64,000 bases of DNA from Flavitalea plasmicola (lineage in GTDB: Bacteria; Bacteroidota; Bacteroidia; Chitinophagales; Chitinophagaceae): contig NZ_JAUOTO010000007.1 in assembly GCF_030546645.1 (NCBI RefSeq), positions 372,001 to 436,000 on the forward strand. The letters are read 5' to 3'. The position numbers and the translations under genes were made by a program. The notes below the pieces were generated by a model. It did no database searches. It was not told the DNA's origin and saw nothing but the letters and a program-made list of their open reading frames with translations. Shown piece after piece: positions 1 to 64,000 of the stretch (position 1 is the first letter of the stretch; each line of letters starts with the position of its first letter).

Positions 1-375
1 GATACGCTATACGCAGGCGGAAAGGCAGGCGCCAGATCAAAGCCCGAGGTGGCCAAAACCCTGGGGACGGCGGATTATTGGAAAATGATCGGCATCGTCT
101 TCATCATGATCATCTATGTCACCATGGTGTATGGGCCCATCGCCGCCTTCCTGGTAGAATTGTTCCCCACCCGCATTCGCTACACCTCCATGTCCCTGCC
201 TTACCACATCGGCAATGGGGTGTTCGGCGGTCTCACCCCCTATGTCGCCCTGCTGCTGACGACCATCAACCCCGACAATAAGCTGGCGGGACTGTGGTAT
301 CCCGTCCTGGTGGCGGCGGTCTGCCTGATCATCGGCATGCTGTACATACCCGCTAAATCCCCATCTGCTGAATAA
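1..375 (+). CDS. MFS transporter, C-terminal part (runs off the left edge)
   Basis: The frame is open from base 1 and ends at TAA 373-375, so only the last ~124 residues are present. They contain three hydrophobic segments and a loop reading LFPTRIRYTSMSLPYHIGNG, which is characteristic of the proline/betaine-type metabolite:H+ symporters of the major facilitator superfamily (established family knowledge). The GTG at 49 is not needed as a start because the frame continues upstream. The substrate cannot be told from this fragment. The small membrane protein that follows 18 bp later is probably co-transcribed. Confidence 0.85.
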   Translation, partial: DTLYAGGKAGARSKPEVAKTLGTADYWKMIGIVFIMIIYVTMVYGPIAAFLVELFPTRIRYTSMSLPYHIGNGVFGGLTPYVALLLTTINPDNKLAGLWYPVLVAAVCLIIGMLYIPAKSPSAE

Positions 376-393
376 CCATTAAAAACAACGCAT

Positions 394-621
394 ATGAACA
401 CCATAAAGAAGATATTAGGAGTAGCCTGGATCGCCCTGGGGCTGGTGGCGCTCTTTTATCTCATCAGGACCGCCTCCTCCGAGATTGCCCGCAATCCGGT
501 GTCGAGCACAAAGCTCCAATGGGGCATCTTCATCGGTATTTTTATCCCCATCGCCTTCGGCCTGGTACTGTTTGGCTACTACGCCCTGAAAGGAGAATAC
601 GGGACCGGGTATGATAAATAG
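394..621 (+). CDS. Small two-helix membrane protein of unknown function
   Basis: This is a 75-residue protein with two predicted membrane helices (about residues 8-25 and 42-64) and a short polar tail. It begins with ATG 18 bp after the MFS gene, so it probably shares its transcript and may be an accessory subunit or stabiliser of that transporter (inference from position). I recognise no catalytic motif. Small hypothetical proteins of this shape next to MFS genes are common in Bacteroidota, but I cannot name a function. Confidence 0.7.
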   Translation: MNTIKKILGVAWIALGLVALFYLIRTASSEIARNPVSSTKLQWGIFIGIFIPIAFGLVLFGYYALKGEYGTGYDK

Positions 622-658
622 GGGGGATTAACCTATTTTTATGGGGTAAACCACCAGC

Positions 659-2906
<2,248 letters not shown>

Positions 2907-2917
2907 TTTGTAGTTTA

Positions 2918-2956
2918 CGGTCCCGGGCGCTCTAAAAGCGCCTGGGACCGCTTTTT
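2918..2956 (+). terminator. Intrinsic terminator after eno
   Basis: The arms CGGTCCCGGGCGCT (2918-2931) and AGCGCCTGGGACCG (2937-2950) pair over 14 bp with one G-U wobble, and five T residues follow (2952-2956). The start codon of the next gene is only four bases further on, so that gene has no room for its own leader unless it is expressed by read-through. Confidence 0.85.
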
Positions 2957-2959
2957 ATT

Positions 2960-3277
2960 ATGAAGCTTCTCTCCCATATTCCTGCCTGGTTGAAGAACAA
3001 ATATGTGCTGACGGCTCTGGGATTCACCGTCTGGATACTTTTTTTCGACGCCCGGGACTTCATCACCAGCCATTTCAGGGAAAAAGGAGAGCTGAGAAAG
3101 CTGGAAGCAAGCAAGAAGTACTACGAGCAACAGATCGCTACCACCCGGCACGAGCTGGAACAGCTAAGATCCAATCCGGCCCTGCTGGAAAAATATGCAA
3201 GGGAAAAATACCGGATGAAAAAGGATAACGAGGATCTTTTCCTGGTCCGGGAAGCCACCCCTCCTGCAAAACACTGA
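2960..3277 (+). CDS. Septum formation initiator family protein (FtsB/DivIC-like)
   Basis: This 105-residue protein has a short cytoplasmic N-terminus, one transmembrane helix (about 15-30) and a coiled coil (about 38-75) ending in NPALLEKYAREKYRMKK, the conserved FtsB/DivIC signature. Proteins of this family join the division complex with FtsL/FtsQ (established). The order eno followed by ftsB is widespread in bacteria. The ATG at 2960 gives the normal N-terminus, yet it lies four bases past the T-tract of the eno terminator. Confidence 0.88.
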   Translation: MKLLSHIPAWLKNKYVLTALGFTVWILFFDARDFITSHFREKGELRKLEASKKYYEQQIATTRHELEQLRSNPALLEKYAREKYRMKKDNEDLFLVREATPPAKH

Positions 3278-3414
3278 CATTTATAGTTTTACACTTTAGG
3301 ATTACCCTTTCTACCTAATTAATTCCCTTTGGAGGACAATAACGCGTACCCGATAACCGTTTTAATACTGGACGTTTCACTTTTACTGCTTCGGAAAATT
3401 TATTAGGACATTAA

Positions 3415-3663
3415 ATGGTTTTGCCTATGACACTCTTTACACCGGAGGATCTTTTGCTTTACTTGTACAAAGAGTCTTCCCCAGAATTGACGGTTGCTAT
3501 AGAGACAGCGCTCAAGGAAGACTGGATGCTTCGCGAGAAACTACAGGTATTACAATCTTCTGCTGAAGGCCTCGATAAAGTTACGGTATCTCCCCGCACG
3601 GAATTGATCCTGAAGATCATGAATTACGCCCGGGAGACAGCTACCGAATCTGTACAGCACTGA
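3415..3663 (+). CDS. Conserved small hypothetical protein
   Basis: The product has 82 residues, or 78 if the ATG at 3427 (MTLFTPEDLL) is used. It is acidic and helical, with no signal peptide or membrane segment. The FTPEDLLLYLYKE start and a regularly spaced helical body resemble small Bacteroidota proteins of unknown function; I cannot assign a role. It stands between the ftsB-like gene and nth, with 137 bp before and 184 bp after it, so it is probably a single transcription unit. Confidence 0.65.
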   Translation: MVLPMTLFTPEDLLLYLYKESSPELTVAIETALKEDWMLREKLQVLQSSAEGLDKVTVSPRTELILKIMNYARETATESVQH

Positions 3664-3847
3664 ACCAACGTTGGATCTCCGGAAAACAGGTTACCGAAAA
3701 ATATACCCTGTTTCCCGGAAACATCTTATATCTGTCCTTTGGACAACGAACCTCCGGTTCGTTAAGGTTGATCTCCACGCACTGGCCAGAACCGGCAATG
3801 CTTACGTGATTTCCCCATAACTTTACGGTCATTGAAATTTGCTGACA

Positions 3848-4525
3848 ATGACCAGAAAGGAACGCTTTCAATTTGTACTGGCCTACTTTTCGGAACACAA
3901 TCCCGACGCTGAGACGGAATTGATCTACGACAACCCTTACCAGCTGCTGGTAGCGGTTATACTGTCGGCGCAATGCACCGACAAAAGGGTCAATATGACC
4001 ACCCCCGCGATTTTCGAGCGGTTTCCCACCCCCCAATCCCTGTCTGAAACCACTTTTGACGAGCTGTTTCCGCTCGTGAAAAGCATTTCCTATCCCAACA
4101 ATAAGACTAAACATCTCATTGGCATGGCAAAAATGCTCGTGGAGAAATTCCATGGGGAAGTACCATTGACGGTGGAGGAGCTGGTGGAATTGCCGGGCGT
4201 AGGCCGTAAAACAGCCAATGTCATCACCTCCGTGGTGGACAATCAGCCGAATATGGCCGTAGATACCCATGTATTCCGGGTCTCTGCCCGCATCGGCCTC
4301 ACCGTGAACGCCAGGACACCTCTGGCAACCGAAAAGCAATTATTGGAGCTCATCCCCCGCGACCTGGTGCATGTGGCCCATCACTGGCTCATCCTGCACG
4401 GACGGTATGTCTGCGTAGCCCGTACGCCCAGATGCGAAGTTTGCGGGCTCAGGCCCGCCTGTAAGTATTATAAGAAGGAGGTGGAAGGAAAGATCCCGGC
4501 GCCGAAGAAGAAGGATCGCGCCTAG
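3848..4525 (+). CDS. nth: Endonuclease III (DNA glycosylase/AP lyase)
   Basis: This base-excision repair enzyme removes oxidised pyrimidines and cleaves the AP site. From the ATG at 3848 it has 225 residues; a TTG at 3839 would add three. The helix-hairpin-helix ELPGVGRKTANV carries catalytic Lys121, and VDTHVFRV carries catalytic Asp139. The C-terminus has the [4Fe-4S] ligands as C-X6-C-X2-C-X5-C (CVARTPRCEVCGLRPAC). All key residues are present. The last four bases overlap the end of the convergent small gene at 4522-4707. Confidence 0.96.
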   Translation: MTRKERFQFVLAYFSEHNPDAETELIYDNPYQLLVAVILSAQCTDKRVNMTTPAIFERFPTPQSLSETTFDELFPLVKSISYPNNKTKHLIGMAKMLVEKFHGEVPLTVEELVELPGVGRKTANVITSVVDNQPNMAVDTHVFRVSARIGLTVNARTPLATEKQLLELIPRDLVHVAHHWLILHGRYVCVARTPRCEVCGLRPACKYYKKEVEGKIPAPKKKDRA

Positions 4526-4707
4526 TCTTCGCCGCGCATTCTTTTAAGGATCCACTCGGGGGGAGGGTTTTCGAGCAGGTCTCTTACGGCATCCTCTCTT
4601 TTTTTGATAAAGACGGGATCATTATCCAACATTTTACCAAAATCACTTTCAACCACCTTTATAGTGACCCTGCGTTTCAAAATATCATCTTTTTTCCTGG
4701 CCTTCAT
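4522..4707 (-). CDS. Small partner gene of the DUF6934-like protein
   Basis: The product is a 61-residue, highly charged soluble protein with no recognisable domain. It begins 12 bp after the upstream DUF6934-like gene on the same strand, so the two almost certainly share a transcript. Its 3' end overlaps the stop of nth by four bases. The compact two-gene layout resembles a toxin-antitoxin or other small accessory cassette, but that is inference; I know of no function for this partner. Confidence 0.6.
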   Translation of the reverse strand: MKARKKDDILKRRVTIKVVESDFGKMLDNDPVFIKKREDAVRDLLENPPPEWILKRMRGED

Positions 4708-4719
4708 ATCACTATAAAT

Positions 4720-5172
4720 TTACCTGATTTTTTTGAAAATGAGAAACGCTTTGTAATTCACCCCCTTTTTAAAGGGCACCCAATCCCTCCCAACTTTACC
4801 ATATATCTCAAACTCCCGGCCGATCTCATGCCAAAAAGTAGATATTCCCATTTGGTACAGCCTTGTACGGGATGAGGTGCTGCCTTCTATCTTTATGATC
4901 GCTTTTGGCCAAAAGCAAATAAAATCCAATATTACTTCTGCAACTGTATGCAACACTCTTAAATGGTCGCTATTATTACTTATTGCCAGATCATTTATTT
5001 TCCCCGTTGACTCGTCAAAGTCTCCAAAAGCAAGATTAAAAGCATTTCTGCCTAATTCCGGCGTAGGCTGAAATCGCACCATCTTTCTTATCCGGCCCCT
5101 CGGCCCTTCGCTATAAAACCAATAAACAAAGTCTTCTTTGCCTCTCTCCAAATCATATGTTCCCGATTCCAT
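4720..5172 (-). CDS. DUF6934-like protein of unknown function
   Basis: The 150-residue protein shows the pattern I associate with DUF6934: an aromatic YWFYSEGPRGRIRKMVRF strand, LAFGDFDESTGKINDLAISN, then GSTSSRTRLYQMGI and a final WVPFKKGVNYKAFLIFKK. It has no signal peptide or membrane helix. The surrounding DNA is visibly more AT-rich than the neighbouring genes, which suggests an accessory acquisition. A -7 box TAGTTTTG lies 35 bases upstream on the minus strand (5215-5208). The family name is from memory; the activity is unknown. Confidence 0.65.
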   Translation of the reverse strand: MESGTYDLERGKEDFVYWFYSEGPRGRIRKMVRFQPTPELGRNAFNLAFGDFDESTGKINDLAISNNSDHLRVLHTVAEVILDFICFWPKAIIKIEGSTSSRTRLYQMGISTFWHEIGREFEIYGKVGRDWVPFKKGVNYKAFLIFKKIR

Positions 5173-5207
5173 ACTTCACGCTTTATCCCATAAAAAAGTG
5201 CCGCCAG

Positions 5208-5215
5208 CAAAACTA
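5208..5215 (-). promoter_or_regulatory. Candidate -7 box upstream of the DUF6934-like cassette
   Basis: TAGTTTTG on the minus strand matches the Bacteroidota consensus TAnnTTTG exactly. No TTG at the ideal 19-20 bp spacing is visible (the nearest gives a spacing of 14), so only the -7 element is supported. The predicted leader would be about 30 nt. Confidence 0.4.
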
Positions 5216-5272
5216 GCGACACTTCTTGCCAAAATTTTGGAAACTATTTGCCCAAAACACATTACATTCCCT

Positions 5273-8200
5273 CTACATCCCGCAGCATTTTTTCTTTTTC
5301 TTCTTTTCCTTCTTTATCTTCTTCCCCGCATCACGCCCATCCAGCGGTTTGCCCGCATCCACTCCCATCGCCTGGTACACCGTCTCCTGTATCCTTCCCC
5401 GTATGCTCAGGTTGGATAGCCGGGGATTCGTCTCTACCGGATTCACCCTATTCGACAGGAAAATAAAGATCAGGTCATATTTCGGATCCACCCACACACA
5501 GGTACCGGTAAACCCCGTATGCCCGAACGTCTGCGCCGAAGCCGACAAACAGGGATACGGCTCCTTCCTCGTTGCATTGTCCTTCTCCGGCTTATCAAAT
5601 CCAATACCCCGCCGGCTGATGCCACTATGGTATGCCGTAAAATAATCGATCGTCTCCTTCTTAAGAAAACTACGCCCATTGATCGTCCCTCCGTTCAACA
5701 GCATCTGCTCCAGGATAGCCAGATCATAGGCATCGCTGAACAGTCCCGCATGCCCTGCCACCCCACCAAACATAGCCGCGCCCGGATCGTGCACATCCCC
5801 CCTGATCTGCTGCTGCCGGAATATAGGCTCCAATGCCGTGGGAGCGATCCTGCCCAGTGGAAAACGTTCCCTGGGCTTAAACCCCGACGAACTCATGCCC
5901 AAAGGCGCATAATAGGTCTTCCGCACATATTCGTCCAGCGGCATACCGCTGATGGCCTCGACCACCTTCCCCATAAAAATAAAATCATTGTCACTGTACA
6001 CGTACTTGTCCGGCGGTCCCAGCTTACTCTGCAGTATGCGCGTATACATCGTATCTCTCCAGTCATTCCGCATATACATATTCTCCGCCACCCGGATACC
6101 ATAAACACTATCCGGCCGGGCAGCATAAAATCCTGGCCGGGGAGCGCCCTGGCGGGCACTGTCGATCGTCTCTTTGTAAAAAGGTATGAAAGCATTCAGC
6201 CTTGCCTGGTGCAGCAGCACATCGAAGATCTTCAGCGATGCTTTATCGGTTCCTCTTACCCAGGGCAGATAATCTCCCAGCGTCTTCTGCAGGTCCAGCT
6301 TCCCTTCGTCATATAGCTTCATCACCGCCATCGTAGTAGCGCAGATCTTGGTGCAGGAAGCCATGTCATAAAGCGACTCCGTATAAACAGGCTCTGTCTT
6401 ATCGTAGCTCATGTACCCAAAGGCCTTTTCATAAGCGATCTTCCCACCTTTTGCCACCAGCACCACGCATCCCGGCGCCGCCTGCTTGTCGATGGCTTCC
6501 TTGCAGATGGCATCGATCTTGTCCAGCTGGCGGACATCGAACCCCAGGGCCACGGGATCCGCTGCCGGCAGAATAGCGCGGGCCGGAAGGATCCCCGCAC
6601 CGGCCTTATAACCCTCGCATACGGTGACAGGCAGCTGGCCTTTTGCCGTGAATTTGCCGGCAAGCCAGTCCGCGGCCACGCTTTGTGTGATCTCATCGTC
6701 CTCATAACAAGCCACCAGGTTCCTCGCCCCGCAATCATTTTTCAGCGCATAGGGGTTCCCAAATGCCAGTACGACGGACTTGTTTTGCTCCTCCAGCTGC
6801 CGCAACAACCAGGCGGCTGACTGACTGATGGCAAAATTGCGGGCAGGCAACCGGGCATAATTGTGGAGCCCGATCACCAATGCGTCATAGCGGTTGCTCA
6901 GCAGTTGCAGCGCGGCTGCCGCCTTGACGCTATCCAGCGAATAATCGAAAAGATACACATGCGCATTGTAGTCCGTCCGCAGCCGGCGGCTGAACTCGTT
7001 CTCTTCGGTCAACCCCATACCGATGTAAGCGATCTTTTTCTTTTTCATAACAGGACGTGCTCCCATGCCATCCGGCGCGACCAGGCTGTTGACAACAGGC
7101 GAGCCCGTACTGGCAGGAGCCTGGAAAGGGAACACTTCTGCATCCTCGTTGCGCAGCAGCGTCAGGGCATTTTCCGCCACCTGCCGCCGCATATGCCTGA
7201 CTCCTTCATTCAGGTCTTCTGTAAGATGTGCCGTGTCCACGGCCCTGCGGTCCGCCAGCCCGTAATTATATTTTGCATATAGCACCCGCTTTACCTTTGC
7301 ATCGATGTCCTTCCACTTCAACTTCCTGCTGGCCAGCGCTTCATTGATCTTTGCCAGACTGGTGCCCACGTCGCCCGGCAGGCAGAGCATGTCATTGCCG
7401 GCGATCAGGGATTGTACGGAAGCATTCCCGTCAGGATAGAACTTCGCCACTCCTTTCATTTCCAGGGCATCTGTGAAGCTGATACCTTCATAGTGCAGCT
7501 TTTTACGCAGCAGCTTCGTCACCGCCTTGTTCGAAAGGGAGGTGGCCTGGTTAGGCGTATTGTCGATGGCAGGAATATAAAGATGCGCGATCATGACGCT
7601 TCCCACGCCCGCCTTGAACAGCTCCCGGAAAGGGTAGAGCTCCAGGGAATCCAGCCCCGCCATGCTTTTATTGATCACCGGCAGGTCCAGATGGGAATCT
7701 ACGGACACATCTCCATGTCCCGGAAAATGCTTGGCGCAGGCCATTACCCCTTCATCCTGCAATCCCTTCATGTATTGTATGCCATATCGGGCCACTTTCA
7801 GCTTGTCCTCCCCAAAGCTCCTGTCATTGATGACAGGATTATCCGGATTGTTATTGATATCCACTACGGGCGCATAATTCACCTGTATGCCCATCCGCCG
7901 GCATTGGGCCCCCACCAGGCGGCCATATTGATACACCACCGAAGGATCGCTCATCGCGCCCAGCATCATTTGCCGGGGTAATGCGATGACACTGTCCATC
8001 CGCATTCCCAGCCCATTTTCCGCGTCTATGCAGAAAAGGAGGGGGGTCTTTGCAATACCCTGAAAATAATTGACCCGGCTGGCCTGCGCCTGCGGCCCTC
8101 CCTGGAAGAGACAGATCCCCCCCACATTGTATTTCCGGACGGCCGAATCCACTTCCTTATCATAAAAAAGAGGGCCCCGCGTCACCGGGTCGATGGCCGA

Positions 8201-8365
8201 CATCCGGATCACCATCAGCTGGGTGATCTTTTCATCCGGGGACAAGGTCCTGAAAACGCTGTCAACCCAGCTGTCCGCATTGGCGGCGGGCGGCTCGGCT
8301 AAAGGTTGCGCAAAGGCAGCCAGGCTGCCGAAAACAAGTAAAAGGACTGTAAAAGGTATTTTCAT
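5273..8365 (-). CDS. Glycoside hydrolase family 3 / serine beta-lactamase-fold fusion, exported
   Basis: This 1030-residue exported protein starts with a Sec signal peptide (about 1-19, ending AFAQ). Residues ~35-600 form a GH3 enzyme of the NagZ-like beta-N-acetylhexosaminidase type, with KHFPGHG (212-218), the Asp-Ser-His triad region near 223-225 and the probable nucleophile Asp299 (SFTDALEMKG). Residues ~605-1000 form a class C beta-lactamase-fold domain with SCTK (670-673), YSD (790-792) and HTG (949-951). The fusion suggests coupled hydrolysis of peptidoglycan sugars and an ester or peptide bond, perhaps in muropeptide recycling (inference). The C-terminus is odd: a run of lysines followed by CCGM. 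Confidence 0.9.
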   Translation of the reverse strand: MKIPFTVLLLVFGSLAAFAQPLAEPPAANADSWVDSVFRTLSPDEKITQLMVIRMSAIDPVTRGPLFYDKEVDSAVRKYNVGGICLFQGGPQAQASRVNYFQGIAKTPLLFCIDAENGLGMRMDSVIALPRQMMLGAMSDPSVVYQYGRLVGAQCRRMGIQVNYAPVVDINNNPDNPVINDRSFGEDKLKVARYGIQYMKGLQDEGVMACAKHFPGHGDVSVDSHLDLPVINKSMAGLDSLELYPFRELFKAGVGSVMIAHLYIPAIDNTPNQATSLSNKAVTKLLRKKLHYEGISFTDALEMKGVAKFYPDGNASVQSLIAGNDMLCLPGDVGTSLAKINEALASRKLKWKDIDAKVKRVLYAKYNYGLADRRAVDTAHLTEDLNEGVRHMRRQVAENALTLLRNEDAEVFPFQAPASTGSPVVNSLVAPDGMGARPVMKKKKIAYIGMGLTEENEFSRRLRTDYNAHVYLFDYSLDSVKAAAALQLLSNRYDALVIGLHNYARLPARNFAISQSAAWLLRQLEEQNKSVVLAFGNPYALKNDCGARNLVACYEDDEITQSVAADWLAGKFTAKGQLPVTVCEGYKAGAGILPARAILPAADPVALGFDVRQLDKIDAICKEAIDKQAAPGCVVLVAKGGKIAYEKAFGYMSYDKTEPVYTESLYDMASCTKICATTMAVMKLYDEGKLDLQKTLGDYLPWVRGTDKASLKIFDVLLHQARLNAFIPFYKETIDSARQGAPRPGFYAARPDSVYGIRVAENMYMRNDWRDTMYTRILQSKLGPPDKYVYSDNDFIFMGKVVEAISGMPLDEYVRKTYYAPLGMSSSGFKPRERFPLGRIAPTALEPIFRQQQIRGDVHDPGAAMFGGVAGHAGLFSDAYDLAILEQMLLNGGTINGRSFLKKETIDYFTAYHSGISRRGIGFDKPEKDNATRKEPYPCLSASAQTFGHTGFTGTCVWVDPKYDLIFIFLSNRVNPVETNPRLSNLSIRGRIQETVYQAMGVDAGKPLDGRDAGKKIKKEKKKKKKCCGM

Positions 8366-8438
8366 ATCCGCGAGGTTTCTCCATGCTGGGCCGCCTTATA
8401 ATTATTAGGCGTAAATTGCAGCACAAATTAAGGTAGAA

Positions 8439-10379
8439 TTGCCAGACATCATCCATTTACTGCCCGATAACATCGCCAACCAGATCGCCGCCGGTGAAGT
8501 GATCCAGCGCCCTGCCAGTGCGGTGAAGGAATTGCTGGAGAATGCCGTCGATGCGGGCGCCACGGAGATAAAGCTCATCATCCAGGACGCGGGGAAATCC
8601 CTCGTACAGGTGGTGGACAACGGGAAAGGAATGAGCGAGACGGATGCCCGGATGGCTTTCGAGCGGCATGCCACGTCCAAGATCAAAAATATCGACGACC
8701 TTTTTCACATCCGCACCATGGGATTCCGGGGCGAAGCCCTGGCCTCCATTGCAGCCGTAGCCCAGGTGGAGTTGAAAACAAAAAGAGAAGAGGACGAAAC
8801 GGGCACTTGCCTGGAGATCGAAAATAGCCGGGTCACCCGCCAGGAACCCGTCGCCTGCCCCCGCGGCAGCAACATCGCCATGAAGAACCTTTTCTTCAAT
8901 GTGCCCGCCCGCCGCAACTTCCTGAAGAGCAATGCAGCGGAGATGCGCCATATTGTGGACGAGTTCACACGGGTGGCGCTGGCCTTCCCCGCCGTCTTCT
9001 TTTCCCTCAGCAGCAATGGACAGCAGCTGATGCACCTGGAAAAAGGCAGTCTGAAACAACGCGTGGTACAAATATTGGGCAGCGCACACAACGCCAAATT
9101 GGTATCTGTCCAGGAAAATACTGACTACCTCAACATCTATGGATTTGTCGGCAAGCCCGAGACAGCCCGCAAAACAAGAGGAGACCAGTACTTCTTCGTC
9201 AACCAGCGTTTTATCCGCAGCGCCTACCTCAATCATGCCATCATGAACGCGTATAGGGATATGATCGCCCAGGACAGCTTCCCCCTATACGTCCTCTTCA
9301 TCGATCTTGACCCGGCGCAAGTAGACATCAATGTGCATCCGACCAAACAGGAGATCAAGTTCGAGGACGAAAAGATCGTCTACGCTTTTGTCCAGGCGGC
9401 GGTAAAGCACTCCCTCGCACAATTCAGCGTTACCCCTACGCTCGACTTCGACCTGGACCCTTCCATCCAGGGGCTCGATGCAGTAAGCAAGCCCGTTAGC
9501 GACGAGAAAAAAGCGGCCGTCACCTCCTCTTCCCTTTACCAGACCTTCACGAAGAAGAACCAGGCGCATTTTATCGAGCCCTCGCAAAAAAGCGAGCTGA
9601 AACACTGGAAAGACTTTTACGAAAAGCCATCCACGCCTGCCAAGCCCGGCGAACCTGCGCCTGCAAGGACCGAAGGACCTGCTCATTCCCAGGCCGCCCA
9701 TACGGACATCCCCGGGCTGGCCGAAGCATCCTCCATTCATAGGGTGTCAGCTCCGGAGGAAGCGCCGTCGCTTCCCGGCATGCCCCGGCCCGGTAATAAG
9801 ATCGCACCCATCGAAGGGGCCCCCCTCCAGCAGCTGCTCAATACCTATATCGTAACGCCAACCAACAGGGGTTTTATCCTGATACATCAGCAGGCAGCCC
9901 ATGAAAGAGTACTATATGATCGCTATGCCGCCGCAGCAGCAGGTAAAGGGATCCCCAGCCAGAAAAGCCTGTTCCCTGCGACCCTCCAGCTATCTCCTCC
10001 GGATGCCATCCTCCTGCAGGAACTGGCCCCCGACCTGCAGATCCTGGGCTATCAGATAGAACCTTTTGGAAAAGACAGCCTCATCGTACAGGGCACTCCG
10101 GCAGATACAGGCCAGGGCAATGAAAAAGCAATTCTGGAGCTCCTCCTGGAGCAATTCAAACATTTCACCAGCGACATGAAATTCTCCCGCCGCGAAAAGC
10201 TCATCCGCAGCATGGCCAGACAGCAGGCAGTCAAAGCCGGCCAATCCCTGGAAGATTCCGAAATGAAGGCCCTGGTAGAAGGGTTATTCGCCACCCAACA
10301 GCCCAATGTCACCCCCGGGGGAGAACCCACGTATATCGAATTCAGAAAGGAATACGTGGAGAAGCTATTTGGGAGATAG
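8439..10379 (+). CDS. mutL: DNA mismatch repair protein MutL
   Basis: The 646-residue protein starts at a TTG; no ATG lies between an upstream stop and the conserved start PDIIHLLPDNIANQIAAGEV. The GHKL ATPase motifs are intact: ELLENAVDAGAT (31-42), DNGKGM (60-65) and GFRGEAL (95-101). The C-terminal dimerisation domain begins near residue 455. The endonuclease motif DQHAxHER is altered to HQQAAHER (483-490), and the Cys-Pro-His element near the end is replaced by NVTPGGEP (from 623). Its 3' end overlaps the convergent barrel gene by 15 bp. Confidence 0.96.
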   Translation: MPDIIHLLPDNIANQIAAGEVIQRPASAVKELLENAVDAGATEIKLIIQDAGKSLVQVVDNGKGMSETDARMAFERHATSKIKNIDDLFHIRTMGFRGEALASIAAVAQVELKTKREEDETGTCLEIENSRVTRQEPVACPRGSNIAMKNLFFNVPARRNFLKSNAAEMRHIVDEFTRVALAFPAVFFSLSSNGQQLMHLEKGSLKQRVVQILGSAHNAKLVSVQENTDYLNIYGFVGKPETARKTRGDQYFFVNQRFIRSAYLNHAIMNAYRDMIAQDSFPLYVLFIDLDPAQVDINVHPTKQEIKFEDEKIVYAFVQAAVKHSLAQFSVTPTLDFDLDPSIQGLDAVSKPVSDEKKAAVTSSSLYQTFTKKNQAHFIEPSQKSELKHWKDFYEKPSTPAKPGEPAPARTEGPAHSQAAHTDIPGLAEASSIHRVSAPEEAPSLPGMPRPGNKIAPIEGAPLQQLLNTYIVTPTNRGFILIHQQAAHERVLYDRYAAAAAGKGIPSQKSLFPATLQLSPPDAILLQELAPDLQILGYQIEPFGKDSLIVQGTPADTGQGNEKAILELLLEQFKHFTSDMKFSRREKLIRSMARQQAVKAGQSLEDSEMKALVEGLFATQQPNVTPGGEPTYIEFRKEYVEKLFGR

Positions 10380-12092
10380 CTTTTTCTTCCGGCCATCCCA
10401 TAAAATATAACGGAGATACACCTGGATAGAACTATTCCTCGACTGGGACACCTGTGTGTCAGAGAGCCTGACATCAATGAAATTGCTGAGCGCTCGGTTG
10501 TAACGGGCGCCGATAATGAACTTTTTATAGGTATAGCTCAGGTCAAGCAGCAGCCGCCATTCATTCGTCTTCATTTTCTGATAGGTCGTGTCATTTTTAA
10601 AGCTTTGCACTTTCGACGTTTTGACAGTATCCGCGCCGGTGCTATAGCGGGGTAAAGCCTTATCCTGGAAAAGCCCAACGCCATTTGTCAACCTTGAATA
10701 TTGAAGACCTGCCCCCACGTAAAAATTAGAGAACGGACTAAAATGAACGCTCAATGGCACATTGAAATAAAACAGCTTTTTGATATAGAGGACGCTTTGA
10801 AGCTTTGCGGTGGGGATCGTCGTCGTATCCACCTTCGACTCGCTGGCCAACAGGTCCTTCTTCGTATACTGAGGCGTATTGAATTGCGCTTCCAGCTGGA
10901 CAAAAAGCTTTTTATTAAAGTAATAACGGATCATCGGTACAGGGATATAATCGCGTATCCCTCCCGTAGTGCCGCTGGAATTATAGTTCGATCGCTCCTG
11001 CTGCCCCACCGTAAAGAATTGGTTGAGGCCAATGCCCGCTACCCATCCTTTATAATTGGCCCGCATGCTGTCGGCCTTCTTCCCGGCCGCAGCCACACTA
11101 TCAGCCTTTTTTTGCGCCAGCATCTTTTTAGCCACCGTCTTTTTGACGAGGACGGCAGTATCCATATTGCTCCTCCTGGCGGCCGGATCACCAACTTTGA
11201 AGCCCCCGCCCGCCGTATCGTCAGGCTTCGCCGGCCGGACAGGAAGGGGAGCTACCCCCCCGGGGTCCTTACCTTCCGCTGCATCGACCCTCTTCCCGGC
11301 AATGCCTCCGGCCAGTTCATCTTCCAGGCTCCTTTCGTTCTTTCCCGCGGGAGCGCTCTTTATTTTTTCCCCCCTGACTGGCCTCTTCTTTTTCCTTGCT
11401 GTGATCCTTTCCGATCTCTTCTTTTCTGTGGCGCCGGATACATTATCTCCAGGTGTACTGCCCCCTTTCTCCTCTATCTCTCTGTTACTGCCTGGCTCTT
11501 CCCCATTTGCGCTCCTGCCCACTATCTTCTTCCTGTTCACATCACTTCCCTCTTTTCTCCGGCTTGCTCTATTTTCTTCTGCCTCCTTCTTTCTATTACT
11601 CCCTGCATGTTTCTCTTTTGAGGCGACCCCCACCATCTTTTCCGCCCTTGTATCATTTTCTGCTGTCTCTCTGTTTATGTTACGCCCGTCATGCTCCCTA
11701 CTGCCCGTCGTCCGCTCATTCCCCGCCACGTTTCCTTCCTTCCCCCGGCTTCTCCTGTTCTCCTCCTCGTCCCCCTGTAATTCCCCGCTGGCAGTCTTCC
11801 CTTTTCCCTCACTACTATCTCTCATCGCCTTGCTTTCCCGGCCCTTACCATCCCTTCCACTTCCACCCAACCCTATATACCTGTGCAAACGCCCCGGGCA
11901 ATTACAAACCCCGATCAGCAGTAACAACAGGATGATCAGCAATAACCAACGCCGCCGGTCCCTCTTCCCACGATCAGGCATTTCCTCCTCCAGCAAGCCT
12001 TCCATGGCTTTCCAGGCATCATTCATCTCCGGAACCGGGATGTCCTGCAGCTTGTCAGCCCATGGATTTATATGGTCATGCCTTTCCATCAT
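10365..12092 (-). CDS. Inner-membrane anchored, linker-joined outer-membrane beta-barrel protein
   Basis: The 575-residue protein has three parts. Residues 1-48 are a soluble acidic head with WADKLQDIPVPEMNDAWKAME, resembling the short cytoplasmic part of anti-sigma proteins. Residues 49-64 are one strongly hydrophobic helix. Residues ~65-345 are a low-complexity linker of alternating Lys/Arg, Glu/Asp, Gly, Ser and Asn. Residues ~346-575 are an outer-membrane beta-barrel rich in alternating aromatic strands. It overlaps the upstream ECF sigma gene by four bases and is therefore co-translated with it. I infer a one-piece signal relay across the envelope. A plain PorT-like barrel with an unusual anchor is the alternative. 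Confidence 0.75.
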   Translation of the reverse strand: MMERHDHINPWADKLQDIPVPEMNDAWKAMEGLLEEEMPDRGKRDRRRWLLLIILLLLLIGVCNCPGRLHRYIGLGGSGRDGKGRESKAMRDSSEGKGKTASGELQGDEEENRRSRGKEGNVAGNERTTGSREHDGRNINRETAENDTRAEKMVGVASKEKHAGSNRKKEAEENRASRRKEGSDVNRKKIVGRSANGEEPGSNREIEEKGGSTPGDNVSGATEKKRSERITARKKKRPVRGEKIKSAPAGKNERSLEDELAGGIAGKRVDAAEGKDPGGVAPLPVRPAKPDDTAGGGFKVGDPAARRSNMDTAVLVKKTVAKKMLAQKKADSVAAAGKKADSMRANYKGWVAGIGLNQFFTVGQQERSNYNSSGTTGGIRDYIPVPMIRYYFNKKLFVQLEAQFNTPQYTKKDLLASESKVDTTTIPTAKLQSVLYIKKLFYFNVPLSVHFSPFSNFYVGAGLQYSRLTNGVGLFQDKALPRYSTGADTVKTSKVQSFKNDTTYQKMKTNEWRLLLDLSYTYKKFIIGARYNRALSNFIDVRLSDTQVSQSRNSSIQVYLRYILWDGRKKKLSPK

Positions 12093-12643
12093 GGGTTGCT
12101 TTCCATAAGGTTAACAAGTACTTTTAGCTGTTTCCTTGCTTCACTAAGATGCCACCGGCTGGTGCCCTCGCTGATGCCTAACAGAGTCCCAATCTCGCGG
12201 TGATTGAACCCATCCACAGCATACAGGTTGAACACGAGCCCGGTGGCATCCGGCAGCTGACGGATCAATTTCAGTAAAGCTTCTCCGCTGAACTTATTCA
12301 GCGCTTCGTTATCGATGGCGGGCTCCTCCGTTCCGGCCGGTAATCCTTCCGTATCCAGATAGGCCCGCTGCTTGCGCAGAAAATCGATCGCCGTATTGAT
12401 AATGATCCTTCTGATCCATGTATAAAGGGACGCTTTGCCCGCCTCATAAGTTCCGATATGCTTAAACACCTTTAGAAAACCGTCATTCATCACTTCCGTC
12501 GCATCCTGGCCATTCCCCGTATACCGGACACAGAGGGTCATCATCGCATGGTAGAACTTCTTGTACAGTTGCTCCTGCGCTTTACGGTCGTTCTTCTGAC
12601 AACCCCGGATCACTATTTGTATGTCGTCCTCCCCGGATGGCAA
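12089..12643 (-). CDS. ECF-family RNA polymerase sigma factor
   Basis: The protein has 184 residues. Region 2 includes DATEVMNDGFLKVFKHIGTY and the following WIRRIIINTAIDFLRKQ. Region 4 includes a helix-turn-helix with HREIGTLLGISEGTSRWHLS. Its stop overlaps the start of the membrane/barrel protein downstream by four bases, which is the usual layout for an ECF sigma factor and its regulator. Targets cannot be read from the window; the neighbouring T9SS and envelope genes are plausible candidates only. Confidence 0.93.
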   Translation of the reverse strand: MPSGEDDIQIVIRGCQKNDRKAQEQLYKKFYHAMMTLCVRYTGNGQDATEVMNDGFLKVFKHIGTYEAGKASLYTWIRRIIINTAIDFLRKQRAYLDTEGLPAGTEEPAIDNEALNKFSGEALLKLIRQLPDATGLVFNLYAVDGFNHREIGTLLGISEGTSRWHLSEARKQLKVLVNLMESNP

Positions 12644-12679
12644 TGGTAGAATTGATCGGCTCTTGTTACGAAATGTTCA

Positions 12680-14041
12680 TTATAGCTTCTGGATCCTGCT
12701 TTGCTTGGTTATCCCACCATACTGTACCTGCACATAATAAATGCCCTTCGGAAGACTGGCCGTAGGCAAAGTGATATGGTTCGTGCCCGCATACCCCTCC
12801 TGCTTCCTGACAAGCACCAGGTGACCCATGCTGTTGAATATGTTGATATTGATCATATGCCGCTCATCCAGCTGCACGTCCAGGAACGTCTGGCCCGGCG
12901 CCGGGTTGGGATAAGCGACTATAGAATTATTGCCCCCATTGCCAAGACTGTCGATACAAACCAACTGTTGCGTAATACCATAGCAGCCCGACGCCGTCGC
13001 TGTATACAATGTAACATAGTAGCAGCCCGTATCCGTGAAAATATGCGTGGGTTGCTGCCCATGCAGGATCACCGTGTTCAGCGAGTCATTGGTTCGCCAG
13101 ATCACCCAGGTAAGCGAATCGGACACCGTGCTGTCCTGGGCGACGAAAGTCACCTGGCCGGGATCAGCGGGATGGTGGAAATAGAAAAAGGGAACATTAC
13201 AGCTAGGCCTTCCCGTCACATGCACCGAATCGGCGGTGAAAGAAATGCAGCTGTCGGTTCCGTTATATCCATAAAGCCGGAGTGTTACAATATAGGTTCC
13301 GCCAAACGGGTAGGTATGGACAGGTTGGCTGCCGAATGCGGCCCCCCCGTCTCCGAAAGTCCAGTAAAAAGTATAGTTATTGGGACTGGCTGTAAAATGC
13401 ACCGTCTGCGGATCGATGGAATCCACACTATAATGAATGACAGGCGATACCGCGCAGCCGCTCGACACGTCGATCGACTGGCAGGCGGAAGAGGTGCAGC
13501 CCGAGGCGGTATGCAGGCGGGCGCAAATGGTATAATGTCCGGAAGCCAGGGTCCGGTTCAGCAGGCTGTCGCCTGTTCCCACCAGCGTATCATTGATATA
13601 CCATCTGATCGTATCCGTAGACGATCCGGAAGCGCTGGCAAAAAAGTTATATATATGTGAATTTCCCGCGGAATCACCCTGTATATACAGGTAGATAGGA
13701 CAGGAAGGAGCTGCGTTGACAACCACATACTGCGCGGTAGAATCAAAACAGCCGGCGCCCGTCGAATCCCTGATAACATGTACGACCCGGTAGGTGCCAT
13801 TCTGCTGGTAAACATGTACGACAAATGAATTGTTCCTGCTGAAACCCGTACCATTCCCATCCCCGAAATACCAGTAATGCTGAATATTGGGCAGGGTATC
13901 CTGGGCCCGGAAGCTGACGGCGGTCCCGGCACTGGTATATGCCTGGAATTGAGCCGTACAGGAAGAGCTGTCCTGGCCCCTGACGGACAACAGACAGCAA
14001 AAGAAAAAAGCGGTGATCAGCGTGTAAAATTTGTTTTTCAT
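12680..14041 (-). CDS. Secreted PKD-domain protein with T9SS sorting tail
   Basis: From the ATG at 14041 the product has 453 residues and a clean signal peptide (KNKFYTLITAFFFCCLLSVRGQ); an in-frame start 24 residues earlier would bury it. At least two PKD repeats are visible by HYWYFGDGNG and FYWTFGDGG, followed by the typical xHxYxxxGTYxVxL strands. The last ~80 residues (YPNPAPGQTFLDVQ to KGIYYVQVQYGG) are a type A T9SS sorting domain, so the protein should be secreted and anchored to the cell surface. The ligand is unknown. It follows the peptidase gene by 87 bp on the same strand. Confidence 0.88.
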   Translation of the reverse strand: MKNKFYTLITAFFFCCLLSVRGQDSSSCTAQFQAYTSAGTAVSFRAQDTLPNIQHYWYFGDGNGTGFSRNNSFVVHVYQQNGTYRVVHVIRDSTGAGCFDSTAQYVVVNAAPSCPIYLYIQGDSAGNSHIYNFFASASGSSTDTIRWYINDTLVGTGDSLLNRTLASGHYTICARLHTASGCTSSACQSIDVSSGCAVSPVIHYSVDSIDPQTVHFTASPNNYTFYWTFGDGGAAFGSQPVHTYPFGGTYIVTLRLYGYNGTDSCISFTADSVHVTGRPSCNVPFFYFHHPADPGQVTFVAQDSTVSDSLTWVIWRTNDSLNTVILHGQQPTHIFTDTGCYYVTLYTATASGCYGITQQLVCIDSLGNGGNNSIVAYPNPAPGQTFLDVQLDERHMININIFNSMGHLVLVRKQEGYAGTNHITLPTASLPKGIYYVQVQYGGITKQSRIQKL

Positions 14042-14128
14042 ATAGAAAAGTTTAAGGGAAGCCGGAAAAATAGGACGGCCTCTCCTTAACACGTACGGGT
14101 ACAGGAAAAACAACGTTGGGTTCCCGGG

Positions 14129-15460
14129 TCAATATTTTTCCCGGATCCCCTCCAGGAAATGCTCCATCTTCCTCCGGACGGCCGGATCGCTGTGGTTGTT
14201 GATCAGGATGGAAAATATCAGCAGGTGATCCTTTTGAGTGATGAGGAAGCCGCTGAGGGCCACGACCCCGGTGAGACTCCCCGTCTTGGCATAAATATAA
14301 CCGCTGTCCTTTTTATAATAGCTGGACAGGGTGCCTGTCCCGCCCGTGGGAAGGATGCCTTTCAGCCTGGGCAGGCCGAACTCGTCCTTCATCTTATTCA
14401 ATAGCCAGACAAAGTCCCGGGGCGTGAACAGGTCATTGCGGCTGAGACCGCTGCCATCCACCCAATACGGCCGTTGCGGAAGGTCTTTCAGGTCGGATCT
14501 TAATAAGGTGTCAATGATCCGGGCTTCATTCATCCTCCCCAGCCTTTCATTACTCACCATCAGCAAGGTTTGCTCGGCAAAAAAATTATCGCTGCGATAC
14601 ATCATGGGCCGGAACAGGCTGTCGACAGGACGGCTATGGATGACATGGAGCAACGGATCATGCGCGCCTCCCGGAACAACGTCGCTGCGATGATCAGGCC
14701 CGGGCAGCTGATGCCGGGTAAAAACAGCCCGTCCCACCGTATCCTTCAGCAGGACGGCAGCCGAGGCCGTACCTTCGGTGATAAAAGGGACATCCTGGGT
14801 CTTTTGCTTTTCCTTTCCTTCCGTGATCTCGAAAGCATTCCTGTTCAGGTCCCTTTCCACATAAAAAGACTTCTTCATCGTGTCCGGCGAAAACCGCACT
14901 TCCCAGCTGATGTCCGGTATGGTGTAAAAGGATGCCGAGGTAGTATCCTCCACCCAGCGAATGACGTTGCCATATACTGGCAGGGCGCTTCTTTCCGGCA
15001 TATAATCATCATTGTAATCATCCCAGGCCCAACCCCTGCCAAGGGGCTTCTCCTGCCAATTGGCGTCTGTAAGCCACAGCGGCTTTTTTGTCCGCTTTAA
15101 AAAGTCCATCACAGGTTGGCTGGAATAAGCAGGATGGAGGAAAGAAGGGTCCCCGGCAGGCACCAGGAAGATAGCCGTGTCCGTCTCCCGGTAACGGACC
15201 CCTACCAGCGAATCCCCCAGGTACTTCAGGCCCGCATATAAAGAAAAAAGTTTTGTATTGCTGGCCGGTATGAAATATTTATTGCTCTGTTGCTCGTAAA
15301 GATAGGTTGCACTGGCAGGATCATAGAGACAGATTCCCACTTGCGCGGATTCCAACCCGGCCTGGGAGAATACGGACTTCGCGGAAGAGCGGATAGAACG
15401 TGCCGGAGAACAAGCCTGGCCCAACAGGACCGCCATCAGGATGAAAGGGACATGCTTCAT
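14129..15460 (-). CDS. dacB: D-alanyl-D-alanine carboxypeptidase/endopeptidase, PBP4 type (peptidase S13)
   Basis: The 443-residue exported enzyme trims or opens peptidoglycan cross-links. It carries the three penicillin-binding motifs: SNTK after FIPA near residue 67, SRN in DGSGLSRND, and KTG in YAKTGSLTG. The N-terminus is a signal peptide ending LLGQACS, which could be a lipoprotein site, though Gln at -2 is unusual. The gene ends 87 bp before the T9SS PKD gene and starts 43 bp after the SDR gene on the same strand. Confidence 0.9.
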   Translation of the reverse strand: MKHVPFILMAVLLGQACSPARSIRSSAKSVFSQAGLESAQVGICLYDPASATYLYEQQSNKYFIPASNTKLFSLYAGLKYLGDSLVGVRYRETDTAIFLVPAGDPSFLHPAYSSQPVMDFLKRTKKPLWLTDANWQEKPLGRGWAWDDYNDDYMPERSALPVYGNVIRWVEDTTSASFYTIPDISWEVRFSPDTMKKSFYVERDLNRNAFEITEGKEKQKTQDVPFITEGTASAAVLLKDTVGRAVFTRHQLPGPDHRSDVVPGGAHDPLLHVIHSRPVDSLFRPMMYRSDNFFAEQTLLMVSNERLGRMNEARIIDTLLRSDLKDLPQRPYWVDGSGLSRNDLFTPRDFVWLLNKMKDEFGLPRLKGILPTGGTGTLSSYYKKDSGYIYAKTGSLTGVVALSGFLITQKDHLLIFSILINNHSDPAVRRKMEHFLEGIREKY

Positions 15461-15503
15461 TCCTCAAACCTACCTAAAATCGCCCACATTTGCCCCTGTC
15501 CTC

Positions 15504-16217
15504 TTACTGAAGTCCCCCATGACAACGAAGCGTAATGCCATTGATATAGCCGTTAGCAATGATACCCCGGATCGCGGCCGCCACTTCCTCCGCACGCCCG
15601 ACCCTGCCCACATGCACCCTGCCGCCAAAGTCGCTGAACACCTGCTGCTTAGCTGCTGCCGGCAGAAAATCCCACCACGGCGTATCGATGACGCCGGGAG
15701 AGACCGCATTTATTCGGAGTGGTTTCAGCTCCGCCGACAAAATGGGGATCATTATTTCCAGAGCGCCATTGATTGCGGCCAGACCGGATGCACCCGGCAG
15801 CACAGACCCCGCACTGGCGGCGGTCACCAGCGTAACGCTCCCCGCGGGATCCATATATGGCAGCGCCGCCTGCAGCGTATGCAGCTGTGGCCAGAACTTA
15901 CTGTCAAACCCTTCCTGCAGCTCCTGTAAAGACAGCTCTTTGAACATCCCGCCGCCTTTACCCCCGCTGACCGCAAGGACAAGGTGATCCACCCCTCCCG
16001 CCGTGCTGAAAAAGGTATCCAGCGACGCCCGGTCACGCGCGTCCAGCGCCACTGTCTTTACGCCATCAACACTGTCTTTCAGCGATTGTAATTTCGAGAC
16101 GTCACGGCCCAATACGGTGAGAGAGGCCCCTTCTTCCGCCAGTATTTTTGTCAATGCCAATCCGATGCCGGAACTGCCGCCGGCAATCACGATCCTGCTT
16201 TTACTTAATGTAGTCAT
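15504..16217 (-). CDS. Atypical short-chain dehydrogenase/reductase
   Basis: From the ATG at 16217 it has 237 residues. The Rossmann motif GGSSGIG near residue 13 and the NAVSPGVIDTP segment are intact, so NAD(P) binding is likely. The usual YxxxK active site is missing: the aligned segment reads SGLAAINGALE, with Leu for Tyr and Asn for Lys. It is therefore either a non-canonical reductase or a binding protein. The AraC gene lies upstream on the same strand with 75 bp between that contain two perfect palindromes, so the AraC protein may control it. Confidence 0.8.
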   Translation of the reverse strand: MTTLSKSRIVIAGGSSGIGLALTKILAEEGASLTVLGRDVSKLQSLKDSVDGVKTVALDARDRASLDTFFSTAGGVDHLVLAVSGGKGGGMFKELSLQELQEGFDSKFWPQLHTLQAALPYMDPAGSVTLVTAASAGSVLPGASGLAAINGALEIMIPILSAELKPLRINAVSPGVIDTPWWDFLPAAAKQQVFSDFGGRVHVGRVGRAEEVAAAIRGIIANGYINGITLRCHGGLQ

Positions 16218-16218
16218 C

Positions 16219-16260
16219 TTGTATTTTTTATACAAATTTCCTATAAGCCGCGCGGCTTAT
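16219..16260. promoter_or_regulatory. Two palindromes between the AraC and SDR genes
   Basis: The intergenic region holds TTGTAT-N5-ATACAA (16219-16235) and the 18-bp perfect palindrome ATAAGCCGCGCGGCTTAT (16243-16260). Both lie just upstream of the SDR start codon. They could be operator sites or a small hairpin in the leader; no T-tract follows, so a terminator is unlikely on either strand. Confidence 0.45.
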
Positions 16261-16292
16261 CCCTACCCGTATCATGCAGGTGATTGACCCGA

Positions 16293-17210
16293 TCATGCAT
16301 TCTTGTATTCCAGGGGCGTTTTACCCGTTCCTTTCTTAAAAAAACGATGAAAAGAGGACGGTTCACTGAATTGCAGCCGCCAGGCGATCTCTGCAACGGG
16401 AAGATCGGTGTATTGCAAAAGGCTTTTTGCTTCGAGCAGGATCATCTCTGCGATATGGGCGGACGCCGTTCGTCCGGTGACCTCTTTCACCGTACGATTG
16501 AGGTGGTTGGGTGTGACATATAACAAACGTGCATAATCAGCCACCTGCTGCCATTCCAGGTAATGCTGCCCCACCAGCTTCCTGAACTTCATCACCAGCG
16601 CTGTAGCTTCAGGCACGCCGCTGTAGGAGCCCAGCTGCTGCTCCTGGTAGCTTCTCTTCAATTCCAGCAACGCGAGGTGAAGGTAAAGCCGGATCGCCGT
16701 CTCTTTTTCCGGCTTGTGCGCTTGCAGCTCCCGGTTGATCGACAGCAGCAAGGTCTCTATTTGCCGGACGGCGGAAGGGCTCACCTGGAAAAAAGGCACC
16801 CCGGAGTAATTGAAAAAAGGAAACTCATCGGCTATCTCCCCGGCCGCAACCAGGGGTTCCAGGAAGGTGGGGTTGAACATCAGGTAATAGCCAAAGATGT
16901 CCTTGCTGATATTGGACTTGGAAAATATCTGATTGGGATACGTACAATTCACCGTACCCGGCTGATGGGTGTAATGCTCCAGACCCAGCTGAACATCGCA
17001 GCTACCCCGTAACGTTAGCCCGATGCGGTAGAATTCACTGCGAAGAGGGCCCATGCTGCTGGTAAGTCCCACACTGGAATATAGCTCGAAATCTTTTATA
17101 CGCAGGGAGGCCTCCAGCTGATGGTAACCGAAAGCCGGCGCCGGTTCTGACGTGCGGTGGATGGAATGATACCGCTCATCCAGCTTGTATTGAGGTATTT
17201 CCCGCTTCAT
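16293..17210 (-). CDS. AraC-family transcriptional regulator
   Basis: The 305-residue protein has an N-terminal cupin-like sensor region (about 50-190) and a C-terminal pair of helix-turn-helix motifs (about 225-305): VADYARLLYVTPNHLNRTVK, then PVAEIAWRLQFSEPSSFHRF and a final FKKGTGKTPLEY. It is the usual Bacteroidota form of about 300 residues. The SDR gene follows on the same strand after 75 bp with palindromes, and is the obvious target candidate. The effector is unknown. Confidence 0.92.
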   Translation of the reverse strand: MKREIPQYKLDERYHSIHRTSEPAPAFGYHQLEASLRIKDFELYSSVGLTSSMGPLRSEFYRIGLTLRGSCDVQLGLEHYTHQPGTVNCTYPNQIFSKSNISKDIFGYYLMFNPTFLEPLVAAGEIADEFPFFNYSGVPFFQVSPSAVRQIETLLLSINRELQAHKPEKETAIRLYLHLALLELKRSYQEQQLGSYSGVPEATALVMKFRKLVGQHYLEWQQVADYARLLYVTPNHLNRTVKEVTGRTASAHIAEMILLEAKSLLQYTDLPVAEIAWRLQFSEPSSFHRFFKKGTGKTPLEYKNA

Positions 17211-17213
17211 AAT

Positions 17214-18350
17214 TTATCCCCTCTCCTGTGCCCTTAACCATCGCTCCGGGATCTCATTGCTGCTGGCCAGCAGGTAATCCTGGTAGGAACAGGCGATGTA
17301 TTTGCTGTCAGGCAGCTGCATCCACCAACGCTGCGTTTTCTTGCTCTGTAAAAAAGTCGTCTCCACTTCCGCAAAAGCCGTCCGGTATTCTATAAAGAGG
17401 TCGCGGTCCGTCAGGGCGGCCTCGCGCCTGCCCCTGCTCTTGCCGTCGATGAGATACCACAGCATATGACTGATCTGCCGGGCGGTCAGTCCATCCCGGT
17501 CCCTTTCCGGCAGGTAGCCGTAAACCCCCACCGTGTTGACATGCTGGCTCAATCCGGCATAACGCATCAGGATACAAGCCTCTTCCCCGCTGAAGCCGTT
17601 CGGAGACACCCGGTTGGCCGGAGCGAACGCGTTGGCGATCGCAGAGATGTCAAAGGTGAACAAATGGGAATTGCGGATGACGGGCTCCATCTCCTCGATA
17701 TTGTCCTTGACGCTGCCCAGCCGGAAACAATCGAACCGGAGTTTGTCCATGGTCTCCAGCATATGCGGATGCACATAATAGCTCTGGAAGCCGATGTGAT
17801 TATAATGGTGGATGTAGTTAGGCTCTCCCGTCAGCATCTCCATCAGGAAATTATCGCTGCGATGCAGGGAATGGATGTCCAGGTCGATCAGCGCATCGAT
17901 GCAGGTGGCTTCGATGATATGCTTTCTATCCGCATACGTATAATATTGGGAGATGGTAAGGTCATGCGATCCGCCCAGGATCAATACGGTCTTTCCTACA
18001 TCTGTGAGCGCCCCGATCACCGTCTTGAGCGCAGCATACGTGTCGGCCAGGGTAGCGCCGGAGCGGATATTGCCCACATCTGCCAGGCGGATGTCCGGAT
18101 GCCAGTAGTACAATTGATAAAACTCCGCCCGGATAGTGTCCGGTGCATGCGGACGGTTGCGGTCACGGCCAATCCCTCTTTCCTCGTCGCATCCGACGAT
18201 CACCAGGTTTGCCTCTTCCAGATCCGGGAAGTATTCATCATGGACGTCGATGAGCTTACCGATCTGCCCGTCCTTATACCCCTGATCCTGCGATAGTTCT
18301 GCAAGATTCACCGGATTCAGGAAATCGCTTATGTGCAGGTTTGACGGCAT
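17214..18350 (-). CDS. Arginase/agmatinase-fold protein (Bacteroidota formimidoylglutamase type)
   Basis: From the ATG at 18350 the product has 378 residues. It belongs to the ureohydrolase fold and matches the long Bacteroidota group usually annotated formimidoylglutamase, with PNGFSGEEACILMRYAG and SKKTQRWWMQLP. The metal-binding motifs are degenerate: GGSHD (126-130) replaces GGDHS, DLDIH (156-160) replaces DAHxD, and FDISAIAN (233-240) replaces the xDxDxxDP strand. Whether it keeps a two-metal centre is therefore doubtful. The 99-bp gap to the divergent pheS gene carries promoters for both. Confidence 0.75.
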   Translation of the reverse strand: MPSNLHISDFLNPVNLAELSQDQGYKDGQIGKLIDVHDEYFPDLEEANLVIVGCDEERGIGRDRNRPHAPDTIRAEFYQLYYWHPDIRLADVGNIRSGATLADTYAALKTVIGALTDVGKTVLILGGSHDLTISQYYTYADRKHIIEATCIDALIDLDIHSLHRSDNFLMEMLTGEPNYIHHYNHIGFQSYYVHPHMLETMDKLRFDCFRLGSVKDNIEEMEPVIRNSHLFTFDISAIANAFAPANRVSPNGFSGEEACILMRYAGLSQHVNTVGVYGYLPERDRDGLTARQISHMLWYLIDGKSRGRREAALTDRDLFIEYRTAFAEVETTFLQSKKTQRWWMQLPDSKYIACSYQDYLLASSNEIPERWLRAQERG

Positions 18351-18371
18351 GGATTCTCTCAATTTTGGCAG

Positions 18372-18379
18372 CAAACCTA
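18372..18379 (-). promoter_or_regulatory. Candidate -7 box for the arginase-fold gene
   Basis: TAGGTTTG on the minus strand matches TAnnTTTG and would start transcription about 16 bases before the ATG at 18350. The position also supports that start over the one at 18458, which would lie upstream of the promoter. No good -33 TTG is visible. Confidence 0.45.
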
Positions 18380-18415
18380 CGTATATTTCTCTTGTATCCG
18401 GCCATTCACCCCTCA

Positions 18416-18445
18416 TTGAGAATTCGGCATTATGGTGTAGGTTTG
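18416..18445 (+). promoter_or_regulatory. Promoter of pheS (Bacteroidota type)
   Basis: TTG at 18416-18418, a 19-bp spacer and TAGGTTTG at 18438-18445 match the Bacteroidota housekeeping consensus TTTG-N19-21-TAnnTTTG. The ATG of pheS begins four bases after the -7 box, so the transcript would start at or next to the start codon (leaderless or nearly so). Confidence 0.65.
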
Positions 18446-18449
18446 CGCC

Positions 18450-19481
18450 ATGGAGCAATTGTTACAACAGATCGAGGCCTACAAACAGGAAATAGGGAGC
18501 ATCCAACCCGACGGAGCAGACGCCCTGGAAGCGTATCGCATCAAATTCCTTGGCACCAAAGGCATTGTGAAGAGCTTGTTTGCAGAGATGAAAAATGTCC
18601 CGGCGGACAGGAAAAAAGAGTTTGGACAAGTATTGAATGAGTTCAAGCAATTGGCCGAAGCCAAATACGAGCAATGGAAGAGCCATGGTGACAGCGCCCA
18701 CGCTTCCGCAGGTCCCGCCATCGACCTTAGCCTGCCCGGCGACCCCTTGCCCCTGGGCACCCATCACCCCATCACGCTGGTGCGCAACCAGATCGTGCAC
18801 ATCTTCGGACGACTTGGCTTCTCCGTGGAAGAAGGCCCCGAGATCGAAGATGACTGGCATAACTTCACCGCCCTCAATCTCCCGGAAAATCATCCTGCCC
18901 GGGATATGCAGGACACTTTCTATATTCATCAGAACCCCGACTGGCTGCTGCGTACCCATACCAGCAGCGTACAGGCCCGCGTGATGGAAAGACAAAAGCC
19001 TCCCATTCGCATCATTTGCCCCGGCCGGGTCTACCGCAATGAGACCATCAGCGCCCGCGCCCACTGCTTCTTCCACCAGACTGAAGGACTGTACGTGGAT
19101 GAGAATGTATCTTTCGCCGATCTGAAACAAACCCTCTATTTCTTCGTGCAGGAAATGTTTGGAAAGGATGTGAAAGTGCGGTTCCGCCCCTCCTATTTCC
19201 CGTTCACGGAGCCCAGCGCCGAAATGGACATCAATTGCCGCATCTGCGGCGGCAGCGGTTGCAGCGTATGCAAACACACGGGATGGGTAGAGATCCTCGG
19301 CAGCGGTATGGTACATCCGAAAATGCTGGAGAACTTCGGCATCGACTCCAATAAATATACAGGCTTCGCATTCGGGATGGGCGTCGAACGGATCTGTCAG
19401 CTCAAATACAGGGTCAACGACCTCCGCCTGTATTCGCAAAATGACGTACGATTCCTCAGGCAATTCACCGGGGCGGTATAA
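18450..19481 (+). CDS. pheS: Phenylalanine--tRNA ligase alpha subunit
   Basis: This catalytic subunit charges tRNA-Phe. The 343-residue protein is of normal length and has an N-terminal coiled coil, class II motif 2 (VYRNETISARAHCFFHQTEG) and motif 3 (GFAFGMGVERICQLKY). The Cys-rich insert INCRICGGSGCSVCKHTGW resembles the zinc-binding insert of some bacterial PheS. The beta subunit gene pheT is not adjacent; the next gene is a dehydrogenase. The start is fixed by MEQLLQQIEAYKQEI and a strong promoter just upstream. Confidence 0.97.
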   Translation: MEQLLQQIEAYKQEIGSIQPDGADALEAYRIKFLGTKGIVKSLFAEMKNVPADRKKEFGQVLNEFKQLAEAKYEQWKSHGDSAHASAGPAIDLSLPGDPLPLGTHHPITLVRNQIVHIFGRLGFSVEEGPEIEDDWHNFTALNLPENHPARDMQDTFYIHQNPDWLLRTHTSSVQARVMERQKPPIRIICPGRVYRNETISARAHCFFHQTEGLYVDENVSFADLKQTLYFFVQEMFGKDVKVRFRPSYFPFTEPSAEMDINCRICGGSGCSVCKHTGWVEILGSGMVHPKMLENFGIDSNKYTGFAFGMGVERICQLKYRVNDLRLYSQNDVRFLRQFTGAV

Positions 19482-19492
19482 ATATTAATTGT

Positions 19493-20341
19493 ATGATCCA
19501 CTCCATCTGCATTTGCGGAGCAGGCACCATGGGCAGCGGTATCGCTCAGACAGCTGCGGCAGGCGGCTTCAAAACGATCCTCTTTGATGTTAATGCCGAA
19601 GTCCTGCAAAAAGGAAAAGCTTCCATCGAAAAGAATGTTAGGGCCTTAAAAGAGAAAGGACGCATCACCCCCGAAGAAGAACAAGCGACCCTCCAACGCC
19701 TGCATCTCGCCGCAGACCTCCGGGACTGCCGCGCCGACCTCATCATCGAAGCCATCGTGGAAAAACAGGAAGCCAAGCTGGACCTCTTTCGCCGGCTGGC
19801 GGAATACAATGACAGTCAAACCATCTTTACCTCCAACACCTCTTCGCTGTCCATCACCGCACTGGCGGAACAGCTGCCTCATCCGGAAAAATTCGCCGGC
19901 CTGCATTTCTTTAATCCCGCCCCCCTCATGAAGCTGGTGGAAGTGATCAAAGCACGCACAACGGACGACACCGTCATCCGCACCCTCCTGGATCTTGCCA
20001 GGCAGATGGGCAAAACGCCCGTCCTGTGTAAGGACGCACCAGGCTTCATTGTCAATCACGTTGCAAGACCCTACTATCTGGAAGCGCTACGACTTGTAGA
20101 GAATGGCGCCGCCGACCTCGCCGACATCGACGATATAATGGAAGCATCCGGTTTTAAAATGGGGCCCTTCCGGCTGATGGACCTCATCGGCAATGACATA
20201 AACTATGCCGTGAGCTGCTCCGTCTATGATGCAATGGGCAAACCCTCCCGGCTGCGGCCCTCCGCTATCCAGGAAAAGAAAGTCCGGGACGGAGAGCTGG
20301 GTCGCAAATCCGGAAAAGGATATTATAACTATCTTCACTGA
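19493..20341 (+). CDS. 3-hydroxyacyl-CoA (3-hydroxybutyryl-CoA) dehydrogenase
   Basis: The 282-residue NAD-dependent enzyme oxidises 3-hydroxyacyl-CoA in fatty-acid or butyrate-type metabolism. GAGTMGSGIAQ (9-19) is the dinucleotide fold, HFFNPAPLMKLVEV carries the catalytic His, and CKDAPGFIVNHVARPY is the family signature. The C-terminal domain ends REGELGRKSGKGYY-like (here DGELGRKSGKGYYNY). It follows pheS by 11 bp and precedes the epimerase by three, so the three probably form one unit. Confidence 0.94.
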   Translation: MIHSICICGAGTMGSGIAQTAAAGGFKTILFDVNAEVLQKGKASIEKNVRALKEKGRITPEEEQATLQRLHLAADLRDCRADLIIEAIVEKQEAKLDLFRRLAEYNDSQTIFTSNTSSLSITALAEQLPHPEKFAGLHFFNPAPLMKLVEVIKARTTDDTVIRTLLDLARQMGKTPVLCKDAPGFIVNHVARPYYLEALRLVENGAADLADIDDIMEASGFKMGPFRLMDLIGNDINYAVSCSVYDAMGKPSRLRPSAIQEKKVRDGELGRKSGKGYYNYLH

Positions 20342-20344
20342 TCT

Positions 20345-21367
20345 ATGGATCCCATTACGCTTAACCCATCGGGCAAAGGAAGGGTCCTCGTCACAGGAGG
20401 CACCGGATTTCTCGGAGCTTACATTCTCAGGGAATTGGTAGAAAGAGGATATTCCGTCCGGGCCATTCGCCGGGACGGTCGGCAACCCTTCTATATCGCT
20501 CCTGGTATCCTGGATAAAGTGGAATGGGTACCCGGCGACATCATGGACCCCATCGGCATGGAAGAGGCCATGGAGGGCGTTGACGCCGTCATCCACGCAG
20601 CGGCAAAGGTCTCCTTTGACAGGAAGGAAAGGCATACTCTTTATGCCACCAATATCGAAGGCACCGCCAATGTGGTGAATGCAGCCATCGCACAGGGCAT
20701 ACACCGTTTCGTACATGTCAGCTCCGTCGCCGCCCTGGGCCGCACGAAAAAAGAGGAGAAAGTGACGGAAGAAAAAAAATGGGAAAGCAACAAGCATCAA
20801 ACGAGCTACGCCATCAGCAAATTTTACGGTGAGCTGGAAGTTTGGCGGGCCATCGGCGAAGGCCTGCCGGCCGTCATCGTAAACCCCAGCACCATCCTCG
20901 GCTACGGCGATTGGAATACCTCCAGCTGCGCGATCTTTAAAAATGTATACAGGGAATTCCCCTGGTACAGCAATGGCATCAACGGGTTCGTGGACGTTAC
21001 GGACGTCTCTGCGGCCATCGTCGCCTTGCTGGAAAGCGATATCACCGGGCAGCGCTTTATCCTCAATGCAGACAACTGGTCCTTCAGACAGCTGTTCAAT
21101 AACATCGCCGCAGCATTTGAGAAAAAACCACCCCACCGGGAAGCCACGCCCTTCCTTGGCGCCATCGCCTGGCGACTGGAAAAGATAAAGTCGATGTTTT
21201 CCGGCCACCGCCCACTGCTGACCCGGGAAAGCGCCCGTGTTGCACAAAGCAGGACCATGTTTGACAATAGCAAGATCCTGCGGCAACTGCCCGGCTTCCG
21301 GTTTACTCCGCTGGAAAAGACGATACAGGGCGCCTGCAACGCGTATAGGCTGCTGAAGGCGGAATGA
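20345..21367 (+). CDS. NAD-dependent epimerase/dehydratase (extended SDR)
   Basis: The 340-residue protein has the Rossmann motif GGTGFLGAYIL near residue 13, an acidic DIMDP loop, HVSSVAALG for the catalytic Ser strand and SYAISKFYGE for the Tyr-xxx-Lys pair. It belongs to the dihydroflavonol-4-reductase-like extended SDR group; the sugar or steroid-like substrate is not evident. It starts three bases after the preceding dehydrogenase and is likely co-transcribed with it. Confidence 0.88.
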   Translation: MDPITLNPSGKGRVLVTGGTGFLGAYILRELVERGYSVRAIRRDGRQPFYIAPGILDKVEWVPGDIMDPIGMEEAMEGVDAVIHAAAKVSFDRKERHTLYATNIEGTANVVNAAIAQGIHRFVHVSSVAALGRTKKEEKVTEEKKWESNKHQTSYAISKFYGELEVWRAIGEGLPAVIVNPSTILGYGDWNTSSCAIFKNVYREFPWYSNGINGFVDVTDVSAAIVALLESDITGQRFILNADNWSFRQLFNNIAAAFEKKPPHREATPFLGAIAWRLEKIKSMFSGHRPLLTRESARVAQSRTMFDNSKILRQLPGFRFTPLEKTIQGACNAYRLLKAE

Positions 21368-21455
21368 TCCACACTGGCCTGGCGCATGTTAAAATCCCTC
21401 TGCCGCCTTTCAAATTCCATATAACCTGCCTATCTTACCATATAAAACGATATCC

Positions 21456-22547
21456 ATGAATGCGCATTTCCTAAGGCCCCTCCTTTACAGCGCTTTAATC
21501 CTGTTGTCGCTGCCCCTCTATTCCCAGGATAAGACCTTCAGCATAACCGGTAAGGTCATCGATGCAAAATCCGGCCAGGCCCTGGCAGGCGCCAGCGTTT
21601 TCTGCCAGAACACCACGATAGGCACCGTGTCAAAGAATGATGGCAGCTTCTCCATGCGCCTGGCCAATGGGGGATACGACATGATCGTCTCCTTTACGGG
21701 TTATGAGACGAGAAACATCCGCATCAATAAGGATACGAAGGATAAGGACAGTCTCACCATTGAAATGAAAGAAGCGGACAAAAGCCTGGGAGAAGCAGTC
21801 GTCACCGGCAGCGCAGAGGTGGAGGACGGCTGGAATAAATACGGACAGTTCTTCCTGGATAATTTCATCGGGACCACACCCTTCGCCTCCCAATGCACCC
21901 TGGAGAATAAGGATGCCCTGAAATTTTATTTCTATAAGAAAAGGAACAAGCTCCGGGTAAAAGCGAAAGAAGAGCTGATCGTTACCAATAATGCCCTCGG
22001 CTATAAGATAAGATTCCAGCTGGACTCCTTCGTATACGAGTACGGCACGAATATCAGCACCTATGCGGGCTATCCCCTCTTCGAAGAGATGCAGGGAACG
22101 CCTGAGCAACAGCAGACCTGGAAGAACAACAGGGATTATACTTATGCCGGCTCCCGGCTTCATTTCATCCGCAGCTGGTACGACAGCACGCTGGCGGACG
22201 AAGGGTTCATACTGGAATGGGCGGACAGCAGCAATAAGGGAAAGCTCAAAACCATCAAGGACCCCTACGACCCAAAATTCTATTCAGTGGACAGCGGAGA
22301 GGTGGCGATCAACCTCACAGGCCGCCTGAGGGTGAGCTACACCAACCAGGTACCCAACAGAAAATACCTGCAGGAGCACAATTTCCCGCTCAATACAAAA
22401 GTGGAGATCTCCGCGCTGGACCTCCTCAATGGCTTCGTCATCGAGGAGAACGGCTATTTTTACGACCAGCCGGACGTGATCAATATGGGTTACTGGGCCT
22501 GGAAGAAACTGGCGGAGACGTTGCCGTACGACTACAACCCGGAATGA
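21456..22547 (+). CDS. Exported protein with carboxypeptidase-regulatory-like domain
   Basis: The 363-residue protein begins with a signal peptide (to about residue 24, LPLYSQ). Residues ~27-115 are a carboxypeptidase-D regulatory-like beta-sandwich: FSITGKVIDAKSGQALAGAS to FTGYETRNIRI, the same domain that starts SusC-type receptors. The rest (~120-363) has no TonB plug or full barrel and is of unknown function. It may be an outer-membrane or periplasmic protein. An 88-bp gap precedes it. Confidence 0.85.
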   Translation: MNAHFLRPLLYSALILLSLPLYSQDKTFSITGKVIDAKSGQALAGASVFCQNTTIGTVSKNDGSFSMRLANGGYDMIVSFTGYETRNIRINKDTKDKDSLTIEMKEADKSLGEAVVTGSAEVEDGWNKYGQFFLDNFIGTTPFASQCTLENKDALKFYFYKKRNKLRVKAKEELIVTNNALGYKIRFQLDSFVYEYGTNISTYAGYPLFEEMQGTPEQQQTWKNNRDYTYAGSRLHFIRSWYDSTLADEGFILEWADSSNKGKLKTIKDPYDPKFYSVDSGEVAINLTGRLRVSYTNQVPNRKYLQEHNFPLNTKVEISALDLLNGFVIEENGYFYDQPDVINMGYWAWKKLAETLPYDYNPE

Positions 22548-22563
22548 GTTGTTAACCGCCAAT

Positions 22564-22693
22564 CTTCCCTCGATGGTCTTTCATCTGGCTAGTTCCGCTT
22601 AGCAGACCTTGCTTCCTCGAACTCGCTGAGCTTCTACCGATGCCTGCGGCATCTATCAGGGCCTATGATGGGCCTTCGGCCGGTTGAGCTGTG
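22564..22693. repeat. Cluster of short palindromes between convergent genes
   Basis: Several hairpins follow one another: GATGCC-TGC-GGCATC, GGCC-N-GGGCC, GGCC-TTC-GGCC and GGTTGAG-CTGTG-CTCAACC. They lie between two convergent stop codons (22547 and 22695). The style matches the CC-TGT-GG hairpins elsewhere in the window. It may act as a bidirectional terminator, but no clear T-tract is present. Confidence 0.45.
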
Positions 22694-22694
22694 C

Positions 22695-23642
22695 TCAACC
22701 TTGCATGACCCTGTTCCAAAGTTCAGGTATCCGCTTGATCCACACCAGCTCCCTTTTCTTGACCGCAGCCTCCTCCACAGGCGTGCCGAAATACACTTTG
22801 CCCGCCTCCAGCGAAGCAGGCACTCCGCTCTGCGCCAATACCACTGAATTATCCCCGATAGACAGCGTTTTGCTGACGCCTACCTGGCCCCAGAGGATCA
22901 CCCCGTTGCCGATCTCCACGGCGCCGGCAATACCTACCTGGCCGGCAAACAGACAATTCCTGCCCGTGACCGTGTCGTGACCGATATGTACGAGATTATC
23001 CATCTTCGTACCCGCACCGATGCGTGTATCATGGCTTACCCCCCTGTCAATGGTACAATTGGCGCCTATCTCCACCCCATCTTCCAGCACCACCCGCCCG
23101 CAGCTCTCCATCTTCTTATACCACAGCTCCCTGTCCTTTTTGGAATTATAGTAAAAGGCATCGCTCCCGATGACGGTGCCCGCCTGGATGATCACCTTGT
23201 TGCCGATGACACAATGGTCGAGGATAGTGACATGGGGATGAATAATGCAATCATCACCGATCACCACATGATGGCCGATGAAGACACCGGGCGCTATATA
23301 CGTATTTTTACCTATGACGGCCGAATCGCTGACCATTTTCACCGCCGGCTCGAAAGGGCGGAAATGACGGACGATCTTCAGATAAGCTTCAAAAGGCTGC
23401 TCCACCACCAGCAGCGCTTTCCCCGCAGGCAGCTGCTCCACCGCTTGGTTAATGATGATATAGCTGGCCGCCGACCTGATACACTTGTCATAGTACTTCG
23501 GATGGTCCACGAACACAAGATCGCCTTTCTCTACTTTATGGATCTCGTTTATGCCGGTGGCATGGCCATTCTTATCACCAATAAGCTGAGCGCCCAGGAA
23601 GTCGGCGATCCATTGAACAGAGACGGGAGAAGGAAATTTCAT
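22695..23642 (-). CDS. lpxD: UDP-3-O-acylglucosamine N-acyltransferase (LpxD type)
   Basis: The 315-residue acyltransferase has an N-terminal uridine-binding-like domain (about 1-105) and a left-handed beta-helix of hexapeptide repeats (about 110-290) with the catalytic His region LVHIGHDTVTGRNC. It transfers a 3-hydroxyacyl chain in lipid A synthesis (established for the family). It is somewhat shorter than the typical ~340-residue LpxD and is not beside lpxA/lpxC, so it may be a second, LpxD-like copy. Confidence 0.82.
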   Translation of the reverse strand: MKFPSPVSVQWIADFLGAQLIGDKNGHATGINEIHKVEKGDLVFVDHPKYYDKCIRSAASYIIINQAVEQLPAGKALLVVEQPFEAYLKIVRHFRPFEPAVKMVSDSAVIGKNTYIAPGVFIGHHVVIGDDCIIHPHVTILDHCVIGNKVIIQAGTVIGSDAFYYNSKKDRELWYKKMESCGRVVLEDGVEIGANCTIDRGVSHDTRIGAGTKMDNLVHIGHDTVTGRNCLFAGQVGIAGAVEIGNGVILWGQVGVSKTLSIGDNSVVLAQSGVPASLEAGKVYFGTPVEEAAVKKRELVWIKRIPELWNRVMQG

Positions 23643-23774
23643 GATGGAAAATTTGTGCGAAGGTAGCCCGGAACGAAGACTTTAAGACGCTGTCTTCGCT
23701 CCCTTTTCCACAGGCTAAAAAAAAATGTGAATAAAATTTATGAGAAAATTTTTTCAGATAGAGAAAATTATTTT

Positions 23775-23857
23775 TAATATTGTGTAGGGAAATTTATTTC
23801 CCGGTACTTACTAACCCATCCATATACTAAGAGTCCCGCCTTCTGGCGGGATTTTTG
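23775..23857 (+). ncRNA. Candidate small RNA with two hairpins
   Basis: A near-consensus -7 box TAATATTG (23775-23782) is followed by a hairpin GGGAAA-TTTA-TTTCCC (23787-23802) and then by the intrinsic terminator at 23834-23856. No gene on the plus strand starts upstream of this terminator, since lpxD runs the other way. A transcript of about 70 nt from ~23787 is inferred. It could instead be an attenuating leader for the rRNA pseudouridine synthase gene. Confidence 0.4.
23834..23856 (+). terminator. Intrinsic terminator not preceded by any gene
   Basis: TCCCGCC (23834-23840), loop TTCT and GGCGGGA (23845-23851) form a perfect 7-bp stem followed by five T residues. The nearest plus-strand gene upstream ends more than 1 kb away beyond a minus-strand gene. 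Confidence 0.75.
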
Positions 23858-23912
23858 TTTGCTTAAACCCTGGATCCGCCATCCGATTTTCATTCAAATT
23901 TTTTCAACCATC

Positions 23913-24479
23913 GTGTCCCGGTATTTCATCGTATACAAGCCATTCAACGTGTTGTCTCAATTTACTTCCAATGAAGGAAAGCCGACATTAAAGGATTTTT
24001 TTTCCGTGCCCGCCGACGTGTATCCCGTTGGCCGCCTGGATTTCGACAGCGAAGGGCTCTTGTTGCTCACGAATGACAAACAGCTGAACCATCGCCTCCT
24101 CGATCCAAAATTTGCACACGAACGGGAGTACTGGGTACAGGTGGATGGACAGATCGATGAAGCCGCTTTACAACGTTTGCGTTCGGGCGTTACCATCAAT
24201 ATCGACGGTAAACCATATACCACCCGCCGCTGCCAGGTGGAGCTGTTCGACAGCGAACCAGGGGTGCCGGTGAGAAATCCCCCCATCCGTTATCGTGCCC
24301 ATATTCCTACCAGTTGGATAAAGATCGTCCTGCAGGAAGGCAAAAACAGGCAGGTCCGGAAAATGACGGCGCAGGCCGGTTTTCCCACATTGAGACTGAT
24401 ACGCCACCGCATCGGCAACATCACCCTGGATGGTTTACAACCCGGTGAGATGCGGGAAATCGTTAACTTTCCATCATAA
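23913..24479 (+). CDS. rluE: rRNA large-subunit pseudouridine synthase (RluE/RsuA type)
   Basis: The 188-residue enzyme isomerises uridine in rRNA. The GTG start at 23913 gives SRYFIVYKPFNVLSQF, the normal beginning; a TTG at 23859 would lie in the T-tract of the terminator. The catalytic motif is GRLDFDSEGLLLLTND with Asp in RLD. GKNRQVRKMTAQAG is the C-terminal family signature. There is no S4 domain, which fits RluE rather than RsuA/RluB. The yicC gene follows after 11 bp. Confidence 0.92.
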   Translation: MSRYFIVYKPFNVLSQFTSNEGKPTLKDFFSVPADVYPVGRLDFDSEGLLLLTNDKQLNHRLLDPKFAHEREYWVQVDGQIDEAALQRLRSGVTINIDGKPYTTRRCQVELFDSEPGVPVRNPPIRYRAHIPTSWIKIVLQEGKNRQVRKMTAQAGFPTLRLIRHRIGNITLDGLQPGEMREIVNFPS

Positions 24480-24490
24480 AATATATAAAC

Positions 24491-25366
24491 ATGCTGAAAT
24501 CAATGACCGGCTTCGGGCGCGCAGAACAGGCAGTAGGAGACAAAACCTTCCAGGTGGATATCAAATCCCTGAATGGCAAACAGTTTGAATTGCAGCTGAA
24601 ACTACCCGCTTTTCTAAAACCATTCGAATTCTCCATCCGCAAGCTCCTTTCCGAAAAGCTGGGTCGCGGCTCGCTGGACTGTACCATCAGCCTGAAAGGC
24701 ACCGGCAACGCCAAACCTGTCAGCATCAACACCGACCTCGCCAAAGCTTATTACAAAGCCCTGGCCGATCTGTCCGAAGAATTGAACCTGGATCCTTCGA
24801 ATATCCTCAGCACCCTGGTGAAATTACCCGAAGTGATCACCCCCACCAGCGACACCCTCACCGATGAAGAATGGCAGCAATTTGAAAAAGTGATCCTCAG
24901 CGCCATCGACGACCTGAACGGACACCGCCTTAACGAAGGGGCATCCCTGGAAGAAGACCTCCTTCTCCGTATCGACAATATTCTCAAGCACCAGGAAGAA
25001 GTGATCCGCCTGGAACCCCTCCGGCAGGTAAAGATCCGGGAAGGCCTCACCAAACTGCTGGAAGAGCAGGTCGGCAAGGAGAACTATGACGCCAACAGGC
25101 TGGAACAGGAACTGATCTATTATATTGAAAAGATAGACGTCAGCGAAGAGCAGGTAAGGCTGAAGAACCACTGCGATTATTTTAAGAACATCCTGCAGGA
25201 GCCGGAAGAGGGCAAGGGAAAAAAGCTTTCCTTCATCTTACAGGAAATAGGCCGGGAGATCAACACCACAGGCAGCAAGGCGTATGATTCCACTATCCAG
25301 AAATGCGTAGTGCTGATGAAGGACGAGCTGGAAAAAGCAAAGGAACAGGTCTTAAATGTGCTATAG
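24491..25366 (+). CDS. yicC: YicC-family endoribonuclease
   Basis: This 291-residue protein has the YicC N-terminal domain (MLKSMTGFGRAEQ; VDIKSLNGKQFELQLKLP) and the C-terminal DUF1732 domain (IDVSEEQVRLKNHCDYF; GKKLSFILQEIGREINTTGSKA). YicC homologues have been shown to act as endoribonucleases. It ends in a 22-bp perfect palindrome and is followed by the first heptamer repeat. The usual gmk neighbour is not here but lies at 60.6 kb beside murA. Confidence 0.94.
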   Translation: MLKSMTGFGRAEQAVGDKTFQVDIKSLNGKQFELQLKLPAFLKPFEFSIRKLLSEKLGRGSLDCTISLKGTGNAKPVSINTDLAKAYYKALADLSEELNLDPSNILSTLVKLPEVITPTSDTLTDEEWQQFEKVILSAIDDLNGHRLNEGASLEEDLLLRIDNILKHQEEVIRLEPLRQVKIREGLTKLLEEQVGKENYDANRLEQELIYYIEKIDVSEEQVRLKNHCDYFKNILQEPEEGKGKKLSFILQEIGREINTTGSKAYDSTIQKCVVLMKDELEKAKEQVLNVL

Positions 25367-25374
25367 CACATTTA
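25353..25374. repeat. 22-bp perfect palindrome at the yicC stop
   Basis: TAAATGTGCTA (25353-25363) is followed without a loop by its reverse complement TAGCACATTTA. The TAG stop of yicC lies inside it. It touches the heptamer repeat array on its right. Confidence 0.6.
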
Positions 25375-25602
25375 GCTACAAGCTACAAGCTACAATCTGC
25401 AAGCCAGGCGTTTTAAAAAGTCTTACTTTGAACCTATCTTTACACAAATAAAATTCCTTGAAACCGAAGCTTTTCTCCCCCCTTGTAGCTTGTAGCCTGA
25501 AGCTTGAAGCTTTCCTCGCAGCTCGCAGCTCTTTGCTCAAAGCTCGCAGCTCAAAGCTCATGGCCCTGCTCGCTGCTTGTAGCCTGCAGCTTGCAGCTTG
25601 TA
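25374..25602. repeat. GCTTGNA heptamer inverted repeat, copy 1
   Basis: The left arm (25374-25402) reads AGCTACAAGCTACAAGCTAC and onward; the right array (25482-25602) repeats CTTGTAGC, CTTGAAGC, CTCGCAGC and CTTGCAGC with a 7-base period, extended here with variants. The spacer (~80 bp) is AT-rich. Unlike copies 2, 3 and 5, this copy lies between two co-directional genes and its right array runs into the gldH coding frame. Confidence 0.75.
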
Positions 25603-26030
25603 CCCCCCTCCCTTCCGATGTTTTTGAAAAGAACGTGACCATCCCCGGTCAGGCCTGGGCCAGCAGCTTCAAGCCCCGCATCGACTTTACCATACAGGCA
25701 AAAGACACGGCAGACCGGTACAACGTTTATGTGGTGCTGCGGCATTCCGATGCTTACCAATACAATAATATCTGGATACAGGGCATCATCCGCAAGCCGG
25801 GAGACACCGTTGGCAAGAGCCTGCGCGCCGACCTTCCCCTGGCCGATAACAATGGATGGAAGGGCAGTGGCATGGACGATATTTACGAACACCGCATCCT
25901 GGTCCGCGACCTGGCCCTTACAGGCTTTTCAAAACCCGGTACCTATTCCTTTACACTACAGCAAATAATGCGCGATGACCCCCTCCCACATGTCCTGAAC
26001 GTAGGGGTCCGCCTGGAAAAAGTGCAATGA
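25533..26030 (+). CDS. gldH: Gliding motility lipoprotein GldH
   Basis: The mature part matches GldH: an exported lipoprotein of ~150 residues with VTIPGQAWASSFKPRIDFTI, VVLRHSDAYQYNNIWIQ and a final YSFTLQQIMRDDPLPHVLNVGV. From TTG 25533 the signal peptide is LKARSSKLMALLAACSLQLA followed by Cys, with a charged start, a hydrophobic core and the lipobox LAAC. ATG 25560 gives a shorter peptide; the frame is open back to TTG 25458. The whole signal peptide is encoded by the heptamer repeat array (CAGCTTGCAGCTTGT = QLAAC). The stop overlaps the kinase start by four bases. Confidence 0.8.
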   Translation: MLKARSSKLMALLAACSLQLAACTPLPSDVFEKNVTIPGQAWASSFKPRIDFTIQAKDTADRYNVYVVLRHSDAYQYNNIWIQGIIRKPGDTVGKSLRADLPLADNNGWKGSGMDDIYEHRILVRDLALTGFSKPGTYSFTLQQIMRDDPLPHVLNVGVRLEKVQ

Positions 26031-26995
26031 ACCTATTTGGAAAAAGACGCCTTGCCATTGCCACCACCGTCTACTGGGTGCTGCTCGCCTATATCATTGC
26101 CGGGCTGGGCTGGTGGTTCATCGCCCTGCAAACACAGAACAGGCAGATGGCCACCTACAAATTACAGGAGCTGAAGCTGGACGATCCCGCCTATGAATCC
26201 AGGCTCAACGCCATCAATGCGGAAGCCGATCGGAAAACAGCCGGTTACATCGGCGAAGGCAGCACCTTCCTCCTCCTGATCCTCGTAGGCGCCCTCTTTG
26301 TCTACCGGGAAGTAAGAAGACAAATAAGACTACAGCTGCAACAACAATACTTCATGATGGCCGTTACCCACGAGCTGAAAACACCCATCGCCGTCACCAA
26401 GCTCAACCTCGAGACCCTTCAGAAACATCGGCTGGACGAACAAAAACAACAAAAGATCATCCAGGCAGCCCTCCAGGAAACAGGCAGGCTGGATAACCTG
26501 GCCAATAATATTCTCATCGCTTCCCAGCTGGAAGGGGGCGGCTACACCCGCTCCAAAGAAGACCTCGACCTCTCTTCCCTGGTACAACGCATCGTGCACG
26601 ACCTCCGTCACCGTTATGCCGACCGGAAATGGGAAGACGTCATCGAACCCGGCTGCAGTCTCGCAGGGGACCCCCTCCTGCTGCAAATGCTCGTCAGCAA
26701 CCTCGCAGAGAATGCCATCAAATATTCTCCTAAGGAAGGCGTCATTTCCATCCTGCTGCGGAAACAAAAAGACCATATCCTTCTCCAGGTCAAAGACGAA
26801 GGACCCGGCATACCGGAGGAAGAAAAAAAGAAGATCTTCGACAAGTTCTATCGCACAGGCCGGGAACAGACCCGCACCGCCCAGGGGACAGGACTGGGCC
26901 TTTACCTCTGCCGCAAGATCGCCCTGGACCATAAAGCAACGATTAAAGTCACCGACAATTCCCCGGTTGGGAGTATTTTTACAGTATCGTTTTAA
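26027..26995 (+). CDS. Sensor histidine kinase
   Basis: The 322-residue kinase has two membrane helices (about 10-34 and 78-94) around a short periplasmic loop, a HisKA domain with the phosphorylated His115 in AVTHELKTP, and a HATPase domain with N box NLAENAIKY, G1 DEGPGIPEEE, F box KIFDKFYRT and G2 GTGLGLYLC. It overlaps gldH by four bases and is followed after five bases by its response regulator. The periplasmic loop is too short to suggest a ligand. Confidence 0.95.
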   Translation: MNLFGKRRLAIATTVYWVLLAYIIAGLGWWFIALQTQNRQMATYKLQELKLDDPAYESRLNAINAEADRKTAGYIGEGSTFLLLILVGALFVYREVRRQIRLQLQQQYFMMAVTHELKTPIAVTKLNLETLQKHRLDEQKQQKIIQAALQETGRLDNLANNILIASQLEGGGYTRSKEDLDLSSLVQRIVHDLRHRYADRKWEDVIEPGCSLAGDPLLLQMLVSNLAENAIKYSPKEGVISILLRKQKDHILLQVKDEGPGIPEEEKKKIFDKFYRTGREQTRTAQGTGLGLYLCRKIALDHKATIKVTDNSPVGSIFTVSF

Positions 26996-27000
26996 TATTT

Positions 27001-27702
27001 ATGAGTGCAAAAATCTCCATCCTCCTGGTAGAAGACGAAGAAAACCTTCACGAAGCTCTAAAGCTGAACCTGGAGCTGGAAGGCTATGAGATCACATCCG
27101 CTTTTGACGGAACACAGGCATTGAAAGCGATCGACTCCGAATATTTCGACCTGATCATACTGGACGTCATGCTGCCCGGCATCGACGGCATCAACGTCAC
27201 TGAGACCATCCGTGTCCGGAACAATGACGTGCCCATCCTCATCCTCAGCGCCAGGAACGCCAGTGCCGACAGGGTGCTGGGCCTGAAGAAAGGAGCAGAC
27301 GACTACCTGACCAAACCTTTTAACCTGGAAGAATTGCTTCTGCGCATCCGCAAGCTGATCGAAAAGAATAAGAAAATGCAGGAAAAGGATTCTGCCGGCG
27401 ATGTGTACTCCTTCGGGAAGAACACCATCGACTTCAAGGCCCAGGAAGCCACCACCAAAAAAGGCGAGCGCATCCAGCTCAGCAAGAAAGAGGTCATGCT
27501 GCTGAAGCTGCTCATCGAGAACAGGAATGAAGTAGTCACCCGGGAAAAGATCCTGCAGGCCGTGTGGGGCTACAACGTCTATCCCACCACCCGCACCATC
27601 GACAACTTTGTGCTCAACTTCCGGAAATACTTCGAAGAGGACAGCCGCAACCCCAAATATTTCCACTCGGTGAGAGGGGTGGGCTATAAATACACGGAAT
27701 AA
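27001..27702 (+). CDS. Response regulator, OmpR/PhoB type
   Basis: The 233-residue protein has a receiver domain (acidic pocket ED 11-12, phosphoacceptor Asp55 in LDVMLPG, Lys105 in LTKPF) and a C-terminal winged helix (about 135-233) with LSKKEVMLLKLLIENRNEVV and YPTTRTIDNFVLNFRKYFE. It is the partner of the kinase just upstream. The recognition targets are unknown. gldH, the kinase and this regulator probably form one operon. Confidence 0.96.
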   Translation: MSAKISILLVEDEENLHEALKLNLELEGYEITSAFDGTQALKAIDSEYFDLIILDVMLPGIDGINVTETIRVRNNDVPILILSARNASADRVLGLKKGADDYLTKPFNLEELLLRIRKLIEKNKKMQEKDSAGDVYSFGKNTIDFKAQEATTKKGERIQLSKKEVMLLKLLIENRNEVVTREKILQAVWGYNVYPTTRTIDNFVLNFRKYFEEDSRNPKYFHSVRGVGYKYTE

Positions 27703-27715
27703 CATCCTTCCATCA

Positions 27716-29704
27716 TCAGGCCAGCCGGTGCAGCACCGGTTCCGCCTGCCGCAGCAATAGCTGCATGTTATAAGGGTCATACGCCGGCGTATACAGGTTC
27801 ATCTCGCATTCATTCAGGATGCTTTCCAAAGAAAGGATATTTTCCTTGTCCCAGCCTTTTAGCTCCAGCTGACGGACAATATTATGCTTATTCAGCTCGC
27901 TGGCGGGAAGCTCCAGCTTTTTCGAGATCGCTTTCCACACGGCCCGGTTCAGCTCCCTGTAAAAACCCTGAAAATCCCCCTGCTCAAATAATTGTTTGGT
28001 TTCCTGCAAAGGGTCTATCACGGGCGCAACGGCCATTTGCACCGAAGCTGCCATCGCCTGCCGGGCTTTTTCGGCCAACAGCTCTTCGGCCTCTTTTTTC
28101 GCGGCCGCCTCTTTTTGCTCCTGCTCCGTCTTTTTCAAACGCATATTCTGCCTCAATAAGTAGACAGCCAGGAAAGAAAGGATCAATACGGCAAAGATCC
28201 ATTCCAGGTGATCCTGGATCAATTTCTTCAGCGCGCCATTGCTTTCTTCTTCCGTGACAGGGGCCGCCTTCACAGCGGGTGCTTTCTTTTTTGCAGCGCC
28301 TGCCATTACCTGGAAATCCAGCGGCTCCGTACCCGCCGTCTTATACGATTGCGTGGCCGGATCGAAATAAGGGATATGAATGGCCGGAATGGTATAATGC
28401 CCGGGATCCCTGGGCGTAAAAACATAGTCGAAAGACTTGGTCCCCGTCATGGGAGCCACGGTTTTATTGATATCTTCTTTGGTGGAAGGGTCGAAACCAT
28501 CGACGCCCGCAGGCCATGTCAGCTGTGGCGCATTGATCACCGGCAGATTGCCCTTGCCGCTGATGACAACATGCAGCGTCGCTTCATCCTGCGCCGTGAT
28601 ATTGCGATTGACCAGCGAGGACTGGATAGAGAAGCTGCCCACGGCGCCATTAAAACCCGCCGGCTTGTTTTCCTCCGGCAGGGGCTTAATCGTGATGGAG
28701 ACGGGCTTCGTATTCAGGGTCACATTTTCCTCCACCTCCGGTCCCAGGTCATCGTCATCCGACATCTGGTCGAAAAAGTCCCGCAATGGGTTACCACTGC
28801 TATGCCTTGTTTCCTGCTGCTTTGTTCCCTTGACAAAATGAACGGTATTCTCCACTTCCACGGGATCCAGGTCGATGGTGCCCGGCTGCAGCGGTATCAG
28901 TTGTGTTTTACGAATGACATGGACCGTATATGCCTTGCCATTGAGTCGCTCCACGGTAGGAGCATCCGTATTGGGGTCCACCATATCGTAGACGCTAAAT
29001 CCGTTGAGCGAAGGACGCTTAGTCACCCTGGACTCCGAGCTCAGACGGGAATAGAGCTTATAGGTCGCGACGATAGGCTCACCTACATAGCAGGAAGTCT
29101 TATCCACCTGCACCTTCAGGAAAAGGTTCTTGCGGATCTTCTCTTTGGGGTTTTCTCCCGGCCTGAGCACGATGTCCCGCTCTACATCCCTGGGGGCACC
29201 CATCGGATCCGGCGGCCAGTTGATGGAAGGAAAGGGATTGACAGGCCGGGTATTGCCGCCGCCAGCGCCGCCCCCCGCGCCCGAAGAGGTCGCATTCACG
29301 GTGATCGCAATGGATTTGGATTGCATATGCTTGCCGTCCACCGTTGCAGAAGCGCCGCCGATGACAAACTTACCGGTCCTGACAGGCTGTAAAACGAAAG
29401 AGAGCGATTTGTACTGGCTCATATTGCCGTTGACAATGCTCATCCCGCTGGATTGAATGGGTCCCTGCACCACCTGGAATCCCTGGAAATCCGGAGGCGT
29501 CAGCTGATCTATCTGGCGCGCATTCTCAACGACGTACTCCACCTGCAGGTAATCACCCCTGCCGAGTTCCTGGCTGCTGACGACCGTATTGAACTTCACC
29601 TGGCCGGACACAAAAAGGCCCATCAGCAATATGACCAGGATCATGAAGGGAAGACGTACAATTGCGCCGATAGCCGATAATTTTATTGATTTAACAGGAT
29701 CCAT
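27716..29704 (-). CDS. batD: BatD-family protein (aerotolerance-operon type)
   Basis: The 662-residue protein has an N-terminal membrane anchor or signal (about 14-34), a long periplasmic region of beta domains (35-500), a membrane helix near residue 515 (WIFAVLILSFLAVYLLR) and a cytoplasmic Glu/Lys-rich coiled region with a terminal helical domain. VVSSQELGRGDYLQVEYVVEN and the GNLPVINAPQLTWPAG strand are family features. BatD usually accompanies BatA/BatB and a MoxR ATPase; these are not in the window. The gene is convergent with the response regulator, 13 bp between stops. Confidence 0.88.
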   Translation of the reverse strand: MDPVKSIKLSAIGAIVRLPFMILVILLMGLFVSGQVKFNTVVSSQELGRGDYLQVEYVVENARQIDQLTPPDFQGFQVVQGPIQSSGMSIVNGNMSQYKSLSFVLQPVRTGKFVIGGASATVDGKHMQSKSIAITVNATSSGAGGGAGGGNTRPVNPFPSINWPPDPMGAPRDVERDIVLRPGENPKEKIRKNLFLKVQVDKTSCYVGEPIVATYKLYSRLSSESRVTKRPSLNGFSVYDMVDPNTDAPTVERLNGKAYTVHVIRKTQLIPLQPGTIDLDPVEVENTVHFVKGTKQQETRHSSGNPLRDFFDQMSDDDDLGPEVEENVTLNTKPVSITIKPLPEENKPAGFNGAVGSFSIQSSLVNRNITAQDEATLHVVISGKGNLPVINAPQLTWPAGVDGFDPSTKEDINKTVAPMTGTKSFDYVFTPRDPGHYTIPAIHIPYFDPATQSYKTAGTEPLDFQVMAGAAKKKAPAVKAAPVTEEESNGALKKLIQDHLEWIFAVLILSFLAVYLLRQNMRLKKTEQEQKEAAAKKEAEELLAEKARQAMAASVQMAVAPVIDPLQETKQLFEQGDFQGFYRELNRAVWKAISKKLELPASELNKHNIVRQLELKGWDKENILSLESILNECEMNLYTPAYDPYNMQLLLRQAEPVLHRLA

Positions 29705-29809
29705 ACCTCACGACTGTAAAAATACATTTTGATTGGCAGGCAACACCGCCCGGCCAGGGTTAAAACTCAGTTAAAGATCGCTGCCCTGGCCGTTTCGCTG
29801 CATAAATGC

Positions 29810-30511
29810 CTACAAATCCCCCAACTGCGGCCGCATCACGATCTCCTCCACCGTCGCCTGCGCCGAAAGCCTGCTGGCTGCATACACCATCTCCGCAATA
29901 TCCCCCGCCTCCATGATCCTCAAAGGATCGATCCCGCTGGCCGCCCAGGAATCCGTATAGGCCGCCCCGGGATAGAGCGCCGTCACTTTGATACCATGCG
30001 GCTTCATCTCTTCCCGGAGGTTCTTTGAAAAACCCGCCAGGGCGAATTTGCTGATGCTGTACGCCCCCCCATTGGGATAGGCTTTCAGGGAAGCGATGGA
30101 GCAAATATTGAAAATATGCCCCTTTTTCCGTGCGATCATGGCGGGTAGCAATGCACGTGTAAGGTGATAAGCACTGTAAAGATTGACCTCCATCATCTTT
30201 TCCAACACGCCATCGGCCTCGTCGTGAACACTGCCCGGAATGAACTGCCCGGCATTGTTCACCAGGATATCCGGCGATGCCCCGCCTGCAGACAGCCACT
30301 CACCGCAGGCCAGCGCCTGTCGCTTATCCGCCAGGTCAAAGGCACGCCACCGGATCCCGATGGAAGGATATTTTGCCGCCAGCTCATCTGCTGTCCGTTG
30401 CAGGGCGTCCCCATTGCGGGATACAAGACAAAGGTCATATCCGCCGGCGGCGAATTTTTCCGCGATGGCCTTACCCAATCCCCGGGAGGCTCCGGTAATG
30501 ATACAATTCAT
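29810..30511 (-). CDS. SDR-family oxidoreductase
   Basis: The ATG at 30511 gives 233 residues beginning MNCIITGASRGLGKAIAEKF; the longer frame to 30607 would run through the promoter and start of the divergent gene. The cofactor motif GASRGLG (7-13), NNAGQF, the catalytic Ser in ICSIASL and the YSISK active-site pair are all present, so this is a classic active SDR. Its substrate is unknown. It is divergent from yjjG with a 37-bp gap. Confidence 0.9.
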   Translation of the reverse strand: MNCIITGASRGLGKAIAEKFAAGGYDLCLVSRNGDALQRTADELAAKYPSIGIRWRAFDLADKRQALACGEWLSAGGASPDILVNNAGQFIPGSVHDEADGVLEKMMEVNLYSAYHLTRALLPAMIARKKGHIFNICSIASLKAYPNGGAYSISKFALAGFSKNLREEMKPHGIKVTALYPGAAYTDSWAASGIDPLRIMEAGDIAEMVYAASRLSAQATVEEIVMRPQLGDL

Positions 30512-30548
30512 AACTTCGTGATTTACGGGCATATCCCCGGCATACAAT

Positions 30549-31244
30549 ATGCAATATAAACACCTTTTTTTCGACCTGGACCATACGCTCTGGGATTTCG
30601 AGGCCAATAGCCGGCAAACCCTGGAAGAATTATACCATTCGCTGAACCTGGCTGAAAGAGGTGTGCACGATTTCGACCTTTTTCACCGCTGTTACATCGT
30701 GCATAATGATAAATTATGGGCTCGTTACCGCAACGGGTATATCAAGGTGGATGAGTTACGATGGAAGAGGATGTGGCTTACCCTCCTGGATTTCAGGATC
30801 GGTGACGAACCCCTGGCGCGAAAGATGGATGTCCTCTTCCTGGACGCCCTGCCCACCCGGAATATCCTGTTCCCCCATACGTTGGAAGTGTTGGGCTATC
30901 TCCGGGATAAGGGTTATGTCTTACACCTCATAACAAACGGGTTCGAGAAGACCCAGCACAGCAAGCTGCAGCACGCAGGACTCTCCGGTTATTTTACGGA
31001 GGTCATCACGTCGGAAGGATCCAACAGCCTCAAGCCGCATAAAGAGATCTTCGAATATGCCTTACTGAAAGCGGGGGCTGCTAAGCGGGAAAGCATTATG
31101 CTGGGGGACAATGTGGAGGCGGATATTCAGGGCGCCATGAATGCAGGTATCGACCAGGTATACGTCAATCACGTGGGCGAGGAGCCCGCCGTAAAACCAA
31201 CCTATACCATTCGTTCATTGAAGGAGCTGGAAAGAATATTCTGA
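30549..31244 (+). CDS. yjjG: HAD-family noncanonical pyrimidine nucleotidase, YjjG type
   Basis: The 231-residue HAD phosphatase has motif I FFDLDHTLWDFE (Asp nucleophile and acid), a helical cap, motif II LITNG, motif III Lys in SLKPHKEIFE and motif IV MLGDNVEADIQGAMNAG. The WDFE after motif I is typical of YjjG, a 5'-nucleotidase that clears damaged pyrimidine nucleotides (established for the family). The gene is convergent with the tiny exported-peptide gene that follows. Confidence 0.9.
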   Translation: MQYKHLFFDLDHTLWDFEANSRQTLEELYHSLNLAERGVHDFDLFHRCYIVHNDKLWARYRNGYIKVDELRWKRMWLTLLDFRIGDEPLARKMDVLFLDALPTRNILFPHTLEVLGYLRDKGYVLHLITNGFEKTQHSKLQHAGLSGYFTEVITSEGSNSLKPHKEIFEYALLKAGAAKRESIMLGDNVEADIQGAMNAGIDQVYVNHVGEEPAVKPTYTIRSLKELERIF

Positions 31245-31245
31245 C

Positions 31246-31389
31246 CTAGCCCTTCTGCTTTCCACACTCCTTGCCCGGGCAGGTCTTGTGGGTCTTTTCT
31301 TTTTTCTTGCCTTTTTCCTTGCCATTTGTAGCATGGGCAACGCCGGCAAAAAGAAAAGCGGCTGTAGCGAGTATTAATATCTTCTTCAT
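31246..31389 (-). CDS. 47-residue exported Lys-rich peptide with a Cys pair
   Basis: The frame runs from ATG 31389 to TAG 31246. It encodes a signal peptide (MKKILILATAAFLFAGVAHA) followed by a mature part of only ~27 residues, mostly Lys, with Gly, Glu and Thr, and two cysteines in CPGKEC. Coding is supported by the perfect signal peptide and by its place one base after the yjjG stop. The mature peptide could bind an anionic surface or a metal. I know of no function. It stands alone downstream of no other gene on its strand except psd further left. Confidence 0.6.
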   Translation of the reverse strand: MKKILILATAAFLFAGVAHATNGKEKGKKKEKTHKTCPGKECGKQKG

Positions 31390-31430
31390 AATTTAAATAT
31401 ACCCTATTTCTCTCAAAAATCCCAATTAAA

Positions 31431-32087
31431 TCACCACGTCGCCAGTACCGTAACACCGCCCTGCACTACCTGGTTCAGCTGTACATTCACCTTGGTGCCC
31501 ACAGGCAGCAGGACATCCACCCGGGAGCCGAACTTGATAAAGCCATATTCCGCACTTTGCTCCGCCTTCTGTCCCACAGACAGGTAGTTCACAATACGTT
31601 TGGCCAATGCGCCGGCAATCTGCTTCACCAGTATCTCCCCGCGCCCATTGCGCAGCACCACGCTGTGCCGCTCATTCTCGGTGGAAGACTTGGGATGCCA
31701 GGCTACCAGGTATTTTCCCTTATGATATTGATTATACACCACTTCGCCTCCTATGGGATTGCGGTTTTGATGGACATTCGCAGGACTCATGAAAATGGAC
31801 ACCTGTATACGACGGTCCTTAAAAAACTCCTGGTCGACAATCTCTTCGATGACCACTACCTTGCCATCCGCCGGGCAAATGATCAGGTCATCCCCCTTTG
31901 ACAGTTTCCGGTTGGGCACCCGGAAAAAAGAGATCAGGAATAACAGCAAGGCCAACGTCACGAAAAAGATAAGATAGCTGAGCCAGGGCACATGCGCGCT
32001 GATAAAGTAAAAAGAGAGCAGGTTGATCACTGCAAAAGCCAGTGCGCTAATGGTGATCGTCTGATAGCCTTCCCGATGAATAGTCAT
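31431..32087 (-). CDS. psd: Phosphatidylserine decarboxylase, short form
   Basis: The 218-residue proenzyme makes phosphatidylethanolamine from phosphatidylserine. Two membrane helices (about 12-28 and 36-54) come first, followed by CPADGKVVVIEE, IFMSPANVHQNRNP and the autocleavage site GS in KFGSRVDVLLP, where Ser becomes the pyruvoyl group. All of these match the short Psd family. The cdsA gene lies upstream on the same strand, separated by a palindrome element, so the phospholipid pathway is clustered here. Confidence 0.93.
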   Translation of the reverse strand: MTIHREGYQTITISALAFAVINLLSFYFISAHVPWLSYLIFFVTLALLLFLISFFRVPNRKLSKGDDLIICPADGKVVVIEEIVDQEFFKDRRIQVSIFMSPANVHQNRNPIGGEVVYNQYHKGKYLVAWHPKSSTENERHSVVLRNGRGEILVKQIAGALAKRIVNYLSVGQKAEQSAEYGFIKFGSRVDVLLPVGTKVNVQLNQVVQGGVTVLATW

Positions 32088-32177
32088 TACAATTAATTGA
32101 AAAATGTCCGGAAAACGGGCTAACTGAAAAATATAGCCCGTCTTCCGGAAAAATCTAAAGATAGGTACTTCGTCAAA

Positions 32178-32250
32178 ACTTCGTTCCTTGTTTTTCCTCG
32201 TCCTTAACCTTCGCTTCGCTCGGTTACAGCCGACAAACCTGTGGTTTGTC
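32178..32250. repeat. CC-TGT-GG hairpin element, copy 1
   Basis: A stretch reading ACTTCGTTCCTTG, then TAACC-N12-GGTTA around CTTCGCTTCGCTC, then the perfect hairpin GACAAACC-TGT-GGTTTGTC (32232-32250). It closely resembles copy 2 at 43.1 kb. It sits between the co-directional cdsA and psd genes. Confidence 0.65.
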
Positions 32251-32302
32251 CTGCAAAATTAAGGAATTTGCCGGATCAACCGGGCAGCCATATGCGGTCC
32301 TG

Positions 32303-33196
32303 TCACAACAACAGCCACATCATATAAAGCCATACAAAAGGGGTCGCCACCAGTAAGGAGTCAAAGCGGTCCAGGAAACCTCCGTGCCCCGGCATGATTT
32401 GTCCGCTGTCTTTCACCCCCGCCATGCGCTTCAGCTTACTTTCCAGCAGATCGCCCGCAGTACCGGCAACGGCGGCAATAGCCGCTATCGCCGCCCATTG
32501 CAACGTCCATGACCAATCTGTCAACCCATCATTGACACGACGGGTAAAAAAATACCCGATGGTGCCGATGACAACGATCGCCAGGACAGCGCCGCCCAGG
32601 GTGCCTTCCCATGTTTTTTTCGGGGAGATCTTCGAAAAAGGCGTCTTGCCTATCAGCGATCCGACAATATAGGCCATGGTGTCATTGATCCAGATGGAAC
32701 CAATGATGATCAGCACGAGCAAAGTGCCCCAGAAACTGACGATATTCCCGTAGAACATGGTCTTCATATGTGTCAGCAGGCCCAGGCTGAGAGAGATATA
32801 AACCAATCCGGCCGCAGAATACAATAGGTTCCTCACGTTGAGCACACGGGTAAAAATGATCTCTCCCAGGGGCAGCACAAATAAAAACACCAGCCCCATC
32901 CACCATCCGATGGCATGGAAAGAAACATTCCCGATGCGATACCCTTTATTGGTAAAATACCACATCAGGCACCAGCCGGCGATCATGACGCCATAACGAT
33001 GAAAAGGTGAAATGGTGGCATATTGTCCGTCGATGCCGGCTATCAGCCGCTGGTATTCATACCAGGCGCCGAAATGGATGATGGAAAAAAGAATAAAAAA
33101 GCTCCATTGGTTCCAAAGCAACCCGGTAAGCATGACGACTACAAATATGGCAGCCGTTAGCGATCGGGTCTTGAATATAGTAGGGTTCAATGCCAT
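32303..33196 (-). CDS. cdsA: Phosphatidate cytidylyltransferase
   Basis: The enzyme makes CDP-diacylglycerol, the precursor of all membrane phospholipids. It has about 297 residues with seven or more membrane helices. The C-terminal signature KRMAGVKDSGQIMPGHGGFL, followed by DRFD, is the CdsA active-site motif. The ATG at 33196 (MALNPTIFK) is preferred; one codon pair upstream is possible. It lies 36 bp or more downstream of the CPBP protease gene on the same strand. Confidence 0.94.
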   Translation of the reverse strand: MALNPTIFKTRSLTAAIFVVVMLTGLLWNQWSFFILFSIIHFGAWYEYQRLIAGIDGQYATISPFHRYGVMIAGWCLMWYFTNKGYRIGNVSFHAIGWWMGLVFLFVLPLGEIIFTRVLNVRNLLYSAAGLVYISLSLGLLTHMKTMFYGNIVSFWGTLLVLIIIGSIWINDTMAYIVGSLIGKTPFSKISPKKTWEGTLGGAVLAIVVIGTIGYFFTRRVNDGLTDWSWTLQWAAIAAIAAVAGTAGDLLESKLKRMAGVKDSGQIMPGHGGFLDRFDSLLVATPFVWLYMMWLLL

Positions 33197-33238
33197 TGTC
33201 AACTGTTAAAACGTCTGAGAACTTCGGCTCGGAGGCCA

Positions 33239-34150
33239 TCATTCCGGAAATCCGTCATAGTCATTGGTGCCCTCCGCATATACCTCCGCGTAGTTTGCGG
33301 TAGAGCGCCGCCGTAGTACAGAAAGCAAACCTACGACTATTACCAAAGAAATAATTGCCCAATAAAGCGGAACGGAAGGGTCCTCCGTCAGCAGGCGGGG
33401 ATAAAACGAGACAGCCACTACCTGGATGCCATTCGTAAAAAAATGCGCCAGGATAGAGGCCCAGAGACTGCCGCTATACCAGTAGATAGCGCCCAGCAAT
33501 GTCCCGAGGAACATCCGGGGCAAAAAACCCCTGAATTGAAAATGCATGGCGGAAAAGAAAATGGCACAAGCGGTAATGCCTACCCACGGACTTTTGAAGA
33601 TCTGGATCAGTATACGCTGCAACGCCCCCCGGAAACAGGCTTCTTCGAAGATAGCCGGAATGGCGGCAATGACAATTACATTGATAACGATGTCGATGGC
33701 AGAATGGGTCTTTAACAGTATTGCCGTTTTCACTTCGGCTTCTTTCTCCATGTTGATCATCCAGTTGGACAGCGGCAGGTTCTTATTGATCTGCCCCAGC
33801 CAGCCCTCAAATGGAAAGGAGAACAGGAGAAGTACCACTGCCAGCGCATAAAAAGCCGGGTGCGGGGTCTTCCGAAGTCCAAGAAAGTCCAGGGGAGGCT
33901 CCCGGGAAGTCATCACTGCATAAAAATAGGCCGGTAAGCCAAATATCCCCATGGTAGAGATCATCTGTAGCAGCTTCTCCCCATTCACGCTCCGGTTGCC
34001 GGGCGCCAACAAGCTTACAAACACGCTCGTAAAGAGGATACTCCCACCCAGCAGGAGCAGGAACAAGGCGAGCTGGCTCCAGGCTGAGGGTATTTTCAAT
34101 CTTCTGTCCATAAATAACAACGCTTCATCTATCCTTTGACCATTGGGCAT
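33239..34150 (-). CDS. CPBP-family intramembrane metalloprotease
   Basis: From the ATG at 34150 the protein has 303 residues and about eight membrane helices. The three CPBP motifs are present: EEACFRGALQ (EExxxR), SAMHFQFRGFLPR (His motif) and ILAHFFTNG (HxxxN). Members include Rce1-type CAAX proteases and many bacterial proteins of unknown substrate. The longer frame to 34216 would overlap the start of the divergent dusB. It is upstream of cdsA on the same strand. Confidence 0.9.
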   Translation of the reverse strand: MPNGQRIDEALLFMDRRLKIPSAWSQLALFLLLLGGSILFTSVFVSLLAPGNRSVNGEKLLQMISTMGIFGLPAYFYAVMTSREPPLDFLGLRKTPHPAFYALAVVLLLFSFPFEGWLGQINKNLPLSNWMINMEKEAEVKTAILLKTHSAIDIVINVIVIAAIPAIFEEACFRGALQRILIQIFKSPWVGITACAIFFSAMHFQFRGFLPRMFLGTLLGAIYWYSGSLWASILAHFFTNGIQVVAVSFYPRLLTEDPSVPLYWAIISLVIVVGLLSVLRRRSTANYAEVYAEGTNDYDGFPE

Positions 34151-34165
34151 TTCAGTGTAAATTTG
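34135..34165 (+). promoter_or_regulatory. Promoter of dusB (Bacteroidota type)
   Basis: TTTG at 34135-34138, a 19-bp spacer and TAAATTTG at 34158-34165 match TTTG-N19-21-TAnnTTTG. The ATG of dusB follows after eight bases, leaving almost no leader. It overlaps the start of the divergent protease gene. Confidence 0.65.
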
Positions 34166-34173
34166 CATCCCTG

Positions 34174-35217
34174 ATGGCGATAAACGTCGGCAATATACAA
34201 CTTCCTGCATTTCCACTTCTCCTGGCCCCTATGGAGGACGTGAGCGATCCCCCCTTTCGCTATGTCTGCAAGCAGAATGGGGCCGATTTGATGTATAGTG
34301 AGTTCATTTCCAGCGAAGGGTTGATCCGCGACGCCATGAAGAGCCGTATGAAGCTGGACTTCTTCGAGTACGAACGCCCTTTCGGTATCCAGATCTTCGG
34401 AGGGGATGAAGAAGCCATGGCCATGAGCGCCCGCATCGTCGACACCGTCCAGCCCGACCTCGTGGACATCAATTTCGGATGCCCGGTGAAAAAAGTGGTC
34501 TGCAAGGGCGCCGGTGCGGCCGTATTAAAGGACGTGGAAGCCATGACGCGCCTGACGGCAGCCGTCGTAAAAGGTACAAAGCTGCCTGTAACGGTGAAAA
34601 CACGCCTCGGCTGGGACGATCAGTCGAAAAACATCGAAGAAGTGGCGGAACGGCTCCAGGACGTGGGGATCAAAGCCCTCACCATCCATGGCAGGACCCG
34701 CGCGCAGCTGTATAAAGGCGATGCCGACTGGACCCTCATCGCCCGGGTAAAGGAAAACCCCCGTATCAGGATACCCATCTTCGGCAATGGGGACATCGAT
34801 TCGCCTGAAAAAGCAAAAGCATACCGGGACCGCTACGGCATAGATGGTATCATGATCGGCCGGGCCGCCATCGGTTACCCGTGGATCTTTAACGAGATAA
34901 AGCATTACCTGCAGACGGGCGATCATCTGCCCGCCCCGACCATCGAACAACGGATCGCCGCCATCCGCGACCACCTGCTCCGTTCCGTGGAATGGAAAGG
35001 CCCCGTCGTAGGCATCCTCGAAATGCGCAGGCACTACACCAATTACCTGAAAGGCTTCCCTTATATCAAGGAGTTCCGCAACCAGCTGGTGCAAAAAGCC
35101 TCCGTTGCGGAGATCGAGGACATTCTGCTGCAGGTGCAGCAGCGCTATGCCGGATTCGTCCCAGAACGCACCGTCACCAGTTTCTCGGCCAGCCAGCTGG
35201 AAGATTGCGCATACTAA
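34174..35217 (+). CDS. dusB: tRNA-dihydrouridine synthase, DusB type
   Basis: The 347-residue flavoenzyme reduces uridine to dihydrouridine in tRNA. It starts LLLAPMEDVSDPPFRYVCK and has the catalytic Cys103 in NFGCPVKKVV, the NGDI strand and GRAAIGYPWIF near the FMN phosphate. The C-terminal helical domain is present. The start is fixed by the promoter that abuts it. It is convergent with the aldehyde dehydrogenase gene, nine bases between stops. Confidence 0.95.
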   Translation: MAINVGNIQLPAFPLLLAPMEDVSDPPFRYVCKQNGADLMYSEFISSEGLIRDAMKSRMKLDFFEYERPFGIQIFGGDEEAMAMSARIVDTVQPDLVDINFGCPVKKVVCKGAGAAVLKDVEAMTRLTAAVVKGTKLPVTVKTRLGWDDQSKNIEEVAERLQDVGIKALTIHGRTRAQLYKGDADWTLIARVKENPRIRIPIFGNGDIDSPEKAKAYRDRYGIDGIMIGRAAIGYPWIFNEIKHYLQTGDHLPAPTIEQRIAAIRDHLLRSVEWKGPVVGILEMRRHYTNYLKGFPYIKEFRNQLVQKASVAEIEDILLQVQQRYAGFVPERTVTSFSASQLEDCAY

Positions 35218-35226
35218 CGACGACCC

Positions 35227-36594
35227 TCACCTGAAAAAAAATCTGAACCATTTCAGCTTGCCTTCGTAAGGAGGATACTTGATCGACGGATCGATCCATA
35301 CAGGCGTTTGCATCACAGGCTTTGCATGCGTAAATACATCGAAAGTATTTTTGCCATGATAAGCTCCCATGCCGCTGTAGCCCACACCACCAAAAGGCAG
35401 GTGATGATTGGCGAAATGCCATACCGTATTGTTGATGCATCCTCCTCCAAATGAAAATTGCTCCATCCAGGAGCGCTGCTTTCCGGCGTTCCGGGTGAAA
35501 AGATAAAAAGCCAGCGGGTCCGGATGCTGCCGCACGATGGCCAGCGCCTCTTCCATGTTCCGGTAGGTGAACACCGGTAAGATAGGGCCGAATATCTCCT
35601 CCCGCATCAGGGCGCTCTCCGGCGAAACATCTTCCATCAGGGTGGGCTCGATAAACAACCGCGTCCTGTCATGACGCCCTCCTGAAACGATCTTCCCCTC
35701 CGACAGGTAGCCCACCAGCGTATCGAACCTCCTTTCATGGATGATCTTCGCATAATCGTTGCTTTCCTCCGGCCTGGCTCCGTAAAAAGACAACATGGTC
35801 TCCTGCATGGCATGCATCAGCCGGTCCCTGACATCCGCATGCACCAGCAGGTAGTCCGGGGCAATACAGGTCTGCCCCGCATTGATGAACTTGCCCAGAA
35901 CGATACGCCTGGCAGCGGTGGGTACGTCGGCATCGGCCTCCACCACCACCGGGCTCTTGCCGCCCAGCTCCAGCGTAACAGGCACCAGCTCTTTGGCCGC
36001 CTGCTGGTACACGGCCCGCCCGACAGGTATGCTGCCTGTGAAAAAAACATGGTCAAATCGGAAAGATTGCATCATCCCCGTCACCACGCCCGCCCCCTCG
36101 CCCTGTACCACGCAGACATATTCCGGCGGATAGAGGGCAACCAGCATTTTTTCGATCAGGGCCGACGTGGCGGGAGCATGTTCCGATGGTTTCACCACCG
36201 CGCAATTGCCGCCCGCCAGGGCGCCGATCAGGGGCACCAGCGCCAGCTGCAGGGGATAGTTCCAGGGCGCGATGATCAGCACGACACCCAATGGATCATG
36301 ATAGACCCGGGAAGAAGAAGGCAGGTTGACCATGTTGGTCCCCGCACGCCGCGGCCGCATCCATTTCCGGAGATGTCGAAGGCTATTGTTCAATTCGGCC
36401 AGCACCAATCCCGTCTCCGTGCCATACACCTCCTCGCGGCCCTTTTTCAGGTCGGCATACAGCGCTTCCGCAATCGCCTGCTCGTGCCGCAGCAGGCTTT
36501 CTCTCAACAACAGCAGATGCTTTCTCCGCACATCGTAAGACCGGGTAGCCCCCGACTGGAAATGGCGGCGCATGGCAGGCAGATCGATAGACAT
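35227..36594 (-). CDS. Aldehyde dehydrogenase family protein
   Basis: The 455-residue enzyme oxidises aldehydes with NAD(P). It shows APWNYPLQLALVPLIGAL for the cofactor site, ELGGKSPV with general base Glu209, and the nucleophile Cys243 in NAGQTCIAPDY. The length, about 455, and the C-terminal hydrophobic tail FRFFFR match the fatty-aldehyde-dehydrogenase-like class 3 group. The substrate cannot be defined. The AT-rich cassette lies upstream on the other strand. Confidence 0.94.
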   Translation of the reverse strand: MSIDLPAMRRHFQSGATRSYDVRRKHLLLLRESLLRHEQAIAEALYADLKKGREEVYGTETGLVLAELNNSLRHLRKWMRPRRAGTNMVNLPSSSRVYHDPLGVVLIIAPWNYPLQLALVPLIGALAGGNCAVVKPSEHAPATSALIEKMLVALYPPEYVCVVQGEGAGVVTGMMQSFRFDHVFFTGSIPVGRAVYQQAAKELVPVTLELGGKSPVVVEADADVPTAARRIVLGKFINAGQTCIAPDYLLVHADVRDRLMHAMQETMLSFYGARPEESNDYAKIIHERRFDTLVGYLSEGKIVSGGRHDRTRLFIEPTLMEDVSPESALMREEIFGPILPVFTYRNMEEALAIVRQHPDPLAFYLFTRNAGKQRSWMEQFSFGGGCINNTVWHFANHHLPFGGVGYSGMGAYHGKNTFDVFTHAKPVMQTPVWIDPSIKYPPYEGKLKWFRFFFR

Positions 36595-36650
36595 AATTAT
36601 ACTGGTTTAATGCAGTAACAATTTCCTCAAATTCGGCGGGATTTGCTTTT

Positions 36651-36658
36651 TAATTTTG
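36651..36658 (+). promoter_or_regulatory. Candidate -7 box of the AT-rich cassette
   Basis: TAATTTTG matches TAnnTTTG. The ATG at 36674 follows after 15 bases. No -33 TTG is seen at the right distance. Confidence 0.4.
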
Positions 36659-36673
36659 CGAAAACTTTATCAG

Positions 36674-36986
36674 ATGAAACCCATCTTCGATTCAACGCTT
36701 CATGACATTCTCAACGAAAGATTGGCAAGGCTAGAAGCATATTTCAATTCGGACGTAATTTTTTATTATGGTCCTATCGCCGATTCGCTTGAAAAACCCT
36801 TCCGTGACTTTATTGAAGATTTCAATTGGAGTAGCCGCCTTAACTCATATTTTAAAGCTAAAGATCGAGGATTACTCCAGCGATAAGGCGTTAAAATCAC
36901 TTATAAGAGAATATAATGACTTGATTTGCCAATACATATTGAGAAACGGCTCTGAAGCCTTCTTACATTCACGAAAATTTATTTAA
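36674..36986 (+). pseudogene. Decayed Clp-fold (SDH-type) serine proteinase, tentative
   Basis: One frame from ATG 36674 encodes LARLEAYFNSDVIFYYGPIA, which resembles the N-terminus of SDH/SppA-like Clp-fold serine proteinases, and stops at 36886. An overlapping frame to 36986 continues as KIEDYSSDKALKSLIREYND and ends LHSRKFI, which resembles the C-terminus of the same family. The catalytic core that should lie between is absent. I infer an internal deletion with a frameshift. The family call is from memory and is weak; two independent small genes are the alternative. Confidence 0.4.
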
Positions 36987-36995
36987 ATTCGTATT

Positions 36996-37202
36996 ATGAA
37001 TTCAATTGCTGAAAAAATTCAGGAAACAATAAATGCCGAGGAGCTTAAAAACCTTGGTGATAATAAGTTTAAAGAACTTCAGCAACTCATCGAAACCATG
37101 AGGGAGCTCGGTATGGACAGAAAGCCGGAATATACATTTCCGCTTACTGATACTATCGGAAAAACCTGTTATTCTTCTTTAAACAAACATCCGAATCGCT
37201 AA
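36996..37202 (+). CDS. Small protein following the decayed proteinase
   Basis: The 68-residue soluble protein starts with ATG nine bases after the preceding frame and is intact: a helical start (residues 1-35) and a PEYTFPLTDTIGKTCYSS segment. The DNA is clearly more AT-rich than the genes around it. It is probably the second gene of a horizontally acquired two-gene cassette whose first gene has decayed. Its function is unknown. An intrinsic terminator follows at 37236. Confidence 0.55.
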   Translation: MNSIAEKIQETINAEELKNLGDNKFKELQQLIETMRELGMDRKPEYTFPLTDTIGKTCYSSLNKHPNR

Positions 37203-37235
37203 AATTAAGGACAATCACTTGACCGATGTAAACAA

Positions 37236-37261
37236 AGGCCCTCTTGGGGCCTCTTTTCTTT
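37236..37261 (+). terminator. Intrinsic terminator of the AT-rich cassette
   Basis: AGGCCC (37236-37241) pairs with GGGCCT (37247-37252) across the loop TCTTG, followed by CTTTTCTTTT. It closes the small two-gene transcript before tadA. Confidence 0.7.
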
Positions 37262-37265
37262 TAGC

Positions 37266-37293
37266 TTAATTATGGCAAATTCGCCATAATTAA
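37266..37293. promoter_or_regulatory. 11-bp perfect inverted repeat upstream of tadA
   Basis: TTAATTATGGC (37266-37276) and GCCATAATTAA (37283-37293) are exact reverse complements around AAATTC. The right arm occupies the position where the -33 element of the tadA promoter should be, so it may be an operator; it could also be a leftover terminator hairpin without a T-tract. Confidence 0.4.
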
Positions 37294-37311
37294 ATGCAAT
37301 GATTTAGTGCT

Positions 37312-37319
37312 TAATTTTG
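37312..37319 (+). promoter_or_regulatory. Candidate -7 box of tadA
   Basis: TAATTTTG matches TAnnTTTG exactly. The ATG at 37325 follows after five bases, which supports that ATG and rules out the TTG at 37307 as start. Confidence 0.5.
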
Positions 37320-37324
37320 ACTTT

Positions 37325-37870
37325 ATGAGCAATGACAACGTTATAGGGAAAATTCCTTTTTTGCGTACCAATGATGACAGCGATTACATGCAGCAAGCCC
37401 TCAAGGAAGCCCGCAAAGCATACGCCGAAGAAGAGATCCCCATCGGCGCCATCATCGTCCTGAACGACAAGATCATCGCCCGCGGTCACAACCAAACGGA
37501 AAGACTGACAGACTGCACCGCACACGCCGAGATCATCGCCCTCACCTCCGCCTTCAATTTCCTGGGCAGCAAATACCTCCCGGATGCCTCCATCTATATC
37601 ACCGTAGAACCCTGCCTCATGTGCGCCGGCGCGCTCTATTGGAGCAAGATCGGCCGCGTCATCTACGGCGCCGATGACGATAAGAACGGCTACCGCCGGG
37701 GCATCCGCCTGCCATCCCTGTCCAACCCATCAGATGACCCCCTGCTCCCATCTCCCGAAGCCCGGATCCCTACCTGGCCCTTCCACCCCAAAACCACCCT
37801 CATAAAAGGCATCCTGAAAGAAGAATGCGCCGCGCTGATGCAGGACTTCTTTCGCGAACGCAGGAAATAG
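37325..37870 (+). CDS. tadA: tRNA-specific adenosine deaminase / nucleoside deaminase
   Basis: The enzyme deaminates A34 of tRNA-Arg to inosine, or acts as a related nucleoside deaminase. From ATG 37325 it has 181 residues; homologues often start nearer MQQALKEAR (37388). The zinc and catalytic motifs are HAE (67-69) and PCLMC (96-100). The ~25-residue C-terminal extension beyond the core (SPEARIPTWPFHPKTTL and onward) is longer than in E. coli. The stop is 15 bp before heptamer repeat copy 2. Confidence 0.88.
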   Translation: MSNDNVIGKIPFLRTNDDSDYMQQALKEARKAYAEEEIPIGAIIVLNDKIIARGHNQTERLTDCTAHAEIIALTSAFNFLGSKYLPDASIYITVEPCLMCAGALYWSKIGRVIYGADDDKNGYRRGIRLPSLSNPSDDPLLPSPEARIPTWPFHPKTTLIKGILKEECAALMQDFFRERRK

Positions 37871-37885
37871 CTGCGAGCACTTTCC

Positions 37886-37983
37886 AGCTTCAAGCTACAA
37901 GCCTCAAGCTACAAGTTGGCATTATTAAGCCATGCACGACTTAAAAGATCTTGCTTGCAGCTTGTAGCTTGAAGCTTGTAGCT
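37886..37983. repeat. GCTTGNA heptamer inverted repeat, copy 2
   Basis: The left arm AGCTTCAAGCTACAAGCCTC... (37886-37915) and right arm CTTGCAGCTTGTAGCTTGAA... (37950-37983) are inverted copies of a 7-base-period array. The 34-bp spacer has TAAGCC and ACTTAAA. It fills the gap between the convergent tadA and DUF1080 stops, and its last bases form the stop codon of the latter. Confidence 0.75.
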
Positions 37984-38689
37984 AGATTTTTCTGATCTTG
38001 ATGTTCTTGAAGGTCGCCCCACCACCATGATCCTGCAGGTCGATCAGTCCCGTCTTCGCCACGCCATAATCAGGATAATCCTTCCATTTGCCGGTGGCCT
38101 TCAGCTTCCGCCATTCCGGTGTCCGGACCTTAAAATCAGCCACCTTGAATCCATTGAGCCAATGCTCCACATGATCTCCATTTACAACGATCCGTGTATG
38201 GTTATACTCCCCCTGGGGCTTCGTAGCGATCTTCAACGGAGGATGCATCGCATAATCCGCCCCGCTCTTCTGCCAATCTTCCAACTTCCCCGGGTACCCG
38301 AAATCATCTATCAGCTGGTACTCCGGCCCGGTCTCATAGGGATGCTCATGCGTCTCCAGCACATGATAAAGCACACCGCTATTGGCCCCCTTTTCAATCT
38401 TCCAGTCCAGCTCAAGCTCAAAATTCTCATATTTCCCATTCGTCACCAGGTCGGCACGATGCTGTACCCCTTCCTGCTTGCAATGCAGCTCTCCGTTAGT
38501 GACCTCCCAGCTGTCATCGGGCGCCTGCTTATACGTATGCCACCCCGCAGTCGACTTACCGTCAAATAATAATTTCCAGCCCGCCTTTCTCTCCCTGGCA
38601 GTAAGCGTATTGTCCTGGGCCTTTACCCCGAAAGAACACCCTGCCGACAGACAAAAGACAGCTGCAATGCACTTGAACATAGTATACAT
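37982..38689 (-). CDS. DUF1080 family protein (3-keto-disaccharide hydrolase domain), exported
   Basis: The 235-residue protein has a signal peptide (to about residue 24) and one lectin-like DUF1080 domain: GWKLLFDGKSTAGWHTY, WEVTNGELHC, FELELDWKI, NSGVLYHV and a final GLIDLQDHGGGATFKNIKIR. Relatives include 3-keto-glucoside and 3-keto-disaccharide hydrolases. The ATG at 38680 is nearly as likely as a start. Its TAG stop is inside heptamer repeat copy 2. Confidence 0.88.
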   Translation of the reverse strand: MYTMFKCIAAVFCLSAGCSFGVKAQDNTLTARERKAGWKLLFDGKSTAGWHTYKQAPDDSWEVTNGELHCKQEGVQHRADLVTNGKYENFELELDWKIEKGANSGVLYHVLETHEHPYETGPEYQLIDDFGYPGKLEDWQKSGADYAMHPPLKIATKPQGEYNHTRIVVNGDHVEHWLNGFKVADFKVRTPEWRKLKATGKWKDYPDYGVAKTGLIDLQDHGGGATFKNIKIRKI

Positions 38690-38860
38690 AAAAAAGAGAT
38701 TAGACGAGAAAGTTACAAAACTTTAAACATCCTCCCACCTCCGGGTGTAATCCATCCGTTTGGCAGGGTGCGCATTTTCCTGTAAATTCGCTACCCCTTC
38801 AGTGGCCTCACGGCCCTTATTGACAAGACTTAATTTTAGATAACATTAAAAACATCCGTT

Positions 38861-39472
38861 ATGGCATTTACACTTCCTGCGTTGCCGTATGCATTCGAAG
38901 CATTGGAGCCGCACATCGACACTACCACCATGCAGATACACCATGGTAAACATCATCAGGCATATGTTGACAATCTGAATAAGGCCATCGCCGGCACTCC
39001 CAACGAAGGAAAATCCCTGGAAGAGCTGGTCGCAAAAGCAGGCACCATCAGCCCTGTCGTCCGCAACAATGGCGGAGGACACTGGAACCATACTTTCTTC
39101 TGGGAAAGCCTCAGCCCCAAAAGCACCGGCGCTCCCTCAGCCAGGCTGGCCGACGACATCCATACCACCTTCGGCAGCTTCGACGCCTTCAAGGAAAAAT
39201 TCAATGCGGCCGGCATGGGCCGTTTCGGCAGCGGCTGGGCCTGGCTCATCGTAAAGGACGGCAAGCTGGAGATCAGCTCCACCCCCAACCAGGACAACCC
39301 ACTGATGGACGTAGCCGAAGTAAAGGGAACACCCCTGCTGGGCGTGGACGTTTGGGAACATGCCTATTACCTGAAATATCAAAATCGCCGCGCCGAATAC
39401 CTGGGCGCTTTCTGGAGCGTAGTCAACTGGGATAAGGTGGCTGAACGTTATGCGGCCGCGATCGGCAAATAA
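38861..39472 (+). CDS. sodA: Superoxide dismutase, Mn/Fe family
   Basis: The 203-residue cytoplasmic enzyme dismutates superoxide. Metal ligands are His27 (HHGKHH), His76 ([11 protein letters not shown]), Asp162 and His166 ([11 protein letters not shown]). The GGGH context and the Gln in STPNQDNP resemble Mn-type enzymes more than Fe-type ones, but cambialistic use is possible. The start [20 protein letters not shown] is canonical. The lipoprotein gene follows after about 70 bp. Confidence 0.95.
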
Positions 39473-39541
39473 ATCATACTCACCGGCAGCGTGACCCGCA
39501 AGGACTACGCTGCCGGAATACCATTCGATAAAAAGAACCAT

Positions 39542-40153
39542 ATGCAGCAATTTTCCGCCACGGCATTTTCGATCGCAGCGCTTCTCTCCCTGGCAGCTTG
39601 TAAAGGACATCAGAAAAAGGTCATCGTCTATGCAGGCAGCGATATACAGGTAGATAACACCAAGACCAATATCACCGTTGGCGAAGGAGGCCCCTTACAT
39701 CAACAGGACCTGGACTTCTCCGGCGGCGATCCGGTGACGCTCAACGCGCAGACCCCTTCCGGTAAGGTCAGCCTGGAAGTGGCGGAAGATGGGCTTTATA
39801 TAGCCAACCTGAAAAATGACACCATCGTAGGCAGCTTCCAGCGCGTAGGTGCGGCATCTGGAAGCAACCGTATTACACAGGATCAGCTGAAACCTATGGT
39901 GGATAGCCTTGAAAAACTGGTTCGCGGCGAGAACGTCAGCGCAGCCAATAAGAATTATTTTATCCTGCCCAACCATATTGCCAAGGTCAGCCAGACCACC
40001 GCAGCAAAGGTATTCGGACCTTACACAACGATCCCTTCTTCTTTCGACGCCGGCTCCGTCCCGGAGATCTATAAATTTTATAGCGTCAAGGAAGTGCACG
40101 AAATGATCAATAAATTCAATGGGATCATTTCGCCGGCCAAACCGGCGAAATAG
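39542..40153 (+). CDS. Predicted lipoprotein of unknown function
   Basis: From ATG 39542 the product has 203 residues and the lipoprotein signal LLSLAAC. The mature part has a beta-rich first half (YAGSDIQVDNTKTNITVGEG) and a helical second half with SLEKLVRGENVSAANKNYFILP. I recognise no family. It may share a transcript with sodA upstream. The stop lies at the left edge of heptamer repeat copy 3. Confidence 0.7.
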   Translation: MQQFSATAFSIAALLSLAACKGHQKKVIVYAGSDIQVDNTKTNITVGEGGPLHQQDLDFSGGDPVTLNAQTPSGKVSLEVAEDGLYIANLKNDTIVGSFQRVGAASGSNRITQDQLKPMVDSLEKLVRGENVSAANKNYFILPNHIAKVSQTTAAKVFGPYTTIPSSFDAGSVPEIYKFYSVKEVHEMINKFNGIISPAKPAK

Positions 40154-40236
40154 CCTCAAGCCACAAGCTGCAAGCTACAAGTAAAGTTAACCTAAGCACT
40201 CCTGGCTTGCAGCTTGAGGCTTGCAGCTTGCAGCTT
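40153..40236. repeat. GCTTGNA heptamer inverted repeat, copy 3
   Basis: The left arm GCCTCAAGCCACAAGCTGCA... (40153-40181) and right arm GCTTGCAGCTTGAGGCTTGC... (40205-40236) face each other across a 23-bp spacer. It fills the gap between the convergent stop codons of the lipoprotein (40153) and yidD (40238). Confidence 0.75.
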
Positions 40237-40237
40237 C

Positions 40238-40468
40238 CTAAGGTACAGGGTCCACCCCATGTCCTCCCCAGGGATGACAACGGACAATGCGGCGTAGCGC
40301 CAGCCATCCGCCTTTCAGGGGACCATATTTTTGCAGTGCTTCCAGGGCATATTGCGAGCAGGTGGGCGTAAAGCGGCATTTGGGGCCTAACAGGGGCGAA
40401 ATAATCCATTGATACAGCTTGATCAATGCGATCAGGGGCAGGCTTAATATGCGTCGTAAGGTCCTCAT
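40238..40468 (-). CDS. yidD: Membrane protein insertion efficiency factor YidD
   Basis: The short 76-residue protein starts at ATG 40468 with an amphipathic helix ([17 protein letters not shown]) and has the YidD motif [19 protein letters not shown] and [13 protein letters not shown] with three conserved cysteines. It assists YidC-dependent insertion (established). Its start overlaps the rnpA stop by four bases, the usual rpmH-rnpA-yidD order. The longer frame to 40597 overlaps rnpA and is not credible. Confidence 0.93.
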
Positions 40469-40896
40469 GATCCTATCTCCTTCGCTATTTTTTCCAAAGC
40501 TACAGCTATCCTGCCGGACACCAGGCGGTGATCGGGCAGTTCTTTGCCGGTATAAATAAAAAACAGGCAGAGCGAAAGCCGCCGTTCCTCCACCCAAAGC
40601 GCCAAAGGCTCTTTTTGCAGGCGATAAGCCTCCCGGGTCAGCCGCTTGATCCGGTTCCTGTCTACCGCCTTTTTAAAATTCCGCTTGCTGGCCCCGAATC
40701 CGGCCTGTAAACCCGGCCGGCCTTTACCCACATTTCCCGCTTGACCAGGCCCGCCCTCCGGGGGTTCTATCACATAATAGACCATGTAGGGAAAGACATG
40801 CAGGCGCTTGCCCGCACGGAAGACCCGCTCGATCTGCTTGCGGCTCTTCAGCCGCTCACCCCTGCCTAATGTGAATCGCCGGTGGATGGGAGATAT
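40465..40896 (-). CDS. rnpA: Ribonuclease P protein component, non-standard start
   Basis: The conserved core [19 protein letters not shown] and [16 protein letters not shown] mark RnpA, which helps the RNA enzyme mature tRNA 5' ends. The first ATG in the frame (40785) would cut off the conserved N-terminus, which continues upstream as HRRFTLGRG. Between that segment and the upstream in-frame TAG there is no ATG, GTG or TTG; only ATC (40887), ATA (40896) and ATT (40917) are available. The coordinates given assume ATA. A base error or an unusual start are both possible. Located between rpmH and yidD. Confidence 0.85.
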
Positions 40897-40903
40897 TTTA
40901 AAA

Positions 40904-40936
40904 TAAAAAAAGCGAATTAGCTCGCACTAATTCGCT
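40904..40936 (-). terminator. Intrinsic terminator between rpmH and rnpA
   Basis: Read on the minus strand, AGCGAATTAG and CTAATTCGCT pair perfectly over 10 bp with loop TGCGAG, followed by seven T residues. The coding sequence of rnpA must begin within or just after it, so rnpA depends on read-through or on an internal promoter. Confidence 0.8.
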
Positions 40937-40989
40937 GCAATATAAGCTCTATGGTCCGATGACGGAAAAACCCGTCCCGGCCGGAAATG

Positions 40990-41145
40990 CTATTTCAGTT
41001 TCGATTCGTCAGAAATCGTCAGTTTCTTACGACCCTTTTTACGACGGCTGGCCAATACCTTACGGCCATTGGCAGTCTGCATGCGCTTACGAAAACCATG
41101 AACAGTTTTGCGGCGACGTCTATGAGGTTGGAATGTACGTTTCAT
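40990..41145 (-). CDS. rpmH: 50S ribosomal protein L34
   Basis: The 51-residue basic protein [20 protein letters not shown]... with [18 protein letters not shown] is L34 without doubt. It is shorter than usual ORF-calling limits. The C-terminal TISDESKLK is the slightly extended form seen in Bacteroidota. It heads the rpmH-rnpA-yidD order; a terminator follows it 54 bp downstream. Confidence 0.97.
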
Positions 41146-41265
41146 ACGTTCATTTTAAATAAATTAGAAAAAACTTTTTCCATCAAAGACCACGGGTCAC
41201 CATACCCGTCGCCGGTGAAAGGGACGGCAAAATTAGGGAAAAAAAGATGGCCGGCCAAGTGTTTA

Positions 41266-42159
41266 CTAATATTGCACCGAAAAATATCCGCTGCTCAGCT
41301 GGTAGGTCTTGGGGTCCTGGAAGGTGGGGTCAGTCGCCAGGAACTCAAAATTACCCCTGATCCTTCCGGCAGTAGGATCATTTTCCAGGATATTGAGTGT
41401 CCCGCTGGCAGCGCCAAAAGTGGAGTTGATCACCGGACTATAGACGCCGGTATAGGTGAATTGCATGTTATCGAACATATAAGGCCCTCCCGGAGCGATA
41501 TCAAAAGGCAGTATAAGGGTAATGGCCTGTGCCCCATTGAGGGCTGAGCCATTTATAACCAGCGTGTTGGAAAAGTTTGAAGCCAGGATGCTCCTGGCCA
41601 TCCAGTTCTGTCCATCGATGACTGCATGCATCGTATCCCCTTTGTTAGCCTCCGGAAGGGACGAACTATAGGGTAATTTGTAGAAGACCCCTTCTGTGAT
41701 CTTTTTTTCCTTACCGTCGACGTTCCGATAGGCATTGAAGAAGAATGTGCCGGTAATGGTCTTGTTCACCGGGTCGATGGCGGTCACTGTCACCGTCCCG
41801 CCCGCCTGGGACGTGTCGCTGCCCTGGTTGGAGGTGTAGGCATACAGGTCGGCGGAGTCTTTATTGGCGTACGCGGCAACGGAAGTAGTGTTCTGGTCGA
41901 GCGTGTAGACCCCGGGGACCGTATCGTTGAGGATAATGCCCAGCTGCTTATTGTCCGCACTGAGGCCCGTAATGCTGATAAATCCCGCCGCAATGGTGGC
42001 CCCTTTTTGATTGTCAGCAGCTATCCATTGCGTCCCATCGATCTGTGCCATAAAGGTCCCGTTGCGACCATTGGGATTTTCTGTGCTGACCTCTTTCCGG
42101 CAGGAGAAAAGGCCCAGGACCACCAGGACGGACACGATATGAGAAAGGTAACGGGACAT
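41266..42159 (-). CDS. Lipoprotein with two DUF6252-like modules
   Basis: The 297-residue protein has a lipoprotein signal (VVLGLFSC) and two similar beta-rich modules. Each begins AQIDGTQWIAAD or AVIDGQNWMARS and goes through ITG...LGIILNDTVPGVYTLD and ITGTFFFNAYR strands. The pattern matches DUF6252, common in Bacteroidota surface lipoproteins with unknown ligands (name from memory). It is 10 bp upstream of the murI stop side, on the same strand as murI. Confidence 0.7.
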   Translation of the reverse strand: MSRYLSHIVSVLVVLGLFSCRKEVSTENPNGRNGTFMAQIDGTQWIAADNQKGATIAAGFISITGLSADNKQLGIILNDTVPGVYTLDQNTTSVAAYANKDSADLYAYTSNQGSDTSQAGGTVTVTAIDPVNKTITGTFFFNAYRNVDGKEKKITEGVFYKLPYSSSLPEANKGDTMHAVIDGQNWMARSILASNFSNTLVINGSALNGAQAITLILPFDIAPGGPYMFDNMQFTYTGVYSPVINSTFGAASGTLNILENDPTAGRIRGNFEFLATDPTFQDPKTYQLSSGYFSVQY

Positions 42160-42169
42160 AATGCAACTA

Positions 42170-42997
42170 TTAAGGTAATACTATATGCGTTGATTGTAAA
42201 GCTTTCCCATAGAAAATACTGGCGTGGCTGTCAAAATCCTCGGCGGAGTCCGTGGTAAAGCACCGGAGCTGGCCGTTCCTGGAACACCGGCGTTCCATCT
42301 CCGGATGACGCTGCAAATAATCAGCCAGACTCTCCGCTACGATCTCGCCCTGGACGATCAGCTGGCTACCCGCCGGCAAATGCCGCGCGATCTTGTCCCG
42401 CATCAGGGGATAGTGGGTACATGCCAGGAGCACAGCGTCAATATCAGGAGATTGGGCCTTCAGCAACTCCATATACTCTTTCACAAAATAATCAGCGCCA
42501 GGCTTATCATGCTCGTTATTCTCCACCAGGGGCACCCAGAGCGGGCAAGCCTGCTGGAACACATCGATGGAAGGGTAGAATTTTTCGATCTCGATAGGAT
42601 AGGACCCTGACAGCACCGTCCCCCGGGTAGCAAGAATGCCCACTTTGCCCGTCTTCGTATACTTCCCTATCACTTCCGTGGTCGGCCGTATCACCCCCAG
42701 CACCCTTTTATCCGGCGCGATCAGGGGAAGGTCATGCTGCTGGATGGTCCGCAGCGCCTTCGCCGAAGCCGTATTGCAGGCCAGTATCACCAGGGGACAG
42801 CCCTGGCGGAAAAGCCATTGCACACACTCCAGCGTATAATGATACACCGTCTCGAAGCTCCTCGTCCCATAGGGTGCACGGGCATTATCTCCCAGGTACG
42901 TATAATCATACTGCGGCAGCCGGGCCACCAGCTCTTTCAGAACCGTGAGGCCGCCATAACCTGAATCAAATACACCGATGGGTTGCGAGGATTGCAT
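42170..42997 (-). CDS. murI: Glutamate racemase
   Basis: From ATG 42997 the protein has 275 residues and makes D-glutamate for peptidoglycan. The active-site pair is Cys74 in LACNTAS and Cys193 in LLACTHYPLM, with Asp11-Ser12 in VFDSGYGGLTVL. A frame extension to 43039 adds 14 unlikely residues. It follows ompH-ompH-bamA-uppS on the same strand, a conserved Bacteroidota envelope cluster, separated from the nearest ompH gene by hairpin element copy 2. Confidence 0.95.
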   Translation of the reverse strand: MQSSQPIGVFDSGYGGLTVLKELVARLPQYDYTYLGDNARAPYGTRSFETVYHYTLECVQWLFRQGCPLVILACNTASAKALRTIQQHDLPLIAPDKRVLGVIRPTTEVIGKYTKTGKVGILATRGTVLSGSYPIEIEKFYPSIDVFQQACPLWVPLVENNEHDKPGADYFVKEYMELLKAQSPDIDAVLLACTHYPLMRDKIARHLPAGSQLIVQGEIVAESLADYLQRHPEMERRCSRNGQLRCFTTDSAEDFDSHASIFYGKALQSTHIVLP

Positions 42998-43119
42998 AGT
43001 ATAAAAAAACGCCGGGGGAATAGCCGCCCAGCGCTTCATTTAATATCTGATTTGTACAATAGAACCTATTTATTTCGCCGGCGATGGGTTCCGAAATTTA
43101 CCGAACGGCTAATGATGAG

Positions 43120-43204
43120 AACTTCGTCGGAGCTGCGTTCCTTGCTCCTCCTCGTTCGTAACCTTCGCTTCGCTCGGTTACGGCCATAGCGCCTGTGGCG
43201 CTAT
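43120..43204. repeat. CC-TGT-GG hairpin element, copy 2
   Basis: AACTTCGTCGG, GCGTTCCTTG, GTAACC-N12-GGTTAC and the perfect hairpin ATAGCGCC-TGT-GGCGCTAT (43186-43204) occur in the same order as in copy 1. The stop codon of the ompH gene (43201-43203) is inside the right arm. Confidence 0.65.
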
Positions 43205-43710
43205 TTGAGGCCGAGCTTCTTCTTCACCAGGGGCAGCAGGTCATCTGCGGGAGGGGATGCCAGCAGCGCTTCCTTCGTCAGCACATAAGCATAGCCGTTT
43301 TCCTTGGCCACGGCCTGCACCGTTTCAACAGCTTTCTTCTGAATAGGCGTGATCAGATCCTGCTGCTTCTGCTGGTACAGTTGCTGTGCCTGCTGTTGCC
43401 ATCCCTGCAGCTTGATGAGCATTTCACCCATATTCTTCTTCTTCAGTTCCAGTTGCGCCTTTGTGTATTTAGCCGTATCCTTTGAGTTCAAGAGGCTGTC
43501 CTGCTCATAATATTCCTTCTTCATGTCCTCGAAATTCTGACCCAGCGCATTCTGGTAATCATTCAAGGCCGTATCCGCTTTTTTGTATTCAGGCATTGCA
43601 GGGATCAGTTCGGAAAGGCTGATATAGCCGATCTTCGCCTGCGCTTTTGTTGAATTGCCCGCCATCACCAGGCCCATAACCACCACTACTACGGTAAGAA
43701 TCTTTTTCAT
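43201..43710 (-). CDS. OmpH/Skp-family periplasmic chaperone, second copy
   Basis: From ATG 43710 the product has 169 residues with a signal peptide (VVVVVMGLVMAGNSTKAQ) and a coiled-coil hairpin rich in Lys, Glu and Gln (about 50-125), followed by AKENGYAYVLTKEALL. Skp-type chaperones carry outer-membrane proteins through the periplasm to BamA. The two ompH genes and bamA are consecutive, so a common operon is likely. The terminal residues LKKKLGLK overlap hairpin element copy 2. Confidence 0.9.
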   Translation of the reverse strand: MKKILTVVVVVMGLVMAGNSTKAQAKIGYISLSELIPAMPEYKKADTALNDYQNALGQNFEDMKKEYYEQDSLLNSKDTAKYTKAQLELKKKNMGEMLIKLQGWQQQAQQLYQQKQQDLITPIQKKAVETVQAVAKENGYAYVLTKEALLASPPADDLLPLVKKKLGLK

Positions 43711-43837
43711 TTGTTCGTTGTTTGTTTTTGGTGAGCACGGAACATAACGGAGTTCCATGATCTTATTTGTTTTTGTTGTTTGCTTAACGACACTTTAACA
43801 ATAGCCAGGCACATCGATCACCCAAAGCTTCTTCTCC

Positions 43838-44353
43838 TTATTTGGCAATTCCCAAAGCCCGCAGGATATCCTCGCTTTTGTCCAGCTTTGGGTCGGCAAA
43901 TATAACAGTAATTCCTTCACTTTTATCCAAAATTAAATCGTACATCCTGTTGACCGCAATCTGCTGGATGGCGTTGTATACCTTGTCCTGTATGGGTTTG
44001 ACCAATTCCTGCCGCATCTTGAACAGGTCGCCTTCATAGCCGAAACGCTTGCGCTGAAGGTCCCGCACCTCCTTTTCCCTGTTGAAAAGCAGATCCTCTC
44101 TTTTCTTCTTCAGCGTATCGCTCAACATCACCTGCTCGGCGTCATAATCCTTGTACATTTTATCCAGGGCCGACTGCTTGTCATCGATCTCTTTCTGCCA
44201 CTGCAGGCTGATCTGATCCAGCTTTTTCTGGGCATCTTTGTATTCCGGCATTTTATCCAGGATATACTTGGTGTCTACAACGATGATCCGTTGCGCCTGC
44301 CCGGCCAGCGCAAAGGCCAGCAACAGGCTTACAAATATTATTATCTTCCTCAT
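43838..44353 (-). CDS. OmpH/Skp-family periplasmic chaperone, first copy
   Basis: From ATG 44353 the product has 171 residues: signal peptide FVSLLLAFALAGQAQ, the conserved RIIVVDTKYILDKMPEYKDAQ start and a long coiled coil (about 45-115). The two copies are clearly paralogous in their start (DTKYILDKMPEY vs SLSELIPAMPEY) but have diverged. The start follows bamA by 31 bp. The frame upstream of ATG 44353 overlaps bamA and is rejected. Confidence 0.9.
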   Translation of the reverse strand: MRKIIIFVSLLLAFALAGQAQRIIVVDTKYILDKMPEYKDAQKKLDQISLQWQKEIDDKQSALDKMYKDYDAEQVMLSDTLKKKREDLLFNREKEVRDLQRKRFGYEGDLFKMRQELVKPIQDKVYNAIQQIAVNRMYDLILDKSEGITVIFADPKLDKSEDILRALGIAK

Positions 44354-44384
44354 AGGTGCATTTTTAGGATCTGTAAAATAAGCA

Positions 44385-47108
44385 TTAATCCGGTTCATAC
44401 CCCAACATAAATGTAAACCGGGTCGCATTTTTCAGAGAGCCATTCTGGATACGATCCAGGCCTATCCCGTAGTCGAAACCCAGCAGGCCGAACATGGGCA
44501 GGAAGAAACGCATGCCCACGCCTACGCTCCTGCGGAGACGGAAAGGATTGTATTCATTGTAATTATACCATCCATTGGCAGCCTCGAAAAAGGTCAGCCC
44601 ATAGATCGTGCTGCTGGGATTGGTCGTGAAAGGATAGCGCAATTCCAGCGTATACTTATTGAACATGGTAAAGAACTGGCTGGCCTGTTGCTGGTCAGGG
44701 TTGAATTTCGGATCGGAGTTCTCGTAAACAGGATAACCCCGCTGGGAGATAATATCATACCCCAGCAAGCCGAAGTTGTTGGTCAGACCCGCATCCCCCA
44801 CCTGGAAACGCTCGAAAGGAGAGAAGCCAAGCCTGCTGTTATAGCGGCCCATGAATCCGAACTTGGCAGATGCCTTCAGCACGAACTGACGGCTTTTGTC
44901 CGCTCCCATCGGTTGCCCGATCGGCAGGTACCAGTCACTGGTAAACCGCCATTTATGGTATTCCGGCAATTTGTAGCTGTTCTGCTGCGTAAGACTCCTG
45001 TCAAACGCGGAATAAGGCGGTGTGAACTGAACGCTCAGGATCTGGCTGGCGCCAGACCTTGGATAAATAGGCTGGTCCAACGAATACCGGCTCAAAGCCA
45101 GCTTGAAACTCAAGTTGGTGGAGAAGCCGTTCCGGAAGGCCGAGGTGAACAAAGGATAGTTGTTCAGGTCGTACTGTGTATAGTTCACAGAATACGTCAG
45201 GGTGAAATAATCATCCGGCCAGTGCAGCTGTTTGCCCAGGGCCACGGAGACACCGAAGTTCTTCAATGAGTTGGTATCGCTGAACGAATAGGTATTCGTC
45301 CGGTAGTTGTATCCTCCCGTACGGAAGACGCTGCGGTAAAGACTGACAGTCAGTGAATTTCGCTTCTTTCCACCCAGCCAGGGCTCCGTGAAGGAGAAGT
45401 TATAGGACTGGTACGCCTTGCCATTGGACTGGATACGAAGGCTCAGCTTCTGTCCATCCCCGCTGGGCAACGGATCCCATGCAGATTTATGAAGAATGTT
45501 CTTCATAGAGAAGTTGTTGAACGTGACACCCACCGTCCCGGTGAGACCAATGCCGCCACCCCATCCCGCGGACAGCTCCAGCTGGTCGGCAGATTTTTCT
45601 TCCACTCCCCAGTTGATATCCACCGTCCCATCTTCCTGGTTCGGGTTGACGCCCGGGGTGATCTTTTCCTGGTTGAAGAAACCCAGGTTCGCAATCTGCC
45701 GCTGAGAACGGATCAGCTCCTGCCGGCTGAACTTATCCCCTGGTATCGTGAACAGCTCCCGGCGGATGACATACTCCTTTGTCTTTTCATTCCCGGTGAT
45801 CGTAATATTCTTGATCGTCGCCTGAGGCCCTTCCGTCATACGGATCTCGAAATCGATGGTATCATTATATACCGCCGTTTCCACCGGATCGATATGGAAG
45901 AACAGGTAACCGTCATCCATATACAGACCACTGATATCACCACCCTCCTGGGACATCTTCAATTTCTTGTTCAGGATATCCAGGTTGTAGACATCCCCTT
46001 TGTGAATGCCCAACGCCAGGCTGAGGATACTGTCGGAGTATTTGGTATTGCCCCTCCAGGAAATATTCCCGAAATAATATTTATGCCCTTCTTCCACCTT
46101 GATATCTACGTTCATCTTCCCTTTCTTCACGATCGTCCTGTCATCTACGATCGTTGCGTCACGATAGCCCTGCGAGTTGTAATAGTCCAGCACCTTTTGT
46201 TTGTCCGCCTCATACTTGGTGGCATTGAACTTCGCCGAGCTGAACAGCTTGAACCGGAAGTACGGGTCCAGGAATTCCTTCGTCCCCGTAAACGACAAAA
46301 AACCCCATTTATCGAGGTATTCTCTGAAGCCCATGCGGGAATGAGCGCCGAACGTCGTGTCCTCCGGAGGCGGGAACAGCGTGAACCGGGTCTGCTCATG
46401 CGTATCCTTCATCTGCTTCTTTAGCTTGATCTCCGAAACAGCCTGGTTGCCGAAAAAATTGATCTCGCTGATGCGAACCTTCGGGCCTTTAACGATGTTG
46501 AAGTTGAGTATCTCGGAATTCGCGACAGACGGGTCTTTGATTTCGGTAATGGTTATCTGCGCATCCTGGTAACCCTTCTCGGCATAGAACTTTTTAATGA
46601 CCTGGATGGCTGAACGCTTCATGTTCTCGTTGACCACCCGCCCCTTGACCAGGCCGGTCTTGGTGGTTAGATCGTCCCCATCACCTTTCTTCACCCCCTT
46701 AAAATAAAAATTCGACAGGCGGGGCCGCTCTGTCACAACGATCTCTATATAAATATTGGTGCCGGAAATTTTCGTAAAATTGATCTCGATATCGGAAAAA
46801 AGATTTTGCTTCCAGAGATTCGTAATGGCCTTGCTGAAATTATCACCGCCCGGAATTGTCACTTTATCACCTACTGTAAGCCCTGAAATGGAAGTGAGTA
46901 GCGTCTCGTCAAGGTATTTGGTTCCGGCTATCTTGATGCCTGCAATAGTGTATTCACGGGGAGGATTTTTAGGGTTGGTAAGGTTGATTAATTCGGGATC
47001 TACAGAAACTGGATGCGTCGTATCGGTAACCTGGGCTTTTGCAGCAGTTAGATTCAGTAAGCAGTAAGATATTAGTAAAAAAACACAAATCAGTGATCTT
47101 CGTTGCAT
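44385..47108 (-). CDS. bamA: Outer membrane protein assembly factor BamA
   Basis: The 907-residue protein has a signal peptide (to ~26), five POTRA domains (about 50-440) and a 16-stranded Omp85 barrel. It inserts beta-barrels into the outer membrane. The barrel ends GVGMRFFLPMFGLLGFDYGIG ... FTFMLGYEPD. The length is normal for Bacteroidota. It is flanked by uppS and two ompH genes, the conserved envelope order of the phylum. Confidence 0.95.
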   Translation of the reverse strand: MQRRSLICVFLLISYCLLNLTAAKAQVTDTTHPVSVDPELINLTNPKNPPREYTIAGIKIAGTKYLDETLLTSISGLTVGDKVTIPGGDNFSKAITNLWKQNLFSDIEINFTKISGTNIYIEIVVTERPRLSNFYFKGVKKGDGDDLTTKTGLVKGRVVNENMKRSAIQVIKKFYAEKGYQDAQITITEIKDPSVANSEILNFNIVKGPKVRISEINFFGNQAVSEIKLKKQMKDTHEQTRFTLFPPPEDTTFGAHSRMGFREYLDKWGFLSFTGTKEFLDPYFRFKLFSSAKFNATKYEADKQKVLDYYNSQGYRDATIVDDRTIVKKGKMNVDIKVEEGHKYYFGNISWRGNTKYSDSILSLALGIHKGDVYNLDILNKKLKMSQEGGDISGLYMDDGYLFFHIDPVETAVYNDTIDFEIRMTEGPQATIKNITITGNEKTKEYVIRRELFTIPGDKFSRQELIRSQRQIANLGFFNQEKITPGVNPNQEDGTVDINWGVEEKSADQLELSAGWGGGIGLTGTVGVTFNNFSMKNILHKSAWDPLPSGDGQKLSLRIQSNGKAYQSYNFSFTEPWLGGKKRNSLTVSLYRSVFRTGGYNYRTNTYSFSDTNSLKNFGVSVALGKQLHWPDDYFTLTYSVNYTQYDLNNYPLFTSAFRNGFSTNLSFKLALSRYSLDQPIYPRSGASQILSVQFTPPYSAFDRSLTQQNSYKLPEYHKWRFTSDWYLPIGQPMGADKSRQFVLKASAKFGFMGRYNSRLGFSPFERFQVGDAGLTNNFGLLGYDIISQRGYPVYENSDPKFNPDQQQASQFFTMFNKYTLELRYPFTTNPSSTIYGLTFFEAANGWYNYNEYNPFRLRRSVGVGMRFFLPMFGLLGFDYGIGLDRIQNGSLKNATRFTFMLGYEPD

Positions 47109-47158
47109 CCAGTCGGTTTTTAGAGCGGCAAATTAAGGGGATTTATTAAAAGTCTTTG

Positions 47159-47932
47159 TTAAAAAGTGGTCTGGGAAGCAGACGACTCCTGCTGGATTTG
47201 TGCGCCAGTCTTCCCAAATCGCCTTTCTCTGCCCTGGAAGTCGAGGATGGCTTCATATAGGTTCTCCTTTCGAAAATCAGGCCAGCGGACGCTGGTAAAA
47301 TACAATTCAGCATAAGCGAGTTGATATAGCAAAAAATTACTGATGCGGTACTCTCCGCTGGTCCGGATCATCAATTCCGGATCAGGGAAGTCCCGTGTGG
47401 ACAGATATTGTTGAATGGTGTCCTGGGTAATGGCGGCCGGATCCAGCTTCCCCGCCTTCACATCCAGGGCGAGGCTCTTCACCGCTTCCGTAAGCTCCCA
47501 GCGTGAGCTGTAGCTCAATGCCATGATCAGGTTCAGCCCCGTATTCTTTCCCGTTATCTCCAACGCCTCCTTCAGCTCATTACGGGCATATTCGGGTAGC
47601 ATGGTCATATCGCCGATGACATGCAATCTTATATTATTCCTGCTGAGCGTCTCTGCCTCTTTCCGGATCGTCTCCACCAGCAGCTCCATCAGCCCCGTGA
47701 CCTCGACAGCCGGACGATCCCAGTTCTCCGTGGAAAAAGCATAAAGGGTCAGATAACCGATCCCCAGCTCCGCACAGCCTTCTACGATATCCCTGACGCT
47801 CTCGACGCCATGAAAATGGCCAAATAGTCTGTCCTGGCCCTTTTCCTGGGCCCAGCGACCGTTGCCATCCATTATAATGGCGATATGACGGGGTAGCCGT
47901 TGCAGATCTATTTTTGCCTTTTCAGACTCCAT
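47159..47932 (-). CDS. uppS: Undecaprenyl diphosphate synthase (isoprenyl transferase)
   Basis: The 257-residue cis-prenyltransferase makes the carrier lipid for peptidoglycan. The catalytic Asp22 lies in IIMDGNGRWAQE; YLTLYAFSTENWDRP, ALSYSSRWELTEAVK, and RTSGEYRISNFLLYQLAYAE are family motifs. It is 50 bp upstream of bamA and probably shares its transcript. The long empty stretch with element A lies upstream of its start. Confidence 0.95.
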   Translation of the reverse strand: MESEKAKIDLQRLPRHIAIIMDGNGRWAQEKGQDRLFGHFHGVESVRDIVEGCAELGIGYLTLYAFSTENWDRPAVEVTGLMELLVETIRKEAETLSRNNIRLHVIGDMTMLPEYARNELKEALEITGKNTGLNLIMALSYSSRWELTEAVKSLALDVKAGKLDPAAITQDTIQQYLSTRDFPDPELMIRTSGEYRISNFLLYQLAYAELYFTSVRWPDFRKENLYEAILDFQGRERRFGKTGAQIQQESSASQTTF

Positions 47933-48203
47933 AGATGGTTTTTTATCACCGGGTATGACTTTCCCGAAATTCGGCCCACCCCCGGTGCACGTTTAATGAT
48001 GGGTCTTCTCGGTTCCACTTAAGGGGCTCAAAGATAGTGATTTCAGGGGTTTGAGTTGTTAAATTCTCATCATTGGCCCCGCAGGGCGGTTCTATTGGGC
48101 GGCCGTTGCGTCGCACCCTTGTACTGTCGCGGGGCGATTCGTCCTTTCTCCGCTCCTGTTGCTTTCACGGCAGATCGCTGAGCCTTCTCCGCTTTTTCGC
48201 CAG

Positions 48204-48688
48204 CCCTAACCGTTCCGTCGCTGTACTTTCCATCTCCGATTAATAGTATTACTACTGTGAACGATGACTATCGCCAAACATCAAAATATATCCCCTACCG
48301 TAGGAAAGTAAGGCTCCTCCACGGCAGGGCATGGCTTAACCCCCGTCTCCGCACATTGCCTTCGCCGCAAACTCCATCAACATTCTCAAGCCCCTTGAAT
48401 GGCAAGCCGCCATCTTTATTCCCTCCAAAATCGTCCCACTTGTCAAATCCCACCCGCTGCAATGAGCCCCCACTTATCGAATCCCCACTGGCCCCCTCCG
48501 CGGCTAGTCAATCAGCTATAAGTCCCCACTAGCCTCCTCCGCGGCCAGCCGATCAGCTATAGCCTGAAGGAGCCTTACTTTGGGCTAGTCGATCCAGCCA
48601 CAATAGCCCAATAGACATCCGCTCAATAAAGGTAAAATGCCCAATGGTACCCAAAGTACAGCGACGGAAGGCATATAGCTGTCGGGAA
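48204..48688 (+). repeat. Nested inverted-repeat element A (non-coding)
   Basis: This element occupies most of the 789-bp gap between uppS and porG. The outer arms TTCCGTCGCTGTACTTT (48213-48229) and AAAGTACAGCGACGGAA (48653-48669) are exact inverted repeats of 17 bp. Inside them AAAGTAAGGCTCCT (48305-48318) and AGGAGCCTTACTTT (48568-48581) are exact over 14 bp. The core holds a 38-bp direct duplication (48483-48520; 48524-48561). The frames are broken and I see no coding signal. Element B at 58 kb is a diverged copy. The orientation was chosen by comparison; the active strand is unknown. The remaining bases 47933-48203 show nothing clear. Confidence 0.7.
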
Positions 48689-48721
48689 TAAGTAATGGCA
48701 ATAAACTTAAAGGAAGAAGAC

Positions 48722-49582
48722 TTAAAGCCCCCCCGGAGCAGGACACTTATACGAACTCAAATTAAATGAAAGCATAACTTCCGCAAACAAATACCCGTCC
48801 CGCTGGTTGGAATACCCCCGCTGACGCCCCTTGATCCCGATAGGGGCCCCCACCTCACTACTGCGGTCCTGCAAGGCATACCAAAGGGTAGGAGAGCCAT
48901 CCGGCAGCAAATGCGTCTGCGCGTCAGGCGCATAATTGGTGCTGACGTCATCTATATAATCCGTGGTGGTAAAGCGGTAAACCACTTCGAAACCCAGGTT
49001 CATATTCCGGTTGAGATTATATTTCACCCCCACGCCCAGGGGAAAGCACATCGCCATGCTACCGTAAGGCTTCCGGCCGGGGTACAACGAAGAACCCTGT
49101 CCCTCGGTTCCCAGCTGTCTTAAATAAACCTTCTGGCCCCGGTAATAAGCATACGGGTCGTAATTGAACACACCGGCCCCAAAAGTGATATACGGGGTAA
49201 ATCGGTCGTAAAGACTACCCGGTACGAACTTGTAGAAGTTGAAATCGCCCTGCAGCGTCAGCTCCCATATATTGGTATTGAAGCTGAGGTTCCGTCGCAG
49301 CATGAATTCGTTATTGGTATTATACCTGTCCGAATACCCGAGAAAAGCATAATGCCCTGCGATCCGCAGGGCAACGTAATTGCCGAACTGTTTACGGAAA
49401 AAAGCGCCCAGGGCCATATTCGGGCGATTGAACCGTGGATTGGGATTCAGGTCCCCGAAATAATGCGAAGCGCCGGCCGAAATACCATACTCACCTTCCT
49501 GAACGATGGCTTCTTCCTGTGCATTCACCCGCAGACAACCCAGCAATAATGATATTACGGTAAGACTCAGCAGCTGCTTCAT
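48722..49582 (-). CDS. porG: PorG-like outer membrane protein (DUF6089), T9SS associated
   Basis: From ATG 49582 the product has 286 residues: a signal peptide (KQLLSLTVISLLLGCLRVNA) and an 8-stranded-type beta-barrel with EYGISAGASHYFGDLNPN, GAFFRKQFGNYVALR, WELTLQGDFNF and a final FAEVMLSFNL. The pattern and the place beside nadK, uppS and bamA match PorG of the type IX secretion system. The frame to 49663 would add an unlikely extension; ATG 49606 is an alternative. It is upstream of element A on the same strand. Confidence 0.8.
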   Translation of the reverse strand: MKQLLSLTVISLLLGCLRVNAQEEAIVQEGEYGISAGASHYFGDLNPNPRFNRPNMALGAFFRKQFGNYVALRIAGHYAFLGYSDRYNTNNEFMLRRNLSFNTNIWELTLQGDFNFYKFVPGSLYDRFTPYITFGAGVFNYDPYAYYRGQKVYLRQLGTEGQGSSLYPGRKPYGSMAMCFPLGVGVKYNLNRNMNLGFEVVYRFTTTDYIDDVSTNYAPDAQTHLLPDGSPTLWYALQDRSSEVGAPIGIKGRQRGYSNQRDGYLFAEVMLSFNLSSYKCPAPGGL

Positions 49583-49720
49583 ATAATTATTATAATACAT
49601 TGTCCTCATAGGAAACGAAATTTGTGTTTTTTTCGTTCCCATCCCTAACATCATTTTGCCCAAGGGTTTGTTAAAATTTAACCCCTTGGGCTCAAATCCA
49701 TATTTAATCGGCCTGCGGCC

Positions 49721-49739
49721 GGCAGACCTGTGGTCCGCC
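49721..49739. repeat. CC-TGT-GG hairpin, copy 3
   Basis: GGCAGACC-TGT-GGTCCGCC forms a stem with one mismatch and the same tip as copies 1 and 2; a short GGCC-TGC-GGCC hairpin precedes it. It lies between the co-directional nadK and porG genes. Confidence 0.55.
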
Positions 49740-49788
49740 CTGGTAAAAATTACAGGTCATTCATTGGTCAAAAACCAAGCCGCATCGG

Positions 49789-50667
49789 CTAATTCCGGGT
49801 ATCCAGCCCCCAGGAAAGCTTGCCGCGGAGGGTTTGCAGAAAATTATTTTCATTCAGGCGTATCAGGCTCAGGGTGAAAGCCTCACTGCGAACAGCCAGC
49901 TGTACCTGCTTATCCACGATCTCCTTCCTGGAATCCAGGACACAGATGAAATTCTCCGCCCGCCCTTCCACTTCAAAGGAGATGATATTGTCATCCGGCA
50001 CGACAATGGGACGGACATTCAGGTTATGCGGCGCCACCGGCGTGATGACAAAGCTGGCCGATTCCGGGAAGACCACAGGCCCCCCGCAGCTGAGCGAATA
50101 GCCCGTGGAGCCGGTGGGCGTAGCTACGATCAGGCCATCCGCCCAATAGGTATTCAGGAACTCTCCGTTCAGGTACGTGTGGATCTTGATCATCGGGGAA
50201 GTATCCGTTTTATGGATAGCGAATTCATTTAATCCGTAAGGCACATCCCCAAATAATGGCTTGTTGGCATCCAGGTGGATCAGGCTGCGCTTGTCCACCA
50301 CGAATGTGCGGTTGACCAACGCATTGACAGCCGTTGTCAGATCCTCCTTACCAATGCTCGCCAGAAAACCCAGCCGGCCGAAATTGATCCCCAATACCGG
50401 GATGTTCTTATCCCGCACCAATGACACCGTGTCCAGCAGCGTACCATCCCCCCCTAAGCTGATGAGGAATTCGATGGAATCGTCCAGGTCACTGGACTCG
50501 CGGAAACTGGCTATATTGGAGGGAAGCATAAAGGCAGACCCGATCTTTTCCAGGAATGGCTGGTGGATCACTGGCTGAAGCTGCTGTCTTATTAATTCGT
50601 CAAATAATCGCTGAACCCCGCTCTGCTGTTCGTATTCGATCACGCGACTGTAAATGGCTACTTTCAT
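49789..50667 (-). CDS. nadK: NAD kinase
   Basis: The 292-residue enzyme phosphorylates NAD to NADP. GGDGTLLDT (72-80) is the ATP/NAD catalytic motif, NFGRLGFLASI and the GLNEFAIHK strand bind NAD, and TPTGSTGYSLSCGGPVV is the conserved nucleotide loop. The ATG at 50667 is the first base triplet of a 54-bp tandem repeat that extends upstream, so the leader has been triplicated. porG lies downstream on the same strand. Confidence 0.95.
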   Translation of the reverse strand: MKVAIYSRVIEYEQQSGVQRLFDELIRQQLQPVIHQPFLEKIGSAFMLPSNIASFRESSDLDDSIEFLISLGGDGTLLDTVSLVRDKNIPVLGINFGRLGFLASIGKEDLTTAVNALVNRTFVVDKRSLIHLDANKPLFGDVPYGLNEFAIHKTDTSPMIKIHTYLNGEFLNTYWADGLIVATPTGSTGYSLSCGGPVVFPESASFVITPVAPHNLNVRPIVVPDDNIISFEVEGRAENFICVLDSRKEIVDKQVQLAVRSEAFTLSLIRLNENNFLQTLRGKLSWGLDTRN

Positions 50668-50826
50668 TTGGTATTAATGTCTGTTCAATGGTCAAATGCA
50701 GTCGGCTTTGCCTCGTGTCATTTCGAATTAACGTCTTTCAATGGTGAAATGCAGTCAGCTTTCGCTTCGTGTCATTTGGTATTAATGTCTGTTCAATGGT
50801 CAAATGCAGTCGGCTTCGCCTCGTGT
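50665..50826. repeat. Three tandem 54-bp repeats at the nadK start
   Basis: Units at 50665-50718, 50719-50772 and 50773-50826 each begin CATTT on the plus strand. Units 1 and 3 are nearly identical; unit 2 differs at a handful of bases but has the same length. Each contains, on the minus strand, ATGACACGAGGCGAAGCCGA (or a close variant) and an in-frame TGA a few codons later. The first CAT is the start codon of nadK. Confidence 0.85.
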
Positions 50827-50828
50827 CA

Positions 50829-50867
50829 TATTGAGCTGTTAGCTACAAGCTTCAAGCCGACTTTTTA
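50829..50867. repeat. GCTTGNA heptamer repeat, half copy (copy 6)
   Basis: TTAGCTACAAGCTTCAAGCC forms one arm of the heptamer element; no inverted partner is visible. It is adjacent to the 54-bp repeats. Confidence 0.5.
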
Positions 50868-50911
50868 TAATTTCTAAAGCATTTTGAATGTTCCCTCACG
50901 GCTTACTGCAG

Positions 50912-52339
50912 CTAAAAATCATTTCTGATGTGTAAAAATAACCCGTTTTGCCCTAATTGATTAAAGCTATAATCCAGCCGGAAGTTCAGATCATAGAAGG
51001 TAACGATGTCCAATCCAAAGCCTCCACTATATAACATACGGTTGACCAACGAATTAGCTTTAAAGTCTGCATTGTACGCATAGCCGTAATCTGTAAAGGC
51101 CGTGGCATAAATGCGGAAAGGGATCCGGTCATGCGAGCGGACATGCATGAAAGGTATGCTGAAATTGAATAGCTCCCGGAAAAAAGTATTGCGTAGCACA
51201 ATCCCGGCTGTACCATCCACCACATAACGGTCCAGTCCCCTCAGGAAGAAATCCCCGTATCCCAGCAGGGACTGATTATAGAAAGGCTGATGCAGTGGCC
51301 ATTTCAATACATTGGTATTCTCAAGCCCAAACCAGAATTTCCTGGCCAGGGGCCAGCTACGGGTCAGCTTGGTATAGAATTGCCAGAAATCCATCTCTTT
51401 GGTGATCCCCCGGCGGGTAAGCCCCGTTTCGAAAATGATCCCGTTCAGCGGATAGGCGACATAATCCACGTCCGTATAGTTAAAACGGTAGGCCAGCTCC
51501 GGGTAGACCACCTTTAGCTTGTCGTGATTGAAATAATGAGGGTTCCACACTGCCACAGCACTGTCGATCCGGGCGCTGGCCATCGTGAAATTTATCAAAT
51601 GCCGCACTTTTAATCCCGGACGATAGAAATAACGTACCGAGGCGGAGAAGGTTTCGCTAAGGTATTTGCCGGCATAGGGGACGGTATCGGAGTTGATGAA
51701 GTATTGCTGGTTGCCCGCAGTCAGCGCGTTTACTTCCGTCTGCTGCGCATAGCTAAAGCCCCCGCCGAAACCATGCTTCAGGGTCTTGTCGGCATAAGGC
51801 TGGTTATAATACAGCTCGAATTGCCGGGCATAGCCGGTGATCAGCCAGGCCGTCAGCTGATCGTTCCTCCCCGTGAAATTGAAGTGCGTAAATTTTGCGC
51901 CATAGTTCACCCGGTTGAGATTGTAATGCCTGGCGGCCCAGGCTGAAAAATTACGGTCCACCGGCCTGAAATAAGGAACGGGAAAGATATACCACCGCTC
52001 TTTCACGTCTATCGCAATATCCGCCTCGTACCCGCGGAAACTTTTAAGGTAGATGACCACGTCATTGAACAGATGGGTATTGATCAGCCGGTCATGGGCC
52101 CTTTGAAAGGAGATCACCAGCTCATGGAGACTGACGGAATCTCCGGTCTTGAAGTACAGCTCCCGCTCGATGATGTAATTCTTCGTTTTTTTGTTCCCGG
52201 TGATATAGATCTTTCCCACCGTAAATGCTCGGGAACTATCAGTGGCAGATTGCGCGTGGGAATAAGAACAGAAGAGGATAAAAACAGCCAACATCAAATA
52301 TGTACGGTCCTTCTTTATGGCCATATTGGGGAGGGACAT
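50912..52339 (-). CDS. Omp85/BamA-like outer membrane protein with one POTRA domain
   Basis: The 475-residue protein has a signal peptide (LMLAVFILFCSYSHAQ), one POTRA-like domain (about 38-115: FTVGKIYITGNKKTKNYIIE) and a C-terminal barrel of about 16 strands with the end LDYSFNQLGQNGLFLHIRNDF. It resembles small Omp85 proteins rather than BamA. ATG 52324 (MAIKKDRT) is the alternative start. Its role could be insertion or transport of lipid or protein (inference). It is downstream of the CBS gene on the same strand, 25 bp away. Confidence 0.82.
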   Translation of the reverse strand: MSLPNMAIKKDRTYLMLAVFILFCSYSHAQSATDSSRAFTVGKIYITGNKKTKNYIIERELYFKTGDSVSLHELVISFQRAHDRLINTHLFNDVVIYLKSFRGYEADIAIDVKERWYIFPVPYFRPVDRNFSAWAARHYNLNRVNYGAKFTHFNFTGRNDQLTAWLITGYARQFELYYNQPYADKTLKHGFGGGFSYAQQTEVNALTAGNQQYFINSDTVPYAGKYLSETFSASVRYFYRPGLKVRHLINFTMASARIDSAVAVWNPHYFNHDKLKVVYPELAYRFNYTDVDYVAYPLNGIIFETGLTRRGITKEMDFWQFYTKLTRSWPLARKFWFGLENTNVLKWPLHQPFYNQSLLGYGDFFLRGLDRYVVDGTAGIVLRNTFFRELFNFSIPFMHVRSHDRIPFRIYATAFTDYGYAYNADFKANSLVNRMLYSGGFGLDIVTFYDLNFRLDYSFNQLGQNGLFLHIRNDF

Positions 52340-52364
52340 CAGGTCTTTACAAGTTAGTAATTCA

Positions 52365-53027
52365 TCAAATGTTCAGGTAGTTCATCAAGTGATCGTAATT
52401 GCTGCGCAATTCGTTCTCGTACAATTCTTCCCCGAAATAATACTTAACCTGGTACTCATACCGCTGGAAGGTGGCGATAATGTCGGAGATCTCGAGCTTA
52501 TTGATCCGTAAAGTAATATAGAAATTCCCGGATGAAGCGTCCGGATAGGTATTCAGCTGCGTGATCTGGGCGTCATTGGTCTCCACCAGCTTGCTGATCT
52601 CCGAAAAGGAAAAGCTGACCTTTTCCATTTCCAGCACGATGATGCCCCCTGTGTCGTTGACGCCGCCGGTCCGGCCCAGCTGCCTTAACAGGTCGGTAGC
52701 CGTGATGGATCCGATGTATTCCGCCTCACCGGCAATCACCGGGACCACCGTCAAAGCAGACTCGTTCACCATTTGCACCGCTTCGAAGAAAAATGCGTCG
52801 GCATGGGCGGCTATTTTGGAGAAGCTCCCCACCAGCTGCGAAAGCCGGGTGGAATCGTCCTCGATATTCAAAAGAGCATCCTCGCTCACCAATCCGGCCA
52901 GCTTATCCTCAACGACGACAGGCAGGTGGGTGACATGAAAATCCGCCATCAGATCCAAAGCCTGCGACACCGGGTCATTCAGGTGCAAGGACGGGATAGA
53001 GGCCGATATGATCTCTTTGTTTAACAA
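52365..53027 (-). CDS. Tandem CBS-domain protein
   Basis: The 220-residue protein has two CBS domains (about 1-130: SIPSLHLNDPVSQALDLM to GSITATDLLRQLG) and a C-terminal ACT-like region (about 140-215: IIVLEMEKVSFSFSEISKLV). It starts with TTG; the open frame ends two codons upstream of TTG-CTG with a stop and no ATG lies before the conserved part. Such proteins sense adenine nucleotides. The gene is the neighbour of nadK in many Bacteroidota. Confidence 0.9.
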   Translation of the reverse strand: MLNKEIISASIPSLHLNDPVSQALDLMADFHVTHLPVVVEDKLAGLVSEDALLNIEDDSTRLSQLVGSFSKIAAHADAFFFEAVQMVNESALTVVPVIAGEAEYIGSITATDLLRQLGRTGGVNDTGGIIVLEMEKVSFSFSEISKLVETNDAQITQLNTYPDASSGNFYITLRINKLEISDIIATFQRYEYQVKYYFGEELYENELRSNYDHLMNYLNI

Positions 53028-53085
53028 CAGGACGAAGTATTATTAAGTAAAAGTAAAAAATCCCTCTATACAAAGACGTAATAAA

Positions 53086-53862
53086 TCAGGCTACCGCTGC
53101 CGGCTCGTTCAATTTTCGCAAAAATTTATGAAGGATCCCGTTGAACTCCTCCGGCCTTTCCATCATCGGAGCATGGCCGCACCGGTCGATAAAATGCAGC
53201 TCGCTGTTCGGGATCAGCTTATGAAACTCTTCCCCTACAAAAGGCGGCGTTATATTATCGTTCTTTCCCCAGACCAGTAAGGTCGGATGTTTGATCTGGC
53301 TTACCTCATCACCGAGGTTATTCCGGATGGCGCTTTTTGCCAGGGTAATGATCTTGAGCGCCTTAAGACGGACATTCACCGTCTCATAGAGCTCGTCCAC
53401 CAGCTCCTTGGTGGCCATCTTCGGATCATAGAAGGTTAATTCGGTCTTTTTCCGGATATATTCATAATCTCCCCGCTTGGGATAAGTGTCCCCCATGCCA
53501 TTCTCGAAAAGGCCGGAGCTGCCTGTCAGGGTAAGGGATTTTATCCGCTCCGGGTGACGAAGCACGTACATCAGCGCCACATGCCCTCCCAGGGAATTAC
53601 CCAACAGGTTGATTTCCTTATAATCCCGGTATTCAATGAATTTATGGACGAATTTCTCCAGCCCCCCCACCGAGGTGTGCAGGAGATCCAGTTCCAGCAA
53701 GGGCAGCAGCGGCACCACCACCTTATAGTGTTGGCGGAAGTATTCGATCTGACCGGTGAAATTGCTCAAAGCACCGAACAGACCGTGCAATAATAACAGC
53801 GGCTCGCCTTCCCCTTCCTCGATGAATCTGAATTTTTCTTCTTGTTTGATTTCGTATTCCAT
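53086..53862 (-). CDS. Alpha/beta hydrolase
   Basis: The 258-residue enzyme has the oxyanion HGLFGALSNF, nucleophile Ser90 in LLGNSLGGHVAL, acid Asp in VWGKNDNITPP and base His in FIDRCGHAPMMERPEEF. The cap domain is small. Substrate unknown; the family includes esterases, epoxide hydrolases and haloperoxidase-like enzymes. It is upstream of the CBS gene on the same strand, 58 bp. Confidence 0.92.
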   Translation of the reverse strand: MEYEIKQEEKFRFIEEGEGEPLLLLHGLFGALSNFTGQIEYFRQHYKVVVPLLPLLELDLLHTSVGGLEKFVHKFIEYRDYKEINLLGNSLGGHVALMYVLRHPERIKSLTLTGSSGLFENGMGDTYPKRGDYEYIRKKTELTFYDPKMATKELVDELYETVNVRLKALKIITLAKSAIRNNLGDEVSQIKHPTLLVWGKNDNITPPFVGEEFHKLIPNSELHFIDRCGHAPMMERPEEFNGILHKFLRKLNEPAAVA

Positions 53863-54032
53863 CAGCTATTAAATTCTATCCCGGTAATTATTCGTAAAAA
53901 TAGCAATTTACCGCAAAAAAAACCTACTTCTTAATTCCCGGCGCCCCCCACCCCACAAATTTACAACATCTATAACCGATAATATTTTAAATAGTTCTAA
54001 AGCTTTCCGGCCACATCCGGGGCCCAGATAGT

Positions 54033-54575
54033 CTACTTCTTTTGTAGACTGTTGTTCAGGTGGTCGAAAAATTCCTCCAGCTGGGCGAACATTCCCTTGA
54101 AAAGGGGGATAAGACCGCCAAATCCGTCGATCACCACAGGCCCCCAGCTTCGGATATGCGGGTAAATGATGGAAGCCGACAGGGTAGTCCCCGCAATCAG
54201 CCGCAGCTGGACGGCGTAGAACAACAGCACGCTCAGTATGATCGTATGAACGATGGCATACAATAAGATCCCTCCCAGTTTATTCAACCACCCCATCATC
54301 GCCAGATCCACTGCCGCCTCCATCAGCCGCCCGATCCACCTCACCAGCAGCACAACGGCCAGGAACACCAGCAAAAAAGCCAGCACCGGCAGCCACCGGC
54401 TCGAAAGGGAAGTATGGATCCTCAAGTACCCGGCCAGGGTGGCCGATAGCTTCATGGCAGCCGCCAGGCCAAGGATAAAGGCCAGCGCCGAAACAACAGC
54501 AATGATCAACCCGTGCCGCAACCCTTTGAATACAGCCCACAACAAAAAGATCAGGAACAGGACATCGATCCACAT
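54033..54575 (-). CDS. cvpA: CvpA-family membrane protein
   Basis: The 180-residue inner-membrane protein has four membrane helices and the CvpA start DVLFLIFLLWAVFKGLRHGLI. CvpA-type proteins affect colicin V production and envelope maintenance; the mechanism is not settled. It ends within an inverted repeat AGTCTAC-TTCTTTT-GTAGACT (54028-54048), which has no T-tract. It is 1 bp after the yqeY stop and shares its transcript. Confidence 0.9.
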   Translation of the reverse strand: MWIDVLFLIFLLWAVFKGLRHGLIIAVVSALAFILGLAAAMKLSATLAGYLRIHTSLSSRWLPVLAFLLVFLAVVLLVRWIGRLMEAAVDLAMMGWLNKLGGILLYAIVHTIILSVLLFYAVQLRLIAGTTLSASIIYPHIRSWGPVVIDGFGGLIPLFKGMFAQLEEFFDHLNNSLQKK

Positions 54576-54576
54576 A

Positions 54577-55029
54577 TTACTTTGATAACAATTCCTTCAC
54601 CGTCGCGCTGATCGTTTTGCCGTCTGCCTGACCTGCCAGCTGCTTGGTGGCCGCCCCCATTACCTTGCCCATATCGGCAGGAGAGGAAGCACCCGTCTCG
54701 GCAATGATCTTCGTCAGGGCCGCTTTCAGCTCTTCCGCGCTCAGCTGCTTCGGCAGGAATCGCTCGATGACCGCGATCTCCTCCAGCTCCTTCTGAGCCA
54801 GGTCAGCCCTTTGCTGCTGCTGGTAGATCTCCAGGGAATCCTTTCTTTGCTTGATCAGTTTCTGAAGCAGCTTGGTCTCATCCTCCTCTTTCAGCTCCCC
54901 TCCGGCCCCTTCAGCTGTTTTAGCAATAATGATCGCAGCCTTGATAGCGCGCAACCCCCGCAGGGCCCCTTCATTTTTTGCAAGCATCGCTGTTTTCAGC
55001 TCTGCCATTACTTTTTGTTCTAAACTCAT
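54577..55029 (-). CDS. yqeY: GatB/YqeY domain-containing protein
   Basis: The 150-residue protein is the free-standing YqeY type: two helical bundles with SLEQKVMAELKTAMLAKNE, RQKDSLEIYQQ-like RKDSLEIYQQQQR, AVIERFLPKQLSAEE, and GKVMGAATKQLAGQADGKTIS. Relatives are linked to tRNA-dependent amidation or amidotransferase-like binding. cvpA follows with a gap of one base. Upstream comes gldC with 32 bp between. Confidence 0.93.
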   Translation of the reverse strand: MSLEQKVMAELKTAMLAKNEGALRGLRAIKAAIIIAKTAEGAGGELKEEDETKLLQKLIKQRKDSLEIYQQQQRADLAQKELEEIAVIERFLPKQLSAEELKAALTKIIAETGASSPADMGKVMGAATKQLAGQADGKTISATVKELLSK

Positions 55030-55061
55030 GCCAAAGAAATTTAGCGATTTACTGAATCCGT

Positions 55062-55409
55062 TCAGGCCTTGTTGCTTTTTAATTGCTGTTCCCTGAACTT
55101 ATTATAAAAATCCTTTGCAAACTGCTTCATATCGCTTGTAAGCGCCGGATCCTGGGTAGCCCTGTGGTAGGTCTCGGCCATGGTCATAAAGGTCTGGTAG
55201 AAAAAGTCGGCCATCTCGTCCACCATCATGTCCTTGGTCCAAAGATCGATGCGGAGCGCCGTCTTTTCCGCCCCATCCCAGAAGGCCAGCATCATTGCTT
55301 TCGCCTTGCGGGCCGCCTCGGCAGTCGTATCCGTCGCGTTCCAGCTGATCTGCTCCGGCACCCTGTCGGCATCCAATATAACATCGATATTAATTGAAGA
55401 TCTTCCCAT
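55062..55409 (-). CDS. gldC: Gliding motility protein GldC
   Basis: The 115-residue cytoplasmic protein begins GRSSINIDVILDADRVPEQI and continues AFWDGAEKTALRIDLWTKDM, which is diagnostic of GldC. In Flavobacterium johnsoniae GldC stabilises or supports gliding but is not strictly needed (established). Cells with gldA, gldH and gldC should glide or secrete via T9SS. It follows the glycosyltransferase gene by 24 bp on the same strand. Confidence 0.9.
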   Translation of the reverse strand: MGRSSINIDVILDADRVPEQISWNATDTTAEAARKAKAMMLAFWDGAEKTALRIDLWTKDMMVDEMADFFYQTFMTMAETYHRATQDPALTSDMKQFAKDFYNKFREQQLKSNKA

Positions 55410-55433
55410 ATAAAATGTTTAGCAAGTCGCAAG

Positions 55434-56405
55434 TTACTGGTTTCTCCCGATTGCATCCCAAATCGTGGCCACAGACCGCCTCAGGCTCAGATCAGCCACG
55501 CCGGGCGCGGCCTTTTCTATCAGCCCGTTCCGGAATGTTTCATCCTTGTAAAGGGACTTCAGCCCATCCGCCAGGGCAGCCGGATCGCCCGCAGGGACCC
55601 GGAGAACGGCCTCCCTGGCCGCCGAAGTGATCACAGGCACGCGTACTTTCCAGGCATTCAGTACATCGATGCTGAGACTGCCCCGCCTTTCCAGGCTAAT
55701 GGCCCCATAGGCCGCCCCTAATATATCCCTTTCGACCGCCGGAACCAGGCACACATCCTGCCGGTATTTATAGGAATCCAGCTTTCCCGCCAACCCCGGA
55801 TCGCCCTCCCCGGCCAGCACCAGCTTCATATTCGAAAGCTGCCGCTTTTTGAATAAGGAAAAAGCCTTTAGCAGGTTGATCACGCCCGACAGCGGCGCCC
55901 CTGCAATATCCGTATAGAAATACTCCTTCCCCTCTGACACCCGCCCCTTCACCGCTTCCCGCGCCTCCATAGACAGCGGCGCCACCCCCTCATCCGGCGC
56001 CGGAGGTACCGCATGGACCCCCGAAAAAATCTCTTTATCCGTCTTATCCGCAAAGCAAAGGACCGCCCTGGCCGCCCGCACCTTCTCCATCACCTTGCCC
56101 TCCGCCTTACCGGGTATCCAACAGCACTGCGGCACCTTTGTTCCCCCGGCCAGCCTTCCATCTGTCATCATGATCAGGTCCGCCTGATACTTCCGCACGA
56201 TCCGGGGGATCGCCCAAAAATATTTCCAGGTCATCACCTTCTCCCCCGCCGGTAAGGGCAGACTCCTCCCTCCTTTGTTGAGCAGGAATAGCCATTGCAC
56301 GCCCTCCTGCTCAGTAAGCCCGGCAGCGCAGGAAAGGAGGAACCGGGTCTTTTCACTGGCAGGGCCGGGCCCCTGGAGAGGTCTGCAGTCTAAAAGAATG
56401 AGCAT
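55434..56405 (-). CDS. Glycosyltransferase-like protein (GT4-type C-terminal half)
   Basis: The 323-residue protein resembles a GT-B glycosyltransferase: a shortened N-terminal half (1-150) and a C-terminal half with LVLAGEGDP, YKYRQDVCLV and VERDILGAAYGAISLERRGSLSIDVLNAW followed by PVITSAAREAVLRVPAGD. The last contains the E-x7-E-like region in modified form: AREAVLRVP in place of EEAGG-type motifs. It may be degenerate. Acceptor and donor are unknown. It is just upstream of gldC. Confidence 0.72.
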   Translation of the reverse strand: MLILLDCRPLQGPGPASEKTRFLLSCAAGLTEQEGVQWLFLLNKGGRSLPLPAGEKVMTWKYFWAIPRIVRKYQADLIMMTDGRLAGGTKVPQCCWIPGKAEGKVMEKVRAARAVLCFADKTDKEIFSGVHAVPPAPDEGVAPLSMEAREAVKGRVSEGKEYFYTDIAGAPLSGVINLLKAFSLFKKRQLSNMKLVLAGEGDPGLAGKLDSYKYRQDVCLVPAVERDILGAAYGAISLERRGSLSIDVLNAWKVRVPVITSAAREAVLRVPAGDPAALADGLKSLYKDETFRNGLIEKAAPGVADLSLRRSVATIWDAIGRNQ

Positions 56406-56603
56406 CAGACAAAGGTAGTCCTAGTAATGTGCATAAAAAATCGGCAAAAAACCTGATTAACAATCAATGATTTATAATTTAAGCTATTGCTTATAATGTG
56501 GTTTTTACGATCCCGCGCGGCCGGACAAAGCCGCTTTGGCCTCATTCTTGCACCTATTTAACTTAATTTTAATTAATCCGATTCCTCACGAAAATCCGTG
56601 CTT

Positions 56604-57839
56604 ATGAACCGTGTGTACACGCTCCATTTTACTGTCTGTATATGCATGATAGTAATTTTTCCTCGTTTTCTTGCGGCACAATGCACCTGCGCTGACGGAT
56701 CAGCCGCCACTCCCATTGTCAATACCCTTACACTCAACCCTACTTCAGTATCCAGCGCCAGTCTCACTTTTCCAAAAATGAACCCCAGCATCGGAGACCT
56801 GGGATGCATCACGCTGGACTATAAATTGTCGGCACAAAGCATTTCAGGAGCCCGCAACCTGGCTCCTTCCACCGCCCTGCTGGATCCTTCGGACCCCCAA
56901 TACAGCCCCACCGGCAGACTGGAATATGCTTTCGACCTGCTCACTTCGGCGAATGTATCAGGTCCCGGCTTTACCGTGGTCAAGCCGTACCATACTTATT
57001 ATGGTCCCGATTCTTTGGGCGCATACGGTCAGCCCGATGACAGCATTACCTATGGCCCTGACAATGTGCTGAACGGCATCACGGGCTCCAAAAGCTTCGG
57101 CGGCAATGCGGCCTATCTGGGCGCCGGCAATGTGACCCTGTCCTATTCTATCAGTGGCGGACTGACGACTACCGAAGGAGGCCTGAACTACAGTCAAAAG
57201 ATCCAGACCACCTATTGGGGCGACTTCACATTGACCTACTATTGGTGCCCCTCGATCGTACTGGCCACCTCCATACAAGATTTTACAGCAACCCCAAAAG
57301 GTCATGCCATTCTTTTACAATGGCTGGCCAATATCCACCCAAACAATTCAAACTATGAAATCCAGATCTCGACAGACGGCAGGAACTTCGCCAGCATCGC
57401 AGAACAGCAGGCTAACCCTGATGCAGCAGGTGCTACAGCAAAATACCAGTATCAATACAACCCTGATCAGACTAATGTGGACAAACTCTATTTCAGGCTC
57501 AGGGAGATCAGCGCCACGGGAAAAGTAGGCTATTCCCAGGTGCTGGTAGTGAGTAAGAACGGGAATCCCGGCGACGCCGCTTTCATCAGCTACCAGGTTT
57601 ATCCCAACCCCATCACCAATAGCCTGTCATTCCGGTTTAATACACCGCAGAATGGCCGGTTCCGGCTGGAACTGGTCAATACCGCCGGCCTGATCGTACA
57701 GCAAATGGCCGTCACGCTCGCAGGAACCAATGAAATAGGGATGGATCTTCATCCCACACCCGCTAAGGGTTTGTACTTCCTGCGCGCCACCGACCTTTCG
57801 CATGACAGGCAATACACCAGTAAGGTCTATGTAAATTAG
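56604..57839 (+). CDS. Secreted protein with T9SS sorting domain
   Basis: From ATG 56604 the protein has 411 residues: a signal peptide (to FLAAQ near 24), a 200-residue unknown domain with Gly and Tyr-rich strands (CTCADGSAATPIV; YHTYYGPDSLGAYG), a fibronectin-type module (~220-320: LLQWLANIHPNNSNYEIQIS) and a type A sorting domain (YQVYPNPITNSLSFRF to KGLYFLRATD). It should be exported across the outer membrane by T9SS. The ligand is unknown. A strong terminator follows. Confidence 0.88.
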   Translation: MNRVYTLHFTVCICMIVIFPRFLAAQCTCADGSAATPIVNTLTLNPTSVSSASLTFPKMNPSIGDLGCITLDYKLSAQSISGARNLAPSTALLDPSDPQYSPTGRLEYAFDLLTSANVSGPGFTVVKPYHTYYGPDSLGAYGQPDDSITYGPDNVLNGITGSKSFGGNAAYLGAGNVTLSYSISGGLTTTEGGLNYSQKIQTTYWGDFTLTYYWCPSIVLATSIQDFTATPKGHAILLQWLANIHPNNSNYEIQISTDGRNFASIAEQQANPDAAGATAKYQYQYNPDQTNVDKLYFRLREISATGKVGYSQVLVVSKNGNPGDAAFISYQVYPNPITNSLSFRFNTPQNGRFRLELVNTAGLIVQQMAVTLAGTNEIGMDLHPTPAKGLYFLRATDLSHDRQYTSKVYVN

Positions 57840-57866
57840 CGTTCAATAGTTATCCTTTCCTGTTTG

Positions 57867-57903
57867 AAAGCCCCTGCTCATGGGGGCTTTTTTTATTTTT
57901 TTT
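57867..57903 (+). terminator. Intrinsic terminator after the T9SS gene
   Basis: AAAGCCCC (57867-57874) pairs with GGGGCTTT (57883-57890), loop TGCTCATG, followed by TTTTATTTTTTTT. It separates the T9SS gene from element B. Confidence 0.85.
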
Positions 57904-58020
57904 CCGGCAGTGGGGGGGCTATTCGGCAGTCGTCACTCACTTGTACTGGCGGTGCGTACTTCGACTTTTGGGTTTTTCTACGCGTTTGCCAGGATTTGCG
58001 TTCTCCGCTTTTATCGGCGA

Positions 58021-58415
58021 CCCTAACCCTTCTGTCGCTGTAATTTCTCTTTCTGTCAGCACCTATCATACTTGAGCCAACACATTATTGAGCACATGTA
58101 AAAATCTCCACCATCGAAATTAAGGCTCCTCCAGGGCAGGGTCGACCTCAAGGCCCCGGAATGGCAAGCTCCCGCCTTTATCCCCTTCAAACTCGCCCCA
58201 TCCGCCAAATCACTGGACTGCCCATTCACTTGTCAAATCCCGCCCACTGCAATTGGCCCCCTCCGCGGCCATCCGACCAGCTATGGCCTGGAGAAGCCTT
58301 ACTTTCCGACGGGAGAAAAGTGCGTCAATGCCCGGCTATAGTCCTGGTTCAATGTTTACTGAAATTGATCGGAGAGAGGAAAGTACAGCGATGGAAGGCT
58401 CATAGCTGTCGGGAA
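58021..58415 (+). repeat. Nested inverted-repeat element B (non-coding)
   Basis: It occupies most of the 676-bp gap between the T9SS gene and the DUF4290 gene. The outer arms TTCTGTCGCTGTAATTT (58030-58046) and AAAGTACAGCGATGGAA (58380-58396) match in 14 of 17 positions, and two of the three differences are G-U pairs if the plus strand is transcribed. The inner arms AAATTAAGGCTCCT (58117-58130) and AGAAGCCTTACTTT (58292-58305) match in 12 of 14. Shared with element A in the same order: CCCTAAC, the arms, GGCTCCTCC-CGGCAGGG, AATGGCAAGC, CTTGTCAAATCCC, CCCCCTCCGCGGC, CAGCTAT and CATAGCTGTCGGGAA. I see no gene here. Confidence 0.7.
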
Positions 58416-58479
58416 CAGCAATAAAGCAAAAACCTGCAAAGCACCTAATCCAACCAAAAACCACAGCAATAGACAGCAA

Positions 58480-58510
58480 TTGGGAAATTCCCGATTTTCA
58501 TGTAGTTTTG
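58480..58510 (+). promoter_or_regulatory. Promoter of the DUF4290 gene
   Basis: TTG at 58480-58482, a 20-bp spacer and TAGTTTTG at 58503-58510 match the Bacteroidota consensus. The ATG at 58516 follows after five bases, ATG 58525 after 14. Confidence 0.65.
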
Positions 58511-58515
58511 ACTTA

Positions 58516-59208
58516 ATGGAACACATGGAATACAATACGACACGAAATCACCTCATCATGCGTGAATACGGTCGTCACATCCAAAAGATGATCGAATACC
58601 TCGTCACGCTGGAGGATAAAGAAAAAAGACAACGCAACGCGTACGCAGTCATAGAGCTGATGGGTTTCCTCAATCCGCACCTGAAGAACGTCGAAGACTT
58701 CCGGCATAAACTATGGGATCACCTTTTCCTGATCTCCGACTTCAAGCTGGAGGTATCCTCGCCATATCCCATTCCCACCCGGGAAACACTGCGGGCCCGT
58801 CCCAAGCCGTTGAAATATCCCAAACGCTATCCCAAGTTCTCCCACCTGGGCAAGAACCTGGAGATCGTCATCAACAAGGCGCTGGCCGAAGAAAATCCGG
58901 AAAAGCGCAATGGCTTTGCCAATGCAGTCGCCTACTATATGAAGCTGGCGTATAACAACTGGCATAAGGAGACCGTCCACGATGACGCCATCCAGAGCGA
59001 ACTGACCAATCTCACCGCCGGCCAGCTGGAGTTCACCAACACGCCGTATGTGAAGAGCTTCCGCCCTAACGAGAACAGGGAGAGGGATCGTCAGAATTTC
59101 AATGATTACCGGGGCAAACGCAATCAGAAATTCCAGCAGCGGAGCAATAATGGCCGCAACGACAGGAACAACGATCGCCCGGGTAAATTCAAGAAAAAAA
59201 GATACTAA
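58516..59208 (+). CDS. DUF4290 family protein
   Basis: The 230-residue cytoplasmic protein is of the DUF4290 type: helical core (about 1-165) with YNTTRNHLIMREYGRHIQKM, GFLNPHLKNVEDFRHKLWDH and NAVAYYMKLAYNNWHKE. The tail (about 185-230) is rich in Arg, Asn, Gln, Gly and Lys and looks like a disordered RNA-binding tail. Function is unknown. ATG 58525 (MEYNTTRNH) is equally likely as the start. A terminator lies between it and murA. Confidence 0.88.
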   Translation: MEHMEYNTTRNHLIMREYGRHIQKMIEYLVTLEDKEKRQRNAYAVIELMGFLNPHLKNVEDFRHKLWDHLFLISDFKLEVSSPYPIPTRETLRARPKPLKYPKRYPKFSHLGKNLEIVINKALAEENPEKRNGFANAVAYYMKLAYNNWHKETVHDDAIQSELTNLTAGQLEFTNTPYVKSFRPNENRERDRQNFNDYRGKRNQKFQQRSNNGRNDRNNDRPGKFKKKRY

Positions 59209-59220
59209 TATTAAATTATA

Positions 59221-59255
59221 AAAGCCAAGCGGACCCATGGTCCGCTTGGCTTTTT
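59221..59255 (+). terminator. Intrinsic terminator directly before murA
   Basis: AAAGCCAAGCGGACC (59221-59235) and GGTCCGCTTGGCTTT (59239-59253) are exact reverse complements (15 bp, loop CAT), ending in a T run. The murA ATG at 59270 follows 15 bases later. Confidence 0.9.
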
Positions 59256-59269
59256 CTATTGCAAAAAGA

Positions 59270-60574
59270 ATGAACTCATTTGAAGTCATCGGAGGCAAAA
59301 AGCTCAAAGGAGAGATCATCCCCCAGGGTGCAAAGAATGAAGCCCTGCAGATCATCAGCGCTGTTTTGCTCACTCCGGAAAAGGTGACCATCACCAATAT
59401 CCCGGACATCCTGGATGTCAATCTGCTGATCGAGCTGCTGAAAGAGATGGGCGTAAAGACAGACCGGACAGCGCCAGACACCTGCACTTTCCAGGCGGAT
59501 GCCGTGGACATCGACTACCTCCGCAGCGATAGCTACCGTCAGAAGAGCGGAAGGCTCCGCGGGTCGGTGATGATGGCCGGCCCTATGCTCGCCCGTTATA
59601 GAAAAGCCTTCATCCCCAAGCCGGGGGGCGATAAGATCGGGCGCCGGCGGCTGGATACCCATATCATCGGGTTTGAAAAGCTGGGCGCTCAATTCAACTA
59701 TCATCCCGAGGAAGGGCTTTTCCACCTGGAAGCCCCTCATTTAAAGGGATGCAATTTATTGCTGGACGAGCCCTCCGTCACCGGTACCGCCAACATCATC
59801 ATGGCCGCCGCCATGGCCGAAGGGTCCACCACCATTTATAATGCCGCCTGCGAACCTTATATCCAGCAGCTTTGCAGGATGCTGACCAGGATGGGCGCAA
59901 AGATCAGTGGCGTCGGCAGCAACCTCCTGCACATTGAAGGGGTCAGCTACCTGGGCGGCACCGAGCACCGCATGTTGCCGGACATGATCGAGATCGGCTC
60001 TTTCATTGGCCTGGCCGCCATGACGCAAAGCGAGATCACCATCCGCAACGTTAGCCTGGAGAACCTGGGCGTCATACCCGATAAGTTCAAACAGCTGGGC
60101 ATTCAAATGGAGTTCCGGGGAGATGATATCTATATCCCCGAACAGGACATCTATGAGATCCAGAGCTTCCTGGATGGCTCCGTGCTGACTATTTATGACC
60201 ACCCCTGGCCGGGCTTTACGCCGGACCTGCTCAGCATCGTGCTGGTCGTTGCCACCCAGGCGAGGGGCTCTGTATTGATCCACCAGAAAATGTTTGAAAG
60301 CCGGCTGTTCTTTGTGGACAAGCTGATCGACATGGGAGCCCAGATCATCCTTTGCGATCCCCACCGGGCAGCTGTCATCGGTCAGGCCAGGGAACAGAAA
60401 TTGCGCGGCATCTCCATGAGCAGCCCTGATATACGGGCGGGAGTGGCCCTGCTGATCGCGGCCCTCAGCGCTGAAGGCAGGAGCGTCATCCAGAACATCG
60501 AGCAGATCGATCGCGGCTATCAATATATAGACGAGCGGCTTCGCCGCCTGGGCGCCCAAATCACCAGAATATGA
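59270..60574 (+). CDS. murA: UDP-N-acetylglucosamine 1-carboxyvinyltransferase, Asp active-site form
   Basis: The 434-residue enzyme transfers enolpyruvate to UDP-GlcNAc, the first committed step of peptidoglycan synthesis. The ATG at 59270 gives FEVIGGKKLKGEIIPQGAKN, the normal start; TTG-like starts upstream run into the terminator. The loop PGGDKIGRRRLDTHI has Asp121 where E. coli has Cys115, the residue alkylated by fosfomycin. The enzyme should therefore be intrinsically insensitive to that antibiotic (inference from known C115D forms). It overlaps gmk by four bases. Confidence 0.96.
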   Translation: MNSFEVIGGKKLKGEIIPQGAKNEALQIISAVLLTPEKVTITNIPDILDVNLLIELLKEMGVKTDRTAPDTCTFQADAVDIDYLRSDSYRQKSGRLRGSVMMAGPMLARYRKAFIPKPGGDKIGRRRLDTHIIGFEKLGAQFNYHPEEGLFHLEAPHLKGCNLLLDEPSVTGTANIIMAAAMAEGSTTIYNAACEPYIQQLCRMLTRMGAKISGVGSNLLHIEGVSYLGGTEHRMLPDMIEIGSFIGLAAMTQSEITIRNVSLENLGVIPDKFKQLGIQMEFRGDDIYIPEQDIYEIQSFLDGSVLTIYDHPWPGFTPDLLSIVLVVATQARGSVLIHQKMFESRLFFVDKLIDMGAQIILCDPHRAAVIGQAREQKLRGISMSSPDIRAGVALLIAALSAEGRSVIQNIEQIDRGYQYIDERLRRLGAQITRI

Positions 60575-61140
60575 GCCAGGGAAAGATCATCATCATCACG
60601 GCTCCTTCCGGAGCGGGAAAAACATCCATCACCCGCTATTTATTGGCGAAATACGACTTCCTGGCTTTTTCCGTCTCCGCGGCCACCCGGTCGCCCCGCG
60701 CCCATGAAAGGGACGGCGTCGACTACTATTTTCTCAGCCTGGAGGAATTCAAGCATAAGATCCAGCAAAATGAATTCGTAGAGTGGGAAATGGTCTACGA
60801 AGGCAAATATTATGGCACCCTGAAACAGGAGCTGCAGCGGATCTGGGCGGCAGGCAAGACGCCCCTGCTGGACATCGAGGTCAAGGGCGCCATTCACATC
60901 CGTGAACAGTTCCCGGAATCCACCCTGTCCCTTTTCATCGAGCCCCCCTCCGTGGAAGAGCTGCGCCGGCGCCTGGAAGGCCGGGGTACCGAGACCCAGG
61001 AAAGCCTGATGGCCCGGGTCAACAAAGCCGCCTATGAGATCTCTTTTAAGCATCATTTCGACCTGATCATTGTGAACGATCACCTTGAGAAGGCCTGCCG
61101 GGAGGCGGACGAAGCCGTCAAATCCTTTTTAGGGCTATGA
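60571..61140 (+). CDS. gmk: Guanylate kinase
   Basis: The 189-residue enzyme phosphorylates GMP to GDP. The P-loop is APSGAGKTS (11-19); SAATRSPRAHERDGVDYYFL binds GMP, and LLDIEVKGAIHIREQFPESTLSLFI is the conserved core. The start overlaps the murA stop (ATGA), so the two are translationally coupled. A 34-bp gap precedes the CNNM/CorC gene. Confidence 0.97.
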   Translation: MSQGKIIIITAPSGAGKTSITRYLLAKYDFLAFSVSAATRSPRAHERDGVDYYFLSLEEFKHKIQQNEFVEWEMVYEGKYYGTLKQELQRIWAAGKTPLLDIEVKGAIHIREQFPESTLSLFIEPPSVEELRRRLEGRGTETQESLMARVNKAAYEISFKHHFDLIIVNDHLEKACREADEAVKSFLGL

Positions 61141-61174
61141 GAATCCGATTTTTACGATTAAATTAGTAGCCTCT

Positions 61175-62455
61175 ATGATGATCAATACGCATACCCTTGT
61201 CTGGATTGTGATAGCCTGGCTAATGATCGCTTTTTTCTCCGGGATCGAAGTGGCGTTTGCCAGTGCCAACAAGCTGGCCATCGAGCTGAAGAAAAAGCAG
61301 GGGCTCAGCAGCGGTATCATCCTCTCCAATTTTGTGGATCATCCGGCCCAGTTCCTGGGCACCAGCCTGGTGGGATTTAATGTCTTCCTGGTTATTTTTG
61401 GCCTGATGGTGGGAGAGACCTTCCTCCCCCTGTGGAACTGGCTCATTACCAAAATACCTTATGCCGGCAGCTATGTCAATGCAGGCCGCCTTTTTGTAGA
61501 AACATTGGTGGCCTCCGTATTCATCCTCTTTTTTGGAGAATTCATTCCCAGGGCGCTCTTTAGAAGCAAAAGCGACTCGCTGCTGAGCTTCTTCGCCAGC
61601 GCGATGGATCTATTCAGCCGCTTTTTCTCGCCCATCGCCGGATTCTTTGCAGCGATTTCCCAGTGGGTCCTGAAATATGTCTTCAACGTCCGCATGGATG
61701 AGCGCAGAGGCGCCTTTTCACTCACGGATGTGGAGCATTTCATGCAGCAGGCCGGAGACACGGAGGAAGACGCCAAAGGCCTGAATAAAAACCTTATTGA
61801 GGCCGCCCTTCGCCTGCCAAAAGTAAAGGTCCGGGAATGCCTGGTACCCAGAAAAGAGATCGACGGCATCGACCTCAACGCCCCCATTGAAGAAGCGCGG
61901 AAGAAATTCGTCGATACGCGGTTAAGCAAGCTGGTTGTATATGACGAGAACCTCGACCATGTAGTGGGATATATTCACCAGTTAGACCTGTTCAAAGCGC
62001 CGCCTTTTATCAAGACCATTCTCCATCCCATCCCCGCTGTGCCCGAGAGCATGAGCGCCACCGACCTGATCAGTAAATTCAGCCGCGAAAGAAAGAGCAT
62101 CGCATGGGTAGTGGATGAATTCGGCGGCACCGCCGGCATCGTCACCATGGAAGACTTGCTGGAAGAGATCTTCGGAGAAATAAAAGACGAATATGACACC
62201 GAGGAGTTCGAGGAAAGAAAGCTCTCTGCCGATGAATTCATCTTCTCCGGTCGCCTGGAGCTGGATTATCTCAACGAAAAATACCATTTGGAGCTCCCGC
62301 AGAACGGCTCGGAAACCCTTTCCGGCTATATCATCAATCAACATGAGACCATCCCCCATCTGAAAGATCGTATCATCATCGGTGATTACGAATTCGAGAT
62401 CCTCAACGTCTCCGATACACGCATAGAAATGGTCCGGCTGAAAGTGCTGAAATAA
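61175..62455 (+). CDS. CNNM/CorC-type transporter-associated protein (hemolysin family)
   Basis: The 426-residue protein has a DUF21/CNNM membrane domain with four helices (about 1-185), a pair of CBS domains (about 215-335: LVPRKEIDGIDLNAPIEE; FSRERKSIAWVVDEFGGTAG) and a CorC_HlyC domain (about 345-426). The E-F-GGTAGIVTMEDLLEEIFGEI motif is typical. Members are linked to Mg or Co efflux or tolerance. The old name hemolysin has no support. It is the last gene before a 419-bp gap. Confidence 0.93.
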   Translation: MMINTHTLVWIVIAWLMIAFFSGIEVAFASANKLAIELKKKQGLSSGIILSNFVDHPAQFLGTSLVGFNVFLVIFGLMVGETFLPLWNWLITKIPYAGSYVNAGRLFVETLVASVFILFFGEFIPRALFRSKSDSLLSFFASAMDLFSRFFSPIAGFFAAISQWVLKYVFNVRMDERRGAFSLTDVEHFMQQAGDTEEDAKGLNKNLIEAALRLPKVKVRECLVPRKEIDGIDLNAPIEEARKKFVDTRLSKLVVYDENLDHVVGYIHQLDLFKAPPFIKTILHPIPAVPESMSATDLISKFSRERKSIAWVVDEFGGTAGIVTMEDLLEEIFGEIKDEYDTEEFEERKLSADEFIFSGRLELDYLNEKYHLELPQNGSETLSGYIINQHETIPHLKDRIIIGDYEFEILNVSDTRIEMVRLKVLK

Positions 62456-62612
62456 CGCTTCCGGATATTATGAAATGGCAGGCAACCCGTGGCCCTTCGC
62501 TGCGCTCGGCTACGGTTAACGTATGTTAACCCGTGGTTAAACAGGCCCGATTTCTTTTTCATGCTGTAATTTTTGGCCACCTTTATTCTCGTAAGGCAAT
62601 CAACCGGAACAT

Positions 62613-62722
62613 CTGATAACTCCTGAAAAAAGATATTGTTCCTCTGCTAAAAGAGGGGAATTTTTTCATAGGTCAGTTAGGAGTAAACAATGCACTCTGT
62701 AATGGAGTGCTTGTTTTTTTTA
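62613..62722 (+). ncRNA. Structured RNA candidate with two tandem terminators
   Basis: ACTCCT (62619-62624) can pair with AGGAGT (62679-62684), and this stem encloses an intrinsic terminator, TTCCTCT-N6-AGAGGGGAA plus six T residues (62639-62666). A second terminator follows: GCACTC (62692-62697) with GAGTGC (62705-62710) and a run of eight T residues. Two terminators 45 bp apart with an enclosing stem suggest a regulated leader or a short RNA. The rest of the 419-bp gap holds GGTTAAC-type palindromes (62515-62545) and heptamer repeat copy 4. Confidence 0.4.
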
Positions 62723-62774
62723 TGCACCCGTGCGGAGAAAGGTATTTTCAAATTAACTTCGCGGCAGTGAATAT

Positions 62775-62871
62775 AGCTGCAAGCTGCAAGCTTTCAGCTA
62801 CAAGTGGTTATTAATAAATGAGTTAGCTTATAAAACTAGGCTTGTAGCTTGCAGCTCGAAGCTTGTAGCTT
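62775..62871. repeat. GCTTGNA heptamer inverted repeat, copy 4
   Basis: The left arm AGCTGCAAGCTGCAAGCTTT... (62775-62804) and right arm CTTGTAGCTTGCAGCTCGAA... (62840-62871) lie across a 35-bp AT-rich spacer. It ends three bases before the tatC ATG (62875), in a co-directional gap. Confidence 0.75.
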
Positions 62872-62874
62872 ACT

Positions 62875-63732
62875 ATGGCTTTAAATCTTTTTAACAGGAA
62901 CGCCGAAGGGGAGGAGATGTCTTTCATAGACCATTTGGAGGCGCTGCGCTGGCATATTGTCCGCTCGGCGCTTGCCATCGTCATCGTGGGCATCGTCATC
63001 TTCATCAAAATAGACTGGATCTTCTCGAAGATCATCATGGGGCCTATCCGCAATGACTTTGTCAGCTATGTGGGCCTCTGTAATCTGGGCAAGACCCTGC
63101 ACCTGGGCGATGCCCTTTGCCTGCAATCCGTCAAAGGCCTGGAACTGCAAACCACCGAGTTCGGCTCCCAGTTCATGACAAGCATCAATGTCGGGATCAT
63201 CGGAGGCTTTATCGTGGCCTTCCCTTACGTATTCTGGGAATTATGGCGGTTCGTAAAACCAGCCCTTTCCCCCAAAGAATTAAAAAGCAGCCGGGGCGCC
63301 ATCTTCTGGGTGAGCTTTTTTTTCATGCTGGGCATCGCTTTCGGTTATTTCCTGCTGGCCCCTTTCACGTTCAGCTTTCTTTTCAACTACACCATCGGGA
63401 TTCCCGGGACCATCATTACAAGGCCTACGCTAAGCGATTACATCGAGAACCTGATAGACATCATCATTGGCTCGGGCCTGGCATTCCAGCTGCCCCTGGT
63501 CAGCTATGTGCTCACCAGCATCGGCCTGATAACGCCTACCTTTCTCCGGACCTACAGGAAATATGCTTATGTAGCCATCCTTTTTATTGCCGCCATCATC
63601 ACACCCTCCCCGGACTGGATGAGCCAGACCATCGTAGCGTTGCCGCTTATCCTGCTATACGAGCTGAGTATCCGGATCTCCAAACGCGTCGTCAAACGCC
63701 AGGAGAAGAGAGATAGGGAAGAGTGGTCGTAA
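62875..63732 (+). CDS. tatC: Twin-arginine translocase subunit TatC
   Basis: The 285-residue membrane protein has six helices and forms the receptor of the Tat export pathway for folded proteins. MSFIDHLEALRWHIVRS, the P-x-LSPKELKSSR loop and the last helix pair (YVAILFIAAIITPSPDW) are family features. The loop after the first helix is longer than in E. coli (about residues 60-100), typical of Bacteroidota. The gene is flanked on both sides by heptamer repeats. Confidence 0.95.
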   Translation: MALNLFNRNAEGEEMSFIDHLEALRWHIVRSALAIVIVGIVIFIKIDWIFSKIIMGPIRNDFVSYVGLCNLGKTLHLGDALCLQSVKGLELQTTEFGSQFMTSINVGIIGGFIVAFPYVFWELWRFVKPALSPKELKSSRGAIFWVSFFFMLGIAFGYFLLAPFTFSFLFNYTIGIPGTIITRPTLSDYIENLIDIIIGSGLAFQLPLVSYVLTSIGLITPTFLRTYRKYAYVAILFIAAIITPSPDWMSQTIVALPLILLYELSIRISKRVVKRQEKRDREEWS

Positions 63733-63734
63733 TT

Positions 63735-63836
63735 GAGCTGCAAGCCTCAAGCTGCAAGCTACAAGTGGGACTTAAATAAGCCATAAAGAACTTAAATGAA
63801 CCAAGCTTGTCGCTTGCAGCTTGCAGCTTGTCGCTA
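63735..63836. repeat. GCTTGNA heptamer inverted repeat, copy 5
   Basis: The left arm GAGCTGCAAGCCTCAAGCTG... (63735-63765) and right arm AAGCTTGTCGCTTGCAGCTT... (63803-63836) enclose a 37-bp spacer with ACTTAAATAAGCCATAAAG, close to that of copy 2. It lies between the convergent stop codons of tatC and the TPR-like gene; the latter's stop (63834-63836) is part of the repeat. Confidence 0.75.
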
Positions 63837-64000
63837 ACTGGGATTTGCCGCGGTATGCTTCTTCGCTATCTCCGTCTTCATTTCCACCCGCTCGATATCG
63901 TTGCGGTAATCCTTGATCTTCTCGTCATTCTGGCTGGCCAGGATCGCCTTTTCGAAATAATACACTGCTTTGCTATAGTTCTGTCTCAGCTCTTCGGATA
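63834..64000 (-). CDS. TPR-like protein, C-terminal fragment (runs off the right edge)
   Basis: The last ~55 residues of a minus-strand gene are visible. They read LRQNYSKAVYYFEKAILASQ followed by a charged helix KIKDYRNDIERVEMKTEIAKK and end in ANPS. The pattern of A-x3-F-x-KA-x-L is that of a tetratricopeptide repeat. The frame is open to the window edge. Function cannot be told. It is convergent with tatC. Confidence 0.65.
   Translation of the reverse strand, partial: SEELRQNYSKAVYYFEKAILASQNDEKIKDYRNDIERVEMKTEIAKKHTAANPS

What the first reader, a model, noticed from the sequence alone, without database searches (positions are those of the whole stretch)
48204..48688. Element A: a 485-bp non-coding element with nested perfect inverted repeats, duplicated at 58 kb
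The outer arms (17 bp, 48213-48229 with 48653-48669) and inner arms (14 bp, 48305-48318 with 48568-48581) are exact inverted repeats placed symmetrically, and both pairs recur in element B in the same order with the same neighbours. No frame is coding. That conservation against a changed background suggests a selected structure: a large structured RNA, or a non-autonomous mobile element with terminal and sub-terminal repeats. I know of no family matching it.
Basis: seen in the sequence. Interest (0 to 1): 0.82.

Follow-up and report, generated by a model that had tools for sequence, protein, structure and literature searches.

The report
Dispersed two-hairpin intergenic DNA repeat
The window holds two copies of a non-coding repeat made of two long hairpins facing each other; dozens of related hairpins are scattered between genes in this bacterium and were found in only a few close relatives, so it looks like a small mobile element that cannot move by itself rather than a new RNA gene.

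Summary
The inverted arms in element A are real and exact, but they are not one nested structure. A and B each consist of two members of one ~135-bp imperfect-hairpin family, in opposite orientation, joined by a linker. A covariance model gives 57 hits in this genome, with 14 inverted neighbour pairs all in the same relative orientation. Three other genomes of 33 searched in the genus have 7, 2 and 1 hits; wider samples gave almost nothing. Pairing is kept inside each unit by two-sided changes (19 of 25 pairs); at variable positions in-unit pairing is 202/216, left-right pairing 85/216. 55 of 58 units lie between called genes. Sites A and B and two others lack the element in syntenic relatives. 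This supports a lineage-specific, non-autonomous, REPIN-like hairpin element. No enzyme was found: Y1-transposase relatives carry no units within about 6 kb and other transposase classes were not searched. No target duplication was seen. A structured-RNA role is not excluded. New variant of a known kind.

The parts
48198..48333 (+). Element A, left hairpin unit (CCCTA-type foot, CTCCGAT-type tip)
   Evidence: profile hit 48198-48330; covariance-model hit on the same place (G000:C17:420186-420349)
48334..48552 (.). Element A linker, with a partial copy of itself at a spacing of 41 nt (48491-48540 and 48532-48581)
   Evidence: repeat families D2, D4, D5 shared with B
48553..48684 (-). Element A, right hairpin unit (CTAT-type foot, GTACC-type tip)
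   Evidence: profile hit 48684-48553; covariance-model hit (G000:C17:420537-420696)
48102..48197 (.). Left extension shared by A and the copy in L032; probably part of the inserted DNA
   Evidence: L032 3087-3598 aligns to window 48691-48102
58015..58145 (+). Element B, left hairpin unit
   Evidence: profile hit; covariance-model hit (G000:C17:430003-430161)
58146..58276 (.). Element B linker
   Evidence: shared with A (D4, D5)
58277..58411 (-). Element B, right hairpin unit (CTAT-type foot with CTCCGAT-type tip, the other combination from A's right unit)
   Evidence: profile hit 58411-58278; covariance-model hit (G000:C17:430261-430423)
57932..58014 (.). Left extension shared by B and the copies in L036 and L044
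   Evidence: all-against-all BLAST

Best explanation
A and B are two-unit copies of a lineage-specific, non-coding, dispersed DNA element. Its module is a ~135-bp imperfect hairpin: foot, second short stem, a conserved asymmetric region CCGYCGCTGTA facing TAAGGC, a mid stem, and a variable tip. The full form is two modules head to head around a linker; single modules are also scattered. SHOWN: multicopy, almost always between genes, restricted to a few species among those searched, four sites without it in syntenic relatives, module pairing preserved by two-sided changes, feet and tips found in all four combinations. INFERRED: the hairpin in single-stranded DNA is the form recognised by an enzyme encoded elsewhere, which excises and inserts the module or pair, much as TnpA-REP (RAYT) is thought to handle REP/REPIN sequences; and palindrome-templated repair helps to keep the arms matched. 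The enzyme is unknown. I put about 0.9 on 'dispersed non-autonomous mobile DNA element' and about 0.35 to 0.4 on movement as single-stranded hairpins; the figure below is for the statement as a whole.
For: 57 hits in the own genome; 14 inverted neighbour pairs, all '+-', and one '-+' between two tandem elements; 19 of 25 pairs with two-sided changes, 91.0% of cells paired against 75.7% in shuffles; in-unit against left-right pairing 202/216 and 85/216; 55 of 58 units between called genes; sites A, B, L017 and L036 lack the element in G006, and A and L017 also in G013; no unit in 560 kb of the compared G006 and G013 contigs; distribution; reassortment of feet and tips.
Against: No enzyme with these ends was found, and the RAYT-like protein of G000 lacks the tyrosine of the motif. 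Insertion edges could not be fixed to the base. Copies are divergent (best partial matches 82-87% over more than 140 nt), so recent activity is not shown. Strong covariation would also fit a structured RNA. Single A and B units fold only slightly to moderately better than shuffles as DNA (z -0.62 to -2.50).
Confidence: 0.55

Rival explanations
1. A classical MITE: a deletion derivative of a DDE-type insertion sequence, moved in double-stranded form by that element's transposase acting on its terminal inverted repeats.
For: Non-coding, inverted ends, dispersed between genes, empty sites.
Against: No target duplication signal around 27 solitary units (longest shared word 4.2 nt on average against 3.9 for mismatched flanks); each end is itself a complete hairpin; pairing inside each end is kept by two-sided changes, which terminal repeats of a MITE do not need. 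A parent DDE element was not searched for.
Confidence: 0.18
2. A family of structured RNAs, transcribed from many intergenic loci and selected for their fold; spread by some mobile process but kept for RNA function.
For: Very strong covariation; conserved unpaired stretches; a second group of copies lies beside a Flavo-1-like RNA motif.
Against: No Rfam family at gathering score; mixed placement relative to neighbouring genes, 28 tandem, 19 convergent, 7 divergent; restricted to a few species; two-sided changes outnumber one-sided ones among close copies, 27 against 12, though many come from exchange of whole feet. The G.U against A.C comparison was inconclusive. Expression could not be tested.
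Confidence: 0.15
3. Passive spread: long palindromes copied by template switching or recombination between copies, with no dedicated enzyme.
For: Module reassortment, two-sided changes, and a tandem pair of whole elements on contig C12.
Against: Dispersed insertions into short intergenic gaps with a regular pair geometry suggest a specific process.
Confidence: 0.06

Closest known systems
REP / BIME / REPIN sequences with RAYT (TnpA-REP) transposases (PMC3733652 passages; PMC6006769 passages and sections 12 and 25; PMC3116915 seen only in the search listing)
   Same: Dispersed intergenic palindromes as singles and inverted pairs, restricted to a few species, no coding capacity.
   Different: Unit about 135 bp instead of 20-40 bp; no GTAG or CGTC tag seen at the foot in alignment A1; no RAYT gene flanked by units.
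TIRtron/TIRYT repeat families (PMC3733652 passages) and the 'atypical secondary structures' beside Bacteroidetes subclass 2.6 genes (PMC6006769 section 25)
   Same: Long, partly self-complementary repeats present as singles, dimers and clusters, not tagged with GTAG.
   Different: Those are defined by flanking a tyrosine transposase gene; none is flanked here in the five genes' neighbourhoods and two own-genome loci examined.
Bacterial MITEs (70-300 bp with 15-30 bp terminal repeats, as given in a PMC3733652 passage)
   Same: Short non-coding element with inverted ends, dispersed, sites without it in relatives.
   Different: No target duplication signal; ends are complete hairpins; no parent insertion sequence found (only PF01797 was searched for).
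Flavo-1 RNA (Rfam RF01705)
   Same: Multicopy structured motif in Bacteroidetes; lies beside seven second-group copies by shared flank, with one scored sub-threshold match.
   Different: Not found in A or B; neighbouring motif, not the unit itself.

Membership tests
REP / REPIN | Palindrome of 20-40 bp | tested here: not met
   unit profile 134 positions
REP / REPIN | GTAG or CGTC tetranucleotide at one end of the hairpin | tested here: not met
   by reading alignment A1; CGTC occurs inside the stem of many units but is CGCC in others and is not at the foot
REP / REPIN | Inverted pairs of units | tested here: met
   14 '+-' neighbour pairs among 57 hits
REP / REPIN | Mainly intergenic | tested here: met
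   55 of 58 units between called genes (own gene caller)
REP / REPIN and TIRtron | Cognate tyrosine transposase gene flanked by the repeat | tested here: not met
   no unit at E up to 1 near two G000 Y1 loci; best 9.6 bits, E 0.42, near five loci of G006, G013 and G010
TIRtron repeats | Long self-complementary repeats as singles, dimers or clusters | tested here: met
MITE | Target-site duplication | tested here: not met
   27 solitary units, own flanks 4.2 nt against mismatched 3.9 nt; edges uncertain, so a duplication further out is not excluded
MITE | Ends shared with an autonomous insertion sequence | tested here: inconclusive
   only PF01797 was searched
Structured RNA | Covariation of a consensus helix | tested here: met
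   the structure was derived from the same alignment
Structured RNA | G.U pairs tolerated more than A.C mismatches | tested here: inconclusive
   23 A.C and 19 G.T cells at fixed columns, depends on alignment
Structured RNA | Transcription of the units | not testable with these tools
   no expression data held
Flavo-1 RNA (RF01705) | Score above gathering threshold in the element | tested here: not met
   no match in A or B; 32.2 bits against 42 in the flank of L087
Integron attC site | R'/R'' boxes and an integrase | not tested
   considered from recall because of the hairpin shape; boxes not seen by eye, units dispersed rather than arrayed

The most novel reading that the evidence does not exclude
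A family of giant REPIN-like elements whose working form is a pair of ~135-nt single-stranded DNA hairpins, mobilised by an enzyme outside the known RAYT/TIRYT lines. Its two arms are renewed by copying one another, so that whole base pairs (even G-C to C-G) and whole feet are exchanged in one step.
Probability: 0.22. Interest if true: 0.62.

Novelty: new variant of a known kind. Interest (0 to 1): 0.42.

Why it matters
It adds a large, well-covarying hairpin repeat family in a Chitinophagaceae lineage; a 2018 survey noted only 'atypical' structures beside one Bacteroidetes class of Y1 transposase genes (PMC6006769, section 25). With 57 natural variants in one genome and sites without the element in sequenced relatives, it lets one ask whether long bacterial palindromes are kept paired by selection or by self-templated repair, and which enzyme moves them.

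Tried and rejected
Single 485-bp fold with left-right pairing: favoured by the free-energy fold of A (z -4.47) but contradicted by covariation. RAYT as current mover: the G000 protein on contig C16 reads HIHENP where the subclass motif is YIH[QN]NP (motif from PMC6006769; alignment of the motif by me); G006 and G013 read the same and G010 reads EIHENP. The IS200-like gene on contig C14 keeps HIH and a tyrosine; it lies between genes that I recognise from their translations (no search) as aromatic-amino-acid genes, with no unit near; its G006 counterpart has F at the tyrosine. The G013 counterpart (L189) was fetched but my script did not print it, so nothing is claimed for it. Y1 presence in the genus does not track the repeat: 23 of 33 genomes have a match, 4 of 33 have the repeat, though all four of those have a Y1 match. 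Weak Rfam hits in the window are taken as chance. G.U against A.C as an RNA test: alignment-dependent, dropped. An autonomous element between the two hits of L086 (400 and 5186): both belong to the second group. A third genome in the order scan (G056, 25.4 bits) is taken as chance. Literature: searches listed no paper that I could see describing this repeat; only part of each hit list was shown and only the open PMC library was searched.

Limits: the family and order scans scored 9 and 7 candidates per genome, the own and genus scans 150 of 1920 and 88 per genome, so weak copies can be missed. The pattern is strict: it found three places in one MAG, where the model finds seven hits. Alignment A1 used 46 of the 52 units listed; I left out six interrupted, odd or duplicate ones by hand. 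Gene calls are from my own script; its 58 units include five of G006, and paired units in one gap count twice.

Full report
Observation. B shares the design but its own arms are imperfect. A BLAST of window 48150-48750 against the window's own genome (G000, 8.73 Mb, 19 contigs) gave 64 matches: the query itself and 63 others of 70-97% identity, most of them covering one half of the query. So this is a dispersed family and not a two-copy curiosity.

Anatomy. The partial matches fall on two halves that are themselves related as reverse complements. Iterated profile searches of the fetched loci resolve a unit of about 134 positions. Each unit is an imperfect hairpin: a foot (for example GGCAGCTAT...ATAGCTG or GGCGACCCTA...CAGGGTCG), a second short stem, the strongly conserved CCGYCGCTGTA facing TAAGGC, a mid stem (for example ACTTTCC/GGAAAGT, ACATTGGG/CCCAATGT, AATTTC/GAAATT) and a ~75-nt variable tip. 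A and B are left unit (+), linker, right unit (-). In the own genome a covariance model gives 57 hits at E up to 0.001, 150 of 1920 candidates having been scored. By position these form 14 '+-' neighbours within 600 bp, with one '-+' between two tandem elements on contig C12; the other 29 hits have no second hit that near, although some carry a degraded partner (L036 and L040).

Structure that is conserved. On 46 units and 25 pairs: 91.0% of cells paired against 75.7% after shuffling, 19 pairs with two-sided changes (shuffles 12.2), 178 such cells (shuffles 61.1), covariation score 0.399 against 0.138; the number of further pair types is only slightly raised (34 against 30.1, reached by 4 of 500 shuffles). 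Sliding the partner by 1 to 3 columns removes the signal, but the structure came from this same alignment, with two pairs added by me that form in only 12 and 20 of 46 units. Within ten left-right pairs of units, at 11 variable pairs, bases pair inside the unit in 202 of 216 cells but between left and right in 85 of 216. The kept fold is therefore two separate hairpins, although the free-energy fold of the whole of A prefers left-right pairing (z -4.47). Single A and B units fold only slightly to moderately better than shuffles as DNA (z -1.22, -1.72, -0.62, -2.50; three other units -3.02, -5.37, -2.97). The case rests on covariation.

How stems change. Between close copies (core identity 80-90%, 19 comparisons that share sequences) there are 27 two-sided changes between Watson-Crick pairs, 12 one-sided and 4 other. 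Many of the 27 come from exchange of whole feet, and many swaps are G-C to C-G or A-T to T-A. Foot class and tip class occur in all four combinations: CCCTA foot with CTCCGAT-like tip 16 and with GTACC-like tip 3, CTAT-like foot 8 and 19 (the script left 17 rows 'unclear', which I assigned from the printed strings). I read this as module exchange plus either strong selection on pairing or self-templated correction of the palindrome. The data do not separate these.

Distribution. Genus: 4 of 33 genomes, 57, 7, 2 and 1 hits, the second of G013 and the one of G010 weak. Family sample: 2 of 294, the own genome and G010. Order sample: 3 of 396, the third a 25-bit match that I take as chance. A strict pattern scan of GTDB r220 contigs found three places in one MAG, titled Chitinophagaceae bacterium isolate SCN18_31_3_15_R5_B_50_32, whose three contig lengths equal those of G006 contigs. 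No match in IMG/VR with the pattern, nor in plasmids or phages with BLAST.

Context and sites without the element. Of 58 units examined (five of them in G006), 55 lie between called genes; three overlap a call, which I take as a wrong start (L017) and a spurious ORF (L050, two units). Of 54 with both neighbours: tandem 28, convergent 19, divergent 7; background gaps over 60 bp were 127, 47 and 45. The neighbours of A are uppS and a DUF6089 membrane-protein gene. Aligned flanks leave about 810 nt in G000 at site A against about 60 in G006 and 50 in G013; at B about 640 against about 46 in G006 (not scoreable in G013, where the upstream gene gave no match); at L017 about 610 against 165 and 62; at L036 about 470 against 77 in G006; the L041 site holds unrelated DNA of about 1.2 kb in G006. 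In the upstream region of uppS, 27 of the 30 genus loci fetched keep the membrane-protein gene beside it. The model finds nothing in the 560 kb of G006 and G013 contigs scanned (the first 12 kb of the G013 contig, which does hold a unit, was not in that scan). Insertions are wider than the hairpins and edges could not be fixed to the base. Flanks of 27 solitary units of the own genome show no target duplication; their outer flank is T-rich (46% T), which may be a site preference or part of the element.

Search for a mover. PF01797 (Y1 transposase) has two matches in G000 and matches in 23 of 33 genus genomes. No unit lies near the two G000 genes, nor near five Y1 loci of G006, G013 and G010 (best 9.6 bits, E 0.42). 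The RAYT-like protein has lost the tyrosine of YIHxNP (H in G000, G006 and G013, E in G010). The other gene resembles the subclass 1.2 motifs listed in PMC6006769 (passages). Other transposase classes were not searched.

Known relatives. REPs and REPINs, TIRtrons and the 'atypical secondary structures' of Bacteroidetes subclass 2.6 genes (passages and sections) follow the same plan: dispersed palindromes as singles and inverted pairs. Features that define them (20-40 bp size and GTAG/CGTC tag for REPs, a flanking tyrosine transposase for all) were tested and not met, so I do not file it as a member. It resembles them in architecture.

A second group. Seven copies (L019, L020, L084, L086, L087, L088, L089) share longer flanks on both sides of the unit. 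In four of these loci scanned with a relaxed Rfam limit (L019, L020, L087, L088), one, L087, gave a Flavo-1 RNA match in that flank, below threshold (32.2 bits, gathering 42). [quoted passage not shown]

Verdict. The element is real, repeated, lineage-specific and most likely mobile. The mechanism is inferred. Interest is moderate: the kind is known, but the size, the covariation and the missing enzyme are unusual.

Noticed in passing
G000 genome; inside units of L017, L030, L033, L040, L046: A second, smaller repeat (core GAGCGAAGCGAAGGTTACG, 21 matches with up to 2 mismatches, 0 in the reversed control) sits inside the feet or stems of several units, and similar sequence lies beside the G013 unit (L093). 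It carries a CGTC next to a short hairpin, which recalls CGTC-tagged REPs.
   Followed up: partly
L019, L020, L084, L086, L087, L088, L089: Second group of copies with shared flanks on both sides; one scored a sub-threshold Flavo-1 RNA match. L019 and L020 sit beside genes whose translations look to me like YD-repeat (Rhs) proteins (no search).
   Followed up: partly
L053 1447-2043 (G000 contig C16), with L185, L186, L187: A RAYT-like gene kept in four genomes with the catalytic tyrosine position changed to H or E, so it may be domesticated and inactive as a transposase.
   Followed up: partly
window 50664-50834: Three copies of a 63-nt direct repeat at 54-nt spacing (family D1), just upstream of an NAD kinase gene (49789-50667 minus).
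   Followed up: no
L049 3596-3640 (end of G000 contig C13), L051 15-88 (start of contig C18), L092 26-154 (start of G010 contig C46): Assembly contigs begin or end inside or close to these units, so true copy numbers may be higher than counted.
   Followed up: no
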